From assembly GCA_902399975.1 (NCBI GenBank), contig CABOHA010000005.1:1-64000 (forward strand): 64,000 bases of DNA, read 5' to 3'. The notes under the pieces were generated by a model. That model was not told the origin of the DNA, searched no databases, and saw only the letters and a list, made by a program, of their open reading frames with translations. How positions within the stretch are numbered: the first letter of the stretch is position 1; every line of letters begins with the position of its first letter. Source of the stretch: Coriobacteriaceae bacterium. GTDB taxonomy: Bacteria; Actinomycetota; Coriobacteriia; Coriobacteriales; Coriobacteriaceae. Below, piece by piece: positions 1-64,000 of this stretch. A program made the position numbers and the translations under genes.

Positions 1-17
1 TGCAGACCTTTCGTCAT
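1..17 (-). CDS. Start of an unidentified gene running off the left edge
   Basis: On the minus strand an ATG at 17-15 is preceded by AGGAGG at 20-25, only two bases from the ATG, and a further AAAGG upstream. Only five codons lie in the window, so no product can be named. A short hairpin (59-65 with 75-81) lies in the presumed leader and a TATAAC-like box further upstream. It may be a chance ATG. Confidence 0.3.
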
Positions 18-567
18 GGCCTCCTACCTTTCTTTCGGGCCTCTCGGCCGAATCTATCAGCGCCCTTCCGTAACGGGCGCTGCTTGCTGACAGCTCTAGT
101 TATATCCAAATTCCACCCGCAATTCCACCTCACCCCCGAACGGTCAACAAAGTGCGATGAACGGTATATCGCATGTGATTCCCCCATGATGCACTTCGGC
201 GCTCTAAAGTACCTTTTCAAAGGTAAACGCTCTTTTTCCTATAAATTATCCCCCATCGCATCTATAAATCCATGATTCAGAATTGCATAGGTAAAACGGT
301 TTTATGTATATAAATGAAGCTAGCCCACGTTTTGGACCGAATTCAATGATATTCAGCTTGCCATCATTCTTATTCACGCATCCTTATCAGTTGAGTGAGA
401 ATATAGACCGTTTTTCACAACGCGAAGGGCGTCAGCTCTATGGCTTGTCAGCGTAAGAAGTAGGTAAAGATACCGTTCACGCGATACGTCCGTGCCATAG
501 GTCGACTAAATTGAGACAATAGTGAATAGTGTTAGGCAACCGTCCCCCACGGGGACTGAACGGACAG
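18..567. other. Intergenic region, AT-richer than the genes
   Basis: No convincing gene is seen here; the longer reading frames are shadows without ribosome binding sites. The region has a 7-bp hairpin (59-65/75-81), a repeated GTGGAATT on the minus strand near 105-130, and AT-rich stretches at 220-330 that could hold divergent promoters for the left-edge gene and ppk. No operator was recognised. Confidence 0.4.
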
Positions 568-2976
568 ATGCATATGCCGAGCAAAATCGAAAAAAAGCAA
601 GCCGCTGCAAAGCTGCGTAAGCCGCCGCGCGACTTCTCGTACACGCAGAACCGAGAGCTCAGCTGGCTGCGCTTTGACAACCGTGTGCTTGACGAAGCCT
701 TCGACGAGACCGTTCCGCTGTTCGAGCGGCTAAAGTTCGTGTCGATTTTCGAGTCTAACCTCGATGAGTTTCTCATGGTGCGCGTGGGCGGCCTGTCCGA
801 TCTGGCAGAGCTCAAAAAACAGCCTGTCGACAACAAGAGCAATATGACCGCCTCCGAACAGGTCGATGCTGTCATGGCCGAAATGCCCGGGCTCCTTACC
901 CGATGGGAGTCCATCTTTAAGAGCATCGAGGGCAAGCTCGACACCCTGGGCGTTCACCGCGCCCGCATCGATTCGCTTACGCCCGAGGAGCGCACCTTTG
1001 TAACCCGTTACTTCCAGGCCTACGTGTCGCCGGTCATCTCACCGCTGGTGATTGACCCGCGCCACCCCTTCCCCAACCTGCGCAACGGCGCACTCTACCT
1101 GGCCTGCGGCCTGGACGGCGTCACCGACGAGGAGAGTCTGCTGGGCCTTATCGAGATTCCCACCTCGATGAACCGCGTGGTCGAGATCCCCTCGCCCACC
1201 GGCACCTACTCCTACATCTTGCTCGAGGACGTCATCCTCGCCTGCCTGGACAGCTGCTTTGGCTCCTATAAGCCGCTCGACCGCGCGCTCATCCGCGTCA
1301 CCCGCAACGCCGACATCGACCCGGACGGCGAGGGCGTCGAGGAGGAAGAGGATTACCGTCAGCACATGAAGCGCATCCTCAAGAAACGCTTGCGCCTGCA
1401 GCCGGTGGTGCTCGCGGTCTCGGGGTCGCTCGAGAAGGCGACGCTCAAGACCATCCGCAAGGCGCTCGAGCTTTCTCGCCGCTCGGTCTTTACCTGCGAT
1501 ATCCCGCTCGACCTGGGCTACGTCTTCGGCATTGAGGGCAAGATTCCCGAGCATCTACGCAACGAGCTCCTCTTTACGCCGTTTAAGCCGCAGCCCAACC
1601 CCACCATCGACATGTCCCGTTCCATCCGCGAGCAGGTGCTGCAGCACGACAAGCTGCTCTTTTACCCTTACGAGGCCATGAATCCGTTCTTGGACCTGGT
1701 GCACGAAGCAGCCTACGACCCCGAGTGCATCTCGCTGCGCATCACGCTCTACCGCGTGGCCAAGCAGAGCCGCCTGTGCGAGTCGCTGATCGATGCCGCC
1801 GAGAACGGCAAAGAGGTCACGGTGCTCATGGAGCTCCGCGCGCGCTTTGACGAGCAGAACAACATCGAGTGGGCCGAGCGCCTGGAAGAGGCCGGCTGCA
1901 CCGTCATCTACGGCTCCGAGGGCTTTAAGTGCCACTCCAAGATCTGCCAGCTCACCTATCGCGAGGGCATGGCGCTAACGCGCCTAACGCTGCTGGGCAC
2001 CGGCAACTTTAACGAGAAGACGGCCAAACTCTACAGCGACTTTATGCTCATGACCGCCCACCCCGGTATCGGCGAGGACGCCAACCTGTTCTTCCGCAAC
2101 CTGTCGCTGGGCAATCTGCGCGGCGATTACCGCTTCCTGGGCGTGGCGCCGGTCGGTCTCAAGCCGCTCATCATGCGCGGCCTGGACCGCGAGATCCAGC
2201 GCGCCCTCGCTGGCGAGCCCGCCCGCGTGTTCTTTAAGCTCAACTCGCTCACCGACCGCGAGGTCATCGACAAGATCGCCGAGGCATCGTGCGCAGGAGT
2301 CCGCGTGGACATGATCATCCGCGGCATCTCGTGCCTCAAGCCGGGAGTTCCTGGCAAGACCGAGAACGTGCATGTCCGTTCTATCGTCGGACGCTTTTTG
2401 GAGCATGCCCGTGTTTACGCTTTCGGCGTGGACTCGGACATGATTTACCTGAGCTCGGCCGACATGATGACGCGCAACACCGAGCACCGCGTGGAGATCG
2501 CCTTCCCCGTGCTCGACCCCACCTGCCGCGCCCTGGTGCACGAGTACATGGGTATGCAGCTGCGCGACAACGTGAAAGCCCGCAGCCTGACAAGTGACGG
2601 CACCTGGGTTCCCGTGGAGCGTACAGGGGGTGAGAAACCCTTCAACTCGCAGGAAGCCCTGCTGGAGCGTGCCTACCGCAACGCCGAGGCCGCGCCCGAG
2701 CCCGTCATTGAGGCAAAGCCCGCCCCTTCTCCTGAGCCGCAGCCGGCCACGCCCGAGGTTCAGAAGGTCCAGGCGACCGTCATTGAGCCCGAGCCCGCAC
2801 CTGTACCTCAGCCCGAGCCGCAGGTCACCAAGCCCGCACCCGAGACGAGCGCCCGTCGCGATAAGCCCGCCGGCAAGACCAAGGCCATCGAGCGCCATCG
2901 CCCCGGTCGTGTGCGCATGGGCCTGGGCCTGATCGGCCTGGGTCTTAAGACGCTCATTACCGGCAAGACGAAATAG
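568..2976 (+). CDS. ppk1: Polyphosphate kinase 1
   Basis: The protein of about 802 residues makes inorganic polyphosphate from the terminal phosphate of ATP, reversibly. The N-terminal PPK domain is recognisable by NRELSWLRFDNRVLDEA and FESNLDEFLMVRVGG. The two phospholipase-D-like catalytic domains follow, with RFDEQNN and GFKCHSKICQL carrying a candidate catalytic histidine, and FLEHARVYAFG near the end of the core. After the core comes a tail of about 100 residues rich in Pro and Glu, then a basic glycine-rich end, which ordinary PPK1 proteins lack. The start is uncertain: ATG 568 and ATG 574 both fit and neither has a strong ribosome binding site; an upstream GTG at 529 is less likely. 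It stands alone and ends in a strong terminator. Confidence 0.95.
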   Translation: MHMPSKIEKKQAAAKLRKPPRDFSYTQNRELSWLRFDNRVLDEAFDETVPLFERLKFVSIFESNLDEFLMVRVGGLSDLAELKKQPVDNKSNMTASEQVDAVMAEMPGLLTRWESIFKSIEGKLDTLGVHRARIDSLTPEERTFVTRYFQAYVSPVISPLVIDPRHPFPNLRNGALYLACGLDGVTDEESLLGLIEIPTSMNRVVEIPSPTGTYSYILLEDVILACLDSCFGSYKPLDRALIRVTRNADIDPDGEGVEEEEDYRQHMKRILKKRLRLQPVVLAVSGSLEKATLKTIRKALELSRRSVFTCDIPLDLGYVFGIEGKIPEHLRNELLFTPFKPQPNPTIDMSRSIREQVLQHDKLLFYPYEAMNPFLDLVHEAAYDPECISLRITLYRVAKQSRLCESLIDAAENGKEVTVLMELRARFDEQNNIEWAERLEEAGCTVIYGSEGFKCHSKICQLTYREGMALTRLTLLGTGNFNEKTAKLYSDFMLMTAHPGIGEDANLFFRNLSLGNLRGDYRFLGVAPVGLKPLIMRGLDREIQRALAGEPARVFFKLNSLTDREVIDKIAEASCAGVRVDMIIRGISCLKPGVPGKTENVHVRSIVGRFLEHARVYAFGVDSDMIYLSSADMMTRNTEHRVEIAFPVLDPTCRALVHEYMGMQLRDNVKARSLTSDGTWVPVERTGGEKPFNSQEALLERAYRNAEAAPEPVIEAKPAPSPEPQPATPEVQKVQATVIEPEPAPVPQPEPQVTKPAPETSARRDKPAGKTKAIERHRPGRVRMGLGLIGLGLKTLITGKTK

Positions 2977-3000
2977 TCGTTTGTAGAAGCAGTTTGTAGA

Positions 3001-3043
3001 AGCGCCCCGCATTTGAGGAAAGCCTCGGATGCGGGGCGCTTTT
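3001..3043 (+). terminator. Rho-independent terminator of ppk1
   Basis: A perfect 12-bp stem (3001-3012 with 3029-3040) is followed by a short T run, 25 bases after the ppk1 stop. Confidence 0.85.
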
Positions 3044-3089
3044 CCCTGCTACCATGGTGCGAACAACAACACGAATGACAGGCAGGGAT

Positions 3090-4403
3090 ATGAAGCTCAC
3101 TATAGAATCGATGACCTACGGCGCCGATGGGCTGGCGCACGCCGACAACGGCAAGGCCGTCTTTGTGCAGGGCGCCGTGGCAGGCGACACCGTCGAGGCC
3201 GAGGTCGTACAGGACGGCAAGTCGTTCATGCGCGCCCGCACGACCGAGATTCTGGAGCCGAGCCCCGATCGCATTCAGCCCCCCTGCCCCTTCGTTGGCA
3301 TCTGCGGCGGTTGTTCGTGGGGCAATCTCTCACGCACGGCACAGCTTGCCGCCAAGGAGCAAAACCTGCGCTCCACGCTCGAGCGCATCGGCAAGTTCGC
3401 TCCTGAGCAGGTCGATAAGTTGGTACAGCCCATCTGCCACACCAAGGACGACTGGGGCTACCGCAATAAAATCGAGCTCGAACCGACCGTCGTCAACGGT
3501 CGCGTGCGCCTTGGCATGCACGGTGTCGACCCCAGCAAAATCGTGACCGTCGATGCGTGCCCGCTGTTCGATAAGCGCTTCCCGAAGGCGCTCAAATCGG
3601 TCGTCGGCGCACTCAACTATCTAAGCGGCAGCCATGACTTGGGGCTCGAACGCGTGGGCATTCGCGCATCGCGCCGCACCAAGGCGCTCGAGGTTGCACT
3701 CTGGACGCCCACAGGCTCTTTTCCGCGCTCGCAAGTCTCCCGCGTGCTGGCGGACGCCGCTCATCCCACGAGCATCGTGCGTGTGATGAGCAAGGGCGAA
3801 AAGAAGGCCCGTCGCGTCTCCAAGGTTGAGATGCTCGCCGGCGAGGGCTCCTGGACCGAGAACATCGCCGATGGCCAGATGCGCTTGTCTGCCCCGTCGT
3901 TTTTCCAGGTCAACACCAAGGGTGCCGAAATTTTGATTGAGCTCGTTATGGCGGCGCTCGACCCGCAAGAGCACGAGCTTGCCGTGGACCTGTACTGCGG
4001 CGCCGGAACCTTTACCCTGCCGCTCGCCCGCCGCTGCGACTTCGTCGCCGCCGTCGAGGCCTACGGCCCGGCCGTGCGCGACCTGCGCCGTAACCTGGAG
4101 ATCAACAAGCTTGATAACGTCGACGTCATTGGCGGAGACGCGGTGCGCGAGTTCCCCGACCAGGATGCCGACGTCTTGGTGGTCGACCCGCCGCGCGCAG
4201 GCCTCGCCCCCGAGGCGATCGACCTTATCGCCAGCACGAGTGCTCGCGATGTCGCCTACGTGAGCTGCGACCCGGCCACCCTGGCGCGCGATCTCAAACG
4301 CTTTGTCGAAGAAGGCACCTTCTCCCCCGTCAAGATCACGCCAGTCGACCTGTTCCCGCAAACCTTCCACTGCGAGACCGTCGTCCACCTTAGGCGCAAC
4401 TAG
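3090..4403 (+). CDS. TrmA/RlmD-family 23S rRNA (uracil-5-)-methyltransferase
   Basis: An S-adenosylmethionine-dependent RNA m5U methyltransferase of the RlmD/RlmCD type. The N-terminus (about residues 1-60) is a TRAM RNA-binding domain. The iron-sulfur signature is C-x5-CGGC (CPFVGICGGC) plus a fourth cysteine in VDACPLF, which suggests a 4Fe-4S cluster as in RumA. The methyltransferase core has VDLYCGAGTFTL for SAM binding, VDPPRAGL, and YVSCDPATLARDL with the catalytic cysteine. The start is ambiguous. MKLTIES at 3090 matches where TRAM domains begin and follows GGCAGGG at close spacing; ATGs at 3054 and 3075 are in frame upstream. Which uracil it modifies cannot be told from sequence alone. 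Confidence 0.9.
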   Translation: MKLTIESMTYGADGLAHADNGKAVFVQGAVAGDTVEAEVVQDGKSFMRARTTEILEPSPDRIQPPCPFVGICGGCSWGNLSRTAQLAAKEQNLRSTLERIGKFAPEQVDKLVQPICHTKDDWGYRNKIELEPTVVNGRVRLGMHGVDPSKIVTVDACPLFDKRFPKALKSVVGALNYLSGSHDLGLERVGIRASRRTKALEVALWTPTGSFPRSQVSRVLADAAHPTSIVRVMSKGEKKARRVSKVEMLAGEGSWTENIADGQMRLSAPSFFQVNTKGAEILIELVMAALDPQEHELAVDLYCGAGTFTLPLARRCDFVAAVEAYGPAVRDLRRNLEINKLDNVDVIGGDAVREFPDQDADVLVVDPPRAGLAPEAIDLIASTSARDVAYVSCDPATLARDLKRFVEEGTFSPVKITPVDLFPQTFHCETVVHLRRN

Positions 4404-4509
4404 TCACTCAATCATTGCTCAGATAAATCATTGAGAAATCGAGCGTGGCAAGCGGAGGTCTTCGGGGTATAAGACGGCTAATTGTATGCCGCCTATGAAA
4501 GGAACCCTC

Positions 4510-5052
4510 ATGCCCAGCGTTGCCGTTCTCGCCGCCGATGGCTTTGAAACTATTGAATGCTTGACCATGGTCGATGTCATGCGTCGCGGCGGTGTGCGTG
4601 CCACGCTCGTCTCGATTATGCCCACACGTGAGGTCGTAAGCTCGCTGCAGATCCCCGTGACCTGCGATGCGCTCTTTGATGAGATCAACTTTGACGAGTA
4701 CGACTGCGTCGTGCTGCCCGGCGGCTTGCCCGGTGCCACCAACCTGCGTGCCGATCAGCGCGTCTGCGACGTGGTCTGCGAGTTCGCCGCGACCAAGCAC
4801 GTTGCCGCCATCTGCGCCGCCCCGTTTATCCTGGGCGAGCTCGACCTACTCGAGGGGCGCCACGCCACGTGCTTCCCTGGCTTTGAGAAAAGCTTCCCCG
4901 AAGGCGCCTATACCGGCGAGAAGGTTACGCAAGACGGCAACATCATCACCGCCAGCGGCATGGCCCAGTCGCTCCCCTTTGCGCTTGAGCTGCTGCGCAC
5001 GCTCGCCGGCGACAAGGCCGTCGAGAAGGTCGCCGAGGGCATTCAGCTATGA
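4510..5052 (+). CDS. DJ-1/PfpI family protein
   Basis: A 180-residue protein of the DJ-1/ThiJ/PfpI superfamily. It has the conserved acid in AADGFE, the VLPGGLPG loop, and a nucleophile-elbow cysteine in AAICAAP. Members act as stress chaperones, glyoxalases or protein deglycases, and the role here is unassigned. ATG 4510 is chosen because AAAGGA lies seven bases upstream; an in-frame ATG at 4486 has no such site. The stop overlaps the start of maf by ATGA, so the two are translationally coupled. Confidence 0.88.
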   Translation: MPSVAVLAADGFETIECLTMVDVMRRGGVRATLVSIMPTREVVSSLQIPVTCDALFDEINFDEYDCVVLPGGLPGATNLRADQRVCDVVCEFAATKHVAAICAAPFILGELDLLEGRHATCFPGFEKSFPEGAYTGEKVTQDGNIITASGMAQSLPFALELLRTLAGDKAVEKVAEGIQL

Positions 5053-5630
5053 TTTTGGCTTCGCAATCACCGCGCCGCATCGAGTTGATGCGCGAGGCGG
5101 GCTATGACATTCGCGTGATTCCCGCAGATATCGACGAAACGCCTTTTGATGGCGAAGCTCCGCTTACACTCGTCGAGCGCTTGGCGCGTGCCAAAGCCGC
5201 CGCCGTTGCCGCCGAGCATGCCGAGCCCAACGAACTGACCGTCGCGGCCGATACTATTGTCACCTTTGACGGCCAAATTTTGGGCAAGCCGGCAGACGGG
5301 GACGAGGCGCGCACCATGCTCCGCGAGCTTTCGGGCCGCACGCACCAGGTCGCAACCGGCGTCTGCATCGTTAAAGCCGGCGACGCTACAGCTCCGCATG
5401 CCGCCGAGAGCCTGTCGTTTGTCGATGTGACCGACGTGACGTTCTATGAGCTTACCGAAGAGCAGATCGAGCGCTATGTTGCCTCCGGCGAACCCATGGA
5501 CAAGGCCGGGGCCTACGGCATCCAAGGCACAGGCGGCCGCATGCTTGTGCACGATATTTCGGGTGACTTCTACAACGTGGTGGGCTTGCCCATCGCTCGC
5601 GTCGCACGCGCGATTCAAAAACTCTCGTAA
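5049..5630 (+). CDS. maf: Maf-family nucleoside triphosphate pyrophosphatase
   Basis: A housecleaning pyrophosphatase of 193 residues, probably acting on dTTP/UTP or modified nucleotides. Family signs are LASQSPRRIELM at the N-terminus, VAADTIV with the catalytic aspartate, GKP followed by the SGRTHQVATGV block, and DKAGAYGIQG near the C-terminus. The length is normal. It starts inside the stop of the DJ-1-like gene, so the two form a two-gene unit. Confidence 0.92.
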   Translation: MILASQSPRRIELMREAGYDIRVIPADIDETPFDGEAPLTLVERLARAKAAAVAAEHAEPNELTVAADTIVTFDGQILGKPADGDEARTMLRELSGRTHQVATGVCIVKAGDATAPHAAESLSFVDVTDVTFYELTEEQIERYVASGEPMDKAGAYGIQGTGGRMLVHDISGDFYNVVGLPIARVARAIQKLS

Positions 5631-5730
5631 TTGCATCTGGCGCTGGGTATCCCCCAGCGCCTACAATTTTGCCGTACCGTACGGATCCCGACCGGGCATA
5701 AGGCCCGGCGGAAAACCGATAGGAGAACAC

Positions 5731-6732
5731 ATGGACACACTGCTCGAAGCCATCGATGTTTGCAATGTCGATGGCTTTTGCTTTGGCAACTATACGGACG
5801 AGGAGGCTGGCACCGGCTGCACCGTAATCGTGGCGCCCGAGGGTGCCACCGGTGGCGTTGACGTACGTGGTGGCGCCCCCGCTTCGCGTGAGACCGACCT
5901 GCTGCGTCCCGAAAACACCGTCGATAAGGTCCACGCCGTCTGCCTTTCGGGCGGATCGGCCTTTGGCCTCGAGGCTGCAAGCGGCGTGGCCCGCGAACTC
6001 GAGAGCCGCGGCATTGGTCTGCCCGTCGGCCCCACGCAGGTGCCCATCGTGTGCTCCAGCTGTATCTTCGACCTTGCCTTTGGCGACCCCACCGTTCGCC
6101 CCGACATTGAGGCCGGCATCGCCGCCGTGCGCGAGGCGCTCGACCACACCCCCACCAAGCTCGAACAGGGCAACGTAGGCGCCGGCACGGGCGCTACCGT
6201 GGGTAAGCTCATGGGCCCCGCCACCTGCATGAAGGCCGGCCTTGGCGCTGCCGCCGTGGCGCTCGACCCCATCAAGGTGGGCGCCGTGGTCTCGGTCAAC
6301 GCCTGCGGCAACGTTGTCGACCCCTTCACCGGCGAGTGGGTCGCCGGTATGCGTGCCGCAGCCGATAGCGACCAGATCGTCGACATGGAACTCGCAGCCT
6401 TTGCCGCCGCCGGATCCATGCAGATGCCGCTCGACCGCACCAACACCACCATCAGCTGCATCGTCACCAACGTGGAACTCACTAAGGCACAAGCCACCAA
6501 GGTCTCTCAGATGGCCGCAGACGCCTACGCACACGCCATCCGTCCCACGCACACCACCAACGATGGCGACACCATCTACACCCTCGCCAGCGGCAAACTG
6601 GGCGCCCAGGCAAGCGCCGCCGTTCCCCTAGACCTGCTGGGCATGCTCGCCGTAAGGGCTTTGCAAACCGCCATCGTAAACGGAGCCAAAACCGCCAAAA
6701 CCTCCCACGGCATCCCCGGCGCCGCGAAGTAA
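5731..6732 (+). CDS. P1-family (NylC-like) N-terminal-nucleophile peptidase
   Basis: A 333-residue member of peptidase family S58/P1 (DmpA, BapA, NylC). These enzymes cut themselves once to expose an N-terminal Ser or Thr that then hydrolyses small peptides or amides. GNVGAGTGATVGK matches the glycine-rich family block. The serine that is the nucleophile in DmpA is absent: the equivalent stretch reads GLGAAAVAL. Instead there is LDRTNTTISCIVTNVEL, which resembles the Asn-Thr cleavage point of the nylon hydrolase NylC, so cleavage between N238 and T239 is inferred. IRPTHTTNDGDTIY is the conserved C-terminal block. ATG 5731 follows AGGAGA by four bases. No signal peptide is seen, so it should be cytoplasmic. 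Confidence 0.88.
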   Translation: MDTLLEAIDVCNVDGFCFGNYTDEEAGTGCTVIVAPEGATGGVDVRGGAPASRETDLLRPENTVDKVHAVCLSGGSAFGLEAASGVARELESRGIGLPVGPTQVPIVCSSCIFDLAFGDPTVRPDIEAGIAAVREALDHTPTKLEQGNVGAGTGATVGKLMGPATCMKAGLGAAAVALDPIKVGAVVSVNACGNVVDPFTGEWVAGMRAAADSDQIVDMELAAFAAAGSMQMPLDRTNTTISCIVTNVELTKAQATKVSQMAADAYAHAIRPTHTTNDGDTIYTLASGKLGAQASAAVPLDLLGMLAVRALQTAIVNGAKTAKTSHGIPGAAK

Positions 6733-6744
6733 ACTAGCTCGTCC

Positions 6745-6869
6745 GGTTGCCCGGTGGGTCTTGGTTATATTTGCTGCTCTACAGTCCTGGCTCGCACGAA
6801 GAGCACATTAAATGCTCTTCGGCTCGTGCGGAACTCGCGACAAACATAACCAAGACCCACCGGGCAACC
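6745..6869 (+). repeat. Long nested hairpin at the 3' end of the P1 peptidase gene
   Basis: A perfect 24-bp outer stem (6745-6768 with 6846-6869) encloses an imperfect inner stem-loop with core 6783-6835. It begins 13 bases after the peptidase stop. The inner core is nearly the same as the inverted core of the hairpin at 6963-7072, but the outer stems are unrelated. There is no T run, so it is not a classical terminator. The whole 372-base gap between the two convergent genes is taken up by these two elements. Confidence 0.8.
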
Positions 6870-6962
6870 TACCAACCAAAATCTTTTCAGCTCAGACCCC
6901 TGTGTACCGCGCGTCTAAGATCTTCAAATTCAAATAACCTGACAATCGATTCTTATAGCAGA

Positions 6963-7072
6963 GGCCCCTTGGCCTTTAGTTTGCTACAAGTTCCGCACGA
7001 GCCGGAAAGCACTTAATGTGCTTTCCGTGCGAGCAGGACTGTTCGCAGTAGCAAACTAAAGGCCAAGGGGCC
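6963..7072 (-). repeat. Second long nested hairpin, at the 3' end of the GT2 gene
   Basis: A perfect 24-bp outer stem (6963-6986 with 7049-7072) encloses a core at 6990-7040. On the minus strand, the sense of the glycosyltransferase gene, the core matches the core of the 6745-6869 element. The distal stem changes from GAAGAGCAC/TGCTCTTC to GGAAAGCAC/GTGCTTTCC, so pairing is kept. Confidence 0.8.
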
Positions 7073-7104
7073 CAGTCAACCTATCAGCAGCGATTACTCA
7101 GCAG

Positions 7105-8136
7105 CTAGTTGAATTTGAAGATCTTTGAGGCAAGACGGTATAGGCCGAGTGTGGTTTTGTCTCCGGCGCGACCGCGGAGGTTGGTGAAGAAGCCGACCAC
7201 GCCGTAGCGAGCACGACGATACATGCGCTCATCGTAGGCCTTCAGGTCCGCCCACAGCGTCTTCAGGCGCTCGTCGGCGCAATCCTCGTCGGAAAGCTTG
7301 GTGAGCACCGAGCAGATCGCCATCATCATAGTGAAATAACCCATCATGTACGAGCGCAGACGCGACGACTCAACATCGCTGTACAGGTGGAACGACTCCA
7401 TCATGATGCGCGTCACACGGAACTGCTGGTCCAGGCGCTTGACCATCGTGGCCTCGTTGACGCTCTGGCCCTCGCGACCGATAAAGTAGCGATAGAGGTC
7501 GATGTCGGCGTAGTACATGGTCTTGCAACGCGGCAGCGGCACGTAGGCGTAGATGTTGTCCACATAGAACGTGTGCGGCGGCATGGGCAGGTTGGACTCG
7601 CGCAGCACATCCGTGCGATAGCACAGGCTGTGCATGAGCAGATTCTGGTCCAAACGGAAATGGCCGATCTGGTCCCAGGTAAAGATCTTTTTTCGAGGCA
7701 GGGCAAACTTGTAACCAATGGCCGTATGCGTACCCTCGTAAACCTTCTCGTACACGTAGTTCGAGATAAACAGGTCAACGCGCTGGTCGCGCTCTTCAAA
7801 GCCGCGCAGAATCGACAGCATGGTCGAAAGGGCAGCGCCGTCAAGCCAGTCGTCCGAGTCGACGACCTTGTAGTAGGTGCCCTGCGCCTCGCGCAGACCC
7901 GAAAGGACGGCAATACCGTGGCCGCCATTCTCCTGGTGCACCGCGCGGATGATTCCAGGATAACGGGCCTCCCACTCGTCGGCCTTGGCGGCCGTCTCGT
8001 CCTTGGAGCCGTCGTCCACCACGATAATCTCGATATCGGTGGCGTAATTGCTCCCCTCCAAGATGGAGGTGATGCAATGGTCCATGTCCTTGGCGGCGTT
8101 ATACGAGGGAATACCGAATGTTATGACTTTATGCAT
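7105..8136 (-). CDS. Family 2 glycosyltransferase
   Basis: A 343-residue GT-A fold glycosyltransferase. The N-terminus has FGIPSYNAAKDMDHCI, then IIVVDDGSKDET and YYKVVDSDDWLDG, which hold the nucleotide-sugar and metal-binding aspartates. No membrane segments are obvious, so it should act at the inner face of the membrane. It begins eight bases inside the end of glf on the same strand, which suggests a galactofuranose-containing surface glycan. ATG 8136 was preferred to the in-frame ATG 8154 because it gives the shorter overlap; neither has a clear ribosome binding site. Donor and acceptor are unknown. Confidence 0.88.
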   Translation of the reverse strand: MHKVITFGIPSYNAAKDMDHCITSILEGSNYATDIEIIVVDDGSKDETAAKADEWEARYPGIIRAVHQENGGHGIAVLSGLREAQGTYYKVVDSDDWLDGAALSTMLSILRGFEERDQRVDLFISNYVYEKVYEGTHTAIGYKFALPRKKIFTWDQIGHFRLDQNLLMHSLCYRTDVLRESNLPMPPHTFYVDNIYAYVPLPRCKTMYYADIDLYRYFIGREGQSVNEATMVKRLDQQFRVTRIMMESFHLYSDVESSRLRSYMMGYFTMMMAICSVLTKLSDEDCADERLKTLWADLKAYDERMYRRARYGVVGFFTNLRGRAGDKTTLGLYRLASKIFKFN

Positions 8137-9331
8137 GGCAGGCGATAATCTCATCCGAAAGATCGAGGGCGGAATTGGTCACGGCATCCATATCGTAGTA
8201 ACGATACTCGGCCAGACGACCCACCGGGTGGAAGTTTGTCAGGTTCTGGACGCGCTCAAGATAGCGCTCATAGAGCTCACGGTTCTCGGGCTCAAGAATG
8301 GCGTAATACGGCGTCTCGCCCGAGCCGGGCGTATAGGCCTTGGAGTACTCCTTCATGATGGTGGTCTTGCCGGGCAGGACCTGACCAGTCATGTTCTTGA
8401 ACTCGGTAATGCGGGTGTAGTCCTCGCTCGTGGTGTAGTTGACGGTGCCCACGGGCTGGAACTGATCCATATCGAGCGTCTCGAACTTCATGTCGAGCGT
8501 GCGGTACGGCAGCGCGCCCAGGTCGAGGTTGAACAGCTCATCGAGCGGACCGGTATAGACGATCTCGCCGCCGTAGACCTTGCCGTCGACCTTGACGGTG
8601 GTCTCGTCGATCTCGAAGAGATCGCGAGCATCCACGTCGCAGAACACATCAATCAGGTCGTGGTCGAGCATGTGCTCAAACAGCGCCGTGTAGCCATCCT
8701 GCGGCATACCCTGGAAGGGGGCCTGCGGGAAGTAGCGGTCATCGTCGCCCACAAAGACGGGAACGCGGCCGGTGATCGAGGGATCGATCTGGTCGGGCGT
8801 CTGGCCCCACTGCTTCATGGTGTAATGCAAAAAGACGTTCTCGTAGACGTAATCGGCGACCTCGGCCAAGTCGGGGTCGTTCTTCTTACGCAGCTCCATG
8901 ATGGGCACTTTGACATCCTTGCCAAAGGTCTCCACGAGCTTCTGATACAGCTCCTCGCCGCGCTCATCACCAAAGGCGAGCTTGAGACTCGCATGGTTGA
9001 AGGGCACGGGCATAAGGGTACCGTTGATGTTGGCGAGCACCTTGTGCTGATAATCCGTCCACTTGGTAAAGCGCGACAGGAAATTATGCACGCGCTCGTT
9101 AAAGGTGTGATAGATATGCGGACCGTACTCGTGGATCAGGATTCCGGCCTCGTCAGTGCAGTCATAGGCATTGCCCGCAATGTGGCTACGGCGCTCCAAA
9201 ACGGCAACACGATAGCCGATGGTCTCGGCAAGACGGCGGGCGCAAACGGCACCGGCATATCCAGCACCGACGACAATCATGTCGTACGCGCCGGCGTTAA
9301 AGCCTTCAGGCAGGCCTGAGGTAATCTGCAT
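8129..9331 (-). CDS. glf: UDP-galactopyranose mutase
   Basis: A 400-residue flavoenzyme that turns UDP-galactopyranose into UDP-galactofuranose for cell-surface glycans. The FAD-binding Rossmann motif is MIVVGAGYAGAVCAR, followed by VAVLERRSHIAGNAYD. HEYGPHIYHTFNERV and the C-terminal VGRLAEYRYYDMD are typical of bacterial Glf. AGGAG lies just upstream of ATG 9331. It is the first gene of a two-gene operon with the GT2 glycosyltransferase. Confidence 0.95.
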   Translation of the reverse strand: MQITSGLPEGFNAGAYDMIVVGAGYAGAVCARRLAETIGYRVAVLERRSHIAGNAYDCTDEAGILIHEYGPHIYHTFNERVHNFLSRFTKWTDYQHKVLANINGTLMPVPFNHASLKLAFGDERGEELYQKLVETFGKDVKVPIMELRKKNDPDLAEVADYVYENVFLHYTMKQWGQTPDQIDPSITGRVPVFVGDDDRYFPQAPFQGMPQDGYTALFEHMLDHDLIDVFCDVDARDLFEIDETTVKVDGKVYGGEIVYTGPLDELFNLDLGALPYRTLDMKFETLDMDQFQPVGTVNYTTSEDYTRITEFKNMTGQVLPGKTTIMKEYSKAYTPGSGETPYYAILEPENRELYERYLERVQNLTNFHPVGRLAEYRYYDMDAVTNSALDLSDEIIACHA

Positions 9332-9429
9332 CGATACTCCTTGTCAAAAGCCACGGGCTCGTTAGCTGGGCTTTTCTCGAACATTCTTCGAGACATATTT
9401 ATCAGATCGATTATAGCGCTAATGCGTCC

Positions 9430-9435
9430 TATAAT
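9430..9435 (+). promoter_or_regulatory. Possible -10 box for pta
   Basis: A perfect TATAAT lies in the gap between divergent glf and pta, 128 bases before the pta start. No good -35 box is seen at 17 bases, so this is tentative. Confidence 0.35.
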
Positions 9436-9488
9436 GAGCTTGCCACACAAGGAAAGCTCAAGCACCGCGGCGTACAAATTTGAAAGGT

Positions 9489-9509
9489 AAACCCGCTAGC
9501 AGCGGGTTT
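9489..9509 (+). other. Leader hairpin upstream of pta
   Basis: A perfect 9-bp stem (9489-9497 with 9501-9509) with an AGC loop, followed by ATT. It could be a weak terminator or attenuator in the pta leader. Confidence 0.4.
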
Positions 9510-9562
9510 ATTCGTGAACAGCCGGGCGCCTGGAGCTTAGTGAAACGCTTGTAAGGAGTAAC

Positions 9563-10543
9563 ATGAGCGATTTCCTGAACCGTATGAAGTCTGCCGCCAA
9601 GGCCGACCTTAAGACGATCGTCCTGCCCGAGGGCGAGGATCCGCGCACCATCGTCGCGGCCACCAAGATCATCGAGGAGGGCCTGGCAAAACTCGTCATC
9701 CTGGGCAACCCCGATGAGATCAACGTTCCCGGCGCCACCGTCATCGATCCGCGCAATGCCGAGAAGCACGAGGAGTACGCGCAGAAGTTTGCCGAGCTCC
9801 GCGCCAAGAAGGGCGTCACCATCGAGCAGGCTCGCGCCCAGGTGATGGACGCCACCTACTTTGGCACCATGATGGTCAAGATGGGTGACGCCGACGGCCT
9901 GGTCTCCGGCGCCTGCCACTCCACCGCCGACACCCTGCGCCCCGCGCTGCAGATCCTTAAGACCGCCCCGGGTACCAAGCTGGTCTCGGCCTTCTTCGTG
10001 ATGTGCACCGACACCCCGCAGTTCGGCACCGACGGTACGCTGATCTTCGCCGACTGCGGCCTCAACATCAACCCGTCCTCCGACGAGCTATCCGAGATCG
10101 CCATCGCCTCCGCTCACTCCTGGTCCACCTTTATGGGCAGCGTCGAGCCGCACGTGGCCATGCTCTCCTACTCCACCATGGGCTCCGCTGGCGGCGAGGT
10201 CGCCAAGAAGGTCCAAGAGGCCGTGAAGTTCTGCAAGGAGAAGGCACCCGAGCTCGCCATCGACGGCGACCTGCAGCTCGATGCCGCTATCGTCCCCACC
10301 GTCGCCCAGCTCAAGGCTCCCGGCTCCTCTGTCGCCGGCAAGGCCAACGTGCTCGTGTTCCCCGACCTCGAGGCCGGCAACATCGGCTACAAGCTGGTCC
10401 AGCGCTTCGCCGGCGCCGACGCCTACGGCCCCATCCTGCAGGGCATCGCCAAGCCGGTCAACGACCTGTCGCGCGGCTGCTCTGCCGACGACATCGTGGG
10501 TGTCGTGGCCATCACCGCCGTCCAGGCTCAGATGGCTGAGTAG
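9563..10543 (+). CDS. pta: Phosphate acetyltransferase
   Basis: The 326-residue short form of Pta turns acetyl-CoA and phosphate into acetyl-phosphate, the first step of acetate and ATP formation. Motifs include IVLPEGEDPRTI, DADGLVSGACHSTADTLRPALQI, SAFFVM, LSYSTMGSAGG and VFPDLEAGNIGYKLVQR. TAAGGAG sits four bases before the ATG. The acetate kinase genes lie downstream on the opposite strand rather than in the usual pta-ackA operon, so expression is not co-transcriptional. Confidence 0.97.
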   Translation: MSDFLNRMKSAAKADLKTIVLPEGEDPRTIVAATKIIEEGLAKLVILGNPDEINVPGATVIDPRNAEKHEEYAQKFAELRAKKGVTIEQARAQVMDATYFGTMMVKMGDADGLVSGACHSTADTLRPALQILKTAPGTKLVSAFFVMCTDTPQFGTDGTLIFADCGLNINPSSDELSEIAIASAHSWSTFMGSVEPHVAMLSYSTMGSAGGEVAKKVQEAVKFCKEKAPELAIDGDLQLDAAIVPTVAQLKAPGSSVAGKANVLVFPDLEAGNIGYKLVQRFAGADAYGPILQGIAKPVNDLSRGCSADDIVGVVAITAVQAQMAE

Positions 10544-10558
10544 CGGACGTATCCCCTC

Positions 10559-10684
10559 GGGACCCTACAGGGTAAAGCTCTGAAAACGTCCTCGGACATG
10601 TCGGAAGCCCCCGCTGTGCACTACGTGCGGCGGGGGCTTCCTCCGTCCTGCGGAATGTTTCAGAGCTTTACCCTGTAGGGTCCC
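10559..10684 (+). repeat. Long nested hairpin at the 3' end of pta
   Basis: A perfect 27-bp outer stem (10559-10585 with 10658-10684) encloses a 12-bp inner stem (10603-10614 with 10630-10641). Six more base pairs are possible outside it, using the pta stop codon (10541-10546 with 10687-10692). No T run follows. The rest of the pta-ackA gap (10693-10846) shows nothing recognisable. Confidence 0.8.
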
Positions 10685-10846
10685 TGCCGCTACGTGGCAG
10701 CTAAGGAATCTGGAGTGGACGGCGGCTTGGCTACGAGCTGGGGCTGAGGATCTGAATGAATGGGTCCCGTTGTTGAGAGCACATGCGTTTGGGATCGATC
10801 ACTTTGGATCCGAAAGGCGGAGTGCGGCCGCCGTCCCCCTGACAAC

Positions 10847-10883
10847 AAAAAGGCCTCCGAAGCCGTTTGCTCTGGAGGCCTTT
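10847..10883 (-). terminator. Terminator of the downstream acetate kinase gene
   Basis: A 10-bp stem (10849-10858 with 10874-10883) is followed on the minus strand by a run of five T, 21 bases past the ackA stop. Confidence 0.85.
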
Positions 10884-10903
10884 CGTTTAATTGCAAATGA
10901 GCG

Positions 10904-12082
10904 CTAGTTGTTCTTGGTCAGACGCTCAACGTCGTGGGCGATCATGTATTCCTCGTCGGTGGGGATGACCATGACCGTGACGGCGGAACCGGCGGCGCTG
11001 ATGACCTGCGGGCCGTTACCCACGGCCTCGCGGTTCTTGTTGTTGTCGATGCGCACGCCCAGCCACTCGAAGCAGTCGCAGAAAGCCTTGCGGATCGACC
11101 AGTCGTTCTCGCCAATGCCGGCGGTAAAGGTAATGGTGTCCACGCCCGCCATTGAAGCGATCATGGAGCCGGCCTGCTGCATGGCCTTGTAGGCGAACAT
11201 ATCGAAGGCAAGCAGGCAGCGCTCGTCGCCCTCGGAGGCGCGCGTACGGATGTCGCGGGCGTCGTTGGAGATGCCCGAAATGGCAAGCAGACCAGACTGC
11301 TTGTTCATCATGTCATCGACTTCCTGGTAGCTGTAGCCGCCCTCGCGCTGCAGGTAGCACACGGTAGCCGGGTCTATGGAACCACAACGGGTGCCCATCA
11401 TCAGGCCGTCGAGCGGAGTTAAGCCCATCGTGGTGTCGCGGCAGACGCCGTCCTCAATGGCGGCGAGCGAAGCGCCGTTGCCCAGATGACACGAAAGCAG
11501 ACGGTGGCAGCGCGAACCCAGGATCTCCTTGGCCATCATCCACTCATAGCGGTGGCTTGTGCCGTGGGCGCCGTACTTGCGCACGTGATACTTGTCACGC
11601 ACGTCCTTGGGCAGGGCGTAGGTGTAGGCGACCTCGGGCATAGTCATGTGGAACGAGGTGTCGAAGACGGCCACGTTGGGCAGCTCCGGATACTTCTCGC
11701 GACAATACTCGATTGCCGCTGCCTCGCCGTAGTTGTGTAGCGGGGCAAGCGGTGCCACCTCGAGGATCTTAGCCATGACCTCATCGTCGACGACCGCGGA
11801 ATCATCGAAGTACCAGCCACCCTGAACGATACGGTGGCCGATGCCATCGATCGTAAAGTCGGTCTTCTCGAGCTCTTCGAGCACGCGTGCGATAGCCGAA
11901 CGGTGATCCGGGAAGGGGGCCTCCTCGGTTTGCTTGGCGCCACCGTTCTCGGAGTGGCCAAAGATGCCCACGTCCGAACCGATACGTTCGCAGTTGCCCT
12001 TGGCGAAAACCTCGCGGGTATCGGTATCCAAAAGCTGATATTTAAGGCTTGAGCTACCGGCGTTGACAACAAGTACGTTCAT
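10904..12082 (-). CDS. ackA: Acetate kinase (downstream copy)
   Basis: A 392-residue acetate kinase that makes ATP and acetate from acetyl-phosphate. VVNAGSSSLKYQLLD is the N-terminal phosphate-binding block. Catalytic elements seen are GHRIVQGG, FDTSFH, the intact AHGTSHRY block, CHLGNGAS and the C-terminal IPTDEEYM glutamate. It is one of two full-length acetate kinases in tandem on the minus strand; this copy keeps the canonical active-site residues. A terminator lies at 12197-12240, between the two genes, so it probably has its own promoter. Confidence 0.96.
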   Translation of the reverse strand: MNVLVVNAGSSSLKYQLLDTDTREVFAKGNCERIGSDVGIFGHSENGGAKQTEEAPFPDHRSAIARVLEELEKTDFTIDGIGHRIVQGGWYFDDSAVVDDEVMAKILEVAPLAPLHNYGEAAAIEYCREKYPELPNVAVFDTSFHMTMPEVAYTYALPKDVRDKYHVRKYGAHGTSHRYEWMMAKEILGSRCHRLLSCHLGNGASLAAIEDGVCRDTTMGLTPLDGLMMGTRCGSIDPATVCYLQREGGYSYQEVDDMMNKQSGLLAISGISNDARDIRTRASEGDERCLLAFDMFAYKAMQQAGSMIASMAGVDTITFTAGIGENDWSIRKAFCDCFEWLGVRIDNNKNREAVGNGPQVISAAGSAVTVMVIPTDEEYMIAHDVERLTKNN

Positions 12083-12196
12083 GAGACTCCTTTGCAGTGC
12101 GATACGGTCGGCGCAGACCCCTTAAGGCGGCCGCATGTTAATAAGAAGTTATCACAACTTAATAAATAACTATCAGGCATATCGCCCAACGAGCAC

Positions 12197-12240
12197 AAAA
12201 GAGGGGCCGAACGGCGCTCGGTCGTCCAGCCCCTCCCCTT
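12197..12240 (-). terminator. Terminator of the upstream acetate kinase gene
   Basis: GAGGGGC (12201-12207) pairs with GCCCCTC (12229-12235), and the minus strand then runs into TTTT. It ends seven bases after the stop of the second acetate kinase gene. Confidence 0.65.
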
Positions 12241-12246
12241 TTGCAA

Positions 12247-13425
12247 TTACTTGCCGTTGACGATGCGCTCGACGTCGGAAGCGATCATGAACTCCTCGTC
12301 CGTGGGGATAACAAAAATCTTAACCTTGGAATCCTTGGCAGACAGGCACCATGCGCCGTCACCACGCAGGGCGTTGCGGGCATGATCCATCTTGACGCCC
12401 ATAAAGGCCAGGCGGTCGGCCACGCCGGCGCGGACGGCAGGAGCGTGCTCACCGATGCCGGCAGTGAAGACCAGGGTGTCCATACCGCACATGGAGGTGG
12501 CCATCTCGGCAGCCTTGGCGGCAATCTTGTAGACGAACATATCGAAGGCAAGCTGGGCCTCGGGGTCACCGGCGGCGGCGAGCTCCTCGACGTTGCGGCA
12601 GTCGTTGGTCTTGCCGCCGGTCACAGCCAAAAGGCCGGACTTCTTGTTCATCATCTCGTCGACCTCGTCGAAGGTGTAGCCGCCCTCGCGCTGCAGGTAG
12701 CACACGGTAGCCGGGTCGATGGAGCCGCAGCGGGTGCCCATCATGACGCCGTCGAGCGGCGTCAAGCCCATGGTGGTGTCCATGCACTTGCCGTCCTCGA
12801 TAGCACACAGGGAAGCGCCGGAGCCGATATGGCACACGACGACCTTGCGGGCCCCGCCGTTGGTCATCTCGGCGACCTTCTTGGAGATGTAGCGGTAGCT
12901 GGTGCCGTGGGCGCCGTACTTACGGATGTGCAGCTTGTCGCAAACATCCTTGGGCAGAGCGTAAGTCTTGGCAACCTCGGGCATGTTGAAGTGGAAAGCG
13001 GTGTCATAGACCGTGACGTTGGGCAGGTCGGGATACTGCTCGAGGCAGTACTCGATAACGTTGGCCTCGGGGTTATTGTGCAGCGGGGCGAGCGGAGCGA
13101 CCTCGCGGATCTTGGCGAGGACGTCCTCGTCGACGAGGGAGGAATCACCGAAGTACCAACCGCCCTGAACGATACGGTGGCCGATACCCTCGATCTTGAC
13201 GCCGTTGGCCTCGAGGTCCTTCAGGACGACCTCGATGGCGACCTTGTGGTCGGGGAACTCGATGTTCTCGGTCACCTTCTTGGAGCCGTTGGCAGCGTGG
13301 GTGAAGGTACCGCCGGTAAAGCAGACGCGCTCGCAGGAGCCCTTTGCGGACACCTTGTGGGACTTGGTATCGATGACCTGATACTTAAGGGTCGAAGATC
13401 CTGCGTTGACGACCAGAACGTTCAT
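12247..13425 (-). CDS. ackA: Acetate kinase paralogue (upstream copy)
   Basis: A second 392-residue acetate kinase, clearly homologous along its whole length to the copy at 10904-12082. GHRIVQGGWYF, the TRCGSIDPATVCYLQREGGY block and IPTDEEFM are shared. Two conserved active-site blocks differ: HGTSH reads HGTSY, and the HLGNGAS loop reads HIGSGAS. The paralogue may therefore have altered kinetics or use another acid such as propionate or butyrate; that is inference. It has its own terminator and a 120-base upstream gap, so it is probably transcribed alone. Confidence 0.94.
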   Translation of the reverse strand: MNVLVVNAGSSTLKYQVIDTKSHKVSAKGSCERVCFTGGTFTHAANGSKKVTENIEFPDHKVAIEVVLKDLEANGVKIEGIGHRIVQGGWYFGDSSLVDEDVLAKIREVAPLAPLHNNPEANVIEYCLEQYPDLPNVTVYDTAFHFNMPEVAKTYALPKDVCDKLHIRKYGAHGTSYRYISKKVAEMTNGGARKVVVCHIGSGASLCAIEDGKCMDTTMGLTPLDGVMMGTRCGSIDPATVCYLQREGGYTFDEVDEMMNKKSGLLAVTGGKTNDCRNVEELAAAGDPEAQLAFDMFVYKIAAKAAEMATSMCGMDTLVFTAGIGEHAPAVRAGVADRLAFMGVKMDHARNALRGDGAWCLSAKDSKVKIFVIPTDEEFMIASDVERIVNGK

Positions 13426-13478
13426 GTGTCTCCCTACTAACAGGCGGTGTGGCGCCGCCAGGTTACATACGCTTCAAT

Positions 13479-13512
13479 AATAAACCCAAACGCCCTCGCG
13501 CTCGGGTTTATT
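13479..13512 (-). terminator. Terminator of the MFS gene
   Basis: A 9-bp stem (13479-13487 with 13504-13512) is followed on the minus strand by TTATT. It lies between the MFS stop and the acetate kinase start. Confidence 0.65.
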
Positions 13513-13545
13513 GCGTTGATATATAAGTTATCGGTGCCCAAATAC

Positions 13546-14706
13546 TCATGACCTTTGGCGTGTAAGACGAAATAGCGCGGGGATATACACAAGGGAAGAA
13601 ATCCCGAGCGCGACAAGCAATACGACTCGAATGCCCGCAACGCTACTCAACACAGCGTTGAGCAGATAGAAAAGAACGGCACCCACCGCCACCATCTGGC
13701 TTTGAACCGAAATCAGTGAACAGCGCATCGAAGAATCGGCTGCCTTTTGAAAAATTGAGTATTTAATTGGAGCAAATAACGAGTACGCAACCGTCTGCAG
13801 CACATAGAACACGGGCAGCAAATTAGCCGGAGTAAGGGGAATCAAAAACAAAGCTGTCAGGAAAAGGCGCACGATGCCGCAAATACGCGCAAAGCGGCCC
13901 TTGTCGACATGAGCAATCGCACAGGGCACAATAAGTCCCATGGAGGCCGAGGCAAGGAGCTGGACCGCAATGGTCACACCCGAAGCGACGGCATTCATTC
14001 CGCGACCCGCAAGCAGCAGTGAGAAAAAGTCTTCCAGGGCGACAAAAGCAAATGCCTGAGAACAGTCCATGATGAACGCTGAACGAAGAATGCCATTACC
14101 CGCAATAGCGGTACCGATCATCTTCGGGCTCATTCCACGCTCAGGTGTCGCCGCAGTGCCCCCTCTTCGCATTTCAGGAATGCAGACAACGACAACCAAC
14201 GTCAACACCATTGCGATGATATCTGCCGAAAGACCAATGAGATATGCACCGACGGACGAAATGAAACCGCCCACGCAAGCGGAGATGGCATAAGAGGCAT
14301 AGAAAACAAATCGCTCAACGACATTAAGTCTTACGAGCTGGTCCTGAGAGACGCTGTCAATGTAAATCGCTTCGATGGATCCGCTCACACACGCAACGGC
14401 AAAACCCTTGAGAGCGAACGCACCGATTAAAAGCAGGGGAGAACGGACGAGAAGCAGGGCGGCGTAGTATCCAAGCATTCCCACGACGCCAACGAGACCG
14501 CTTGTCTTTCGTCCAAACCTATCAGCAATATAGCCAGTGGGAACTTCAAGGATGAACTTGCTCACTTGATATGCAATCATCATGCTAGAAATCGATACCA
14601 TCGAAAGTCCGACGAACTCAAGGTAGACAGTTAGAAAATACAAGATGGTGCTGAAGTTCGACAGAAAAACGAACGTCATATAAAGCAAGACCGTACGGTT
14701 TTTCAT
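13546..14706 (-). CDS. MFS transporter
   Basis: A 386-residue integral membrane protein of the major facilitator superfamily with about twelve hydrophobic segments. The loop after helix 2 reads GYIADRFGRKTSG, the MFS motif A. The substrate is unknown; drug or metabolite efflux is typical for this size. ATG 14706 is preferred to an upstream ATG because GGAGG lies seven bases before it. A LysR-type regulator is the next gene upstream on the same strand and is a likely controller. Base composition is lower in GC than its neighbours, which may point to transfer. Confidence 0.85.
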   Translation of the reverse strand: MKNRTVLLYMTFVFLSNFSTILYFLTVYLEFVGLSMVSISSMMIAYQVSKFILEVPTGYIADRFGRKTSGLVGVVGMLGYYAALLLVRSPLLLIGAFALKGFAVACVSGSIEAIYIDSVSQDQLVRLNVVERFVFYASYAISACVGGFISSVGAYLIGLSADIIAMVLTLVVVVCIPEMRRGGTAATPERGMSPKMIGTAIAGNGILRSAFIMDCSQAFAFVALEDFFSLLLAGRGMNAVASGVTIAVQLLASASMGLIVPCAIAHVDKGRFARICGIVRLFLTALFLIPLTPANLLPVFYVLQTVAYSLFAPIKYSIFQKAADSSMRCSLISVQSQMVAVGAVLFYLLNAVLSSVAGIRVVLLVALGISSLVYIPALFRLTRQRS

Positions 14707-14825
14707 GCTCCACCCTCCAAGAGTCAGCAATCTAAATCGGAATCTTGGAAAAGCATGAGGGCAAAGCTGTCAGCTATGTGTTACAAGGCGTCAATAATCA
14801 CTTGATGCCTCGAAGCCAATTAATC

Positions 14826-15716
14826 TCACGAAGCAAGATGACGCAATAGGTGCAGAAAAACCGTCTGGTGTCGATCAGTCCAGGCATTTTGTCGATAGCA
14901 AAAGTAGATGGGCAAGGCTACGTCACGCGAACCTTCAATGGAGCACTCGCTCACTTCCAATACATCTGATGCGAGAGAAGAGCCAGAAAAACTCAATATC
15001 AATCCCCCGGCTTGAAGAAACTCAGTCTGCGCCCTGTTTCCGTATTCAACATCACGGAAGCGAAAATTGACGAGCTGGGCTTCGGGACATTGATTGATTG
15101 CATTGAGACAGGGTGACAAATTAATGGGAACAGCGAGCCTGCCGCCCAGTAACTCGCGAATGGTCATGGCTCCCACAGATTGATGACCCGCTGGGCATGA
15201 AAGAACCTTGAGCTCCTTTTCACCCAAATATTTTGAAGAAAGGACGCTGTCCCGTGGTTCCTCGAATGAGATAGCCGCATCCGAAATGCCAAGCACAAGT
15301 GATTCAAAGCATGTGGCCGTTGGCTGATGCCACACATCAAGGTGAATCTGAGGGTGCGAGCGTTCAAACGAGTCATACCAGCTTTCGGCAAAAAGGCGCC
15401 CCCGCCCATGAAGGCAGGGGGCGTAAAGACGAAAGTGGCCATCGGGCGAAACGCCGTCGCCCCTCGATTGAGCGTACTTTTTGAGATCGTCGACTTGCGC
15501 CAGGATCACGCGCGCACGACGCGCAAATTCTCTGCCCGCCGGAGACAAAACAGCCTCCCCCGCCGATCGGTCGAGCAAAACAATCTGATACTCAGATTCC
15601 AGCTTTTTGATTGCCGACGAAACGGCCTGCGGACTCACATGAACGGCGCGAGCTGCTTTGCGCACGCCGCCATAGTTCGCTACCGCTTGAAGGTATTCGA
15701 GTTGAGAAAGCTGCAT
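14826..15716 (-). CDS. LysR-family transcriptional regulator
   Basis: A 296-residue LysR-type regulator. Residues 1-60 form the winged helix-turn-helix (MQLSQLEYLQAVANYGG, then AVHVSPQAVSSAIKKLE), followed by the linker helix and a periplasmic-binding-like effector domain. The effector is unknown. It precedes the MFS gene by about 120 bases on the same strand, so the two may be co-transcribed or the regulator may act on the intervening region. GC is lower than in the flanking housekeeping genes. Confidence 0.88.
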   Translation of the reverse strand: MQLSQLEYLQAVANYGGVRKAARAVHVSPQAVSSAIKKLESEYQIVLLDRSAGEAVLSPAGREFARRARVILAQVDDLKKYAQSRGDGVSPDGHFRLYAPCLHGRGRLFAESWYDSFERSHPQIHLDVWHQPTATCFESLVLGISDAAISFEEPRDSVLSSKYLGEKELKVLSCPAGHQSVGAMTIRELLGGRLAVPINLSPCLNAINQCPEAQLVNFRFRDVEYGNRAQTEFLQAGGLILSFSGSSLASDVLEVSECSIEGSRDVALPIYFCYRQNAWTDRHQTVFLHLLRHLAS

Positions 15717-15757
15717 AGATTACTCCAAAGGCAGCCAAGTCGACGGGCCAAGCGCCC

Positions 15758-16093
15758 TCAGATGAGGTTCTCGCCCAGGTTTTTGCCGCCGAGGACGTGC
15801 ATGTGGAAGTGCATGACGGTCTGGCCGGCGTTGACGCCCTTGTTGGAGATGACGCGGAAACCGTCCTCCAGACCCTTGGCCTTGGCGACCTCCTGGATGG
15901 CGTGAGCTATGGCGCCCATGGTCTCGGCGGGTACGTTGTCGGCGATGTCGCTGTAGTGCTTCTTAGGGATCACGAGCGTGTGGACCGGCGCCTGCGGGTT
16001 GAGGTCGTCGAAGGCGATGACCTGGTCGTCCTCATAGACAACGGTCGAGGGGATCTCGTGGTTGGCAATTTTACAGAAGATGCAATCGCACAT
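15758..16093 (-). CDS. HIT family (HINT-like) nucleotide hydrolase
   Basis: A 111-residue histidine triad protein. The N-terminal CIFCKIANHEIPS and the catalytic HFHMHVLGG place it in the HINT branch, which hydrolyses adenosine phosphoramidates and aminoacyl-adenylates. Length is normal. It follows xseA and xseB on the same strand with gaps of about 50 bases or less. A TATAAT-like box in the 49-base gap upstream could give it its own promoter. Confidence 0.93.
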   Translation of the reverse strand: MCDCIFCKIANHEIPSTVVYEDDQVIAFDDLNPQAPVHTLVIPKKHYSDIADNVPAETMGAIAHAIQEVAKAKGLEDGFRVISNKGVNAGQTVMHFHMHVLGGKNLGENLI

Positions 16094-16142
16094 AGCTGGT
16101 TCCTTTCTTACAGACCAAGGTAATTATATTTGGTCAAGATGC

Positions 16143-16409
16143 TTAGAACGAAAGGTTATCATCGGTGTTGGCGGCCTCGCCGTCGGCGAGCACGTCGTTG
16201 CCGTCGACGTCCTTAAGGAGCACCGAGACCTTCTGCTCGGCATCGGACAGGCGGGTGCGCAGGCTTTTGAGGAGCTCGACGCCGCGGGTGTAGCTCTCGA
16301 GCGACTCCTCAAGCTCCATATCGCCCGACTCCAGGCTGCGGATGATGAGCTCCAGCTCCTGCGAGGCCTGCTTGTACGTAAGCTGCTCGACCGGGGTCTT
16401 CTCTGCCAT
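16143..16409 (-). CDS. xseB: Exodeoxyribonuclease VII small subunit
   Basis: An 88-residue helical protein that binds the large subunit of exonuclease VII. The family pattern is LTYKQASQELELIIRSLESGDMELEESLESYTRGVELLK, split here by eye into its two helices (LEXIVXXLE-like and SLXXYXXGXXL-like). It sits 42 bases downstream of xseA. The acidic C-terminal tail is variable in the family. Confidence 0.92.
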   Translation of the reverse strand: MAEKTPVEQLTYKQASQELELIIRSLESGDMELEESLESYTRGVELLKSLRTRLSDAEQKVSVLLKDVDGNDVLADGEAANTDDNLSF

Positions 16410-16451
16410 ATCTGTTTCCTTTCCTAAGGGTCTATCACTGCGAAACGCGGT

Positions 16452-17903
16452 CTACTCGACCGTATCGACCGTTGCTGCCACGTTGCCGTCTGCCATGCGC
16501 ACGCGAATGGCGTCGCCAGGCTTAAAGGTCTTGGCACTCGTAGCCACACCATCATCGCTGTACGCGATGGAATAGCCGCGAGCAAGCACTTTGAGCGGCG
16601 ACAGGGCATCGAGCGACGCTGCCGCACGGCTGAGGTCGGACGCTGGCTTGCTGAGCATCGTGCGCCCTTGATGCTCTAGGCGGGAACTCGCAAGCGTGAG
16701 CGCATGGCGCTTACCACCGAGCCCCGAGGTGCTTGTAATCAGACGCTCGGGCAAGCGCTCAAAGTTGGAGCGGAATGTCCCGACCGAGCGTACTATGGCG
16801 CCCGACAGGCGATCGGCAGTCAGCGCAAGCTCCGATTCGCGACGCTCGACCATAAATGTGGGGTCGTTGAGGCACGGGCGACACGCAGCGGCATCGAGCG
16901 CATCACCCAAGCGAGCCGTATAGGTGTCCCAGGCACGACGGCCGCGTTGGTCGAGCATTTCCAGATCGACCTGATCAGACCCGATCATCGAAGCCATCGC
17001 GGCGCCCAGACGCTGATGGCGCGTCTCGAGCACGTCGGCCAACTCCGTCATAGCCGGCGCCACCGATTCTGCCGCTGCCGTTGGCGTGGAGGCGCGACGG
17101 TCGCTCACCATGTCGCAGATCGAGGTATCGGGCTCATGCCCAATGCCCGTCACCACAGGCACGGGACAGGCTGCCACCGCACGGGCAAGCTCCTCGTCGT
17201 TAAAGGTCATGAGGTCCTCAAAGGAGCCGCCGCCGCGCACCAGCAAAATACAGTCGGGCGCCGGCGCAATGGAAGCGGCGCGGCGCAGGCCCTCAATGAG
17301 CTCGGCCGGCGCACCCTCGCCTTGAACCTTGGCGCCCACGCAGACGAGCTCGACGAGCGGGTTGCGACGACGCAATGTGCGCTTGACGTCGTCGATTACG
17401 GCACCCGAAAGCGAGGTGACAACCGCCACGCGGGAGCAGAACACCGGAATGCGGCGCTTGCGCGCTTCGTCCATCAGGCCCTCGCGGCGTAGCTTTTCGG
17501 CCAGTTGCGCCACTTGTTGACGCAGCAGACCCTCCCCCGCCAGCGAGAACGAGCGGGCAACGAAGCTCATGCGACCCGTAGGCTTGTAGAGATTGAAGCT
17601 GCCCTTAAAGCTCACCTGCATGCCGTCACGCAGATCGAAGGTACGCTTGAGATAGGCACCCTTCCAGATGATGCAGTCGACGGCGGCCGAGTCGTCTTTA
17701 ATCTGGAAGTAGCAGTGGCCGCTTCGGGCATTGGGGCCACGGAAGCCCGTGACCTCGCCCAGAACGCTCAGCTGCGGAATGGCATCGAGCGCACCGGCGG
17801 CGATCTCTACCGCCTGGCTCACGCTGAGCTCCTTACGCTCTTGCTCGTCCGAACCGTCGAACTCGGCGGAAACGGCATTGCCGGTCAGATTCCAGCCTGC
17901 CAC
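16452..17903 (-). CDS. xseA: Exodeoxyribonuclease VII large subunit
   Basis: The catalytic subunit of exonuclease VII, which trims single-stranded DNA from both ends during repair. The N-terminal OB-fold is LSVLGEVTGFRG with HCYFQIKDDSAAVDCIIWKG. The nuclease core contains VAVVTSLSGAVIDDV, LVRGGGSFEDLMTFN and PVVTGIGHEPDTSICD, then a long coiled-coil C-terminus. GTG 17903 is chosen because AAGGAGG lies four bases upstream; an ATG nine codons earlier lacks a site. It forms an operon with xseB. Confidence 0.94.
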   Translation of the reverse strand: MAGWNLTGNAVSAEFDGSDEQERKELSVSQAVEIAAGALDAIPQLSVLGEVTGFRGPNARSGHCYFQIKDDSAAVDCIIWKGAYLKRTFDLRDGMQVSFKGSFNLYKPTGRMSFVARSFSLAGEGLLRQQVAQLAEKLRREGLMDEARKRRIPVFCSRVAVVTSLSGAVIDDVKRTLRRRNPLVELVCVGAKVQGEGAPAELIEGLRRAASIAPAPDCILLVRGGGSFEDLMTFNDEELARAVAACPVPVVTGIGHEPDTSICDMVSDRRASTPTAAAESVAPAMTELADVLETRHQRLGAAMASMIGSDQVDLEMLDQRGRRAWDTYTARLGDALDAAACRPCLNDPTFMVERRESELALTADRLSGAIVRSVGTFRSNFERLPERLITSTSGLGGKRHALTLASSRLEHQGRTMLSKPASDLSRAAASLDALSPLKVLARGYSIAYSDDGVATSAKTFKPGDAIRVRMADGNVAATVDTVE

Positions 17904-17969
17904 GCAGCCTCCTTTCGTTATCGTGCACAAGGGCTCCGGCCCTGCGCAAATTCAAGTCCAACACATAGT

Positions 17970-18006
17970 ACAGCGCCGCGGGGACACAAATCTCCGCGGC
18001 GCCTGT
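17970..18006 (-). terminator. GC-rich hairpin after the zinc metallopeptidase gene
   Basis: A stem of about 12 bp (17970-17981 with 17994-18006, one bulge) lies just past the stop of the gene at 18019-18723. No T run follows, so termination is likely but not certain. Confidence 0.5.
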
Positions 18007-18018
18007 CAAGCCAATTTG

Positions 18019-18723
18019 TTATCGGTTGGAGTTTCTGTTGTAGCGAGCCATAAGATAGAGCAGCTGAATGATCGAAGTGAGCGCTGCAGCCACATAGGTA
18101 AGCGCGGCTGCCGTCAGGACCTTCTTGGCACCGTTGACCTGCTTGGAACTCATACCCGACTGCTCGATGTACGCCACGGCGCGGCGGCTGGCATCGATCT
18201 CGACCGGCAGTGTAACCAACTGGAACAACACACTAAACGAGAAGAAGACCAACGCGAGGGTTGTGAGCCCGGCAATGTTCATAAACAGGCCCAAGAGCAA
18301 CACGATCGTCCAGGTGTTCTGGGTAAAGTTGACGACCGGGACCAGAGCAGCGCGTACCTTCATCATGGCATAACCACTTTGACGCTGGGCGGCATGGCCC
18401 GCCTCGTGGCAGGCCACGGCAACGCTTGCGACCGATCCGCCCGAGCGGTTGGCTTCCGAGAGATACAGGTTGTTATCCTGCGGGTTGTAATGGTCGGTGA
18501 GCTCACCGGCGACACCCTTGATACCCACGGCGCTACAACCGTTGGCATCGAGCATGCGGCGAGCGACCGTGGCACCCGTATCGCCGTCCGAGTGAACCTT
18601 GGACCAGGTTTTGTACGTCGAGTTGATATAGCTCTGCGCGGCAAGACCGAGCACTGTACAAACAAGGACAACCAGCAGGTACAGCGGGTCGATGCCAAAG
18701 CCGTATCCATAGTAATAGGGCAT
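18019..18723 (-). CDS. Membrane zinc metallopeptidase (YugP family)
   Basis: A 234-residue membrane protein of the YugP/Zn_peptidase_2 family. It has an N-terminal membrane segment (IDPLYLLVVLVCTVLGLAA), the zinc-binding HEAGHAAQ, and two or three further hydrophobic helices in the second half. The physiological substrate of this family is not established. ATG 18723 follows GGAGG by seven bases; a longer frame upstream has no site. It is probably monocistronic. Confidence 0.88.
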   Translation of the reverse strand: MPYYYGYGFGIDPLYLLVVLVCTVLGLAAQSYINSTYKTWSKVHSDGDTGATVARRMLDANGCSAVGIKGVAGELTDHYNPQDNNLYLSEANRSGGSVASVAVACHEAGHAAQRQSGYAMMKVRAALVPVVNFTQNTWTIVLLLGLFMNIAGLTTLALVFFSFSVLFQLVTLPVEIDASRRAVAYIEQSGMSSKQVNGAKKVLTAAALTYVAAALTSIIQLLYLMARYNRNSNR

Positions 18724-18839
18724 GCAAATTCCTCCGAATCGAGTTACACATTGGAGGCATTCTACCCACTCGCCCAGACAATGAGACACCATCGATGTTT
18801 TGTCGCTACCGGTTTGTATCGTTTGGCAAAACCGCGTAA

Positions 18840-19973
18840 TTACAAAAGCTCGATTTTACCGTCCTTCACGGTGAGTCCCATATTGCCGGAAAGCAAATCG
18901 TCCAAGCGCGAGCCCACAAGCTCAAAGCGCCAACCTTCGCGCAGGCGGCTCTGCTCGGGATGCTCAATGTAGTCGGCCAGGTCATCGCGCGAGGCAATGA
19001 CTGAGGTCGCCACACCCGAGCGCTCGGCAACCAGGCGAATAAGCGCATACATAAGGTCGGTCACGCTCTCCAGCTCCGGCGAAATCTGGCGATGTCCGCG
19101 CACCATAAGCGGCAGGCGATCGTGCGGACAGCTCGCACCGCGTTTGATGGCCATGAGTGCGCCGTCCACGTCGCGCTCCCCCAGCTGATCGGTACCGCGA
19201 ATGCTGCGGAACTCCTCAACACGCGCGGGGTTGCGCTTAACCAGGGCCAGCAGCGTATCGTCGGACATGACCCACTTGCGCGGGATGTTGCGCCGCTCGG
19301 CGCGGTCCTCACGCCAGGCGGCAAGCTCGCGCGCAATGCCCAGCTGATGGCGGCTGCACGAGTTGATGCGCTTGACCTTGCGGAATGCCTCATGGCGGTC
19401 GGCGCGGTAGTGCGACTCGTCGGCTAGCGGGCGCAACTCGTCGAGTACCCAGTCCACACGGCCCAACTCGCGCAGGCGGCTCATCATCTCGGTATAGGCA
19501 ACAATCAGGTACTTGACGTCATCGATCGCGTACTCAATCTGCTTATCGGTCAGCGGGCGGCGCGACCAGTCGGTCAGCGACTCGGTCTTAGGCAATGAGA
19601 CACCGCAGAACGTCTGCACGAGCGCACCGTAGGAAATCTGCTGGCGCTCGCCCAAAAAGGCGGCGGCGACCTGCGTATCAAAAATCGGACGCGGCAGCGC
19701 GCCCACGGTGTGGAGCATGACCTCCATATCCTGCGAGCAGGCGTGGAAGACCTTGGTCACGCTCTCGTCGGCCATAAGCTCGGCCAGCGGCGATAGGTCG
19801 TCGATCACTAGAGGATCGACCGCGACGCTCTCGGCAGGAGTGGCAATCTGAACCAGGCACAGGCGCGGATGGAATGTGCGCTCGCGCAAAAACTCGGTAT
19901 CGACGGCAATCGCGTCAAACTCACGGGCGCGCTGGCAAAAGTCGAGTAGAGCCTGATGTGTGGAAATGTACAT
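18840..19973 (-). CDS. rnd: Ribonuclease D
   Basis: A 3'-5' exoribonuclease of the DEDDy class. The 3'-5' exonuclease domain carries the acidic residues in AVDTEFLRE, FHACSQDMEV and YAIDDVKYL with its tyrosine. An HRDC-like region follows (IARELAAWREDRAERRNIPRKWVMSDDTLLAL), and there is a C-terminal extension. It trims stable RNA 3' ends, including tRNA precursors. ATG 19973 is chosen over an ATG twelve codons upstream because MYISTHQALLDF is where the fold begins; the ribosome binding site is weak in both cases. Confidence 0.92.
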   Translation of the reverse strand: MYISTHQALLDFCQRAREFDAIAVDTEFLRERTFHPRLCLVQIATPAESVAVDPLVIDDLSPLAELMADESVTKVFHACSQDMEVMLHTVGALPRPIFDTQVAAAFLGERQQISYGALVQTFCGVSLPKTESLTDWSRRPLTDKQIEYAIDDVKYLIVAYTEMMSRLRELGRVDWVLDELRPLADESHYRADRHEAFRKVKRINSCSRHQLGIARELAAWREDRAERRNIPRKWVMSDDTLLALVKRNPARVEEFRSIRGTDQLGERDVDGALMAIKRGASCPHDRLPLMVRGHRQISPELESVTDLMYALIRLVAERSGVATSVIASRDDLADYIEHPEQSRLREGWRFELVGSRLDDLLSGNMGLTVKDGKIELL

Positions 19974-20071
19974 ATCAACCCATCGAATAAGGTTAGGCCC
20001 GAAAAACACGGGTAGGATATCGGCATTGCCTTACAACTATACTCGGTTAGTCACAGAACGGGAACGTAAGT

Positions 20072-20989
20072 ATGCGCTGCCTTATCATCCACAACCCGGC
20101 ATCGGGCCCCAGCTCAGATGAAATCTTCGCATTCACGCACGCCCTTGCACAGGGCGGCGACGAGGTCGTGATGCGCTTTATCGGCGATGGCATGGAGCCC
20201 GAGGACGCCGTGGCGGATGTGCGCGAGTTCGATCGCGTGGTAATTTCGGGCGGCGACGGCACCGTCTCCAACGTGCTCGACCAGATGCGCGGATGCGGCG
20301 TCCCCACGCTCGTCTTCCCCTCCGGCACGGCCTGCCTGTTCTTCAACAACATCGGCAATGCCCCCGAGGCCGCGGCGCTCGCCAAGGCCTGCCGCGTCGG
20401 CCGCACCGTCAAGGCGGATATGGGTGAGCTCTTTTGGCTCGACGAGAACGGCAACGAAAAGCGCCACGGCTTCATCATCATCGCCGGCTCGGGCTACGAT
20501 GCCGAGATCATGATGAAGGCAGCCCCCACCAAAAACGATATCGGCGAGATCGCCTACTTCCTATCCGCGCTCGCCACGCCCAACCCCACGGTGGCGCACT
20601 TTACGATTGAGCATGACGGCATTGTCGAGGAACTCGATGGCATCTGCTGTATGGCCGGCAACACCTCGGTCATCCAAAACGACATCAACCTGTTCCCCGA
20701 CTGTCGCATGAACGACGGCATGGTCGACATCGCGGTCATCGAGCCCGTCAAAACCGTACAGCTCCTCCCGACCGTGATCACCGCCGCACTCGACCCCGCC
20801 GGCAAGGTGCTCGGCCGTCCGCAGTTCAAGATCATCCAGACCAAAGAAGCCAAGATCACCTGCACCCCGTCGCTGGGCATGCAGTTCGATGGCGAGATCA
20901 TCTCCAGCAACTCGGGCGTCTTTGGAGCCCGCGCACTTCCGAAATGCCTCGACCTCATCGTCGACGAATTCTCACCACTTGGTAAATAG
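20072..20989 (+). CDS. Diacylglycerol kinase / YegS-type lipid kinase family protein
   Basis: A 305-residue ATP-NAD/DAG kinase-like protein. The nucleotide-binding loop is VVISGGDGTVSNVL, with LIIHNPASG at the N-terminus and FPSGTACLFFNNIGNAPE as the second conserved block. The C-terminal beta-sandwich ends with MQFDGEII. Such enzymes phosphorylate membrane lipids such as diacylglycerol, or act in sphingolipid or polyprenol metabolism; the substrate is not predictable here. It is divergent from rnd, and its stop overlaps the ribosome binding site of the tiny membrane protein gene that follows. Confidence 0.87.
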   Translation: MRCLIIHNPASGPSSDEIFAFTHALAQGGDEVVMRFIGDGMEPEDAVADVREFDRVVISGGDGTVSNVLDQMRGCGVPTLVFPSGTACLFFNNIGNAPEAAALAKACRVGRTVKADMGELFWLDENGNEKRHGFIIIAGSGYDAEIMMKAAPTKNDIGEIAYFLSALATPNPTVAHFTIEHDGIVEELDGICCMAGNTSVIQNDINLFPDCRMNDGMVDIAVIEPVKTVQLLPTVITAALDPAGKVLGRPQFKIIQTKEAKITCTPSLGMQFDGEIISSNSGVFGARALPKCLDLIVDEFSPLGK

Positions 20990-20998
20990 GAGGACCCC

Positions 20999-21091
20999 GT
21001 GAACGACAATCCCCTGATCGGCTTTATTGTCATCGTCTTGGCCATGCTCGTCGGTTACGCCATCAACGTGATTCACCGCCGAAAGAAGTAA
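20999..21091 (+). CDS. Small single-span membrane protein (30 residues)
   Basis: A GTG start at 20999 is preceded by AGGAGG at 20988-20993, which overlaps the stop codon of the lipid-kinase gene. The peptide starts MNDNPLIGFIVIVL, continues as a hydrophobic helix of about 20 residues, and ends with the basic IHRRKK. That is the pattern of a one-span protein with a cytoplasmic basic tail. A strong terminator follows 33 bases later, so this is the last gene of the unit. Function unknown; it could modulate the lipid kinase. It is below usual gene-caller size limits, but the ribosome binding site, spacing and context support it. Confidence 0.7.
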   Translation: MNDNPLIGFIVIVLAMLVGYAINVIHRRKK

Positions 21092-21399
21092 ATCCACATT
21101 GGTATGATATTCATCCAGTTATCGACTCTCCCGCTGTTTATGCAAATCCTAAACAGCGGGAGAGTTTTCTTTTTGACCGCCGTCTAATGCTTTATTCAGC
21201 TACAGTAAATGCAGGGTGCCTTTATTTAACTAAAGCCATAAAATGAGTATTATTATCCGTTCATCGTATATTTCTTCACGCTCATCGAGCAAAGGCTGTT
21301 GTCGAGTGAATACTCTTTACACTTCCTTTAGGCTAGTAGATGTATTTATTAGCTGAAACTCCGTACGGTTTCGCGGGGTTTCAACAGTTGGGAGGGATT
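21092..21399. other. Intergenic region before the C69 dipeptidase
   Basis: The first part holds the terminator at 21125-21174. The remainder is AT-rich (21180-21345) and should carry the dipeptidase promoter, but no box pair stands out. A 9-bp hairpin (21354-21362 with 21373-21381, one G-T pair) lies in the leader, ten bases before the ribosome binding site. Confidence 0.5.
21125..21174 (+). terminator. Terminator of the lipid-kinase unit
   Basis: A perfect 16-bp stem (21125-21140 with 21150-21165) is followed by TTTTCTTTTT. Confidence 0.95.
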
Positions 21400-23202
21400 A
21401 TGAGGTTTACTCATCCTGTCAACACGCTCAAGAAGCTCGGCTGCGGCCTTGCGTTTGGAGCAGCGGCTATCATGGCCATGCCGACTTCGGCACTCGCCTG
21501 CACCCAGATCTACATGGGCAGCAAGCTCACGGCAGACGGCAACACGTACTACGGCCGTTCCGAGGACTTCGGTCCGCGCTACATCAAGCACTTTGGCATT
21601 GAGCCCGCACACAAGGACGGCAACGAGTACACCTCGGTCGAGTCCGGTTTTGAGTACAAGTCCAAGGGCGCAACCTACCGCTACACCTTCGTTCGCGACA
21701 ACCCCTCGCAGTGGGAAGATCGCTACGACGCATATTCCGAGGCAGGCATCAACGAGAAGGGCGTCTCCTGCTCTGCCACGTTGAGCACCTCCTATAACGA
21801 GAAGGCCGAAGAGGCCGACCCCATCACCGAGGAGACTGGCATTGGCGAATACAACTACGCCAGCGTCATTCTGGGCGAGAGTGCCACGGCCCGCGAGGGT
21901 GTCGAGCTCCTCGGCAGCCTGATTGACGAGCAGGGCGTCTGCTCCAACGACCAGATCATCATTGCCGACAACAACGAGACCTGGTTGTTTGCAGCGCTTT
22001 CCGGCCATCAGTGGATCGCCATGAGGCTCACTGACGATATCGCCTCGCTCAACCCCAACATCGGCAACCTCACCTATGACGTCGACCTCGACGACACCGA
22101 GAACTGCCTCCACTCCGAGGGCATCGAGTCTATGCCTAAGGAGAAGGGCTTTGCCGAGTACACCGACGGCAAGTTCGACGTCGCCAAGACCTACGGCGAG
22201 GAGATTGGCGAGGCCGGCATGCACCAGTGGTCGCGCTATATCCAGGGCCGCGATTACTTCATGGCTCCGCTTGCCGAGGGCACCGACTACGAGATCGTCA
22301 AGGACGAGCGCGAAGACGCTCGCGCGACGACCGGCGCCCTGGTCCACGAAATGCAGCCGCTGTTCTTTACGCCCGGCAAGTCCGACTGGAACACCTTTGA
22401 GATGATTCGTTCCTTCGCCGCTCGCGGCGAGAATGTCGCCGGCCTCAACGCCAACACCGACGGCGCCTATGCCATCGGCTCCAACCGCAACACCGAAATC
22501 CACACCTTCCAGATCCGTCACGGCATGGACCCCGAGATCGCGACCATCCAGTGGGAGATGCTATCCAACGCCGAGTTCTCCGTCGCCATCCCCCTCTATT
22601 CCGCACTGCTCACCGAGGTCAGCCCCTACTTCAGCGATCAGGATGTCTCCTTCGATCACTGCGAAGAGGAAGACGTCGTGAACAACGAGGAGCCCAAGAA
22701 CTCCATCAACTACGTCCTCATGGACATCAACACGCTCGCCTATGAGAACCGCGACCACTGCGCCGCCGGCGTCCGCGCCTATCTCGACGCCCTGCAGAAG
22801 GAACTCATCGAGCAGAACCTGACCGTCGACGAGGCCATGCAGGCCGAAGAAGGCACCGAAGCCCGCACCGCCCTGGCCAACAAGGCCGGCAAGGCTGCAA
22901 CCAAGAACACCTATGTTAAGTGCAAGGCCATGCTCGAGGAGATGCGCGACTACCTCCAGGAGGGCGATTTCTCCGAGGAGTTCGTCCCGAGTGACTACGA
23001 TGCTGACAACGACTGCCTGGTCGAGTCCATCACCTACGCCGACGAGGCCCTTTCCGATGAGGACGTGGCCGAGCCCGAGGCCGAAAAGAAAGAGGTCACC
23101 GAGGAGAAGTCCGAGGGCAACAACATGGCCGCCATGGCCGTTGGCGCCGTCGTCATCATCGGTGTCTGCGTCTACGTGATCTATCGTCGCAAGAAGGCCT
23201 AA
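21400..23202 (+). CDS. Surface-anchored C69 family dipeptidase
   Basis: A 600-residue peptidase of family C69 (PepD-like). An N-terminal signal sequence ends in SALA, and the next residue is the catalytic cysteine of CTQIYMGSKLTADG, so export and removal of the leader would expose the N-terminal nucleophile. GRSEDFGPRY, GINEKGVSCSATLS and the EYNYASVILGES region are family blocks. After an acidic Glu/Lys linker the C-terminus is a membrane helix (MAAMAVGAVVIIGVCVYVIY) and the basic RRKKA. The enzyme is thus predicted to sit on the outer face of the membrane and to cut dipeptides outside the cell. ATG 21400 follows GGAGGG. It lies upstream of the tryptophan-controlled ECF transporter, which would import the products of peptide breakdown. 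Confidence 0.9.
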   Translation: MRFTHPVNTLKKLGCGLAFGAAAIMAMPTSALACTQIYMGSKLTADGNTYYGRSEDFGPRYIKHFGIEPAHKDGNEYTSVESGFEYKSKGATYRYTFVRDNPSQWEDRYDAYSEAGINEKGVSCSATLSTSYNEKAEEADPITEETGIGEYNYASVILGESATAREGVELLGSLIDEQGVCSNDQIIIADNNETWLFAALSGHQWIAMRLTDDIASLNPNIGNLTYDVDLDDTENCLHSEGIESMPKEKGFAEYTDGKFDVAKTYGEEIGEAGMHQWSRYIQGRDYFMAPLAEGTDYEIVKDEREDARATTGALVHEMQPLFFTPGKSDWNTFEMIRSFAARGENVAGLNANTDGAYAIGSNRNTEIHTFQIRHGMDPEIATIQWEMLSNAEFSVAIPLYSALLTEVSPYFSDQDVSFDHCEEEDVVNNEEPKNSINYVLMDINTLAYENRDHCAAGVRAYLDALQKELIEQNLTVDEAMQAEEGTEARTALANKAGKAATKNTYVKCKAMLEEMRDYLQEGDFSEEFVPSDYDADNDCLVESITYADEALSDEDVAEPEAEKKEVTEEKSEGNNMAAMAVGAVVIIGVCVYVIYRRKKA

Positions 23203-23298
23203 GGCCCTCATGTCTTAGCTGAGCGGACAAGGCAGCCATGGCAGCCTCGCCCGCTTAGCCCGCTCTTTTGACCGACGGGAAACCCGGGAAACCCGCTT

Positions 23299-23321
23299 GA
23301 AATCTTTTTAAAAAAGATTTC
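23299..23321 (+). other. AT-rich inverted repeat after the dipeptidase gene
   Basis: GAAATCTTTTT (23299-23309) is mirrored by its complement at 23310-23321. It may terminate the dipeptidase transcript or be part of the trp leader promoter region. Confidence 0.45.
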
Positions 23322-23339
23322 CCCGCACACACTTCGCTG

Positions 23340-23348
23340 TGCTATAGT
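23340..23348 (+). promoter_or_regulatory. Extended -10 promoter of the trp leader
   Basis: TG-C-TATAGT at 23340-23348 is an extended -10 element about 59 bases before the leader peptide start. The -35 region is poor, as is common with extended -10 promoters. Confidence 0.55.
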
Positions 23349-23406
23349 GCAGCGCAACAGCAACTAGGTGCGACCGCGCCACGGCATCACGAAAGGAGCC
23401 ACCAAC

Positions 23407-23475
23407 ATGAAGAACACGATGAAATCTCTCAACAACTGGTGGTGGCGTGATGCGAATACGATCGGTCGACAGTGA
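23407..23475 (+). CDS. Tryptophan-rich leader peptide of the ECF operon
   Basis: A 22-residue reading frame, beginning MKNTMKSLNNWWWRD and ending NTIGRQ, follows AAAGGAG at a suitable distance. Three successive TGG codons (23437-23445) near its middle are the hallmark of a tryptophan attenuation leader. GGCGTGA, which overlaps the last Trp and next codons (23442-23448), can pair perfectly with TCACGCC (23481-23487) after the stop. An intrinsic terminator follows at 23512-23542, and then the ECF transporter genes. Ribosome stalling at the Trp codons would change which stem forms. Confidence 0.85.
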   Translation: MKNTMKSLNNWWWRDANTIGRQ

Positions 23476-23511
23476 GTCCCTCACGCCTGTTTTTGCGCTC
23501 TAGGTGATTGG

Positions 23512-23542
23512 AAGGCCTCCGGTTTCGACCGGGGGCCTTTTT
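23512..23542 (+). terminator. Attenuator terminator of the tryptophan ECF operon
   Basis: A 12-bp stem (23512-23523 with 23528-23539, one G-T pair) with a TTCG loop is followed by five T. It lies between the Trp leader peptide and the S-component gene. The region just before it (AGGTGATTGGA, about 23502-23512) can pair imperfectly with the segment after the leader stop, a candidate antiterminator. Confidence 0.85.
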
Positions 23543-23619
23543 CTATCTCGAGCCCAATCGCATTCGCATCACGCGCCTCCGCTTTTCTCTTGCAATCCCC
23601 TTCCGAAAGGATTTTCACC

Positions 23620-24192
23620 ATGTCTCAGAACACCACCGCCACCCAGCCCCGCACCGTCCAGACCGCCGACCGCGGCAAACTCGATGTCCGCGCCCTCGTC
23701 CTGCTCGCCATCCTGCTCGCCGCCGGCTTCATCCTCAACTTCACCGTCGGCAAGGCAATCTCGGGCATCTCGGGCGGCATGATCAGCCCCGAGTTCATCA
23801 TCTCGGCCTTCTGCCTCACCATCCTGGTCGTTCGCCCCAACATCGGCCAGGCGCTCGTCATTGGCCTCATCTCGGCTGCCGTAATCCAGATCACCACCAC
23901 TTCGCCGTTCATCGATTTTGCCGCCGAGGGCATCGCCGCCATGCTCATGGCCGGCATCGTCAACGGCGCCGGCAAGAACGGTCAGGTCAAGCCCGCCATC
24001 GCCATTGTCGCAACCTTCCTGACCACCTTTGTCTCCGGCGTTATCTTCATGGTCATCAAGATGGCCATGCTCGGCGTGGTTGGCGAGCTCGCCGCCGCCA
24101 TGCTGCCCGTCGTCGCCATGACCGCCGTCTTTAACGCCATTCTGGTCGGTGCCCTCTACTTGCCCATCCAGAAGGCCCTTAGGCTCAATTAA
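23620..24192 (+). CDS. ECF transporter S component, probably for tryptophan
   Basis: A 190-residue membrane protein with about six hydrophobic helices, an ECF substrate-binding (S) component. A polar N-terminus of about 25 residues precedes ALVLLAILLAAGFILNF. The downstream genes give the ATPase and T subunits of the same transporter. The substrate is inferred from the Trp-Trp-Trp leader and attenuator immediately upstream; a tryptophan-type S component (TrpP class) has been proposed in ECF surveys. ATG 23620 follows AAAGGA; the frame extends ten codons further without a site. Confidence 0.85.
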   Translation: MSQNTTATQPRTVQTADRGKLDVRALVLLAILLAAGFILNFTVGKAISGISGGMISPEFIISAFCLTILVVRPNIGQALVIGLISAAVIQITTTSPFIDFAAEGIAAMLMAGIVNGAGKNGQVKPAIAIVATFLTTFVSGVIFMVIKMAMLGVVGELAAAMLPVVAMTAVFNAILVGALYLPIQKALRLN

Positions 24193-24198
24193 CCCGCT

Positions 24199-24299
24199 CG
24201 GCTTTACGAGCCACCCCATCTTGGCGTTCATTCGTCGCTCGCGTACCCAAGTACGCTTCGCTCCTCTTTCGCGCCAACCTGGGGCCCCTCGTAAAGCCG
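24199..24299 (+). repeat. Long imperfect hairpin between the ECF S and A genes
   Basis: An outer 12-bp stem (24199-24210 with 24288-24299), a middle stem of 11 pairs in 13 (24214-24226 with 24272-24284) and a terminal GCGTAC/GTACGC stem (24241-24256) fold about 100 bases into one arm. It begins seven bases after the S-component stop. Confidence 0.7.
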
Positions 24300-24342
24300 T
24301 CTCCGCACTCCACCAACAAAGACTGTCCCAAACAACTAGCTC

Positions 24343-24386
24343 TTGGGGACGTTCTTAAACGACTAGTCATGTAAGAACGTCCCCAA
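24343..24386 (+). repeat. Perfect 15-bp hairpin before the ECF ATPase gene
   Basis: 24343-24357 pairs with 24372-24386; the 14-base loop contains ACTAGT. No T run follows, and the ribosome binding site of the ATPase gene begins about six bases later. It could set the ratio of S to A/T subunits or stabilise processed mRNA. Confidence 0.7.
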
Positions 24387-24404
24387 TGACTATGAAAGGT
24401 ATCC

Positions 24405-26156
24405 ATGGAAACGATCATCAACGTCGACGATGTCTCGTTCTCCTATGGCACGCAGACCGAGCAGGCGCTCAGCCACATCTCACTCGGCGTGAACAAGGGA
24501 GATTTCATCGGCATCATCGGGTCCTCGGGCGCCGGCAAGTCCACGCTTGCCGCCTGCCTGTCGGGCGCCGTGCCCCACCACTACACCGGCACGTTCTTTG
24601 GGTCCGTCATGGTTGACGGCCACGACACCTGCGAAGCCTCGCTCACCGACGTATCGCAAATCGTCGGCAGTGTGCTGCAGGATATCGACACGCAGATGGT
24701 CGCTTCGGTCGTCGAGGACGAGATGCTCTTTGGCCTCGAGAACTTTGGCGTCCCCCATGACCAGATCGAGCAGCGCGTGAGCGAAACGCTCGAGACCGTC
24801 GGCATCAGCGACCTGCGCGACCGCGAGATCGCCACCCTCTCGGGCGGACAGAAGCAAAAGGTAGCCATCGCCGCCATCCTCGCCATGCGTCCGCGCGTCT
24901 TGGTTCTCGACGAGCCCACCGCGGCACTCGACCCTGCCAGCTCCACGCTGGTCTTCGAGACGCTGCGTGAGGCAAACCGCGCACTTGGAATCACCATCGT
25001 CGTCGTTGAGCAAAAGGTCGCCCTGCTCTCGGAGTACTGCAACCGCGTGCTCGTGCTCAACCATGGCGAAATCGCGCTGCAGGGCGAACCACACGAGGTC
25101 TTCGCGCATACCGACGAGCTCCGTGCCATCGGCGTCGACTGCCCTCGCGTCACGCGTATCTTCAATAGCCTCGAGGCCGATGGCCTGGTAAGCGGTACCC
25201 CTTGCTTGGATGTCGATGAGGCCGAGCGCCTGATTTCGGGCATCGTCGACCCCGCACGCGCGGCCAGCGAAGCCCAGGCGCCCGCCGGCTCCCCGCATGC
25301 ACCGTCGTTGCGCCCTCATGCCAAGGACGCCGAACCCGTACTCACCTTCGACCATGTTGAGTTTGCCTATCCCAATGGCGGCGCCGCCGTACACGACCTC
25401 AACCTGACGCTCTATCCCGGCGAGCTCGTGGGCATCGTCGGCCAAAACGGTGCCGGCAAGACCACGCTCACCAAGCTGCTCACAGGCCTGCTTAAGCCCG
25501 CCTCGGGCAGCGTGCGCGTCACGGGACTGGATACCGCAGCCGTTCCCACGAGCCGCATCGCCCGCGAAGTCGCAACCCTCTTCCAAAACCCCGACCGCCA
25601 GATCTGCAAGGATACCGTACTCGACGAGGTCGCTTTTGGCCTGGAGCTTGCCGGCATCGACCGTGCCGAGGCCCTGCGTCGCGCTCGACTCGTTATCGAC
25701 CGCTTTGGCCTGCCTGCCGATGAGGCACCTTTCTCGCTTTCGCGCGGCCAGCGACAAATGGTGGCGCTTGCCTCCGTCGTAGTTGTTGAGCCCAAGATCG
25801 TCGTGCTCGACGAGCCCACGAGCGGCCTTGATTACCGCGAGTGCATGACCGTCATGGAAACGGTGCGCACCATGGCCGAGCGCGGCTGCGCCGTTATCAT
25901 GGTCTGCCACGATATGGAAGTTGTTTCCGACTTTGCCGAGCGTATCGTAGTAATGGCCGACGGTCGCATCCTCGACCGCGGCCGCACGCACGAGCTATTC
26001 TCGAACATCGATCTCATGCGGCGTGCCTACGTGGAGCCTCCCCAGGTTATTGAACTCTCGCGCCGTCTGGCATCTTCCGTCTCGCCCGCTTTTGCGCAGG
26101 TGAGCGAGGTCACCGATGTCGTTCGCATTACCAAGGAGATGGTCCGCCGTGGTTAA
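24405..26156 (+). CDS. ECF transporter ATPase, two ABC domains fused (EcfA-A')
   Basis: A 583-residue protein with two complete ABC ATPase domains, the A and A' subunits of an energy-coupling factor transporter in one chain. Domain 1 (about 1-230) has IIGSSGAGKSTLAACL, the signature TLSGGQKQKVAIA and LVLDEPTAALD. Domain 2 (about 305-540) has IVGQNGAGKTTLTKLL, signature FSLSRGQRQMVALA and IVVLDEPTSGLD. The signature of domain 2 reads SRGQ in place of SGGQ. The linker is Ala/Pro-rich. The stop overlaps the T-component start. Substrate specificity comes from the S component upstream. Confidence 0.95.
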   Translation: METIINVDDVSFSYGTQTEQALSHISLGVNKGDFIGIIGSSGAGKSTLAACLSGAVPHHYTGTFFGSVMVDGHDTCEASLTDVSQIVGSVLQDIDTQMVASVVEDEMLFGLENFGVPHDQIEQRVSETLETVGISDLRDREIATLSGGQKQKVAIAAILAMRPRVLVLDEPTAALDPASSTLVFETLREANRALGITIVVVEQKVALLSEYCNRVLVLNHGEIALQGEPHEVFAHTDELRAIGVDCPRVTRIFNSLEADGLVSGTPCLDVDEAERLISGIVDPARAASEAQAPAGSPHAPSLRPHAKDAEPVLTFDHVEFAYPNGGAAVHDLNLTLYPGELVGIVGQNGAGKTTLTKLLTGLLKPASGSVRVTGLDTAAVPTSRIAREVATLFQNPDRQICKDTVLDEVAFGLELAGIDRAEALRRARLVIDRFGLPADEAPFSLSRGQRQMVALASVVVVEPKIVVLDEPTSGLDYRECMTVMETVRTMAERGCAVIMVCHDMEVVSDFAERIVVMADGRILDRGRTHELFSNIDLMRRAYVEPPQVIELSRRLASSVSPAFAQVSEVTDVVRITKEMVRRG

Positions 26157-26895
26157 CGTCATCGACTACATGCCGGGCGATACGCTGCTGCATCGCCTGA
26201 ACCCCGTCGTCAAACTGGGCCTCGCCGCCGCCATCATCGTCGGCATCTTCTTGTCCGACACCTACGTGGCGCTGCTGGGCTTTTTGGCACTCACCCTTGC
26301 GCTGGGCGCCTATGCCGGTGTCGTCGACCGTCTGTTCTCGCTGCTCAAGTTGCTGATTCCGCTCGCGCTTATCATGCTGGTGCTCCAGCTGGCCTTTATG
26401 CGCGATGGCAACGTTGTGTGGGGCTTTATCACCGACACGGGCCTCATCACAGGATCGAAGGCCTGTCTGCGCCTGCTGGGTGTGGCGTTACCGCTCATCC
26501 TCATGCTCATGGTGACCAAGCTCAACGACCTTGCCAACGCCTGCGTCGAGGTGCTGCACGTACCGTATCGCTATGCCTTCACCTTTACCACGGCGCTGCG
26601 CTTTGTGCCGGTGTTTGGTCAGGAGATGAACGCCATCATGGAAGCGCAGACCACGCGCGGCGTCGAGTACGACACCAAGAACCCTATCAAGAAGCTTAAG
26701 CTCATGTTGCCACTGTGTGTGCCGCTGCTCATCTCGAGCGTGGGCAAGACCGATGCCACGGCCTTGGCGGCAGAACAGCGCGGCTTCTATCTGCGCACGC
26801 GTGCGAGTTCGTATAAGCGCTACCCCATCAAAAGCCTGGATATCGCCGTACTCATCATCAGCATCGCCCTTATCTCCATCGGCTTCCTGTTCTAG
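26149..26895 (+). CDS. ECF transporter T component
   Basis: A 248-residue EcfT family transmembrane coupling protein. DTLLHRLNPVVKLGL is the typical start, followed by several membrane helices. The two coupling motifs that contact the ATPases are represented by AQTTRGVEY and AAEQRGFYLR. The GTG at 26149 overlaps the ATPase stop and follows AAGGAG; this gives translational coupling. With the S and A genes it makes a dedicated, not shared, ECF transporter. Confidence 0.93.
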   Translation: MVNVIDYMPGDTLLHRLNPVVKLGLAAAIIVGIFLSDTYVALLGFLALTLALGAYAGVVDRLFSLLKLLIPLALIMLVLQLAFMRDGNVVWGFITDTGLITGSKACLRLLGVALPLILMLMVTKLNDLANACVEVLHVPYRYAFTFTTALRFVPVFGQEMNAIMEAQTTRGVEYDTKNPIKKLKLMLPLCVPLLISSVGKTDATALAAEQRGFYLRTRASSYKRYPIKSLDIAVLIISIALISIGFLF

Positions 26896-26922
26896 CAATC
26901 GCTGGCAGCAACCGGCAAATGC

Positions 26923-26965
26923 AAAAGGCCTCGGCTCGCACCAAACGAGCCGAGGCCTTTACTGT
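26923..26965 (+). terminator. Terminator of the ECF operon
   Basis: A perfect 15-bp stem (26924-26938 with 26946-26960) is followed by a short T-rich stretch. Confidence 0.88.
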
Positions 26966-26978
26966 TTTCCCAGATAAA

Positions 26979-27013
26979 ACCTGCCAAAATAAACCTGTCC
27001 CTTTTTGGCAGGT
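26979..27013 (-). repeat. Hairpin repeat with GGGACAGGTTT loop (copy A)
   Basis: An 11-bp stem (26979-26989 with 27003-27013) holds a loop that reads AGGGACAGGTTTA on the minus strand, the sense of the racemase gene ending at 27020. Five related hairpins occur in this window. Confidence 0.75.
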
Positions 27014-27019
27014 CGAGGG

Positions 27020-27766
27020 TTATAGGCGGTAGAGGGCGCCGCTGCGGATGATGGACTCGCGTACCAGGACATCCATCGCATCAAGGGTGATCTCGGGCAT
27101 CTCACGATACTTCTGCAGCACCGAAAGCTCCGTGCAGGCCAGGATGACGCGGTCGCAGCCGCTACGGGCGAACTCCCACATCACGCGGTCGAACTTATCC
27201 ATATCGGGCTCGCGCCCGGCCTTCACATCATCGTAGATGAGCGACATCACGTCGGCCTGACGCTTCTCACTGGGATAGACGACCTCAACGCCCGCTGCCT
27301 CGCACTCGCGCCCATAGACGCCGGCGCCCACGGTACCGTCGGTGCCCATGATGCCAATCTTGTGCACCGGCTCGGTCGGCATACTCAGGTTGGGGTCGAA
27401 CTCGCACTCCCCCATCACCGCACCCGCCAGGGCATAGCGAACCGACTCGCGCGGCATATGGATAATCGGCACCTTGGTAAACGACTGAATCTGATCGTAG
27501 AAGTAGTGCGATGTGTTACAGGGAATCGCTATGTGCGCGCAGCCCAGCGACTCGAGTGCTTGGGCACACTCCTTCATGGTCGCCAGCAGCTCGGTATGCT
27601 CACCGGTCTTGATGGCCAGCGTGCGGTCGGGCATGGTCGACTTGGAAAGCACCACCATGTCGATATGCTCCTGGTCGCACGTAGCCGCCGTATGGCGTAC
27701 TACCTGGTCGTAGTAATACGACGTGGCCTCGGCGCCCATGCCGCCGATAACTCCCAGCTTTTCCAT
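27020..27766 (-). CDS. Aspartate/glutamate racemase family protein
   Basis: A 248-residue cofactor-independent racemase. LGVIGGMGAEATSYYYDQV is the N-terminal aspartate-racemase block. The two catalytic cysteines are expected in IPCNTSHYFYD and VILACTELSVL. Aspartate is the likely substrate, because the gene follows a D-aspartate-ligase-like ATP-grasp gene on the same strand. ATG 27766 has AAGGAGG upstream. An intercistronic hairpin (27812-27842) lies between the two genes. Confidence 0.88.
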   Translation of the reverse strand: MEKLGVIGGMGAEATSYYYDQVVRHTAATCDQEHIDMVVLSKSTMPDRTLAIKTGEHTELLATMKECAQALESLGCAHIAIPCNTSHYFYDQIQSFTKVPIIHMPRESVRYALAGAVMGECEFDPNLSMPTEPVHKIGIMGTDGTVGAGVYGRECEAAGVEVVYPSEKRQADVMSLIYDDVKAGREPDMDKFDRVMWEFARSGCDRVILACTELSVLQKYREMPEITLDAMDVLVRESIIRSGALYRL

Positions 27767-27811
27767 CGCCGCCTCCTTGGTGACGCCCACGCAATTGCGC
27801 GTATCATACCC

Positions 27812-27842
27812 GCGCCCGCCCGATACATACCGGACGGGCGCC
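27812..27842 (-). other. Intercistronic hairpin between ligase and racemase genes
   Basis: GCGCCCGCCCG (27812-27822) pairs with 27831-27841 with one mismatch. There is no T run, so it may stabilise or partly terminate the operon mRNA. Confidence 0.5.
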
Positions 27843-27850
27843 ACGCTCGT

Positions 27851-29107
27851 CTACTTGTAATACGTCTTGAACAGCTTATAGTGACGCAGTTTGGTGTGCC
27901 ACATGCGCAACCAGCGGTTAAAGACAAAGTCTCCCTTCATAAACGAGGGATCGGCGCCCTTGCCCTCCTTGGCAAGACGATGCACCTTCGCGCGCAGCTC
28001 GGGAGCCTTGACGTACTTGTCGACGACGCCCATGGGAACGACCATCCACAGCGCCTCGTCCTTCGCCGTCACAAACTCCGGCTCAAACGGGCGGTTATAG
28101 ACGTACTCATCCACCACGTACTTGGCAACGTTAAAGCCGCTGTTGGTTACGTAGTAGTTGCTGCGGCCCTGACGGGTGTTAAAGTCAAAGAACTTAAACG
28201 AGCCATCGCGCTCGTCATACTTGACGTCAAAGTTGGAATAGCCCACAAAGTGAAGGTCCTCGAGCAGCTTGCGCACGCCACTCATAAGCTCATCATTGGG
28301 CTCGGTGATGATGCAGGCGTGATTACCGACGCCATGGGGCTGATGCTCCTCGAGCAGCACGTGACCAAGGCACATCATGCGAACCTTGCCGTTGCGGTCA
28401 GAATAGCTGGTGAGCACGCGCATGTACTCGTCGTTGCCGGGCACGCGATCCTGCAAAATCAGGTCATCGGTGTAGCCACTGGCATAGGAATCGCGGATAA
28501 CCTGCTCCAGCTCGGCGCGGTCGGCAATCTCATAAGCCTTCTTCTGACCCTCGAACTCATGCTGCCACCACATGATGCCGTCGGAAGGCTTCAGGATCAT
28601 CGGGTAGGGAAAGTCGATCTGGTCGAGCACCTCGGCGGGAGCCTCACCCTGAGCGTTGAGCATCGCCATGGTAAAGGTAAACGTATGCGGATAGGGCACA
28701 CCGTGCTTCTCGCACAGCTCGTAGAAGATCTCCTTCTTCTGGCACTGCTCAAGCATGCTATAGGGCGCGTAAGGCGCAACGATGTTATCCGCCAGCTCGT
28801 TGGCATCCTTGGCCTGGGCCACCAGGGCAACATAGTTATCGCCGCAGCCCATCAGGACAATCGTCTTTTCGGCATGTGCCCGAGCGATACCGTTGACGGT
28901 CTTAAGCATCACGGGCATGGTGTCGATATCCACGTTAGGCGTGTAGTCGATAATCTGGCTGCGATACGCAGGGCCCGTCTGATACTTGCCAAAGACCAGG
29001 CTCTTGACCTGATACTCCTCGTAGAAGGCGCGCGCCACCGAATACGCGTTGATGTCGCCGCCGAGCAGCACGGGAATAAACTCGCGCTCTGTAAACTGCA
29101 ATGCCAT
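27851..29107 (-). CDS. ATP-grasp carboxylate-amine ligase, probable D-aspartate ligase
   Basis: A 418-residue ATP-grasp protein. IPVLLGGDINAYSVARAF at the N-terminus, PMILKPSDGIMWW for nucleotide binding, ILQDRVPGNDEYMRVLTSY, and FFDFNTRQGRSNYYV with the metal-binding acid and asparagine are the recognisable parts. This pattern matches ligases of the Enterococcus faecium Asl type, which add D-aspartate to the side chain of peptidoglycan precursors. An aspartate racemase gene follows directly, as in the enterococcal operon, which strengthens the call. The acceptor (Lys or Orn) cannot be read from sequence. AGGAAG precedes ATG 29107. Confidence 0.82.
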   Translation of the reverse strand: MALQFTEREFIPVLLGGDINAYSVARAFYEEYQVKSLVFGKYQTGPAYRSQIIDYTPNVDIDTMPVMLKTVNGIARAHAEKTIVLMGCGDNYVALVAQAKDANELADNIVAPYAPYSMLEQCQKKEIFYELCEKHGVPYPHTFTFTMAMLNAQGEAPAEVLDQIDFPYPMILKPSDGIMWWQHEFEGQKKAYEIADRAELEQVIRDSYASGYTDDLILQDRVPGNDEYMRVLTSYSDRNGKVRMMCLGHVLLEEHQPHGVGNHACIITEPNDELMSGVRKLLEDLHFVGYSNFDVKYDERDGSFKFFDFNTRQGRSNYYVTNSGFNVAKYVVDEYVYNRPFEPEFVTAKDEALWMVVPMGVVDKYVKAPELRAKVHRLAKEGKGADPSFMKGDFVFNRWLRMWHTKLRHYKLFKTYYK

Positions 29108-29500
29108 GGAAACTTCCTATCATGAACTGCCCACACGACGGGCGGTCTTTGTGCAACTGATTTATTCTAGCGTGCCGAGCCGCCGGCACCCAAAGCTCCA
29201 CCGTATCTATGGCAATCGGCGTAATTATCCAGCATGAAGGCCAAGCTCACCGCGATGGGACCTTGTAGTTGCAAAACCCCACGTGAGGGCAACTTTTACA
29301 GCCAAAACCCTCACAAACAGGGTGCCGTAACGTTAAAGTTGAACTCTATGGTTTCTCAACAATTCACCATTCCCGCAGGTCAAGGCCAAAGCCTCAAGTT
29401 CAACTTGACCCTTTAGAACCTTTAAGGTTCAAGTTGAGGTCGAAAGCAGTAGTAGAATACACCTCGACCAATAACCTACGATTGATTGCAGAGGGACTGG
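29108..29500. other. Intergenic region with inverted repeats
   Basis: This divergent gap holds several related repeats: AAGTTGAACT (29336-29345) is the inverted partner of 29397-29406, CAAGTTCAACTTG (29395-29407) is itself a palindrome, and AACCTTTAAGGTT (29417-29429) is followed by CAAGTTGAGG. They may be operators of the secreted protein gene. A TAGAAT box near 29453 is a possible -10. No gene is seen. Confidence 0.45.
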
Positions 29501-30634
29501 ATGCAGCATTCGAACCATCGCACCGCAGCGCTCATCGCGTCGAAGCCGGCTCGTATCATCACGAGCGCCGCGCTCGCCGTCGCGCTGACGGCCACGCCGA
29601 TGCTCTCCCCCGTCGCGGCCTATGCCGCCTCGCAGGCAACGCAGGATCAGCTTTCCGCCGCCCAGAAAAAAATCGAGGACGCTACGAGCGCCTACAACGA
29701 CGCCCGTACCAAGCTCGAGGATCTGCAAAAGCAGATCGACTCCAATGAGGCGAACATCGATAAGATTGAGGCCGAGCTACCCGAGCAGCAGGCCAAGGCA
29801 AGCTCCGCCATGCGCGATCTGTATAAGTACCAGAAGGGCACCAGCCCCATCGTGAGCTTCCTGGTGAACACGCAGAGCTTGGGTGACTTTATCACCACCT
29901 GCAAATACACCAACCAGATTACGAGCTCGAGCGTCGACGAGATCGAAGAGCTTAACAAGATGCAGACCGAGCTCGAGCAGAACAAAACCGAGCTCGATCA
30001 GGCCAAGTCTCAGCTCGAGGGCGAGCAAAAGAATGCCGAGGACGCACTGGCCCAGGCACAGCAGCTTCGCAACGAGGCGCAGGCAAAGGCCGAGCAGGAA
30101 AATGCCGCCGAACTGGCTAAGCTCGAGGCCGACAAAGCCGCTGCCGCCGAGAAGCTCGCGGGCACCGGCGTGAGTGGCAATAACTCCAACAGTCAGGCCA
30201 CCAACTCCAACACCACCATCGACACCACGGTGAACAACTCCAACAGTGGCAATTCCGATTACGACTCGTTCATTAACGAGTGGACGAGCCGCATCGACAA
30301 CTACCTCGCCGGCTCCCCCATGGCAGGCCAGGGCTATAACTTTGCCGTCGCCGCCTGGAATACCGGCGTCGATCCCCGTTGGTCCCCCGCCATCGCCTGC
30401 ATCGAGAGCAGCAAAGGCCTCTATTGCGCCGGCTCCTATAACGCCTGGGGCTGGAGTGCCCGCGGCGGTGGTTGGCGTAGCTTTGGCAGCTGGAGCGAGG
30501 GTGTCTCCGCCCACGTTGCCTACCTGGGCGCCAACTATGGCTCCACGCTTACCCCGGCAGCCGCCAAGAAGTACTGCCCGCCCACGTGGCAGGACTGGTA
30601 CAACAAGGTCGCCGGCCAGATGAACCGTATTTAA
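29501..30634 (+). CDS. Secreted coiled-coil protein with lysozyme-like C-terminal domain
   Basis: A 377-residue exported protein. A long signal peptide (to about residue 47, ending AAYAAS) is followed by a charged coiled coil (about 48-230) resembling the N-terminal domains of NlpC/P60 and EnvC-type hydrolases. Next is an Asn/Ser/Thr linker, then a globular domain (about 265-377) with WSPAIACIESSKGLYC and NAWGWSARGGGWRSFGSW. That last block resembles glucosaminidase or transglycosylase folds, with the glutamate of IESS a candidate catalytic residue. A role in cell-wall cutting or separation is inferred. ATG 29501 follows GAGGGA. It is divergent from the D-aspartate ligase gene. Part of its 3' end is duplicated at 32232-32309. 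Confidence 0.82.
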   Translation: MQHSNHRTAALIASKPARIITSAALAVALTATPMLSPVAAYAASQATQDQLSAAQKKIEDATSAYNDARTKLEDLQKQIDSNEANIDKIEAELPEQQAKASSAMRDLYKYQKGTSPIVSFLVNTQSLGDFITTCKYTNQITSSSVDEIEELNKMQTELEQNKTELDQAKSQLEGEQKNAEDALAQAQQLRNEAQAKAEQENAAELAKLEADKAAAAEKLAGTGVSGNNSNSQATNSNTTIDTTVNNSNSGNSDYDSFINEWTSRIDNYLAGSPMAGQGYNFAVAAWNTGVDPRWSPAIACIESSKGLYCAGSYNAWGWSARGGGWRSFGSWSEGVSAHVAYLGANYGSTLTPAAAKKYCPPTWQDWYNKVAGQMNRI

Positions 30635-30644
30635 GTGCAACTGC

Positions 30645-30670
30645 AAGGGGCCCCAAACGGGACCCCTTTT
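30645..30670 (+). terminator. Terminator of the secreted coiled-coil gene
   Basis: AAGGGGCCC pairs with GGG-A-CCCCTT (one bulged A), loop CAAAC region, followed by four T. Confidence 0.8.
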
Positions 30671-30775
30671 CTTTGGCCTTGCTAGACCAGAATTGGCATG
30701 CAGGCATAAGTGAGTGTTGGAAAAGTCGCTTGAGACTGAAACCCCTTCCGAAGGCAAGGTGATCCCACCACAACG

Positions 30776-32041
30776 TTATGGCGCGAGTGTGTCAACGGGA
30801 GCAACGATGATGCCATCGGGCGTTGTATGAACCGGCATGCCGAACCCAATGATGATGAGTTTTGCCACAGGCGGCTTCTCGCCACGCTCGACCAGCTTTC
30901 GCTCCAGCCGAAGCAGATTTGCAGATGCCTCGGGGATTTGAGGGCTTCCAAGCTTCACCTCCACGGCAATCCAAGTTCCATCGCGCCTGTGGATAACTGC
31001 GTCAACCTCGAGATCGTCGGCATCGTGGTAATGGGACACCAACGAGTCATTTGCGGCGGCGTAAACCTTGAGGTCATGCAGGACGAGGGATTCGAAAAGC
31101 AACCCCAGTGTCTTCGGGTCAGATGCCAACGACTCCGGATTTGCTCCGAGCAGCGCAACGGCAAGCGAAGGATCGGCGAGATGCCTCTTCGCCCCCTGCC
31201 GCAGCTTCACCGGAGACCTGAGCGCTGGATGCCAAGCGGGGATATCGTCGACGATATTGATTCGTCTCAGGGCGTCCATGTATCTGGAGACCGAGTTCTT
31301 CGAAACGCCGGTACCGATATCTTTGTCAATAGACTTTGAGCCAGCAAGCGTCGACTCATTCCGCGCTAGCGATGCCAAAAGAGACCTGACCTTGACCGGA
31401 TCGCGCTTAACGCCATCAGTTCTAGAAACATCCGATTCGCATACGCCATCAACATAGGCAGCGGCTATCTGCATGGCATCGTCAGTCGTTTTCCCCATCG
31501 CCTGAGGCCAACCGCCACGACACAGCAAATCGGCGATTCCGGCGATGCCGGAGATTGACCCGACAGCCTGCTTGGCAGGGTAACCGGAAAGAAGCGTTCC
31601 AATCGAAACCGCGCCAGAAGAAACGCCAAGCTCGAACATCGTCATGGTGTCCATTCGCAACCTAGCTATTCGTCCAACGCCGCTATGCATCGGCTGCATC
31701 GAATCCCGAGGCGTTGCTGAACCCGTAAGAATAAACTGACCGGATTCTCCCCTCCTTGCATCGCACTCGAAACGCACGGCATCCCACAGCTTCGGCTCTT
31801 CCTGCCATTCATCGATGAGCCTGGGAGATAGCCCTGCTAATGCTTGTGCCGGATCGATCCGTGCCAGCTGGAGAGCGGAAAAATTTCCAGCCGGATCGGA
31901 AAGAGACAAGGATGAATTAGCAAAACGACTAGCCGAAGTAGTCTTTCCGCACCACTTTGGACCCTGAATGAGGACCGCACCGAAGATATTGAGATTACGG
32001 CTGATTGCCTTATCGATGCATCTATCTACATACCTATCCAC
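30776..32041 (-). CDS. AAA ATPase with DUF4143 domain
   Basis: A 421-residue protein of the AAA_14/DUF4143 family. The Walker A is LIQGPKWCGKTTSA, the Walker B region is RLIDEWQE, and FILTGSATP follows. The C-terminal DUF4143 part ends in a restriction-endonuclease-like block (DDLEVDAVIHRRDGTWIAVEVKLGS) with the D, E and K of a PD-(D/E)xK site. Such proteins are common, often mobile and poorly understood. GC is lower than that of its neighbours. The gene is bracketed by a duplicated 3' end of the preceding gene, and four 23-bp direct repeats lie just upstream. Confidence 0.87.
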   Translation of the reverse strand: MDRYVDRCIDKAISRNLNIFGAVLIQGPKWCGKTTSASRFANSSLSLSDPAGNFSALQLARIDPAQALAGLSPRLIDEWQEEPKLWDAVRFECDARRGESGQFILTGSATPRDSMQPMHSGVGRIARLRMDTMTMFELGVSSGAVSIGTLLSGYPAKQAVGSISGIAGIADLLCRGGWPQAMGKTTDDAMQIAAAYVDGVCESDVSRTDGVKRDPVKVRSLLASLARNESTLAGSKSIDKDIGTGVSKNSVSRYMDALRRINIVDDIPAWHPALRSPVKLRQGAKRHLADPSLAVALLGANPESLASDPKTLGLLFESLVLHDLKVYAAANDSLVSHYHDADDLEVDAVIHRRDGTWIAVEVKLGSPQIPEASANLLRLERKLVERGEKPPVAKLIIIGFGMPVHTTPDGIIVAPVDTLAP

Positions 32042-32087
32042 ACGGCCTCCTTCTTGACTTACCCATATTAGGTATTTTACCAGCTGT

Positions 32088-32179
32088 GTGGTGACGATTG
32101 ACGGTAATTTGTGGTGAGGATTGATGGCGAATTATGGTGACAATTGACGGAATTCTGTGGTGACAATTGACGGCGCTTC
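32088..32179. repeat. Four 23-bp direct repeats (iteron-like)
   Basis: Degenerate units begin at 32088, 32111, 32134 and 32157, exactly 23 bp apart. The consensus is GTGGTGACAATTGACGG plus about six variable bases. They lie 47 bases upstream of the DUF4143 ATPase gene, which is read away from them on the minus strand. Confidence 0.85.
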
Positions 32180-32231
32180 GAAGCACGGAGCAATTTAACC
32201 GTCACAACACCTATGGCGATGGGCACTCGCC

Positions 32232-32309
32232 CCGCCCACGAGGCAGGACTGGTACAACAAGGTTGCAACCAGATGAACCGCATTTAAGCGCTACTGCAAA
32301 GGGCCCCAA
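32232..32309 (+). pseudogene. Duplicated 3' end of the secreted coiled-coil gene
   Basis: About 78 bases match 30578-30655 with few changes: the codons for the last residues (QDWYNKV...QMNR), the stop codon and the start of the terminator. There is no upstream homology, so it is a remnant. It and its parent form direct repeats around the DUF4143 gene. Confidence 0.8.
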
Positions 32310-32330
32310 TCGGGGCCCTTTGCAGTAGCG
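32289..32330. terminator. Perfect 19-bp hairpin, probably bidirectional terminator
   Basis: 32289-32307 pairs perfectly with 32312-32330 around the loop AATC. It belongs to the duplicated 3' end and lies 11 bases after the kinase stop on the other strand. Confidence 0.65.
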
Positions 32331-32340
32331 GTACATTGCA

Positions 32341-33708
32341 TTAAGCGACTATGCCGGTTGCGTTGCCGACGGCAATAATCACGATCATGATGACGCACAT
32401 AATTCCCAGCGCCTTAAGCCACAGCGTGACAAACTCACGGCCCCGATAACGATCAAGCACGGGAAAGCGGCGCCGAAGCCTGCGGCGGTCGAGCATGCCA
32501 AACGAGATGAGCACCACCATGCCATCGACCATAAGAAAATACTCAAGGGCCAAAAACCACGTTGGATAGCTGCGGTTGGCTCCCGTGGGCTGGAATACGG
32601 CAAAATGGCTTCCGACCAGTAGCAGCAAGGTTGCCGCATAGATCATGCCGTTCCATATACGCCCAATGGGTTCCGGGATCCGTGAAAGCAGGCTCTTGCG
32701 GCGAGGAGTCACCGAAGAGACCTCCTTGGGCCGCCGCCCGGAAGACGGCGCCATTTGCGGAGCAGCCTGCGCCATTGAAGGCGCCGTCGTGCTATTCGAG
32801 CCAGGCTCAGGCAGACACAGCCCGTATGCCGCGCGCGCAGCGTGTCCGAGCGCCTCGGCACTTTCAAAGCGCTTGGCCGGATCGAGCGCCATGGCCATGC
32901 AAATGACATCAGCCAGCGCCGCGGGGACGTCGCACGCCTCGCATTGCTCGCGCATATTCTGACCCGGCTTAGGGTCAGCCCCCGTCAGACAAAAGAACAG
33001 AAGCGCGCCGAGTGCGTAGACGTCGCTGCGCACACTCGTCTGCCCAAACCCATACTGCTCGGGCGGCGCATAGGGTCGCGTGCCAAACTTGACGGTGTCG
33101 GCATCGGCACCATCGCGCCATACGCGCGCGATCCCCAAGTCGATAATCACCAGCGACGAAAACGTCAGGCCCTCATCGAGCGTACAGTTCGCACCCGTCA
33201 CGATGATATTCGACGGTTTGAGGTCGCGATGGATCACCGGCGCCGACGTCTCCCCCGCCATTGCAAAACCGGCGTGGAGCTCGCCCACGGCATCGCATAG
33301 GGCAGGATACAATTCACGCGCATAATCGGGGGTGGCTCCCAGACGGTCCACCAGCACCCCGAGCGTCTCCCCTTCGATGTATTCCATAACCACGTTGAGC
33401 TCGTCGCCCACACGACGACAATCGACGATTCTGGGCAGGTGCTCAAAACGCCCGCCTGCCCGCTGAGCGGCAAACAGACGCTCGTATGCCCCGCCGATTT
33501 GAGCCGAGGCATCGATGCGTTTACGGACAAAGGGGCCGAGCGAACCACCACCGGTTCCTTCAAAGTACACGAGCTCGGTTGTTTCAACGGACGAGCGCTT
33601 AAGTACACGCTCCACGCGATAGCTGTCGTCGCGATCGAGCGACGCCAGGTGCTCGGCAAGCGCCGCGGTCAGCTCGTCATCGAAATATGTTGGGGTCTGA
33701 GTATCCAT
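32341..33708 (-). CDS. Membrane-anchored Ser/Thr protein kinase
   Basis: About 455 residues. A Hanks-type kinase domain fills the first 300: VIHRDLKPSNIIV is the catalytic loop, VIIDLGIARV replaces DFG with DLG, YAPPEQYG is the activation-segment end, and SDVYALGALLFFCLTG is helix F. The glycine loop is degenerate, though FVRKRID gives the ATP lysine. A linker leads to three hydrophobic segments (around IYAATLLLLVGSHFAVF, FLMVDGMVVLISFGML and ALGIMCVIMIVIIAVG), so the kinase faces the cytoplasm. No PASTA repeats are present. The start is uncertain: ATG 33708 is preceded by GGAGG at only two bases, and ATGs at 33717-33738 are alternatives. It follows an HTH gene on the same strand. Confidence 0.86.
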   Translation of the reverse strand: MDTQTPTYFDDELTAALAEHLASLDRDDSYRVERVLKRSSVETTELVYFEGTGGGSLGPFVRKRIDASAQIGGAYERLFAAQRAGGRFEHLPRIVDCRRVGDELNVVMEYIEGETLGVLVDRLGATPDYARELYPALCDAVGELHAGFAMAGETSAPVIHRDLKPSNIIVTGANCTLDEGLTFSSLVIIDLGIARVWRDGADADTVKFGTRPYAPPEQYGFGQTSVRSDVYALGALLFFCLTGADPKPGQNMREQCEACDVPAALADVICMAMALDPAKRFESAEALGHAARAAYGLCLPEPGSNSTTAPSMAQAAPQMAPSSGRRPKEVSSVTPRRKSLLSRIPEPIGRIWNGMIYAATLLLLVGSHFAVFQPTGANRSYPTWFLALEYFLMVDGMVVLISFGMLDRRRLRRRFPVLDRYRGREFVTLWLKALGIMCVIMIVIIAVGNATGIVA

Positions 33709-33806
33709 AGCCTCCATCATAGCGCAGGGCGCAGACACCCCATGGCATCCGCGCCCCGTTCGTTTGCATCCTTGTTCGGCAGCTCCGCCGGCTCAGATAT
33801 CAGCCG

Positions 33807-34229
33807 CTAACTCACCGTCTCCTCGCCAAAGCGATACAGCTCCTCGTTGACCTTTTGGAGGCTGCACCCGCGATCGATGCAAAAGATGATAATCGCATCA
33901 CGGCGATCCTTGCAGTTAAGGACGCTCACCCCGGCAGCCGTCAGTGCACGGTTGGCCTCTTTGAGCGTCAGCGCCATCGCAAAGGCAATCTGCAGCACCT
34001 TATTGCGACTCGGATTGCGCGAACCAGTAAAGATCTGATAGCCAAAGGTCTCGTTGAGGTCGGCCATACGCACCACGCGCGATCGCTCCAAGCCCTTTTC
34101 CTGCAGCAGCTGCTTCAGGTAGTCCGAAAGCGACGGGGCGGCAAAGTCGTGCTCCCTGATATAGCCATCGATGTTCGGCGCATCAAGAAGCTCGTTGAGC
34201 AACTCGTCCGTCAGCTTTTTATCGGGCAC
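33807..34229 (-). CDS. HTH (XRE-like) regulator next to the kinase gene
   Basis: A 140-residue protein. The middle part (LSDYLKQLLQEKGLERSRVVRMADLNETFGYQIFTG, then RNPSRNKVLQIAFAM) reads as a Cro/C1-type helix-turn-helix with the KVLQIAFAMALTLKEANRAL helices after it. The C-terminal third (DRRDAIIIFCIDRGCSLQKVNEELYRFGE) is a conserved partner region. It begins with GTG 34229, preceded by GGAGGTGAGG, and ends about 100 bases before the kinase start. The likely arrangement is a regulator and a kinase that acts on it or is controlled by it; that link is inference. Confidence 0.75.
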   Translation of the reverse strand: MPDKKLTDELLNELLDAPNIDGYIREHDFAAPSLSDYLKQLLQEKGLERSRVVRMADLNETFGYQIFTGSRNPSRNKVLQIAFAMALTLKEANRALTAAGVSVLNCKDRRDAIIIFCIDRGCSLQKVNEELYRFGEETVS

Positions 34230-34267
34230 ACGGCCTCACCTCCAAACGACCCAACGGCATCAACACG

Positions 34268-34813
34268 CTAAGCAAGCACCCAGCTAGCAGTCGCGGTCTT
34301 TTCGAGCATGTTGGCAAAATACAGGGCCTTCTTGATGTCACCATCAAAGTAGATATTGCCCGCCACGGAGCCACCGGCGGCAAGGGTACCAGACTGCAGC
34401 TCATCGGAACCCTCGCTGTAATAACCCTGGTTCTGCTGCGCACCGTTGGCGTCCTCGCCCTTCCAGTCGTAGATATTGTAGTCCGCGCCCTCATCGCCAT
34501 TGTTGACGTACGTGACGTGAATGCCCGTCATGGTCGAACCGTCAAAATTGGTAAGCCCGGTCTGCACGGAATCGACAGTAACGGAAAGACCGGCAGCCGT
34601 GGTCACGGTCGTGCCGACGGCCAGGTCGGTCGTTGGCTGTTCCTCCTTTTTCGACTCCTCCTTCTTATCTGCGTCGCCGGCGTCCTCGGTAACGGTCGCC
34701 TTATCGCTGCCACAGCCCGCAAGCAGGCCGGCAGTCCCCAAGGCAACGGTGGCGAACGCGCCAAGCGCAGCGCGACGGCTCAGCAGCACTTCGTTTTCGA
34801 GCTTTTTCATCAT
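34268..34813 (-). CDS. Lipoprotein with DUF4352-like domain
   Basis: A 181-residue lipoprotein. The signal sequence contains an SRRAALGAF twin-arginine-like start, a hydrophobic run and the lipobox LLAGC, so the mature protein would begin at that cysteine. An Asp/Lys/Glu-rich linker precedes a beta-sandwich domain of about 110 residues (TTAAGLSVTVDSVQ, then GIHVTYVNNGDEG), similar to DUF4352/DUF5067 extracytoplasmic domains. Function unknown. Its ribosome binding site is inside a 13-bp stem (34817-34868). It follows the HTH/kinase pair in order but lies upstream on the same strand. Confidence 0.78.
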   Translation of the reverse strand: MMKKLENEVLLSRRAALGAFATVALGTAGLLAGCGSDKATVTEDAGDADKKEESKKEEQPTTDLAVGTTVTTAAGLSVTVDSVQTGLTNFDGSTMTGIHVTYVNNGDEGADYNIYDWKGEDANGAQQNQGYYSEGSDELQSGTLAAGGSVAGNIYFDGDIKKALYFANMLEKTATASWVLA

Positions 34814-34816
34814 GCA

Positions 34817-34868
34817 TCCTTCCTACGATCCGGCTACCGCGCCGGCACACAGCACATCGTAGGAAGGA
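34817..34868 (-). promoter_or_regulatory. Stem that buries the lipoprotein ribosome binding site
   Basis: 34817-34829 pairs perfectly over 13 bp with 34856-34868. On the minus strand the 3' arm contains AGGAAGGA, the ribosome binding site three bases before the ATG, so translation should be blocked when the stem is closed. The loop has a small GC-rich hairpin. Confidence 0.7.
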
Positions 34869-34974
34869 TTGAACTTGAATTCATTAGCTGAGAGCTAAAG
34901 ATACGATAAACGGCCAATGCAGTTATCAAAACGCCGAGCAAACGCACTTTGCACGACCGTCTGCTGGCAGCACA

Positions 34975-35295
34975 TCAACCCACCGTGACGGATTCCCCGG
35001 TAAAGGCACTGATCATCAACAGGGCAAAGAACACCAGGTAGCTGACACTCAGCGGGTACGCAATGATCAAGAAGGCGACCCATCCAACATTGGTCTTACC
35101 ATCGGCACGACGTTGCTCGCGAGAACGGCACAGCCAGACCGTCACGCCAATGGCCACAATCAGCAACACGAGTGCCGCTGCTGCCACCCCGGCAAGCGCA
35201 AACATCACGCCAATGCTCACAGCAATAAACGGAAGCAGTAGCAAGCCACACCCGCATCCACCCGGACTATAAACGGCAGTCTGTCGGCGCTTCAT
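34975..35295 (-). CDS. Hypothetical membrane protein
   Basis: A 106-residue protein with three predicted membrane helices (LLLLPFIAVSIGVMFALAG, AAALVLLIVAIGVTVWL and WVAFLIIAYPLSVSYLVFF) and a basic stretch between the second and third. The N-terminus has a Gly/Cys-rich SPGGCGCG. No family is recognised. ATG 35295 follows GGAG by five bases. It lies 29 bases downstream of the HigA-like gene and could be co-transcribed with it. Confidence 0.6.
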   Translation of the reverse strand: MKRRQTAVYSPGGCGCGLLLLPFIAVSIGVMFALAGVAAAALVLLIVAIGVTVWLCRSREQRRADGKTNVGWVAFLIIAYPLSVSYLVFFALLMISAFTGESVTVG

Positions 35296-35324
35296 CGTCA
35301 CTCCAACCTCAACATCTTTGAACA

Positions 35325-35666
35325 CTACAATGCAATAGCCCGCTGGACAGGAACAATCTTATCCAGTTCCGGCTCGATGCGTCTCTTCTCCGCCTCAAGG
35401 TCAAACGCCACCTGAGCGCGCAGCCAATAACCATCCGTCAGGCCAAAATAACGGCAAAGACGAAGGTCGGTGTCGGCCGTCACACGACGCCTTCCCAAGA
35501 TAATCTGTCCAATGCGTTGAGCCGGAATCCCGGTCTCCTTAGCAAGGCGATATTGAGAAATGCCCATGGGGACAAGAAATTCCTCTTTGAGAAGCTCGCC
35601 AGGAGTCACCGGCGGCAGCAAATCAGACGCAGTCTCATCACTTGTGATAATCGGCGATTTCGACAT
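35325..35666 (-). CDS. higA: HigA-type antitoxin
   Basis: A 113-residue helix-turn-helix antitoxin. PPVTPGELLKEEFLVPMGISQYRLAKETGIPAQRIGQI is the HigA/VapI-type block, split over the first two helices and the recognition helix, followed by RRRVTADTDLRLCRYFGL. It would neutralise the adjacent HigB-like toxin and repress the operon. ATG 35666 lies inside the end of the toxin gene (29-base overlap), the usual higBA order. Confidence 0.88.
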   Translation of the reverse strand: MSKSPIITSDETASDLLPPVTPGELLKEEFLVPMGISQYRLAKETGIPAQRIGQIILGRRRVTADTDLRLCRYFGLTDGYWLRAQVAFDLEAEKRRIEPELDKIVPVQRAIAL

Positions 35667-35919
35667 TCCAAGCCATCCCCTGTCTCCACTCAAAACAGAC
35701 CCGATAGCGCTCATTGACACGGATGCTATATTGACCGGCGCGATCGCCCTTCAACGCTTCAAGACGATTGCCTGGCGGAACGCGAAGATCATCAAGCGAA
35801 GCGCAGATCTGCAGCTGGCGAATCTTCCTCAAGGCGACCCGCTCAAAAGGAATGAACTTCCTAATCCGCGCACCCATTGCAAAGCGTTCAGTGTCTTCAT
35901 CTTTATATGATGCAATCAT
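35638..35919 (-). CDS. higB: HigB/RelE-type toxin
   Basis: A 93-residue RelE-superfamily toxin, predicted to cleave mRNA on the ribosome. LRKIRQLQICASLDDLRVPPGNRLEALKGDRAGQYSIRV and NERYRVCFEWRQG match the HigB core, read here in two parts. The toxin gene comes first and overlaps the antitoxin gene, typical of higBA. No signs of truncation. Confidence 0.88.
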   Translation of the reverse strand: MIASYKDEDTERFAMGARIRKFIPFERVALRKIRQLQICASLDDLRVPPGNRLEALKGDRAGQYSIRVNERYRVCFEWRQGMAWNVEIADYHK

Positions 35920-36020
35920 AGTATCGCCTTACGTTAATAACGTCAAACGTTTCTATAGACTTACATCTCTATTATACCGTACATCTGTTCGTGTTTTCTA
36001 GAACAGGTATTCTTCGACAC

Positions 36021-37208
36021 TTAAGCAAGCAAAAGCAATCGTTTGTAGACATCGAGACCTTTGAGCAGGATTTCCTCGTCAAAGAGCATGGTATCGGTAT
36101 GCAGGGCGCTCGTGGCATAGGCGGGGCAGCCATCCGAATCGATCGGGTTTTCTTGTCCCTCCGGCATGCCCGTACCCAGCAGGAAGAACACACCCGGCAG
36201 ATGGCGCTGATAGAAGGCGAAGTCCTCGGCGATTAGCAGTGGCTCGTCCACAAGTTGCAGCTCGGACAAGGCAGGCGCAATGTGGGCGAACAGCTCGGGG
36301 TCGTTATCGACCGGCGGATAGCCCTCGGCAAAGTCGAGGTCGTACGTACAGCCTGTTGCGGCGCAGACCTCGTCCAACACGCGGCGCACGCCCTCGCGCG
36401 CACGGTCGAACATACCGTCCGTAAATACGCGGAGGCTGCCAGCCACATGGGCCTCCCCCGCCACCGCATTGCAGACGGTGCCAGCCTGCAGCAGGCCGAA
36501 CTTACCAATGCAGGGCTCGTCGGCACCTAACTCGTCCATGAGCTTGCGCTCGGAAACCAAGAACTTGGCCGCTGCCAGCGCGGCATCATGCGATTCCTCG
36601 ACTGGAACGCCGTAGGTCTTGGCGATATGGATGCTCGCGCCATGGATATGAATGTGCGTCTCGCTTGAGCGCGCCAGCAGCGGACCGGAACAGCTCGCCA
36701 ACGTGCCGGCGGGTAAATCGGGCCATACGTGGAAGCCAAAGATGCGATCCGCCCCGTAGCGCTCGAATACGCCGCTCTCGCACACCGTCTTGGCGCCACC
36801 AGTCGTCTCCTCGGCCGGCTGAAACACAAAGAGCACATTGCGCTTAATGGCGCCCGGCTGCTCACGGATCGTACGGTCGACGAAGGTTGCCGCCGCAAGC
36901 GCCATGGCCATGTGTCCATCGTGTCCGCAAGCGTGCATCTTTCCGGGATGCGTCGAGGCAAAGGCCGCGCCCGTCGCCTCCGCAATGGGCAGGGCGTCCA
37001 TATCGGCGCGAATCGCCGTGGCATGCGCGGCGCCCGTGCCGGCATCGAAGAAAGCGCAGACGCAGCTGGGACACGGATGGGTCACCTCGCAGGCGAGCGG
37101 CGCCAACACGCCCTCAATATAGGCGATAGTCTGCGGAAGATCGAAGTCGAGCTCCGGAATGCGGTGCAGGTCGCGACGATAACGACGGAGTTCTTGGAGC
37201 TCGGTCAT
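36021..37208 (-). CDS. M20 family amidohydrolase, candidate N-acetyl-DAP deacetylase
   Basis: A 395-residue M20D metallopeptidase-like hydrolase. ADMDALPIAE, KMHACGHDGHMA and QPAEETTGGAK hold the metal ligands, and AEDFAFYQRHLPGVFFLLG is the C-terminal block. These enzymes remove acyl groups from amino acids. Because it sits head-to-head with a lysine-riboswitch operon that encodes an N-acetyltransferase (DapH type), the best guess is N-acetyl-LL-diaminopimelate deacetylase. An amino-acid or hippurate hydrolase cannot be excluded. ATG 37208 follows AAAGGA. Confidence 0.85.
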   Translation of the reverse strand: MTELQELRRYRRDLHRIPELDFDLPQTIAYIEGVLAPLACEVTHPCPSCVCAFFDAGTGAAHATAIRADMDALPIAEATGAAFASTHPGKMHACGHDGHMAMALAAATFVDRTIREQPGAIKRNVLFVFQPAEETTGGAKTVCESGVFERYGADRIFGFHVWPDLPAGTLASCSGPLLARSSETHIHIHGASIHIAKTYGVPVEESHDAALAAAKFLVSERKLMDELGADEPCIGKFGLLQAGTVCNAVAGEAHVAGSLRVFTDGMFDRAREGVRRVLDEVCAATGCTYDLDFAEGYPPVDNDPELFAHIAPALSELQLVDEPLLIAEDFAFYQRHLPGVFFLLGTGMPEGQENPIDSDGCPAYATSALHTDTMLFDEEILLKGLDVYKRLLLLA

Positions 37209-37359
37209 AGAGGTTCCTTTCATGGGTGCGCGTCGGTTGCCATCTATTGTGCCGCAAGATTGCTACACCCTTATTTCCAGCATATCCTTGCATTTTTTAA
37301 ACGTTATATACGAATACTCTTGTTTGGTAAAGTGCAACGTGGTAGGGTCTTTACCACTT

Positions 37360-37516
37360 GATAGAGGCGCGGGCACGAAGAACCGCGGGCGAGCCGGCAG
37401 GCTTTGACCCCGTGGGGAGGCGAAACCCGCCGAACTGGGTTTTTCGGGCACGAACAACCTGGTGGGCCTGCGGGAAACACCCGCAGGACTGTCTGCAGCA
37501 ATGCGGGAGCGCTATC
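37360..37516 (+). promoter_or_regulatory. Lysine riboswitch (L-box)
   Basis: The stretch begins with GATAGAGGCGC and ends with GCGCTATC, which close the P1 helix. GGGGAGGCGAAACCC followed by GCCGAACTGGG matches the L-box core, and the arm with CCTGCGGGAAACACCCGCAGG is a clear stem-loop. It lies 71 bases before the lysA-dapA start. CGCTATCCGGA (37510-37520) can instead pair with TCTGGATAGCG (37564-37574), which runs into the GAGG of the ribosome binding region; the switch may work there. No intrinsic terminator is seen. Confidence 0.85.
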
Positions 37517-37587
37517 CGGACATTGGGTCCACGCTATGCGGATTCGATGCGCAGGTAGCGCCGTCTGGATAGCGAGGTTTACGGGAC

Positions 37588-39897
37588 ATGTCACTGACTC
37601 CCAACGAGGCATATGCGGCAAAGCAGCCGTTTGTGGACAAGGAGACGCTCGAGCATATCGTCGAGCAATTCTCCACGCCGTTTCATCTATACGACGAGGC
37701 GGGCATCCGCCGCAACATGCAAGAAGTGCGCGACGCCTTTGCATGGAACCCGGGCTTTAAGGAATACTTTGCCGTCAAGGCCAACCCCAACCCGGCGCTC
37801 ATCTCCATTCTCAACGAATACGGCTGCGGCTGCGATTGCTCGAGCTATACCGAGCTCATGATTGCCCGCTCGCTGGGCATCACGGGACACGACATCATGT
37901 TCTCGTCTAACGACACGCCAGCTGCCGACTTTGAGCTCGCCGACAAGCTGGGCGCCATCGTCAACTTTGACGACATCAGCCACATCGAGTTCTTTGAGCG
38001 CGTCGCAGGGCCCATTCCCAAGACGGTCAGCTGCCGCTTTAATCCGGGCGGCCTGTTCCAGCTCTCCAACGGCATCATGGACAACCCGGGCGACTCCAAA
38101 TATGGCATGACCACCGAGCAGCTCTTCGAGGCCTTCCGCATGCTCAAGGCCAAGGGCGCTGAGGACTTTGGCATCCACGCATTCCTTGCCAGCAACACCG
38201 TCACCAACGACTACTACCCCAAGCTTGCGCGCATCCTCTTTGAGCTTGCAGTGCGCCTGGAGCGCGAGACCGGCGCACACGTCGCCTTCATCAATCTATC
38301 CGGCGGCGTCGGCATCCCCTACCTGCCCGAGCAGCAGGCCAACGACATTCACGCCATCGGCGAGGGAGTGCACGCGGCATACGACAAGATCCTGGTTCCC
38401 GCCGGCATGGGCGATGTGGCCATCCGCACCGAGATGGGCCGCTTTATGATGGGCCCCTACGGCTGCCTGGTCACCAAGGCCATCCACGAGAAGCAAATCT
38501 ACAAGGACTATATCGGTGTCGACGCAAGCGCCGTCGATCTGATCCGCCCTGCCATGTATGGCGCCTACCACCACATTACGGTGATGGGTCAGCCGGGTGG
38601 CGCCGACAAGACTGCGGCACCCGTCACGGACACGTACGACATCACGGGCAACCTATGCGAGAACAACGATAAGTTCGCCATCGATCGCGAGCTGCCGCAT
38701 ATCGACATGGGCGACCTGCTCGTGATTCACGATACGGGTGCGCACGGCTACTCCATGGGCTACAACTACAACGGACGCCTACGCTCCGCCGAGGTCCTGC
38801 TGCGCCCCGACGGCTCGGCCGACCTCATCCGCCGCGCCGAGCGCCCGGGCGATTATTTTGCCACACTCGATGTGCTGCCGTGCGGCCGAGAGCTGCTGGC
38901 CAAGTCGCGCGCCGAAAGTGCTCGCCGTCGCGCTCAGGACGAGCGCTTGGCCGTCGCCGCCCAATGGAATAAGCGCATCCAGATCGCGGAAGCGAAGGTG
39001 AAGAACATGGATATCCGCAACCTCGAGGGCTCAATCGTCGCCCTTGTTACGCCGTTTAAAAAGGACGGCAGCGTCGACTTTGAAGCACTCGAGCGCCTTA
39101 TCGATTTCCACCTGCAAAATGGCACTGACGCCATCCTCACCCTGGGCACCACCGGAGAGAGTGCCACGATGACCGACGACGAGGACAACTCCGTTGTCGC
39201 CGCAGTTGTCAAGCAGGTTGCGGGCCGCGTCCCCGTCATCGCCGGCTCGGGCTCCAACTCCACGCAGACCATGCTCACCAAGTCGCTCACCTACCAGGGC
39301 CTGGGTGCCGATGGTCTGCTGCTCATTACCCCCTACTACAACAAGTCTAACGAAGAGGGCATCTACCAGCACTTTAAGACCGTGGCCGACGCCGTGGACA
39401 TCCCCTGCATTCTGTACAACATCCCCGGCCGCTGTGGCTGCGGTATCAGCGAGCACAACGTAGAGCGCTTGGCCGCACACCCCAACATCATGGGCATCAA
39501 GGAGGCCTCGGGCAACGTCGCCTACGCGGCCAAGATCGCCCACCTGCTGTCCGATGACTTCCGCATGTACTCGGGCGAGGACGCCCTCACCGTGCCGCTC
39601 ATGAGCCTGGGTGCCTCGGGCACCATCAGCGTGTGGGCCGATGTTCAGCCGCGGCTCGTGCACGACATGTGCCGCGCCTATCTGGACGGTGACGTGGAGC
39701 GCGCCCGCGATATCCAGATTGCCGGTCAGCCGCTCATCAACGCCCTCTTTAGCGAGGTCAACCCCATCCCCGTCAAGGAAGCGCTCGCACAGATGGGTAT
39801 GATCGAGGCAAACTACCGCATGCCGCTGTGCCCCATGGCAGACGACACACGCGCTGAACTTACCGATGCTCTGAAGGGAGCTGGTCTGCTTGATTAA
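37588..39897 (+). CDS. lysA-dapA: Fused diaminopimelate decarboxylase and dihydrodipicolinate synthase
   Basis: One uninterrupted frame of 769 codons. Residues 1 to about 470 are LysA-type PLP decarboxylase: EYFAVKANPNPALI holds the PLP lysine, FINLSGGVGIPY is the phosphate-binding loop, and the IHDTGAHGYSMGYNYNG block is C-terminal. From M474 (ATG 39007) the sequence is a complete DapA: LTLGTTGES, TPYYNKSNEEG, LYNIPGRCG and MGIKEASGN with the Schiff-base lysine. DapA condenses pyruvate with aspartate semialdehyde; LysA makes lysine from meso-DAP. The joining segment is a charged helix (KRIQIAEAKVKN), and AAGGTG lies before ATG 39007, so DapA could also be made separately. First gene of the lysine operon. 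Confidence 0.93.
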   Translation: MSLTPNEAYAAKQPFVDKETLEHIVEQFSTPFHLYDEAGIRRNMQEVRDAFAWNPGFKEYFAVKANPNPALISILNEYGCGCDCSSYTELMIARSLGITGHDIMFSSNDTPAADFELADKLGAIVNFDDISHIEFFERVAGPIPKTVSCRFNPGGLFQLSNGIMDNPGDSKYGMTTEQLFEAFRMLKAKGAEDFGIHAFLASNTVTNDYYPKLARILFELAVRLERETGAHVAFINLSGGVGIPYLPEQQANDIHAIGEGVHAAYDKILVPAGMGDVAIRTEMGRFMMGPYGCLVTKAIHEKQIYKDYIGVDASAVDLIRPAMYGAYHHITVMGQPGGADKTAAPVTDTYDITGNLCENNDKFAIDRELPHIDMGDLLVIHDTGAHGYSMGYNYNGRLRSAEVLLRPDGSADLIRRAERPGDYFATLDVLPCGRELLAKSRAESARRRAQDERLAVAAQWNKRIQIAEAKVKNMDIRNLEGSIVALVTPFKKDGSVDFEALERLIDFHLQNGTDAILTLGTTGESATMTDDEDNSVVAAVVKQVAGRVPVIAGSGSNSTQTMLTKSLTYQGLGADGLLLITPYYNKSNEEGIYQHFKTVADAVDIPCILYNIPGRCGCGISEHNVERLAAHPNIMGIKEASGNVAYAAKIAHLLSDDFRMYSGEDALTVPLMSLGASGTISVWADVQPRLVHDMCRAYLDGDVERARDIQIAGQPLINALFSEVNPIPVKEALAQMGMIEANYRMPLCPMADDTRAELTDALKGAGLLD

Positions 39898-40630
39898 GAC
39901 CGTCATTATGGGAACGGGCCGCATGGGCTCGCTCATCCGCACCACTGCCGAGGGTATTGTCGATACCGCCGGACAGCCCGTTTTCGACATTGTGGCCCAG
40001 ATCGGTTTTGACCTGTCTGAGCTCGAAAGCGCCCCGGCAGCCGACGTCATCATCGACTTCTCGAATGTCGTGACCTTCGATGCCGTCGTTGCCTATGTCG
40101 AGCGTACAGGCGCGGCACTCGTTTCCGGCACCACGGGTTATTCGCCTGAGCAGATGGACCGCCTGCGCGAGCTGGGTCAGAGCGCCCGCGTCATGCACTC
40201 CGGCAATTACTCCATCGGCATCGCTGCCCTGCGTCATCTGGTGGCACAGGCCACGCGTGAGCTGCCCGGCTTTGACTGCGAAATTGTCGAGACGCACCAC
40301 AACCAAAAGGTCGATGCCCCCAGCGGCACCGCCAAGCTGCTGCTCGACGCCGTGGTCGAGGCCGAGCCTGAGGCTGGCTATCATCCTGTCTACGGTCGCG
40401 AGGGCATGTGCGGCGCTCGCAATCCCAAGGAAATCGGCATGCACTCGCTGCGCGGCGGCACCGTCGCCGGCGTGCACGAGGTGAGCTTTTTCGGCCAGGA
40501 CGAGGAAATCACGCTTAGCCATCGCGCCACGAGCCGCCAGATTTTTGTCAACGGCGCTCTGGCCGCCGCTCAAAAGCTCGTCGTCCGCGACCCTGGCTTC
40601 TACACCTTCGACCAGGTCATGTTTGCCTAA
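39890..40630 (+). CDS. dapB: 4-hydroxy-tetrahydrodipicolinate reductase
   Basis: A 246-residue DapB, which reduces the DapA product. IKTVIMGTGRMGS is the dinucleotide-binding motif, SGTTGYSPEQ and ETHHNQKVDAPSGTA are the substrate-binding and catalytic blocks. The start is a TTG at 39890 overlapping the lysA-dapA stop by eight bases, with AAGGGAG upstream. The later ATG would cut into the Rossmann motif region, so TTG is preferred. Confidence 0.94.
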   Translation: MIKTVIMGTGRMGSLIRTTAEGIVDTAGQPVFDIVAQIGFDLSELESAPAADVIIDFSNVVTFDAVVAYVERTGAALVSGTTGYSPEQMDRLRELGQSARVMHSGNYSIGIAALRHLVAQATRELPGFDCEIVETHHNQKVDAPSGTAKLLLDAVVEAEPEAGYHPVYGREGMCGARNPKEIGMHSLRGGTVAGVHEVSFFGQDEEITLSHRATSRQIFVNGALAAAQKLVVRDPGFYTFDQVMFA

Positions 40631-40669
40631 CCAGGTATCAACCAAATCCACCCAAAGGAGAAACAGCAT

Positions 40670-41389
40670 ATGAGCAACGCAGCTGAGATGGATGCACAGG
40701 AGATTATCAACTACATCGCCACCGCGCCCAAGAAGACGCCCGTCAAACTGTACGTACGCGAGAAGCCGGGCATGAAGGTCCAGTGGGGCAATGCGCACGT
40801 CTACGGCGGTCGTCGTGGCAAGACCGTCTTTGGTGACTGGGATGAGCTTAAGACCATCCTGGTCGCCAATGCCGATTCCATCGACTACTACGACGTAGAG
40901 AACGACTGCCGCAACTCCGCCGTGCCCATGCTCGACCTCAAGGGCATCAACGCCCGCATCGAGCCGGGCGCAATCATCCGCGACCGCGTCGAGATCGGCG
41001 ATCGCGCCGTCATCATGATGGGTGCCATCATCAACATCGGCTCCGTCATCGGCGAAGGCTCCATGATCGATATGGGCGCCGTGCTGGGCGGCCGCGCCAC
41101 CGTGGGTAAGAACTGCCACATCGGTGCCGGCACCGTGTTGGCAGGCGTCGTAGAGCCCGCCAGCGCCACGCCCGTCATCATCGAGGACGATGTCATGATC
41201 GGCGCCAGCGCCGTGGTCCTGGAGGGCGTGCACGTAGGCAAGGGCGCCGTCGTTGCCGCCGGCGCCGTGTGCGTCGAGGACGTCCCCGCCGGCGCCGTCG
41301 TGGCCGGTGTCCCCGCCCGCGTCATCAAGATGCGCGACGAGAAGACCGACAGCAAGACCGGCCTGGAAGAGGACCTGCGCCAACTGTAA
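40670..41389 (+). CDS. dapH: Tetrahydrodipicolinate N-acetyltransferase
   Basis: A 239-residue left-handed beta-helix acyltransferase. The N-terminal domain ([25 protein letters not shown]) is the DapH pattern. Hexapeptide repeats ([31 protein letters not shown] is a run of them, read in six-residue steps) fill the rest, ending [11 protein letters not shown]. It N-acetylates tetrahydrodipicolinate, placing this organism on the acetylase branch. AAAGGAG precedes the ATG. It is the last gene of the operon. Confidence 0.93.
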
Positions 41390-41391
41390 TA

Positions 41392-41419
41392 GTTACGGCG
41401 TTTTACCAAACGCCGTAAC
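41392..41419 (+). other. Perfect 12-bp hairpin just after dapH
   Basis: 41392-41403 pairs with 41408-41419 around TACC, two bases after the stop. No T run; probably a stabilising or Rho-delaying structure. Confidence 0.6.
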
Positions 41420-41432
41420 GACTCGACGCTAC

Positions 41433-41530
41433 AAACGCCCCAGAGCGGCAATCTGACGTTCAATCGTCGGGCATGACCAAAAGGTCAATGCCCTCCTCTT
41501 TCACGTCACCTTGCTCGCTCTGGGGCGTTT
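41433..41530 (+). repeat. Long nested hairpin downstream of dapH
   Basis: A perfect 15-bp outer stem (41433-41447 with 41516-41530) encloses a TGACGT/ACGTCA pairing and an inner GGCAT-ACC/GGT-ATGCC hairpin (41469-41492). A short T run (TTTT) follows, so it could terminate transcription. Confidence 0.7.
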
Positions 41531-41573
41531 TCGCTGATTTATGCTCAACCAGTAGCGTAATTAAGCCCCGAGT

Positions 41574-41618
41574 AAAAAGGGCCGAAGCCCTCATCCGAGG
41601 CTTCGGCCTTTGTTTTTT
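41574..41618 (-). terminator. Terminator between dapH and the nucleoid protein gene
   Basis: CCGAAGCC pairs with GGCTTCGG, extended by AAAGG/CCTTT with one bulge. T runs flank it on both strands, so it can serve both converging genes. Confidence 0.8.
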
Positions 41619-41636
41619 GCAGCGTCCAGGCGCAGT

Positions 41637-42641
41637 TTATCGATTCTCGATGCTGCCGATGTTTTTGAGCTCGATGGAGATGAGGCCGTTGGGCTCGTTG
41701 ACGAACTCGATGTACTCGGAGTTCGAGCCCATCTCGGCCGGGAAGCTAATCTCGATGCCCGTATCGGTACGAATCTTATGATTGCGCACCGCCGCGCGCT
41801 CGACCTGCTTGCGCTCCACGGGAACGCGCTCAGGAACCTTCTCCTCGGTCAGCGCCGCGCGCACGCTTTCCTTGATGACCGGCTCGTCTTCAAAGACCTC
41901 GTCAACGATATCCCAAGGCGGCAGCTCCTCGTCGTCTTCGACCTTTTCGGCGACAGCTGCCTTAACCTTGGCGAGCGCCACGGCCGTGTTAGCACCGTGC
42001 TCCTCGGCAACTTCCTCGACTACACGCGTCACGGTATCGATGACCTCCTTGCCCGATACGCCCGTGTCGCACTGCAGCAGGCCATCGGGGATAAGCATAC
42101 GGTCCTCGCCGGCAATCTTGCGCTTCTTGTCCACATAGCCGATCTCCATGGTGCTCGCGCGCACGATGGCATAGCTCGGCACCTTTTGCGAGGGGTTCGG
42201 CAGAATGGCGTAGTGGCGCGCGATGTCGTTGCGCACCTCCCCCTCCTCGCGGCCCACCTCGTGCATAAAAGCCTGCTTGGAGCCCAGCAGCATCACGGCA
42301 AACCAGCGGGCATCCTCATCGTCGTCAAAATCGGCCACGAGCACGTCAGTCGACTCGGCTTTCTCGGCCTTGGTGAGTTCGGAAGAGATGAACTCCGCAA
42401 TCTGCTGCGACAGGTCCACGAACTCGCGCTCGCCAAAGAAATAGCCCTTGAGCTCGCCGCCAAACGCAGAGTTCTCGGCAAACGTGGCGCGTTTATTGTC
42501 GGCCGAGGTACGTGCGCGGCGCAGATGCGTGGTCACGAAGTTGCGCACGGTACGGCTCTCGATATCGAGCTCGCGCTGGCTCATGACGTTGACGGCAGAG
42601 TCAAAGTCCAGGATATGCAGAATCGCGTGATTGATTTTCAT
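41637..42641 (-). CDS. NdpA/YejK-family nucleoid-associated protein
   Basis: A protein of about 334 residues of the 37-kDa nucleoid-associated family (PF04245). MKINHAILHILD is the characteristic start, followed by FVTTHLRRARTS and the FGGELKGYFFGEREFVDLSQQ region. The role of this family is loosely defined (nucleoid association, some members phage-related). ATG 42641 is chosen because it matches the family start and has a GGA nine bases upstream; ATG 42650 is an alternative. It is convergent with the lysine operon. Confidence 0.85.
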   Translation of the reverse strand: MKINHAILHILDFDSAVNVMSQRELDIESRTVRNFVTTHLRRARTSADNKRATFAENSAFGGELKGYFFGEREFVDLSQQIAEFISSELTKAEKAESTDVLVADFDDDEDARWFAVMLLGSKQAFMHEVGREEGEVRNDIARHYAILPNPSQKVPSYAIVRASTMEIGYVDKKRKIAGEDRMLIPDGLLQCDTGVSGKEVIDTVTRVVEEVAEEHGANTAVALAKVKAAVAEKVEDDEELPPWDIVDEVFEDEPVIKESVRAALTEEKVPERVPVERKQVERAAVRNHKIRTDTGIEISFPAEMGSNSEYIEFVNEPNGLISIELKNIGSIENR

Positions 42642-42715
42642 ATACGGCATTCCGTTCTAGATCGATTTCGGCACGAACCAGTATAGCGGTCGATCCCGCC
42701 CCAGACGCATCGAAG

Positions 42716-42750
42716 ATTGGTGCATCGGGGTCAGGTTGCTTTGCACCAAT
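42716..42750 (+). repeat. Hairpin repeat with GGGGTCAGGTT loop (copy D)
   Basis: A 9-bp stem (42716-42724 with 42742-42750) with loop TCGGGGTCAGGTTGCTT. It lies two bases past the stop of the DUF2974 gene; a near-identical copy is at 43944-43974 on the other side of that gene. Confidence 0.8.
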
Positions 42751-42752
42751 GG

Positions 42753-43913
42753 CTAGCGCAGGAGCTCGGACTGCCATGCCTCGAGCTGCTCGGCAAAGCT
42801 CTTGCCGCTCGTGGGTACGCTGGGCTCGGGGCGCTTGGGCAACAGCGCGCATTTAAGGATTGCCACGATGGTCTGCGAGACAAAGCGTCGCGTATCCTTG
42901 TCAAAGCCTTGCGCAGCCTGGAGCATCACGGGCAGGCTCTCGCGCAGATTCCCAGCGATATCCGCAAACCGCTCAGCACCCGTAGCCTCAAACACGGAGA
43001 ACAACGCATCTACAAAACGCTCGCGCTCGCTAGGCGACACTGCAAGCAGCATCTCGCGAATAGAGCCATCAACGTATCGAGCACCGGCGGACAGGCGCTC
43101 ACAGTACACGAAGTCGCGACCATCAACCACCCAGCTAAAGGGATTGTGTTGCAGCAGGCTGAACTCGGTGCTCTCAACGATGGCATAGTCCTCCTGTGTC
43201 TCGAACATCATGCCAAAGATCGACGACCGAGGTAGCGTCTTGTCGATTCGACCGGAAAGATCGGCAAAAGCCTTGCCGTTCAGAAACTCCTCGACGAAGC
43301 CCGGACCATCATGGGAATACGCCCGCTCGATTCGCCCACGGGCGGCATCGGAGCACATCGCCGCACCGTACACCGCAAGGTTTCCACCCTTGGAATGACC
43401 TCCGCACAAAAGCGGCCCACCAATCGCATCCGCCGCCTCGTCCACATAACGCGCCGCGGATTCCTGGGCCGGCACAGGACACCGGAACGCCATGTTAAAG
43501 TCCTCTTTCCAGCCCACAATCGTGCTGTCGGTCCCCCGGAAGGAAAGATAACTAAACCCCGCCGGAAATCGGAACGTCATAGCCGCAAATTGTTCCGTCG
43601 TCTCGGCATCACTCACGGTACGATAGCCGCAAACACGAACGCCACGGTAGCGAGGGCTTGCTGCCACGGCCTCCAACAAGGCCCTGCTCCCCTCCGGATC
43701 CCACAGGTCGCCAATCATGTCCCGGTAGCACTCGGCACGCAGCAGCTCGCGTACGTCTAGGCCCTGCCAGTTCGTCAGCTCCGCCATATCACCCGGCAAA
43801 CGCAAATAGGACAACCACGCAAAGACCAGGCTATCCACCGCGCAGAACGGCCGTTCCTCAAACGGATCAAACGCCGTCTGGGCATAGGTCAAAAAATTAG
43901 GCGAATCCGACAT
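42753..43913 (-). CDS. DUF2974 (Mbeg1-like) alpha/beta hydrolase
   Basis: A 386-residue protein. The lipase-type elbow GGHSKGGNLAVYGA, preceded by LSFRGTDSTIVGWKEDFNM, is diagnostic for the DUF2974/Mbeg1-like family. A second conserved part is RAYSHDGPGF. The family is predicted to hydrolyse esters or lipids; the substrate is unknown. ATG 43913 follows GGGAGA. Directly repeated hairpins lie at both ends of the gene (42716-42750 and 43944-43974), which could mean it moved as a cassette. Confidence 0.85.
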   Translation of the reverse strand: MSDSPNFLTYAQTAFDPFEERPFCAVDSLVFAWLSYLRLPGDMAELTNWQGLDVRELLRAECYRDMIGDLWDPEGSRALLEAVAASPRYRGVRVCGYRTVSDAETTEQFAAMTFRFPAGFSYLSFRGTDSTIVGWKEDFNMAFRCPVPAQESAARYVDEAADAIGGPLLCGGHSKGGNLAVYGAAMCSDAARGRIERAYSHDGPGFVEEFLNGKAFADLSGRIDKTLPRSSIFGMMFETQEDYAIVESTEFSLLQHNPFSWVVDGRDFVYCERLSAGARYVDGSIREMLLAVSPSERERFVDALFSVFEATGAERFADIAGNLRESLPVMLQAAQGFDKDTRRFVSQTIVAILKCALLPKRPEPSVPTSGKSFAEQLEAWQSELLR

Positions 43914-43943
43914 GGCTCTCCCATCAACAATGGCGCATTGGGA

Positions 43944-43974
43944 TGGTGCGTTGGGGTCAGGTTGCTTTGCACCA
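43944..43974 (+). repeat. Hairpin repeat with GGGGTCAGGTT loop (copy E)
   Basis: TGGTGC (43944-43949) pairs with GCACCA (43969-43974); the loop GTTGGGGTCAGGTTGCTTT matches copy D in the same orientation. Confidence 0.8.
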
Positions 43975-44007
43975 AAAAGGCGCCCGGGCCGTGTGGACCC
44001 GGACGCC
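43974..44007 (-). terminator. Terminator of ldh
   Basis: 43979-43988 pairs with 43998-44007 over ten positions (one G-T), followed on the minus strand by a run of five T. Confidence 0.85.
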
Positions 44008-44040
44008 TTCATTGTAGCTTTTCGCTCTGGCGAGCTCGAT

Positions 44041-44991
44041 TTAGCAGGAGAAGTCGACGCTGTCGATGATGTCCTTGAGGGCCTTGGCGGAGGCGGTAAG
44101 CTCATGCTGCTCGTCATCGTTCAGCGGCACGGGAACGCGGCAGACAACGCCGTCACGGCCAACGACGGTCGGCATGGAGATGGCAAGGTCGGACAGGCCA
44201 TACTCGCCCACCATGAGCGAGGAGACGGGCAGAACGGTCTGCTCATCGCGCATGACAGCGGTGCAGATGCGCTTGACGGCCATGGCGACACCGTAGTAGG
44301 TGGCGTGCTTCTTCTCAATGATGGTGTAAGCGGAGTTCTTGACGTCCTCGGCGATGCGCTTCTCGGCAGCCTCATGCTCCAGATGGCCGTGAAGCTCGCA
44401 GAAGGTGTTCAGCGGCACGCCGGCAACCTGAGCGCTGGACCAAGCGACAAACTCGGAGTCGCCGTGCTCACCCATGACATAGGCCTGGACATCGCGCGGG
44501 TCGACCTCGACATGGGCACCAAGCATCTGCTGCAGACGGCCGGTGTCGAGCACGGTACCGGAACCGATGACGTGACCCTCGGGCAGGCCGGACATCTTGA
44601 TGGCGGCGTAGGTCAGAACGTCGACCGGGTTGGAGACGATGAGTAGAATGCCGTCGAAGCCAGACTTCTTAATCTCGGGAATAATGGACTTAAAGATGCT
44701 GACGTTCTTGTTGACCAGGTCCAGGCGGGTCTCACCGGGCTTCTGGGCAGCGCCAGCGGTGACGACGATCATGGCAGCGTCGGCGACATCGGAATAATCG
44801 CCGGCGTAGATCTTCATCGGCTCGGCAAACGTCATACCGTGCGCGATATCCAGGGCCTCACCCTCGGCGCGGTTCTTGTCCACGTCGATGAGGACCATCT
44901 CGGAGAACAGACCACTCTGCATCAACGCAAACGCCGAAGACGAGCCGACGAAACCGCAGCCGACAATAGCGACCTTCTTCTCATTAACCAT
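44041..44991 (-). CDS. ldh: L-lactate dehydrogenase
   Basis: A 316-residue LDH that reduces pyruvate to L-lactate with NADH. VAIVGCGFVGSSSAF is the NAD-binding motif, IVVTAGAAQKPGETRLDL holds the substrate-loop glutamine that favours lactate over malate and the catalytic arginine, and VMGEHGDSEF has the active-site histidine. The gene is single, with its own terminator, and fits with the pta/ackA genes as part of mixed acid fermentation. Confidence 0.96.
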   Translation of the reverse strand: MVNEKKVAIVGCGFVGSSSAFALMQSGLFSEMVLIDVDKNRAEGEALDIAHGMTFAEPMKIYAGDYSDVADAAMIVVTAGAAQKPGETRLDLVNKNVSIFKSIIPEIKKSGFDGILLIVSNPVDVLTYAAIKMSGLPEGHVIGSGTVLDTGRLQQMLGAHVEVDPRDVQAYVMGEHGDSEFVAWSSAQVAGVPLNTFCELHGHLEHEAAEKRIAEDVKNSAYTIIEKKHATYYGVAMAVKRICTAVMRDEQTVLPVSSLMVGEYGLSDLAISMPTVVGRDGVVCRVPVPLNDDEQHELTASAKALKDIIDSVDFSC

Positions 44992-45010
44992 TAGAAACTC
45001 CCATCTCGCT

Positions 45011-45045
45011 CCACAAACAAACCGCCCGGGAACGACCCCGAGCGG
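45011..45045 (-). terminator. Terminator of the aminotransferase gene
   Basis: 45022-45030 pairs with 45037-45045 (one G-T), and the minus strand then reads TTTGTTTG. It lies about 150 bases past the aminotransferase stop. Confidence 0.65.
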
Positions 45046-45193
45046 CTTGTCGTAATCCCAATATATCCAATCGGGACTTTGATTATGCTCCTATTCGCAG
45101 CCAAAAATCGACCGTTTACCGAAATTATTTGCAGGATTCGTAAAATAACTGCACGAAATCGGTTTCGAGCTATTGACGCACCGAAATAGGTTT

Positions 45194-46357
45194 CTAATAC
45201 AGGCCCGCCTCGCGAATGGCCTCGACAGCCAAAGCGATCTGATCGGGCGGCAGCACCAGCGCCATGCGCACGTGCCCCTCACCCGAAGGGCCAAAGCTCG
45301 CGCCCGGCGTCACCACAACGCCGGCCTTCTCCATGAGCTCCTCGCAAAACGCCATGGAATCGGTGCGACCACCGGGAAGCTTGGCCCACACAAACATGGA
45401 GCCATGCGCGTTGGGACGCTCCCAGCCCAAGCCCTCAAGACCGTCGCACAGGGCATCGCGGCGCACCTGGTACTTCAGACGCTGCGCCTCGACCTCATCG
45501 CGCGGACCGTTGAGGCACGCGATGGCAGCCTTCTGGATCGGGAAGAACATACCGAAGTCGATCTGGCCGCGCAGCTTGGCAAAAGCCGAGACCACATCCT
45601 CGCGACCGACCAAAAAGCCGATGCGCGCGCCGGTGACGTTAAACGACTTAGAGAGCGAAAAGAACTCAACGCCCACCTCGAGCGCGCCGGGATACTGCAA
45701 AAAGCTTCCGCCCGGCTCGCCGTCGAACACGATGTCGGAGTACGCGTTGTCATGGACGATGAGCAGGTCGTGCTCGCGAGCAAAGGCGATAATCTCCTCG
45801 TAGACCTCGGGCGTGCCCACCGAGCCGACCGGGTTCGCGGGCAGCGACACGATCATATACTTGGCACGATCGGCAACCTCAGGATCGATACCCGCCACAT
45901 AGGGCAGGTAATTATGCTCGGCGACCAACGGATAGTACTCGAGCTTGGCATCGGCGATCTTGGCACCCGCCTCAAAGACCGGATAGCACGGATCGGGAAC
46001 CAGAATGGTGTCACCCGGATCGAGCAGGGCCAGGCCCAAATGGCCCACGCCCTCCTGCGTGCCGTTGCACGACTGCACCATGGACGGCGTAATGCCCGAA
46101 ACGCCAAAGCGACGCTCATAGTAATCGCACACGGCTTGCTTAAGCTCGGGCAGGTCGCGCAGGGCATACTTCCACATCTCGGGATCTTGGGCTGCCTGCG
46201 CGAGCGCCTCGACCACGTGGTCGTACGGCTTAAAGTCGGGCGTGCCCACGCTCATGTTGTAAATGGTCTTACCCTGAGCCTTCAGCGCGAGAAGTTTATT
46301 GTTGAGCGAGGCGAAGACCTCTGCGCCAAAGCGGTCGAGACGCTGCGATGCCTGCAT
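45194..46357 (-). CDS. Class I/II PLP aminotransferase
   Basis: A 387-residue fold-type I aminotransferase. IYNMSVGTPDFKP, NGTQEGVGHL, SLPANPVGSVGTPE, DNAYSDI and FSLSKSFNVTGARIGF with the PLP lysine are the landmarks, with GHVRMALVL at the C-terminus. Substrate cannot be read from sequence. It resembles the LL-DAP/alanine-type branch, so it is a reasonable candidate for the N-acetyl-DAP aminotransferase that the operon at 37.6-41.4 kb lacks. ATG 46357 follows AAAGGTGG. Confidence 0.86.
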   Translation of the reverse strand: MQASQRLDRFGAEVFASLNNKLLALKAQGKTIYNMSVGTPDFKPYDHVVEALAQAAQDPEMWKYALRDLPELKQAVCDYYERRFGVSGITPSMVQSCNGTQEGVGHLGLALLDPGDTILVPDPCYPVFEAGAKIADAKLEYYPLVAEHNYLPYVAGIDPEVADRAKYMIVSLPANPVGSVGTPEVYEEIIAFAREHDLLIVHDNAYSDIVFDGEPGGSFLQYPGALEVGVEFFSLSKSFNVTGARIGFLVGREDVVSAFAKLRGQIDFGMFFPIQKAAIACLNGPRDEVEAQRLKYQVRRDALCDGLEGLGWERPNAHGSMFVWAKLPGGRTDSMAFCEELMEKAGVVVTPGASFGPSGEGHVRMALVLPPDQIALAVEAIREAGLY

Positions 46358-46374
46358 GGTGCCACCTTTCGATA

Positions 46375-46407
46375 TAAAAAACGCGGCGCTCCGACAAGAG
46401 CGCCGCG
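46375..46407 (-). terminator. Terminator of nadE
   Basis: A perfect 9-bp stem (46382-46390 with 46399-46407) followed by six T on the minus strand, only 18 bases before the aminotransferase start. Confidence 0.85.
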
Positions 46408-46475
46408 CGATACGGGCCATCAGATTGCAAAAGTGTAACGCTTGCGAACCCCGTATTGGTTCAATTTAGCCAACC

Positions 46476-48455
46476 TTAGTCAATTGGATTGAGCGCGTCG
46501 ATCTGCGCAAGCCACAGATGCGAGCTGGCGTCACTCGGCATACGCCAATCGCCGCGCGGGCTGAGCGTCACCGAGCCCACCTTGGGACCATCGGGCAGGC
46601 AGCTGCGCTTAAACTGCTGGGCAAAGAAGCGACGGTAGAACGTACGCAGCCACGTGTGGACGGTCTTGGCGTCGTAGACGTCCTCGAAGCTCTTGAGCGC
46701 CATGCGGTAGATCTTGCCCGGCTCAAAGCCAAAACGCAGCAGGTTGTAGAGGAAGTAGTCGTGCAACTCGTACGGGCCCACCAAATCCTCGGTCTTCTGC
46801 GCAATCTCGCCGTCGCCCGTGGGCGGCAGAAGCTCGGGGGACACCGGCGTATCGAGGATATCGAGCAGCACCTCGGCAATACGCCCGCCAAAGACATCAG
46901 CCGCATAGCGCACCAGATGACGCACAAGCGTCTTGGGCACGCTCGCGTTGACGGCGTACATGCTCATGTGGTCGCCGTTGTACGTGGCCCAGCCGAGCGC
47001 CAGCTCCGACAGATCGCCCGTGCCGATGACAAAACCGCCAGCCTGGTTGGCCAGATCCATCAGAATCTGCGTACGCTCGCGGGCCTGGCTGTTCTCGTAG
47101 GTCACGTCCTGCACGGTCGGATCGTGCTCAATGTCCTTGAAGTGCTGCTCCACGGCCGCGTGGATCGAAACCTCGCGGAAGCTCACACCTAGGTCGCGAG
47201 CGAGCGACTCGGCATTCGACTTAGTGCGATGCGTCGTGCCAAAGCCGGGCATGGAAACCGCCGTGATACCCGTGCGTGGCAGCCCCAGTGCATCGAAGGC
47301 ACGCACGGTCACAAGCAGTGCCAGCGTGGAGTCCAGGCCGCCTGAAAGACCGATGGCAGCTGCCTTAGTACCCGTATGGGCAAGGCGGGTCTTGAGGCCG
47401 GCAGTCTGCAGGTCGAGAATCGTCTCGCAGCGCTCGGCTAGGTCGCCATGGTCGGCCGGTACAAAGGGCGCGCGCGGGAAAACGCGGTCGATATCGCAGG
47501 CATCGCGCAGGACAGGTTCGTCTGTCAGCACGCCCTCAAAAGAGAACTCAACGGTCGTGGCCTCCGGCGCATCGTCCGCGCGCGTCCACGTCGTCGAGCG
47601 ACGGCGCTCGGCAACCAGGCGGTCAAGGTCAACATCGGCGACGGCCATATCGCAGGTAAGCAGTTTAGTCGCGGCGAGCTTGGAGCCGTTTTCGTAGACG
47701 AGGTTCTCGCCCGCAAAGACCATGTCGGTCGTGGACTCGCCCTCGCTCGCATCTGCATAGGCATAGGCGCAGTACAGGCGCGCGCTTTGATTAGAGATAA
47801 GGCTGCGGCGGTAATCTGCCTTACCGATAATCTCGTCCGAGGCCGACGGGTTGAGAATCACCGTCGCACCGGCAAGCGCCATCTCGGTCGAAGGGGGCGC
47901 CGGCACCCACAGGTCCTCACAGACCTCAACGCCCAGCACCAGGTCCTCGGCGCCCTCATCACAGCAACGGTAGACAAGCCCCGAACCCAGCGGGACCGGA
48001 CCCTGACCGGCAAATTCAACCCACACGGAATCCGCAGGCGCCGGAGCAAACCAACGACGCTCATAGAACTCGCCATAGTTGGGCAGATACTTCTTGGCCG
48101 TGAGGCCCAAAAGCTCGCCCGCGCAGCACACGGCGGCACAGTTGTAGATATTCTCGGCAACTGCAACGGGAAGGCCGATGGTAAAGACAATCGGCAGCTC
48201 GCGAGTTTCATCGAGAATATGTGCCAGTGCGGTCTCGCAGGCATGCAGTAATGTGCGGTTATGGAACAGATCGGCTGCGGTATAGCCAGTCAGATTAAGC
48301 TCGGGCAACACCAACGCACGAACGCCACACTCGGCAGCATCGCGAACAGCCGCCAGCACAACCTCGGCATTGCCCTCGACATCGGCAACGCGAATCTGCG
48401 GCGACGCCGCCGCCACACGCAAAAAGCCGTCAGACTGAGAAAGGTGAAGATCCAT
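46476..48455 (-). CDS. nadE: Glutamine-dependent NAD+ synthetase
   Basis: A 659-residue two-domain enzyme for the last step of NAD synthesis. The N-terminal nitrilase-type glutaminase has the E-K-C triad in LVLPELNLTGY, KKYLPNYGEFYE and GVEVCEDLWVP. The C-terminal synthetase has the ATP pyrophosphatase loop IGLSGGLDSTLALL and GTGDLSELALGWATYNGD. Length matches the long bacterial and actinobacterial form. ATG 48455 follows GGGAG by seven bases; an ATG nine codons earlier has no site. Confidence 0.95.
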   Translation of the reverse strand: MDLHLSQSDGFLRVAAASPQIRVADVEGNAEVVLAAVRDAAECGVRALVLPELNLTGYTAADLFHNRTLLHACETALAHILDETRELPIVFTIGLPVAVAENIYNCAAVCCAGELLGLTAKKYLPNYGEFYERRWFAPAPADSVWVEFAGQGPVPLGSGLVYRCCDEGAEDLVLGVEVCEDLWVPAPPSTEMALAGATVILNPSASDEIIGKADYRRSLISNQSARLYCAYAYADASEGESTTDMVFAGENLVYENGSKLAATKLLTCDMAVADVDLDRLVAERRRSTTWTRADDAPEATTVEFSFEGVLTDEPVLRDACDIDRVFPRAPFVPADHGDLAERCETILDLQTAGLKTRLAHTGTKAAAIGLSGGLDSTLALLVTVRAFDALGLPRTGITAVSMPGFGTTHRTKSNAESLARDLGVSFREVSIHAAVEQHFKDIEHDPTVQDVTYENSQARERTQILMDLANQAGGFVIGTGDLSELALGWATYNGDHMSMYAVNASVPKTLVRHLVRYAADVFGGRIAEVLLDILDTPVSPELLPPTGDGEIAQKTEDLVGPYELHDYFLYNLLRFGFEPGKIYRMALKSFEDVYDAKTVHTWLRTFYRRFFAQQFKRSCLPDGPKVGSVTLSPRGDWRMPSDASSHLWLAQIDALNPID

Positions 48456-48658
48456 AAGAATGCTCCCGTGCGTAGACGCCATTCATAACAATTAGCAAGC
48501 TCTATTGTAGTTCAACCGCCGGGCGCAACCGCATCCCACCAACTTGGTGAGCTATTGATAAGTTGATGGTATCTGTTAAATGTCACGTACGATTCACATC
48601 TGGTGGGTACCCTGATGGCTACACGAAACGAAGCAGATTTACACCGGGAGGACCCCGT

Positions 48659-49612
48659 ATGACAACCAAGTACACTGACGCGCCGCGCACGCGCGTCATG
48701 ACACCGGCATCGCTCAACAACGGCGTGCACGAGAACCATTCCATCGGACAGACCATGGCCATTGCGCCCAAAAAGGGCCTTTTCGACGACATTTCCATTC
48801 CCCAGATCATCGCCGGCGCCGCAGCTGCCGCCACGAGCGTCGCGCTTGCTTCCAAGATCGGCATTGCCGGCTCGGTGATTGGTGCCGCTGTGAGCTCAGT
48901 CATCACTGTTGTGTCCTCGCAGGTCTATCGCCACTTTATCTCCGCCAGCGCCGAAGCAATCAAGAGCACGCACGCCGCTGTCGACTACCCTGCCGGCGCC
49001 TACGAGCCCGTTGAGCCCAATGTCGAGGAGCACCTGGGCGGCGCCGCGACTACGCAGGAGATGCGCCAGATTGCGGGGCGCGCGACCACGGCGCGCGTCG
49101 CCCCCAACAGCCTGCGCGCCAAGGCCGCTGCAGAGCGCAGCCAGACGCAAAAGAAGGTCATCGTCTTCTCGATCGCTATCGCCATCGTCGCGGTCATCGC
49201 CTGCGCCGGCGCCATCCTTATCACCACTGCCGGTGAGGGTCTGGGCGAGCGTCCCGAGCCAATCCTGTCGTCGCGCACGACCGAGAGCGATGCAAATGGC
49301 AACACCCAGTCGCAAGATCAGCAGGCACAGACGGACGATACGCAAGACAGTTCTACCTCTGCCAATTCGTCCTCGAACACCCAAAACCAATCGCAGGGCG
49401 TCGATTCCTCTGCGAACAACAGCGGCACGCAATCCGGCACGACTGACTCAAGCCAAACGACTGACGGCTCTCAACCGAGCACGGGCGACCAGGCGAATGG
49501 CAATACACCGAGTACGGGATCTACCGACAACAGCAACACCAACAGCTCGAGCGGAACCGCGTCCGGCACGGCATCTGACAGTTCAAGCCAAGGCACGACA
49601 TCGGGCAACTAG
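48659..49612 (+). CDS. Hypothetical membrane protein with Ser/Thr/Gln-rich tail
   Basis: A 317-residue protein of no recognised family. Residues about 45-90 form an Ala/Ile/Val-rich hydrophobic hairpin (IPQIIAGAAAAATSVALASK, then IAGSVIGAAVSSVITVV). A second hydrophobic helix (VIVFSIAIAIVAVIACAGAI) is near 165-190. The last 120 residues are a low-complexity Ser, Thr, Gln, Asn and Gly tail, probably outside the cell. The start ATG 48659 follows GGGAGG. It could be a cell-surface or stress protein; nothing more specific is supported. A terminator follows. Confidence 0.65.
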   Translation: MTTKYTDAPRTRVMTPASLNNGVHENHSIGQTMAIAPKKGLFDDISIPQIIAGAAAAATSVALASKIGIAGSVIGAAVSSVITVVSSQVYRHFISASAEAIKSTHAAVDYPAGAYEPVEPNVEEHLGGAATTQEMRQIAGRATTARVAPNSLRAKAAAERSQTQKKVIVFSIAIAIVAVIACAGAILITTAGEGLGERPEPILSSRTTESDANGNTQSQDQQAQTDDTQDSSTSANSSSNTQNQSQGVDSSANNSGTQSGTTDSSQTTDGSQPSTGDQANGNTPSTGSTDNSNTNSSSGTASGTASDSSSQGTTSGN

Positions 49613-49642
49613 GCACTGCATCCCCAGATAGGCAACCTGTAC

Positions 49643-49677
49643 AACGGGCGCGAATCGACAGCGGTTCGCGCCCGTTT
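49643..49677 (+). terminator. Terminator of the Ser/Thr-rich membrane protein gene
   Basis: A perfect 12-bp stem (49643-49654 with 49665-49676) ending in TTT. Confidence 0.8.
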
Positions 49678-49748
49678 GCCTTGGGCGCCGTCATGGCGAG
49701 CGCCATGCGATGGTAAGATGCTTTACATGTGTAAAGAGGAGATTTGCC

Positions 49749-51056
49749 ATGAGCAAGACAATAGTTAGGCCCATGCTTTCGCTGGGCAACCACATCTATC
49801 TGTATCGCCTGCTGCGCGATGCGATTGGGTGTGGCAAGCAAACGTTTATGACGCAGGTCGAAGAGGCTCTCGCCGTTGGCGACATGACTGCTTATGACCT
49901 GGGCTTCGAGTCCACGCGCGAGTTGCTCGAGGAACTCGACGACTGCATTAAGCTGACTGTCTTTAAGGGCGGTCGCCTGTATGCCACGGTCATCGCCAAC
50001 GAGGCATGGGATGCCGCACTTGCCAAGGGCGAGGACAAGCCCAAGGCTGCCAAGGGAGCCAAGCAGTCCTATAAAAAGAAAAAGCGCGGCGAGAAGGACC
50101 TCAAGGCTGTACGCCCCAAGCACGTTAAGCGTCCCGAACCAGAAGCCGCGGTTGAAGCTGTGCCGGAGCCCGAGCCCGAGACAGAGATCGAAGTCGCTAT
50201 TGAGGTGGCAGCAGAAGCCGAAACCGAAATCGCCGCCATGACCGATCCCGAAGTCATGTCAGAACAGGAAGCCGCTGCGGAGCTCAACGAGGCTCCCAAG
50301 TCGACAACCGAAGAAGCCGCTGACCAATCCGAGACGCCTGCGTTCCAAAACAGCGATGTCTTTGGCGACGAGGCCGAGGACAATCAACCCGACGAGTCCG
50401 CCGATCAAGACGCTACCGAGTCGACGCCGGAACCCGAGACGCCGCAGCCTGCCATCTCGCTTACGGTCGTCTATGACCCCGAGAACGCCAACGCTGGCAT
50501 CACCACCATGGCATCCACGCCCATCGAGGCAAAGTCGAGCGTCGAGAATGAGAACGCGACGCAGGTTGAGGTTGAAACCGCAGTTGCAGACGCACCCGTC
50601 ACCGTGAAGCCCGCAGATTCCGAGATCAAGCCGAAAGTAACGCCGGAGCCCGCACCCGTCATCGAATCCATGCCCGCCGCCGCTTGCGACCAAATACCCG
50701 CATCCGCACCGGCTTCGCTACCCGCAGCGGCCCCAGCCCCCGCACCTGCAGCGCCCGCCATCCCCAAGGACTTCCCCGTCGATTTCGCAACCGAGGTCTT
50801 CTGCCCCGGCCCGCTTCTGCACCAGTTGTCGACCTATCTCCCCTACGGCGCCGACACGCTCGGCATCGTCGGCGAGTACTACTGGATCGCCCGCGAGCGC
50901 GGTACCATCGAGGCCGCGCGAAACCGCGCAAGCTTCCCCCTGCGCTACACGCAGGCCGGCGAGCGCCACGAAGTCACCGTGCGCATCCGCCGCAACACCA
51001 CCGGCGGTCTCGGAGCCACCTGGGCCATCGATAAAGTCGAACCTTCTACCAGGTAA
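49749..51056 (+). CDS. Two-domain protein with long acidic Pro/Glu linker, function unknown
   Basis: A 435-residue soluble protein. Residues 1 to about 95 are a small helical domain (LYRLLRDAIGCGKQTFMTQ, then ELLEELDDCIKLTVFKGGRLYATVI) that looks like a winged helix and has some likeness to OST-HTH domains. A Lys-rich patch and an acidic, Pro/Ala-rich linker of about 240 residues follow. The last 90 residues are a second domain (YLPYGADTLGIVGEYYWIARERGT, with FPLRYTQAGERHEVTVRI), similar in layout to DUF3825, but this is not certain. GAGGAG precedes the ATG. It is convergent with ettA. Confidence 0.6.
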   Translation: MSKTIVRPMLSLGNHIYLYRLLRDAIGCGKQTFMTQVEEALAVGDMTAYDLGFESTRELLEELDDCIKLTVFKGGRLYATVIANEAWDAALAKGEDKPKAAKGAKQSYKKKKRGEKDLKAVRPKHVKRPEPEAAVEAVPEPEPETEIEVAIEVAAEAETEIAAMTDPEVMSEQEAAAELNEAPKSTTEEAADQSETPAFQNSDVFGDEAEDNQPDESADQDATESTPEPETPQPAISLTVVYDPENANAGITTMASTPIEAKSSVENENATQVEVETAVADAPVTVKPADSEIKPKVTPEPAPVIESMPAAACDQIPASAPASLPAAAPAPAPAAPAIPKDFPVDFATEVFCPGPLLHQLSTYLPYGADTLGIVGEYYWIARERGTIEAARNRASFPLRYTQAGERHEVTVRIRRNTTGGLGATWAIDKVEPSTR

Positions 51057-51057
51057 C

Positions 51058-51095
51058 AAAAAGGGACGATAACCCTCAAGGTTATCGTCCCTTTC
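51058..51095. terminator. Bidirectional terminator between converging genes
   Basis: A perfect 15-bp stem (51060-51074 with 51080-51094) with A and T runs on both sides. Confidence 0.9.
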
Positions 51096-51117
51096 TCATT
51101 AGGTCACCTGAGCTCGA

Positions 51118-52797
51118 CTAATCGCGCGTCAGCTTGCGGTGAATACGATGCGGCTGGGCTGCGTCCTCGCCCAGGCGCTCGATGCGGTTGGCCTGATAGG
51201 CCTCGAAGTTACCCTCAAACCAATACCAGTTGCCCGGGTTCTCATCGGTGCCCTCCCACGCCAGGATGTGCGTGGCGACGCGGTCCAGGAACATACGATC
51301 GTGGCTAATGACCACCGAGCAGCCCGGGAACTCGAGCAGCGCCGCCTCGAGCGAGGACAGCGTCTCGACGTCGAGGTCGTTCGTGGGCTCGTCGAGGAGC
51401 AGCAGGTTGCCGCCCTGCTTGAGCGTAAGCGCCAAGTTCAGACGGTTGCGCTCGCCACCGGAGAGTACGCCAGCGCGCTTCTGCTGGTCCTGGCCCTTAA
51501 AGCCAAAGCTCGCCACATAAGCGCGGCTCGGAACCTCGGTCTCGCCGACCATCATGTGGTCCAGGCCGTCCGAGACGACCTCCCACAAGTTCTTATCGGG
51601 GTCGATGCCGGAACGGTTCTGGTCGACATAGGAGATCTTGACGGTCTCACCCACCTCAAGCTCGCCCGAAGTCAGCGGCTCCAGACCCACAATCGTCTTG
51701 AACAGCGTGGTCTTACCGACACCGTTGGGGCCGATGACGCCCACGATGCCGTTGCGCGGCAGGGTAAACGAAAGGTCGTCGATGAGTACACGGCCATCGA
51801 ACTCCTTGTGCAGATGATGGGCCTCGAGCACCTTGTTGCCCAGACGCGGGCCCACAGGGATGCGGATGTCGGTCCAGTCGAGCTTCTGGCTTGCGCGGGC
51901 CTCGGCCTCCATCTCCTCGTAGCGAGCCAGGCGGGCCTTGTTCTTGGCTTGGCGAGCCTTGGGCGAGCTGCGCACCCACTCGAGCTCGGCCTCCATGCGC
52001 TTGGCGAGCTTGGCATCGCGGTTACCCTGAGCCTCGATACGGGCGGCCTTGGTCTCCAGATACGTGGAGTAGTTGCCCTTGTAGGGATAAAGGTGACCGC
52101 GGTCGACCTCGCAGATCCACTCGGCAACGTTATCCAGGAAGTAGCGATCGTGCGTGACGGCAAGCACCGCGCCCTGGTAGTTGTGCAGGAAGTGCTCGAG
52201 CCACAGGATCGACTCGGCGTCCAGGTGGTTCGTGGGCTCGTCGAGCAGCAGCAGGTCGGGAGCCTCGAGCAGCAGCTTGCACAGGGCCACGCGACGGCGC
52301 TCGCCGCCGGAAAGCACGTTGACCGGCATGTCGGAATCGGGCAGCTGCAGGGCGTCCATGGCCTGGCCGAGCTTGGAATCGATATCCCAGCCATCGGCGG
52401 CATCGATCTCGTCCTGGAGCTTGCCCATCTCGGCCATGAGGGCATCCATGTCGCAATCCGGGTCGCACATCTCCTCGCCGATCTTGTTGAAGCGATCGAC
52501 CTTGGCGATCATATCGCCAAACGCCATGCGCACGTTCTCGATGACGGTCTTGTCATCGTCGAGCGGCGGCTCCTGCTGCAGGATGCCCACGGTGTAGCCG
52601 GGGGTGAGCCTGGCATCGCCGTTGGAGACCTCCTCGATGCCGGCCATGATCTTGAGCAGGGTCGACTTGCCCATGCCGTTGGGACCCACGACGCCGATCT
52701 TGGCACCGGGGTAGAAGCTCAGGGTCACGTCGTCAAGGATCACCTTGTCGCCATGGGCCTTGCGAGCCTGATACATCTGGTAGATAAACTCCGCCAT
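51118..52797 (-). CDS. ettA: Energy-dependent translational throttle protein (ABC-F)
   Basis: A 559-residue ABC-F ATPase, the length and sequence of EttA. It has two ABC cassettes with Walker A GPNGMGKSTL and GPNGVGKTTL, signatures LSGGERRRVALC and LSGGERNRLNLA, and Walker B LLLLDEPTNHLD and LLLLDEPTNDLD. The arm between them is charged (the RMEAELEWVRSSPKARQAK stretch). EttA gates the first elongation steps on the ribosome according to energy state. It has no membrane domain. Confidence 0.95.
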   Translation of the reverse strand: MAEFIYQMYQARKAHGDKVILDDVTLSFYPGAKIGVVGPNGMGKSTLLKIMAGIEEVSNGDARLTPGYTVGILQQEPPLDDDKTVIENVRMAFGDMIAKVDRFNKIGEEMCDPDCDMDALMAEMGKLQDEIDAADGWDIDSKLGQAMDALQLPDSDMPVNVLSGGERRRVALCKLLLEAPDLLLLDEPTNHLDAESILWLEHFLHNYQGAVLAVTHDRYFLDNVAEWICEVDRGHLYPYKGNYSTYLETKAARIEAQGNRDAKLAKRMEAELEWVRSSPKARQAKNKARLARYEEMEAEARASQKLDWTDIRIPVGPRLGNKVLEAHHLHKEFDGRVLIDDLSFTLPRNGIVGVIGPNGVGKTTLFKTIVGLEPLTSGELEVGETVKISYVDQNRSGIDPDKNLWEVVSDGLDHMMVGETEVPSRAYVASFGFKGQDQQKRAGVLSGGERNRLNLALTLKQGGNLLLLDEPTNDLDVETLSSLEAALLEFPGCSVVISHDRMFLDRVATHILAWEGTDENPGNWYWFEGNFEAYQANRIERLGEDAAQPHRIHRKLTRD

Positions 52798-52981
52798 ATG
52801 TCTGTTCTATCCTTTCTACCTGCTGTTTCCCTATTCTTGATTCGCTTTAGTGGAAACGAAATGAGGGAACCAGCTCTGAAACGTAACGAAAAAGGGGCAT
52901 GGTTGCCCACACCCCCTAATACTACCTGGGAAAAGTCCCCCGGAACATACTATGAACTGCGTACGCTAGTTTTCCGCAACC

Positions 52982-53686
52982 TTAACGAGCGGCTCGCTGC
53001 GATTTGCGCCACAACAGATACGAGTAGACGTAGACGGCTCCAACCGAACCAAACGCCAGAACCGCAATCACCGCGGCGACGACTTCACTCGAAAGCACGC
53101 TGCCTGCCACGCCCATCACAATCAGGCCAATACCCAGCACCATAAAGCAGGCGCCGCCAAAACGCTGCGTACGGCGCCAGTTCTCGGGATCGGCAAGCGC
53201 CCAAGGTGTCTTGATACCGAGCGTATAGTTCTGCTTCACACGCGGCAAGTAGTTGCCTACGCCGATGAACAGCAAACCGACAACACCGGAAATCAGCACG
53301 TTAACCGAACCGACCGCCGGCACCACGCCCCAGACCGTAAGCTCTCCCAGCCAGCTTATGGCGCACATGAACAAGGTGAAGGCGATTACGAAGCCCTGAT
53401 AGAACTTGCCCGAGGTTCGATATGCCTCACCTTTGGGGTCGATGCGCGGCACCACGCAGAACATTGCGAGAAGCGCCAGAGGCAGCACGCCGAGCGCGGA
53501 GGCCATCCAGCTAGGACCCCAACCGTCGACGGCGCCGTTCGCGCCCCAGTGCGTGGGAATCTGCGCAGGCAAGCTCGGCATCACCATGAGGTGCGCTACG
53601 ACATTAGCGACGCACAGAGCGACCAGCACAATCCACACGCGCGACGATACCCCCGTGGGGTGAATGCCCTTGTTTTCGTTATTCAT
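52982..53686 (-). CDS. sdpI: SdpI-family membrane protein
   Basis: A 234-residue membrane protein with about six helices, of the DUF1648/SdpI family. MPSLPAQIPTHWGANGAVDGWG is the DUF1648 signature, seen here as IPTHWG-x5-DGWG, and NYTLGIKTPWALADPENW is the SdpI block. In Bacillus, SdpI gives immunity to the SdpC toxin and signals to the repressor SdpR. ATG 53686 overlaps the sdpR stop by eight bases. No toxin gene is seen in the window. Confidence 0.9.
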   Translation of the reverse strand: MNNENKGIHPTGVSSRVWIVLVALCVANVVAHLMVMPSLPAQIPTHWGANGAVDGWGPSWMASALGVLPLALLAMFCVVPRIDPKGEAYRTSGKFYQGFVIAFTLFMCAISWLGELTVWGVVPAVGSVNVLISGVVGLLFIGVGNYLPRVKQNYTLGIKTPWALADPENWRRTQRFGGACFMVLGIGLIVMGVAGSVLSSEVVAAVIAVLAFGSVGAVYVYSYLLWRKSQRAAR

Positions 53687-53957
53687 CCTTATCACCTTCC
53701 GTGTTTGTAAAGCCCATAAACCAGCCAATTAAATCCTGCATGACGGTGGTGTTTAAGCTGTATACGATGTTTTGGCCATGGCGCTCGTCGGTCACCAACC
53801 CGGCGTTTTTGAGCGTCGCCAAGTGATGGCTTAGCGACGGCTTACTGATATCGAAATGCTCGGCAAGCTCCCCCGCCGTGCAATTGCCCTCGCGCAGCAA
53901 CTCCAAAATGCGCCGTCGCGTTGGATCGGCAAGCGCCTTAAAACCCTCTCCCGGCAT
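53679..53957 (-). CDS. sdpR: ArsR/SdpR-family autorepressor
   Basis: A 92-residue winged-helix repressor. FKALADPTRRRILELLREG, then CTAGELAEHFDISKPSLSHHLATLKNAGLV is the ArsR DNA-binding domain, and NIVYSLNTT the wing. It has no metal-binding cysteine pair, as in SdpR. ATG 53957 follows AGGAGG. It is first in an operon with sdpI, and its promoter contains a perfect palindrome that is the likely operator. Confidence 0.92.
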   Translation of the reverse strand: MPGEGFKALADPTRRRILELLREGNCTAGELAEHFDISKPSLSHHLATLKNAGLVTDERHGQNIVYSLNTTVMQDLIGWFMGFTNTEGDKDE

Positions 53958-53991
53958 AAGACCTCCTCTCATCATCTCTCATGACGCGCAC

Positions 53992-54026
53992 ACTATACTC
54001 GATAGTTAGATGTTTGTCTAACTATC
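53992..54026 (-). promoter_or_regulatory. sdpRI promoter with palindromic operator
   Basis: On the minus strand TAGACA (54015-54020) and TATAGT (53992-53997) are separated by 17 bases, a good promoter. GATAGTTAGA (54001-54010) and its complement TCTAACTATC (54017-54026) form a perfect 10-bp inverted repeat covering the -35 and spacer, so a bound repressor would block polymerase. Confidence 0.85.
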
Positions 54027-54039
54027 TAATCTTGTACTC

Positions 54040-54075
54040 AAAAAAATAGCCGCCTCCGCGTAATGCGAAGACGGC
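54040..54075 (-). terminator. Strong minus-strand terminator upstream of sdpRI
   Basis: An 11-bp stem (54049-54059 with 54065-54075, including two G-T pairs) with a five-base loop is followed on the minus strand by TA and seven T. No minus-strand protein gene precedes it. Confidence 0.85.
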
Positions 54076-54240
54076 CACTTCTCACGCTACAAACGTGTTT
54101 GGGAGTTGGCCAACCCGCTGCAACGGGTGCCATCTGCTTCATCTTATGCGAACCCCGATCCCATTTCAACAAGCCCAAGGGCTCAAATGGAATCGCGATA
54201 ACACCTATAATGGCAATAGCTAAAACACGATTCGCTTCCC
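54076..54240 (-). ncRNA. Candidate small RNA ending at the sdpRI-proximal terminator
   Basis: The terminator at 54040-54075 has no protein gene to serve, since the next gene upstream is tcdA on the other strand. The minus strand between them folds into several local stems: 9 bp between ATTCCATTT and AAATGGGAT (around 54150-54192), an ACCCG/CGGGT hairpin near 54115-54130, and CACG/CGTG near 54083-54097. No promoter is obvious and the 5' end is a guess. Confidence 0.4.
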
Positions 54241-54255
54241 CATCGGAGGATGTCT

Positions 54256-55050
54256 ATGACCGAAACCGCTGCCGCCCTCGTCGAGACACGCGACACCAAG
54301 CTCGAGATCATCATGGGCCGCGAGACACTCGATAAGCTCGCCGATGCTACGGTGCTGGTGCTCGGCTGCGGAGGTGTGGGGTCCAATTGCTGCGAGGCGC
54401 TCGCCCGCGGCGGCATTGGTCATTTCGTCATTCTGGACAAGGACATCGTCGCGCCCAGCAATATCAATCGCCAGGCTATCGCCTTTCACAGCACCATCGG
54501 CAAGCGCAAGGTCGATGTTATGGAAGCCATGATCCACGACATCAATCCCGCCGCCACCGTTATCAAACGCACCGAATACTTGCTGAGCGACAACATCGAT
54601 GATTTCTTCGCGGGCGTTTTGGAGCAGACGGATGGCAAGCTCGACTACGTCGTCGACGCCATCGACACCATCTCGGCCAAGCTCACCATTGCCAAATATG
54701 CTCAGGACCATGGCGTTCGTTTGGTTAGCTCCATGGGCGGGGCCAACAAACTTCATCCCGAATGCCTGCGTTTTGCCGACATCTTTGACACCGTGCGCGA
54801 CCCTATGAGCCGCATCATGCGTAAAGAGTGCAAAAAGCGTGGCATCAAGAGCCTTCACGTGCTGTTTAGCTGCGAGGAATCGGTTAAGACACAGCCTCGC
54901 GACCCTTCCAACATCCACGAGCGTACCGAGCTGGGAACCGCGAGCTTTATGCCGCCCATCATGGGCCAGATGATTGCCGGCGAGGTTATCCGACAGATCA
55001 GCGGACGCGGCACCGAGCGCGTGCGCGCCGATGGCCAGCGCCTAGACTAG
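54256..55050 (+). CDS. tcdA: tRNA threonylcarbamoyladenosine dehydratase
   Basis: A 264-residue E1/ThiF-like enzyme that cyclises t6A37 in tRNA to ct6A at the cost of ATP. VLVLGCGGVGSNCCEALARGGIG is the nucleotide-binding motif seen as GCGGVGSN, followed by DKDIVAPSNINRQ and YVVDAIDTISAKL. The FSCEESVK and GTASFMPPIMGQMIAGEVI blocks are typical of TcdA/CsdL. ATG 54256 follows GGAGG by six bases; the ATG at 54250 is too close. It is followed after 14 bases by the tatD-like gene. Confidence 0.92.
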   Translation: MTETAAALVETRDTKLEIIMGRETLDKLADATVLVLGCGGVGSNCCEALARGGIGHFVILDKDIVAPSNINRQAIAFHSTIGKRKVDVMEAMIHDINPAATVIKRTEYLLSDNIDDFFAGVLEQTDGKLDYVVDAIDTISAKLTIAKYAQDHGVRLVSSMGGANKLHPECLRFADIFDTVRDPMSRIMRKECKKRGIKSLHVLFSCEESVKTQPRDPSNIHERTELGTASFMPPIMGQMIAGEVIRQISGRGTERVRADGQRLD

Positions 55051-55064
55051 CGGAGCGCGCCGAG

Positions 55065-55847
55065 ATGGAGCCCCGGTTATTTGATGCACACTGCCATCTT
55101 GATTTAATGGCTCACCCGGACGCCGTTGCCGATGAGGCAACTGCGCTGGGCTTGGGTCTATTTGATTGCGGCGTCGATCCACACGACTTCGCTAGCGCAC
55201 ATGGGCGAGCCCATCGCCCTCCTACCGTCATCAAGGGCATCGGCCTCCATCCCTGGTGGCTCGCCGACGGCCGCTGCGGTCCTGCCGAAGTCAATCTGCT
55301 TTGCGAAGTTGCTGCCCAAGAGCGCTATATCGGCGAAGTCGGACTCGACTTTTCCGCACGCTTTGCTGGAAGTGAGCTGCTACAAATACAGGCACTTAAC
55401 CGGCTCTGCGATACACTCGTGCAGCACCCTCTCGCCGGGCGCGTGATATCAATTCACGCCGTTCGTTCGGCAGGAACCGTGTTAGACATCCTCGAGTCAC
55501 ATGGATTACTCACCCCAAGGCCCGACTCCCCCGCCATCATTTTCCACTGGTTTAGTGGCACTTCGAACGAGTTCGTCCGCGCACGAAGCGCAGGCTGCTA
55601 TTTTTCCGTGAACGAGCGGATGCTCGCCACCAAGCGCGGTCGCGAATACGCCCGACAGATCCCACTCGACCGCCTGCTACTCGAAACCGACGCTCCAGCC
55701 AAACCGCAAGCAGATGTAAGCGCACAGCAGCTCATCGCATCGCTAAATAGCGTCTCCCGGCGCATCGCCGAACTTAAAAACTGCGCCGAGGAGAGCGCCG
55801 AATCAACCGTTTTAGGAAATTCGCACTCCATACTTGGCTTCAACTGA
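55065..55847 (+). CDS. TatD-family metal-dependent hydrolase
   Basis: A 260-residue TatD-type hydrolase or deoxyribonuclease. DAHCHLD, GIGLHPWW, YIGEVGLDFS, ISIHAVRS, IIFHWFSG and LLLETDAP supply the metal ligands in the expected order. Such enzymes act on DNA ends or on D-aminoacyl-tRNA. It follows tcdA by 14 bases and is probably co-transcribed. The end of the gene abuts a MITE-like element at 55854. Confidence 0.88.
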   Translation: MEPRLFDAHCHLDLMAHPDAVADEATALGLGLFDCGVDPHDFASAHGRAHRPPTVIKGIGLHPWWLADGRCGPAEVNLLCEVAAQERYIGEVGLDFSARFAGSELLQIQALNRLCDTLVQHPLAGRVISIHAVRSAGTVLDILESHGLLTPRPDSPAIIFHWFSGTSNEFVRARSAGCYFSVNERMLATKRGREYARQIPLDRLLLETDAPAKPQADVSAQQLIASLNSVSRRIAELKNCAEESAESTVLGNSHSILGFN

Positions 55848-55853
55848 CCCCGG

Positions 55854-56081
55854 TGGGCAAAAAACGCCAAATATGAGTACTGCTGCAAAGCTAGTAGCAT
55901 TATATTGTGACAAAAGAACGCCTTGATAATGTACAGCTGTTCATTATCAAGGCGTTTTAGCATGGTTAAAGCCATATTTAACAGGTTATAATCGCCCCCA
56001 AGCGCTCAACCAGGGCCTTAAAAGCATAATTTCCCTGTTACTAAATTAGTGACAGTACTCATATTTGGCATTTTTTGTCCA
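55854..56081. mobile_element. MITE-like element with 29-bp terminal inverted repeats
   Basis: 29-bp inverted repeats at 55854-55882 and 56053-56081 differ at two positions. Inside is a strong 14-bp hairpin (55916-55929 with 55943-55956) followed by TTTT, and a TATAAT at 55987-55992. The 228-bp element is AT-rich and codes for nothing obvious. No clear target duplication is seen. It fills the gap between the converging tatD-like and HAD genes. Confidence 0.65.
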
Positions 56082-56111
56082 CGAACCCCTAAAGAGCCTC
56101 CAACAGACCCC

Positions 56112-56771
56112 CTAAGAAAGCTCAAGCAGCTCGGGCAGCTGGTCGATAATCTTGTCCGCGGCATCCTGGCTAAAGCCAAAGCGCTCCTCGCGCTTGGCAA
56201 TGACCGTCAGGCCGGCTCGCTTACCCGCGGTAATGCCCGGAACGGAATCCTCAACGCAGCAGCAGCGATTCGCGGGCAGCCCCAGCAGGTCCAGCGCATG
56301 CAGGTAGATATCGGGCTCGGGCTTGCTCTCCTTAAACTGTTCGCCGCTCACCACGTACTCAAAGGCATCCGACAGACCACATGCATCGAGTACTTCCTCG
56401 ATGCTAACCATGGGAGACGAGCTCGCCAGCGCCACGCGAACGCCGCGGCGCGGCAACTCTCGAATCGTATCCACAGCGCCCGGGTTAATCAAAGCCTGGT
56501 AGTCACGCGGACGCTTATGCGCCCACTCGTCCCAACGGGCCAACGCTTCCTCGCCAGTGAAGTGCCCTTTACCGGCGCGCTCAAACCAATCGACCAACAT
56601 ATGCAGGAAGAACTGATGTGAGGTACCAACCTGCCCGTTCAACTCCTCTTGGGTCAGATTCAACCCAAGCTCCTTGGCAAACGCGGCAGTCTCCCCCAGG
56701 TAGTAATACTCGGTATCGACGATGACGCCATCCATGTCAAAGATAACGGCGTCGAACGGAAATGCGGACAC
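56112..56771 (-). CDS. HAD-superfamily hydrolase (beta-phosphoglucomutase-like)
   Basis: A 219-residue HAD phosphatase or phosphomutase. VIFDMDGVIVDTE has the nucleophile DxD, VALASSSP is motif II, SKPEPDIYLHAL contributes the motif III lysine, and CCVEDSVPGITAGKRAG is motif IV. The alpha-helical cap (about 15-90) places it in subfamily IA, with beta-phosphoglucomutase and sugar phosphatases. GTG 56771 follows GGGAGG; a longer frame upstream runs into the terminator of the next gene and is rejected. Confidence 0.88.
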   Translation of the reverse strand: MSAFPFDAVIFDMDGVIVDTEYYYLGETAAFAKELGLNLTQEELNGQVGTSHQFFLHMLVDWFERAGKGHFTGEEALARWDEWAHKRPRDYQALINPGAVDTIRELPRRGVRVALASSSPMVSIEEVLDACGLSDAFEYVVSGEQFKESKPEPDIYLHALDLLGLPANRCCCVEDSVPGITAGKRAGLTVIAKREERFGFSQDAADKIIDQLPELLELS

Positions 56772-56786
56772 GGCACCCTCCCTAAC

Positions 56787-56812
56787 AAAAGGGCGCCCGC
56801 AAGCGGACGCCC
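56787..56812 (-). terminator. Terminator of the Cof-type HAD gene
   Basis: 56791-56800 pairs with 56803-56812 (one G-T), followed on the minus strand by TTTT. Confidence 0.8.
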
Positions 56813-56834
56813 GAACCATGCACTATCGGCGATT

Positions 56835-57677
56835 CTAACCCAGCAGCTTATCCAGCGCCACCGCAATACCGTCTTCGTTGTTATTGGCGGTCACCATCTG
56901 GGCCACAGCCTTAACCTCATCGACGGCGTTGCCCATGGCAACACCGGTGCCGGCCCACTCAATCATGGACTTGTCGTTCTGGCCGTCGCCAAACGAGACG
57001 ACCTCGCTGGCATCGATACCGAGCTTGGGCAGGGCACCCTCGAGCGCACGGGCTTTGTCGATACCGGGCGCCGTGTACTCAAAGTACCAGTCGGCCGTAA
57101 ACATGCCCGAAAGCGTCTGGGTAAAGGGCGCATACATCTCCTCGTAATGCGCCTGCAGGTAGGTCGGATCACCCGCCGTCAGCAGCTTGTCCACGGGATA
57201 AGTGTCCACGACCTCATGCAAGCTCTCGACCTCGCGAATCTTAAGATCGCACGCATCGCGCTCATACTTGACGATATTCTTCTGCAAGCCGTCAGGCAGC
57301 GTGATCATACAATGGTACGAGTCCTCGACGTGCAAATCGCGACCGAGCGAAATCATAGGGATCACGTCGAAATTGCGCAGGTGATCAATCAGACGGTGCA
57401 GCTCGTCAGCCGGCATGGCCTGGTCAAAAAGGACCTCATCGGTCTGAGCGTCGACCACATGCGCGCCATTAAAGGCAACTAGCAGACCGTCATGGTTTTG
57501 AAGGTCGAGCTCCTGCGCCAAGGCGTGCAACCCCCATGCGGGACGGCCCGAAGCCAAGATGAGCTTAATGCCCGACTCCTGCGTCGCGAGCAGCTTCTCG
57601 CGCGTACGCGGGCTGATGACCTTTTGGTCGTTGGTGAGCGTACCGTCGATATCCATTGCGATGGCTTTGATTGCCAT
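56835..57677 (-). CDS. Cof-type HAD-IIB phosphatase
   Basis: A 280-residue HAD hydrolase of the Cof/YidA class. IAMDIDGTLTNDQKVIS is motif I, LILASGRP motif II, and VVSFGDGQNDKSMIEWAGTGVAMGNA motif IV, read here as GDGQND and GVAMGNA. A large C2 cap lies between. These act on sugar phosphates, flavin or PLP phosphates; the substrate is open. ATG 57677 follows GGGAGG. It is likely to be transcribed alone. Confidence 0.9.
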   Translation of the reverse strand: MAIKAIAMDIDGTLTNDQKVISPRTREKLLATQESGIKLILASGRPAWGLHALAQELDLQNHDGLLVAFNGAHVVDAQTDEVLFDQAMPADELHRLIDHLRNFDVIPMISLGRDLHVEDSYHCMITLPDGLQKNIVKYERDACDLKIREVESLHEVVDTYPVDKLLTAGDPTYLQAHYEEMYAPFTQTLSGMFTADWYFEYTAPGIDKARALEGALPKLGIDASEVVSFGDGQNDKSMIEWAGTGVAMGNAVDEVKAVAQMVTANNNEDGIAVALDKLLG

Positions 57678-57850
57678 ATATGCCTCCCTGTCATTGAACA
57701 ACCTTGTCTGAGCCATCATACAGAACACCCACGGCGGCGCTGTTTGCAACGGGAAAAATGTCATATTGTCCCAAACATGAACGGCGCGCCTTCGACGATT
57801 GCGATGCCCGTCGAGGCGCCTCCCGATACATTCCATCCTATCCAAATAGC

Positions 57851-57884
57851 AAGGGGCCCGTATCCCAACGGATACGGGCCCCTT
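57851..57884 (-). terminator. Terminator of pgi
   Basis: A perfect 15-bp stem (57851-57865 with 57870-57884) lies 30 bases after the pgi stop. The T run is short on both strands. Confidence 0.75.
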
Positions 57885-57913
57885 TCAGCCATAAGCCAAC
57901 TCAGCCGTAAAGA

Positions 57914-59608
57914 CTACTTGCGATGAGCGCGATAGAACTCGATGAGCGCCTGGGTCGAAGCGTCCTGCTCGGCCTTGGCGGCATCGTCGTGGAAGGCCGG
58001 GGTGATCTGCTTGGCAAGCTGCTTGCCCAGCTCGACGCCCCACTGGTCGTAGGAGTCGATGCCCCAGACCGTGCCCTCGACAAACGTAATGTGCTCGTAC
58101 AGGGCGATGAGCTCGCCGAGCGCGAACGGGGTCAACGTGTCGCCGAAGATCGAGGTCGTCGGACGGTTGCCCTCAAAGCAGCGAGCCGGGACGATCTGCT
58201 CGGGCGTGCCCTCGGCGCGCACCTCATCGGCCGTCTTACCAAAGGCGAGTGCCTTGGTCTGGGCCAGGAAGTTGCCCAGGAACAGCTCGTGGACATCCTG
58301 GCCGCTGTCGGTTGCGGGGTTAGCAGTGTTGGCGAAAGCGATAAAGTCGGCCGGGACCACCACGGTGCCCTGGTGCAGCAGCTGGTAGAAGGCGTGCTGG
58401 CCGTTGGTGCCGGGCTCGCCCCAGAAGATCTCACCGGTATCGGAGGTCACAGCGCTGCCGTCCCAGCGGACATGCTTGCCGTTGGACTCCATGGTGAGCT
58501 GCTGCAGGTAGGCCGGGAAACGGTGCAGATACTGGCAGTACGGAAGCACGGCGTGGCTCTTGGAGCCGAAGAAGTTGACGTACCAGACGTTGAGCAGGCC
58601 CATCAGCGCGACGGCGTTGTTCTCGAGCGGGGTGTTGCAGAAGTACTCGTCGATGGCGTGGAAGCCCTCGAGGAACTGCTGGAAGCGCTCGGGGCCGAGC
58701 ACGACGATCAGCGACAGGCCCACGGCGGAGTCGACGGAGTAGCGGCCGCCGACCCAGTTCCAGAAACCAAAGGCGTTAGCGGGGTCGATGCCGAAGGCCT
58801 CGACCTTCTCGAGTGCGGTGGAAACGGCGACGAAGTGCTTTGCCACGGCCTCGGCGTTCTGCTCATCGGAGCCGTCGATGGCGCCCTGAGCCTTGAGCTG
58901 CTCGAGCATCCAGGTCTTGACCTCACGGGCGTTGGTGAGGGTCTCGAGCGTGGTGAAGGTCTTGGAGACGATGATCACGAGCGTGGTCTCGGGATCCAAA
59001 CCCTTGAGCTTCTCGGCCTGGTCGTTGGGGTCGATGTTGGAGATATAGCGGCAGTCGATACCGGCGTCGGCATAGGGACGCAGGGCCTCGTAAGCCATGA
59101 CCGGGCCCAAATCGGAGCCGCCGATGCCGATGGACACCAGGTGCTCGATCTTCTTGCCGGTAACGCCCTTCCACTCACCGGAGCGCACGCGCTCGGCGAA
59201 GGCATACATGCGGTCGAGGACCTCGTGCACGTCGGCGACGACATCCTGGCCGTCGACGATAAGCTGGCCTTTCTCGCTTGCCGGACGGCGCAGCGCGGTG
59301 TGCAGGACGGCGCGGTCCTCGGTGGTGTTGATGTGCTCGCCGGAGAACATGGCGTCGCGGCGCTCCTCGAGCTTCACCTCGCGGGCAAGATCGCACAGCA
59401 GCTTGACGGTCTCATCGGTCACCAAGTTCTTCGACAAATCGAAGTGAAGGTCGCCGGCGTCAAAGCTCAACTTATTCACGCGGTCGGCGTCAGCGGCGAA
59501 CCAGGCCTTGAGGTCGATGCCCTCGGCCTCGAGCTTCTCCTGATGAGCCTCGAGCGCCTTCCAAGCGGCAGTCGACGTAGCGTCGATGGGTGCGGCAACA
59601 GTTGCCAT
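57914..59608 (-). CDS. pgi: Glucose-6-phosphate isomerase
   Basis: A 564-residue Pgi that interconverts glucose- and fructose-6-phosphate in glycolysis. [19 protein letters not shown] is one signature region, seen as [23 protein letters not shown] binds phosphate; [12 protein letters not shown] and [12 protein letters not shown] follow; [14 protein letters not shown] is the second PROSITE-type signature. ATG 59608 follows GAGGAG. The long type with a 560-residue chain is typical of many bacteria. A terminator follows. Confidence 0.96.
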
Positions 59609-59725
59609 AAAGTCCTCCTCAGCATACGGGCGCACGCCTCCATGCGCCCGGACATTCAGATGCCACTATTCTAGCGCAGGTCAAGACCATAATCAGCGAG
59701 CGTTGCCAATCGGCCCCCAAACGGC

Positions 59726-59762
59726 GACCGGCCAAAAAGGGACAGGTTTGTTTTGGCAGGTC
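59726..59762 (+). repeat. Hairpin repeat with GGGACAGGTTT loop (copy B)
   Basis: GACC-GCCAAAA pairs with TTTTGGC-GGTC around a single mismatch; the loop is AGGGACAGGTTTG. Copy C lies seven bases away in the opposite orientation, so the two form a pair. Confidence 0.8.
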
Positions 59763-59768
59763 AAACGC

Positions 59769-59805
59769 TTTACCAATCAAATAGAACCTATCCCTTTATG
59801 GTAAA
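59769..59805 (-). repeat. Hairpin repeat with GGGATAGGTT loop (copy C)
   Basis: TTTACCA (59769-59775) pairs with TGGTAAA (59799-59805). On the minus strand the loop holds AGGGATAGGTTCT, homologous to copies A and B but with a different stem. It ends three bases before the stop of the gene at 59808. Confidence 0.75.
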
Positions 59806-59807
59806 TA

Positions 59808-60332
59808 TTAGGCCGCGGCGCACACGCTGCCGAGCAACTCACGCAGAGGAGACCCAATGCCCTCCAGCAGTTCGGGCGCGATAATGGCGAAAACGGGAAC
59901 CTCGCCGGCACCCACAACGGCGGGCACTTTTCCCTCGGAGACGATGCATCCATAAGGCACAAAGCCGTCCTCACCGGCATCGAACGCCGCCATACGACGG
60001 GCGAGCTCGCGCGCAAAGCCGGCCGTATCGGCATCGCCGATCGCCAGGACAAAGTCCACGCCTTCGTCGGTCGCCAGGGCCACGGCTTCGTCGATCAGCT
60101 CGTCTCCCCCGTCGCCCCCGACCAAACCGCAGCGGAAAAGCACGCGCTCGAGCAGGGCGCGATCGAGCGAGCCCAGCGCCGCCGAAACGAGCTCATCACG
60201 CGTGTGCTTGTCGCCTCCCAGCACGACCAGTGCCTTGGTGCCGCCATAGTGGGCAACCAATCGCCCGCACCAGCGAGCCACATCCCCATCCGCAACCAAG
60301 CGCGTCGGCATACCAAACCCATAGTTGACCAT
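59808..60332 (-). CDS. Stand-alone half of an iron-alcohol-dehydrogenase-like protein
   Basis: A protein of about 174 residues. MVNYGFGMPTRLVADGDV, ALVVLGGDKHTRDEL, and the run to EGVDFVLAIGDADTAGFARELA follow the order of the nucleotide-binding N-terminal domain of iron-dependent alcohol dehydrogenases. The NAD-binding GGGSxxDxAK motif has changed to GDADTAGFA, and the metal-binding C-terminal half is missing. The frame ends soon after the domain. It may be a remnant or a repurposed domain. ATG 60332 matches the family start, although the ribosome binding site is weak; an ATG at 60383 is an in-frame alternative. Copy C of the hairpin repeat lies at its end. Confidence 0.6.
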   Translation of the reverse strand: MVNYGFGMPTRLVADGDVARWCGRLVAHYGGTKALVVLGGDKHTRDELVSAALGSLDRALLERVLFRCGLVGGDGGDELIDEAVALATDEGVDFVLAIGDADTAGFARELARRMAAFDAGEDGFVPYGCIVSEGKVPAVVGAGEVPVFAIIAPELLEGIGSPLRELLGSVCAAA

Positions 60333-60464
60333 TATCCCCACAACCCTTCCGTGCGTATAGGCGGTATCAATCGTTAGACTCATGCTACGAAGCGAGGTTT
60401 TCCGAGCTGTTTCGCGCTCTTTAGAGCTGCGTTAAAAAACCCGATGCAACCGCACGACCATACC

Positions 60465-60489
60465 CGCCAAAGAGGGACAGGTTTTGACG
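60465..60489 (+). repeat. Hairpin repeat with GGGACAGGTTT loop (copy F)
   Basis: CG-CCAAA pairs with TTTG-CG across one mismatch, around AGGGACAGGTTTT. Its end overlaps the -35 box of the DNA polymerase gene. Confidence 0.6.
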
Positions 60490-60542
60490 ATGTCCGTGCA
60501 AGCAGGTATTATCGAACATGTATTCGATAAGAACATGTGTTT
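60484..60542 (+). promoter_or_regulatory. SOS promoter with two LexA-type boxes
   Basis: TTGACG (60484-60489), 17 bases, then TATTAT (60507-60512) form a strong promoter. CGAACATGTATTCG (60513-60526) is close to the CGAAC-N4-GTTCG SOS box of Gram-positive bacteria, and GAACATGTGTTT (60531-60542) is a second, weaker half-match. Both lie just past the -10 box, where a bound LexA would repress. Confidence 0.82.
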
Positions 60543-60557
60543 GATGGAAGGACACGG

Positions 60558-62063
60558 ATGGCGCACGAGCAGCACACCTATATCTGCATCGACCTCAAGA
60601 CGTTTTATGCCAGCGTCGAGTGCGTCGACCGTGGGCTCGATCCGCTCACTACCAACCTGGTCGTTGCCGACGAATCGCGCGGGCGCACGACCATCTGCCT
60701 CGCCATCACACAGGCCATGAAGGACCTCGGGATACGCAATCGCTGCCGTCTGTTCGAAATTCCCGATGGCATCGACTACATCACGGCCGTACCGCGCATG
60801 CAGCATTACATGGAGGTGTCGGCGAAAATCTACGGTATCTATCTGGAATACGTCAGCCCCCAGGACGTGCACGTCTACTCCATCGATGAGTGCTTTATCG
60901 ACGTGACGCCCTATCTGGACCTCTATCACACAGATGCGGAAGGGTTCGCCTGCACGCTGCGCGACGAGGTCCTCGCGCGCACCGGCATCACGGCGACGGT
61001 CGGCATCGGCCCCAACCTATTTCAGGCCAAGGTGGCGCTCGACATTACCGCCAAGCACGTACCCAGCCGCATCGGCATACTCGACGACGAGACCTTTCGC
61101 AAGGAGATCTGGCCTCATCGTCCCATTACCGATATCTGGGGCATCGGCCCCGGCGTGGCAGCCCGCCTCGAAAAGTGCGGCGTCTACGATCTGATGGGCG
61201 TCGCCGCGCTCGACGAAAACCTGCTTTACGATGAGCTCGGCGTCAATGCCGAATACCTTATCGATCACGCCTTTGGTCGCGAGCCGACAACCATCGCCGA
61301 TATCCAAGCCTATCGCCCGCAGGTGACCTCGACCACCACGGGACAGGTGCTCTCGAAGGGCTATGCCTACGAGCAGGCCTACACCGTCTTGCGCGAGATG
61401 GTCGATGCGGCCGTACTGGACTTGATCGACAAACACGTGGTGTGCGACAGCATCTCGCTCTTTGTGGGCTACGCGAACGAGCGGGCCGACATCCGCCGAC
61501 TCGACGCTAGCGGAACGGCACAGTATATAGACGGCTGCGGACACCTGCGCTCGAGCACCTCGGGCATCGAACCCACCGCGACCGCCGGCCCTGAGCTCGC
61601 ACCCCGTGCGCCCAAGCCCGTCCAGCGCAATGACGAACGGCGCCGACTGGTACGTGAGGCGCAGGCAATCGATGGCATCTTTGTGGGAGAGCATGGCGGC
61701 AAACCGCGCGGTGGCTATGCCGCGCTCTTCGCGCACTCAAACGCTTCGCGAAAGCTGCCCGAGCGCACCAATTCGTTTAAGAAGATCATGGGGCATTTCG
61801 ATGACCTTTGGGCACAAACGGTCGACCCCAAGCGACCGGTCAAGCGTATCAATCTGGGCTTTGGCAATCTGGTGCCCGAGGAATTTGCCACCGTCGATCT
61901 GTTTAGCGACGTCGAGGCCGATGAGCGCGAGCGCGACCTGGCGCGCGCCGTCCTAGCCGTGAAAGACAAGTACGGCAAGAACGCGCTCGTCAAGGGATTA
62001 AGCTTTACCGCCGGCGCCACCGCGCGCGAACGCAACGATCAGGTAGGAGGACATCGTGCCTAA
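60558..62063 (+). CDS. Y-family DNA polymerase (UmuC/UvrX type)
   Basis: A 501-residue translesion polymerase. ICIDLKTFYASVECVDRGLDP holds the first catalytic acid (DLKTFYASVE), YSIDECFIDVT the second pair, and VGIGPNLFQAKVALD is the palm region. TDIWGIGPGVAARLEKCGV is the thumb helix-hairpin-helix. The C-terminal little-finger domain is longer than in DinB and matches the UvrX/ImpB class. ATG 60558 follows GAAGGA. It is under an SOS promoter and overlaps a YolD-like gene, as do the yolD-uvrX genes of Bacillus. Confidence 0.92.
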   Translation: MAHEQHTYICIDLKTFYASVECVDRGLDPLTTNLVVADESRGRTTICLAITQAMKDLGIRNRCRLFEIPDGIDYITAVPRMQHYMEVSAKIYGIYLEYVSPQDVHVYSIDECFIDVTPYLDLYHTDAEGFACTLRDEVLARTGITATVGIGPNLFQAKVALDITAKHVPSRIGILDDETFRKEIWPHRPITDIWGIGPGVAARLEKCGVYDLMGVAALDENLLYDELGVNAEYLIDHAFGREPTTIADIQAYRPQVTSTTTGQVLSKGYAYEQAYTVLREMVDAAVLDLIDKHVVCDSISLFVGYANERADIRRLDASGTAQYIDGCGHLRSSTSGIEPTATAGPELAPRAPKPVQRNDERRRLVREAQAIDGIFVGEHGGKPRGGYAALFAHSNASRKLPERTNSFKKIMGHFDDLWAQTVDPKRPVKRINLGFGNLVPEEFATVDLFSDVEADERERDLARAVLAVKDKYGKNALVKGLSFTAGATARERNDQVGGHRA

Positions 62064-62481
62064 GTCCCAACAACAGCCGATGCGGCCACCGACGCCTTTT
62101 GAACGTCTAGCGGACCCCGAGGGAAGACGTCGATCCGCCGACCCCAAGCTCACCGCCAACGGCGCCGTCCGTGCCGGCCGTGCCGCGCAGTTTATGCCCT
62201 TTGCCGCCCTCACGGGATACTACGAACTCGTGCGCAAGCAGGAAATCACCGTCGAGCCAAAACGTGAGCTCACGGAAGAAAAAGCCCTCGTGCTCTCTAA
62301 AAAACTCGAGGGTCTCAGACGTGGCGACTTGGTTCATGTCACCTATTACGATACATACGGCTATCGCAGCCGCACCGGCATCCTCGACGAGGCGCTCCCC
62401 GCCTTCAAGCTCCTCAAGCTCCGAGACATCGCCATCGACTTCGACGACATCCAAGACATCGAGCTGCGCGGACGAGCCTAG
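62056..62481 (+). CDS. YolD-like protein
   Basis: A 141-residue protein of the YolD-like family. GRAAQFMPFAALTGYYELV is the family motif, seen as FMPFAAL. The rest is a small beta-rich domain (GDLVHVTYYDTYGYRSRTG). In Bacillus YolD genes accompany Y-family polymerases, but the biochemical role is unclear. GTG 62056 overlaps the polymerase stop and follows AGGAGG, so it is translationally coupled and shares the SOS promoter. Confidence 0.88.
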   Translation: MPKSQQQPMRPPTPFERLADPEGRRRSADPKLTANGAVRAGRAAQFMPFAALTGYYELVRKQEITVEPKRELTEEKALVLSKKLEGLRRGDLVHVTYYDTYGYRSRTGILDEALPAFKLLKLRDIAIDFDDIQDIELRGRA

Positions 62482-62507
62482 CCAAGGAAGCGCACCCAGA
62501 GCGACGC

Positions 62508-62891
62508 TTACAGCGTCATGACGTAGTAACCCGCATCTCTCACGGCAGTCTCAAGGACACCGCGATTGATCGGCCGCTTGGAGCGCACACGCGCTGTGTG
62601 GTCCGCGTACGTTACCGTAGCCCACACACCATCCAGCGCATTGAGGGCATTGGCTACGTTCTGAGCGCAGCCGTCACAGCTCATGCCGCCGATGAGCAGC
62701 TCATCGCTATAGGGATAGTGCGACGCATCGGTATCCACCACAACAACCTTTTTGGCCTTCTTGCCGCTCGCACCATCGCTGCAACAACTCTTCCCGTGTG
62801 TCGAAGCGGCAATGCGACGCAGTCCAAAAAACATGCCGACGGCAATGACGGCCAGCACGATGAGATTCGCAGGGTTGAGCAAGTCACTCAT
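62508..62891 (-). CDS. Heavy-metal-associated (HMA) domain protein with membrane anchor
   Basis: A 127-residue protein. An N-terminal membrane helix (NLIVLAVIAVGMFFGL) is followed by a Cys- and Lys-containing linker (KSCCSDG), then an HMA domain with the metal-binding GGMSCDGCAQNV and the VRDAGYYV end. It should bind Cu(I) or a similar ion and act as a membrane-tethered metallochaperone. ATG 62891 follows GGGGAG. A CsoR-like palindrome lies about 28 bases upstream, so copper control is likely. Confidence 0.87.
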   Translation of the reverse strand: MSDLLNPANLIVLAVIAVGMFFGLRRIAASTHGKSCCSDGASGKKAKKVVVVDTDASHYPYSDELLIGGMSCDGCAQNVANALNALDGVWATVTYADHTARVRSKRPINRGVLETAVRDAGYYVMTL

Positions 62892-62918
62892 GCGCTCCCC
62901 TTTCAAGTAGCACTATCT

Positions 62919-62939
62919 AGATACCCCCATGGGGTGTCT
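62919..62939 (-). promoter_or_regulatory. CsoR-like operator upstream of the HMA gene
   Basis: AGATACCCC and GGGGTGTCT flank a central CATG-like core in a near-perfect 21-bp palindrome. The G/C-tract layout with flanking TA is that of CsoR-family operators. It lies between the gene start and the likely promoter. Confidence 0.65.
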
Positions 62940-63000
62940 CCATCTTAACCCAAAATCATGTCTGTTCGGTCAATTAGTTTCCCTCTTCAAACTTTTTTGT

Positions 63001-63045
63001 TGACCATGGCTTACTTTCGTGTATAAGTTTTCCTAGGCTAACAGT
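63001..63045 (+). promoter_or_regulatory. Promoter and possible iron box of the DUF3793-flavodoxin genes
   Basis: TTGACC (63001-63006), 16 bases, and TATAAG (63023-63028) make a good promoter. Just after it, TAGGCTAAC (63035-63043) matches the core of the DtxR/IdeR iron box; the left half is degenerate, so this is tentative. Confidence 0.6.
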
Positions 63046-63065
63046 TTAGATCCGTAAGGAGCGCC

Positions 63066-63770
63066 GTGACTCGAACCATAGACATCCCAACGTTTCAGGC
63101 AGCAGTCGTGCGCAACTGCTCTCCCACGCTCGCGGGCATCAAGCCGGCATCGCTCTTTACCTATCCAGGCACCTACGCCCACGGGGACGGCTCGACCACA
63201 ACCGAAACCATCGCAGAACGCCGAGCACGCCTGCTCAACGTTATCGCCCAGTGCAATCGCGAGCTTGACCCGCTCGGCATCCACCTGAGTGTTTTGGTCT
63301 GGCGGCCCTGCGGAGCGCTCGTGTACGCGTACCGAGCCAAAAGCCTCACCACCTATTTCGCAGACCCTCGCGCCCAAACGGCGCTCACCTCGGAAGGCTA
63401 CGACACGAGAGACCTTTCGACATGCCTTGTGCATTTGGCATCACGCATCACGCTCGCGAGCAATAACGTCGCGGAATGCGCTTGTAGCCAGACTCGATGC
63501 GCACTACCCCAGCAAGCTAGCTGCAGCAACGACTGCACCTGCGAGTTTCCGCACGAAATAGGCTACTTCCTTGGATATCCCTACGACGACGTGCACGAGT
63601 TTATCGTCCAGCGCGGCGAGAACTACAAGGTCTTTGGGGCCTGGAAGGTCTACACGAATGTCGAGCAAGCGCTTGCGATGTTTGACGCCTACCGCGCTTG
63701 CACTCAATACCTCACCTTTGTCTATCAGCAGGGCTGCAGCTTGGCGCAACTTGCCCAGGCAACCCGATAG
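63066..63770 (+). CDS. DUF3793 family protein
   Basis: A 234-residue protein of the DUF3793 family, of unknown function. The diagnostic part is CEFPHEIGYFLGYPYDDVHEF, read as FPHEIGYFLGYP, followed by YKVFGAWKVY and the C-terminal repeat-like region. A cluster of cysteines (CACSQTRC, CSNDCTC) lies before it. GTG 63066 follows AAGGAG. A flavodoxin gene follows after 46 bases; the pairing suggests a role in iron limitation or electron transfer. Confidence 0.88.
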   Translation: MTRTIDIPTFQAAVVRNCSPTLAGIKPASLFTYPGTYAHGDGSTTTETIAERRARLLNVIAQCNRELDPLGIHLSVLVWRPCGALVYAYRAKSLTTYFADPRAQTALTSEGYDTRDLSTCLVHLASRITLASNNVAECACSQTRCALPQQASCSNDCTCEFPHEIGYFLGYPYDDVHEFIVQRGENYKVFGAWKVYTNVEQALAMFDAYRACTQYLTFVYQQGCSLAQLAQATR

Positions 63771-63816
63771 AACATAGAAGCCGCGGCAACCTGCCGCACA
63801 ACTGAAAGGACTCAAC

Positions 63817-64000
63817 ATGAGCAAGATCGCCGTCGTCTACTGGAGCGGCACGGGCAACACCGAGGCAATGGCAAACCTCGTCTCCGAAGGCGCCACGTCC
63901 GCGGGTGCCGAGGCTGAGGTCATCTCCTGCGCCGACTTCTCTGCCGACAAGGTCACCAACTATGACGCCTTCGCCTTCGGCTGCCCCGCCATGGGGTCCG
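63817..64000 (+). CDS. Flavodoxin (partial, runs off the right edge)
   Basis: The first 61 codons of a short-chain flavodoxin. VVYWSGTGNTEAMANLV is the FMN phosphate-binding loop, seen as SGTGNTE, and YDAFAFGCPAMGS is the start of the isoalloxazine-binding loop. GAAAGGA lies six bases before the ATG. Flavodoxin replaces ferredoxin when iron is short. It is likely to be co-transcribed with the DUF3793 gene. Confidence 0.93.
   Translation, partial: MSKIAVVYWSGTGNTEAMANLVSEGATSAGAEAEVISCADFSADKVTNYDAFAFGCPAMGS

What the first reader, a model, noticed from the sequence alone, without database searches (positions are those of the whole stretch)
23340..24192. Trp-Trp-Trp leader peptide and attenuator control a dedicated ECF transporter
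Seen directly: an extended -10 box, a 22-residue leader with three TGG codons in a row, a segment that overlaps the Trp codons and pairs perfectly (7 bp) with the bases after the stop, then a 12-bp terminator with five T, then the S-component gene. This is the layout of trp operon attenuators, but it stands in front of a transporter rather than a biosynthetic operon. It gives strong sequence-based support for tryptophan as the substrate of this ECF system.
Basis: partly seen in the sequence, partly recalled or inferred. Interest (0 to 1): 0.8.

Follow-up and report, generated by a model that had tools for sequence, protein, structure and literature searches.

The report
Tryptophan attenuator on a tryptophan importer
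In Collinsella and related gut bacteria, the gene for a likely tryptophan importer is preceded by a short three-tryptophan leader and conserved alternative RNA hairpins that are predicted to let transcription continue only when tryptophan is scarce; a key tryptophan-synthesis gene was not found in nearly all genomes searched of this family, so such a switch would set their supply.

Summary
Observation confirmed: the 22-codon leader (23407-23475), WWW, 7-bp stem, 12-bp terminator and S gene are all present. Of 111 upstream regions of homologous S genes (window plus 110 fetched; one cut by its contig end), 102 carry a Trp-Trp mini-ORF, 101 with the same Trp-to-stop length.

GGTC stands exactly 18 nt after the last Trp codon in 100 of those 102 leaders, and CGGTCRA pairs with YYGACCG in the terminator loop and 3' arm. 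The pairing shows compensating changes: GGTCGA:TCGACC, GGTCAA:TTGACC, GGGTTA:TAATCC, GGGTCA:TGACCC. Leaders of the same type precede TrpB2 and NSS-transporter genes, which supports tryptophan as substrate.

New here: in Coriobacteriaceae a 16-nt "echo" after the terminator (23565-23580) is complementary to the Trp-codon segment and covaries with it. Its role is unknown.

Verdict: a genuine ribosome-mediated trp attenuator moved onto a transporter, a new variant of a known kind. Response to Trp and Trp binding are untested.

The parts
23340..23348 (+). extended -10 promoter element TGCTATAGT
   Evidence: sequence; this exact 9-mer is found in 20 of 22 non-redundant family-f1 leaders, a looser TG.TA...T pattern in 30 of 49 overall
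23393..23403 (+). leader Shine-Dalgarno AAGGAG and GCCACC (segment 0), complementary to the Trp-codon segment
   Evidence: 0 of 5000 permutations as good over 48 leaders, but no signal within f1 (4634 of 5000)
23407..23475 (+). leader peptide ORF MKNTMKSLNNWWWRDANTIGRQ*
23437..23454 (+). segment 1: TGGTGGTGG Trp codons plus CGTGATGCG
   Evidence: possible partners are segment 0, the post-stop arm and the echo
23444..23450 (+). 5' arm of stem 1:2 (GGCGTGA), the anti-antiterminator
23481..23487 (+). 3' arm of stem 1:2 (TCACGCC); can instead pair with the spacer inside the antiterminator
23463..23479 (+). segment 2: CGGTCGA...GAGTCC, 5' side of the antiterminator
23512..23542 (+). intrinsic terminator: 12-bp stem, TTCG loop, five T
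23525..23531 (+). TCGACCG in terminator loop and 3' arm, 3' side of the antiterminator outer helix
23565..23580 (+). downstream echo CGCATCACGCGCCTCC, complementary to segment 1, present only in read-through RNA
23620..24192 (+). S component, TrpP-like, 190 aa
24405..26156 (+). ECF ATPase, two fused ATPase domains, 583 aa
26116..26895 (+). EcfT-like transmembrane component (CbiQ family), ORF as listed; true start may lie later

Best explanation
This is a ribosome-mediated transcription attenuator that is predicted to switch on a likely tryptophan-specific ECF importer when charged tRNA-Trp is scarce. Inferred cycle: a ribosome loads on the leader while RNA polymerase transcribes on. If Trp-tRNA is scarce, the ribosome stalls on TGGTGGTGG and covers GGCGTGA, so stem 1:2 cannot form. 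Segment 2 (CGGTCRA...GAGTCC, free because it lies 18 nt downstream) then pairs with the terminator 5' arm, loop and start of the 3' arm as they emerge, with the released post-stop arm folding on the spacer as the cap of that hairpin. The terminator is pre-empted and the S gene is transcribed. If Trp is plentiful, the ribosome runs to the stop codon and covers segment 2, and the terminator forms. With no ribosome, stem 1:2 forms and encloses segment 2, and again the terminator forms. Shown here: the ORF, its conservation and fixed spacing, and the covarying pairings. Inferred: stalling, kinetics, sign of the response, substrate. In Coriobacteriaceae a further element, the echo, can pair with segment 1 only in read-through RNA; it looks like a conserved, covarying pairing in cis, but its effect is not known.
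Against: No expression or binding data. RNAalifold on the 50 leaders returned only the terminator, neither stem 1:2 nor the antiterminator. The window's own antiterminator fold is only z = -1.1; 32 of 49 are below -2. Folded to the end, the stalled-state RNA prefers the terminator, so antitermination must be kinetic. Within f1 alone the permutation tests for stem 1:2 and the antiterminator core are not significant (1651 and 761 of 5000); the signal comes from other families. The whole of segment 2 against the terminator is weaker (154 of 5000). In one search two of five measures did not exceed shuffles (142 and 392 of 500 shuffles reached them), and the antiterminator helix there has no pair changed on both sides, only one-sided changes. 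Seven S-like genes had no such leader within 480 nt upstream (L099, L101, L104, L106, L108, L109, L110), with at best weak model matches (E 0.046 to 0.66 in three); for L110 a leader lies before TrpB2 further upstream. The S protein misses the Pfam TrpP cut-off (24.3 against 27.2 bits).
Confidence: 0.87

Rival explanations
1. Attenuator is real but the imported substrate is not tryptophan itself: indole, another aromatic, or a precursor used through TrpB2.
For: TrpB2 shares the regulon in some genomes, and indole would feed it; a paralogous second S gene follows the first in some genomes.
Against: Only 6 of 58 f1 genomes have TrpB2 over the cut-off, and 1 of 58 has PF00218, so most could not turn indole into Trp by these enzymes; the Pfam match, though sub-threshold, is to the tryptophan transporter family; leaders of the same type sit on NSS genes, whose member TnaT transports Trp (passage in PMC2494555).
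Confidence: 0.1
2. Trp-induced nascent-peptide arrest of the TnaC kind, rather than starvation-induced stalling at Trp codons.
For: The peptide end looks conserved (WWWRDA...GRR).
Against: Conservation follows the RNA: G[RQ] is mostly GGTCGA or GGTCAA, tracking the terminator loop; 4 of 6 NSS leaders stop before that motif but keep it at the same spacing; most residues between WWW and Gly vary; induction by Trp would fit breakdown, not import.
Confidence: 0.04
3. The echo works in trans: the terminated leader RNA acts as a small RNA on the read-through mRNA or on other genes, as rnTrpL does in Sinorhizobium (that role recalled).
For: Complementarity is strong (-24.1 kcal/mol in the window); a trp leader peptide acting in trans is reported (PMC7298713, start of abstract seen).
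Against: The exact 13-mer occurs once, at this locus, in 10 of 16 f1 genomes (further sites in 4, none in 2); the cis copy of segment 1 lies about 110 nt away and should outcompete a trans copy.
Confidence: 0.1
4. A constitutive terminator with a chance ORF.
For: The terminator is strong and wins in full-length folds.
Against: Conservation of the ORF, spacing and compensating changes.
Confidence: 0.02

Closest known systems
trp operon attenuators of Corynebacterium and Streptomyces (PMC1262725, passages seen)
   Same: Leader peptide with two or three UGG codons, GC-rich terminator with poly-U, conserved complementary triples shared by antiterminator and terminator; same phylum.
   Different: There it precedes trp biosynthesis operons and trpS; the conserved triple is given as gGCC-rGCy-GGCC, not CGGTCRA:YYGACCG; the word 'transporter' occurs 0 times in that text.
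Escherichia coli trpL attenuator (recalled)
   Same: Logic of segments 1:2, 2:3 and 3:4; Trp codons inside segment 1.
   Different: Target is a biosynthetic operon; here segment 2 also pairs into the terminator loop and 3' arm, and a downstream echo exists. The Rfam scan at gathering thresholds gave no match at the leader.
T-box control of NSS and other amino-acid transporters in Firmicutes (PMC2494555, passages seen)
   Same: Charging of tRNA-Trp controls a transporter, NSS family included.
   Different: A T-box binds the tRNA directly without a leader peptide (recalled); no T-box passed its threshold in the window.
TrpP, tryptophan S component (Pfam PF17099; B. subtilis trpP is among the S-protein mutants named in PMC11487621, passages seen)
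   Same: S-component fold and a weak full-length profile match.
   Different: Below the Pfam cut-off; here a dedicated ECF module lies beside it and control is by a leader peptide.
peTrpL / rnTrpL of Sinorhizobium meliloti (PMC7298713, start of abstract seen)
   Same: A trp attenuator whose products have further targets.
   Different: There the leader peptide acts in trans; here the second target lies in the same transcript.

Membership tests
Ribosome-mediated trp attenuator | Short leader ORF with ribosome-binding site and tandem Trp codons | tested here: met
Ribosome-mediated trp attenuator | Intrinsic terminator between leader and first gene | tested here: met
   found in 101 of 102 leaders by hairpin energy and T-run
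Ribosome-mediated trp attenuator | Antiterminator pairing that excludes the terminator, supported by covariation | tested here: met
   RNAalifold alone did not return it, and within f1 alone it is not significant
Ribosome-mediated trp attenuator | Competing stem that contains the Trp-codon segment | tested here: met
   77% of cells paired, 23 double-sided changes; 1 of 5000
Ribosome-mediated trp attenuator | Read-through rises on Trp starvation and depends on the Trp codons | not testable with these tools
   needs a reporter or in-vitro transcription-translation
T-box riboswitch | Match to the Rfam family at its gathering score | tested here: not met
   only a lysine riboswitch elsewhere in the window passes
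Pfam PF17099 TrpP | Score above the curated cut-off | tested here: not met
   24.3 against 27.2 bits; 6 of 11 relatives match at E <= 0.001; some 96%-identical proteins carry a precomputed PF17099 label. Called TrpP-like for that reason
ECF transporter, S component | S-component fold | tested here: met
ECF transporter, S component | AxxxA motif in helix 1 that binds EcfT | tested here: met
   A30-I-L-L-A34 in helix 23-51; A34 invariant and A30 at least 90% in 37 sequences; the motif's role from a passage of PMC11109136
ECF transporter, ECF module | EcfA ATPases and EcfT | tested here: met
   TIGR04520 459 bits against cut-off 315; CbiQ Pfam 92.9 against 25; the cobalt-specific TIGR02454 is not reached (59.7 against 111.8)
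Tryptophan transporter | Binds and moves L-tryptophan | not testable with these tools
   inferred from regulation and gene neighbours

The most novel reading that the evidence does not exclude
In Coriobacteriaceae the attenuator carries a fifth segment. Once polymerase has read through, the 16-nt echo downstream of the terminator clamps the Trp-codon segment of the same RNA whenever no ribosome is stalled there, giving the importer a second, post-termination tryptophan check on translation or mRNA lifetime: a trp attenuator that keeps reading out after the terminator has been passed.
Probability: 0.4. Interest if true: 0.75.

Novelty: new variant of a known kind. Interest (0 to 1): 0.6.

Why it matters
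It gives a sequence-based, testable substrate for an ECF system that would otherwise rest on a sub-threshold profile match, in gut bacteria in which PF00218 (trpC) was mostly not found. It also points to a trp attenuator regulon made of uptake and salvage genes (TrpP-ECF, NSS, TrpB2), whose antiterminators change in compensating steps, and gives a covariance-model handle to find more. If the echo works, it would add a new layer to a textbook mechanism.

Tried and rejected
The upstream GCATCACG (23384-23391), prominent in the window's minimum-energy fold, is not conserved outside close relatives. RNAalifold on A1 gave only the terminator. The idea that the echo hides the S-gene start was tested over 23 leaders: mean unpaired probability of the SD-to-ATG region 0.56 with segment 1 free, 0.59 with it masked, so no support. 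Many echo copies as trans targets: not seen in 10 of 16 genomes. A leader between tandem S genes: none in the 3 gaps looked at. Rfam gathering scan: no match at the leader. PDB sequence search with 11 S proteins: no match. One weak model hit (L142) has no Trp codons and was taken as chance; G118, G163 (its second, weak hit) and the second G147 hit were not examined. Literature searches (open-licence PMC only) returned no paper that, in the titles, abstract starts or passages I saw, describes a leader-peptide attenuator on a tryptophan ECF or NSS transporter. The C. glutamicum protein also called TrpP (PMC11995493, passages) is reported not to be a Trp transporter; I did not test whether it is related.

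Rows dropped before counts: L027 (contig cut); 16 of 111 regions failed the strict pattern, of which 8 still have a leader (L058, L062, L070-L072, L076, L086 with WWW, L085 with WAW); L050 and L092 had no terminator by the pattern, L092 by that; non-redundancy filters reduced 93 leaders to 49, 91 to 50 and 101 to 53. L077 had no SD by my pattern. The strict pattern asks for the motif GG[TC][CT][AG][AG], so counts are conditional on it; one search repeats the main ones without it.

Full report
What was checked. An SD-led ATG with an in-frame TGGTGGTGG and stop occurs once in the window and in none of 100 first-order Markov copies. The RNA 23355-23560 folds at z = -3.86.

Conservation. The window's own genome is not held. 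In 110 upstream regions of homologous S genes from Coriobacteriales plus the window, 102 of 111 have a WW mini-ORF, 101 of them with the same Trp-to-stop length and 100 with TGGTGGTGG. L085 has WAW, L027 is cut, and seven have none within 480 nt; one of these (L110, G041) has a leader before TrpB2 further upstream. A covariance model built from 50 leaders hits 131 of 272 genomes of the order, among them all 58 family-f1 handles that the tables list (41 of the window's nearest genus). It also hits 79 of 80 named S-gene loci, from Collinsella, Olsenella, Thermophilibacter, Tractidigestivibacter, Parafannyhessea, Enorma, Slackia isoflavoniconvertens and others; the miss, L214, starts at a contig end. 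These 80 overlap in part with the G-handle loci.

Mechanism. Without asking for any motif, GGTC lies exactly 18 nt after the last Trp codon in 100 of 102 leaders (GGTCGA 72, GGTCAA 16, others 14). It pairs with YYGACC in the terminator loop and 3' arm. In 49 non-redundant leaders chosen with a motif pattern, the five core pairs hold in 48-49 of 49 and the two next in 38 and 32. In 53 chosen without it, a 9-nt piece pairs with the loop region at -10.3 to -10.6 kcal/mol at offsets 16-18, -2.4 to -5.1 at offsets 0-10 and 20-32, with -6.9 and -9.0 at offsets 12 and 14; own against permuted partners at offset 18 gives 6 of 2000 as good, at most other offsets no signal. Partner changes are seen: GGTCGA with TCGACC, GGTCAA with TTGACC, GGTCTA with AGACC in L058. 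Many leaders keep only a G-U at that position (20 of 49). Folding segment 2 to the terminator loop gives a composite hairpin, mean -24.1 kcal/mol against -22.3 for the terminators, 32 of 49 at z below -2, the window itself -1.1. The post-stop arm can instead pair with the spacer, the cap of the antiterminator (47 leaders, 0 of 5000). A ribosome stalled on the Trp codons would cover GGCGTGA and leave segment 2 free; one at the stop codon would cover segment 2 (geometry from the sequence; footprint size recalled). Folded to the end, even the stalled-state RNA prefers the terminator, so antitermination must act kinetically.

Limits of the covariation. Within f1 the permutation tests are not significant (stem 1:2 1651 of 5000, antiterminator core 761 of 5000), probably because the leaders are too alike; outside f1 they are (0 and 26 of 5000). 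The whole of segment 2 against the terminator gives 154 of 5000. Two of five measures do not exceed shuffles, and its antiterminator helix varies on one side only. RNAalifold returned only the terminator. Relatedness of sequences is not removed by permutation.

Leaders on other genes. The model also hit leaders that do not precede TrpP genes. In genus g85 (Slackia, judged by the contig of G256) six precede an NSS-like sodium-dependent transporter (NF037979 for the one scanned, L124; the rest by eye on the translations). In eleven loci examined the leader precedes TrpB2 (NCBIfam on L133; TIGR01415 at the others' coordinates). In L129 (G041) and L130 (G278) TrpB2 is followed by a TrpP-like ECF ORF. 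For 19 such leaders (6 NSS, 11 TrpB2, 2 distant TrpP), own antiterminator pairing averages -11.9 against -8.6 kcal/mol permuted, 0 of 5000 as good, and 0 of 5000 for the eleven TrpB2 leaders alone, with pairs such as GGGTTA:TAATCC and GGGTCA:TGACCC. Not every one pairs well: L127 and L135 scored -3.7 and -4.4 with the automatically chosen loop segment, and the TrpP leader of L125 -7.2. These leaders were found with a model that holds the antiterminator, so the set leans towards it; the TrpB2 ones differ from it in sequence. In 4 of 6 NSS leaders the stop codon lies before GGTCGA but GGTCGA keeps its 18-nt spacing. NSS transporter TnaT is a Trp transporter and an NSS gene carries a Trp T-box in the Bacillus cereus group (passage in PMC2494555).

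Need for tryptophan. Indole-3-glycerol-phosphate synthase (PF00218) is found in 57 of 272 genomes, in 14 of 14 control genomes, but in only 1 of 58 f1 genomes (G002); TrpB2 over its cut-off in 6 of 58. Most of these bacteria are therefore predicted to need imported Trp. Other trp genes were not searched.

The echo. After the terminator, CGCATCACGCGCCTCC (23565-23580) is complementary to the Trp-codon segment GGTGGCGTGATGCG. It stands out in a stretch with little other conservation. In f1-type leaders 45 of 48, or 21 of 23 non-redundant, reach -18 kcal/mol, against 105 of 460 shuffled controls and 1 of 26 other leaders; L023, L029 and L080 do not, and L082 does so only weakly. Own pairing beats all 5000 permutations among 22 f1 leaders, with no signal among 27 others (976 of 5000). 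Partner changes are seen in L017, L021, L028 and L063. The exact 13-mer is single-copy at this locus in 10 of 16 genomes, has further sites in 4 (G014, G018, G026, G170) and is absent in 2 (G022, G033); the reversed control pattern has 3 hits in all. It does not measurably hide the S-gene start in silico. I read it as a real cis pairing of unknown effect.

What is known. PMC1262725 (passages) predicts classical attenuators on trp operons of Corynebacterium and Streptomyces and on trpS; the word transporter does not occur in it. PMC2965389 (passages) and seven literature searches showed no attenuator of this kind on a tryptophan ECF or NSS transporter, within an open-licence library and the titles, abstract starts and passages seen. 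The finding is therefore a known mechanism on a new kind of target, with one unexplained added element.

Noticed in passing
24199-24299: Inverted repeat with 28-nt arms (82% complementary) between the S gene and the ATPase gene; a near-identical sequence follows the first S gene in G001.
   Followed up: partly
24343-24386: Near-perfect inverted repeat TTGGGGACGTTCTTAAACGACT / AGTCATGTAAGAACGTCCCCAA with no spacer, just before the ATPase gene; its 12-nt cores occur once each in the window (+ strand).
   Followed up: no
G001, G018, G026, G033 and others; e.g. L017:2338-2865: A second S paralog (42-50% identical) directly after the first in 9 of the 58 genomes, absent from the window; no leader in the 3 gaps read. 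Its substrate is open.
   Followed up: partly
37354-37522: Lysine riboswitch aptamer, 78.9 bits, about 65 nt upstream of an ORF (37588-39897) that by eye joins a diaminopimelate-decarboxylase-like and a dihydrodipicolinate-synthase-like part (no family search run).
   Followed up: no
21340-23202: C69-family peptidase (Pfam over cut-off; NCBIfam dipeptidase model below its cut-off) immediately upstream of the transporter operon.
   Followed up: no
23299-23321: A/T-rich near-perfect inverted repeat (GAAATCTTTTTAAAAAAGATTTC) just upstream of the -10 element, kept in close relatives only.
   Followed up: no
L034 (G256, Slackia isoflavoniconvertens by contig): A genome of family f2 carries an S gene 78% identical to the window's together with its leader and echo, which suggests horizontal transfer from Coriobacteriaceae.
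   Followed up: partly
L129, L130, L132-L140: TrpB2 genes with their own Trp-rich leader and terminator across Coriobacteriales, apparently a second branch of a Trp attenuator regulon.
   Followed up: partly
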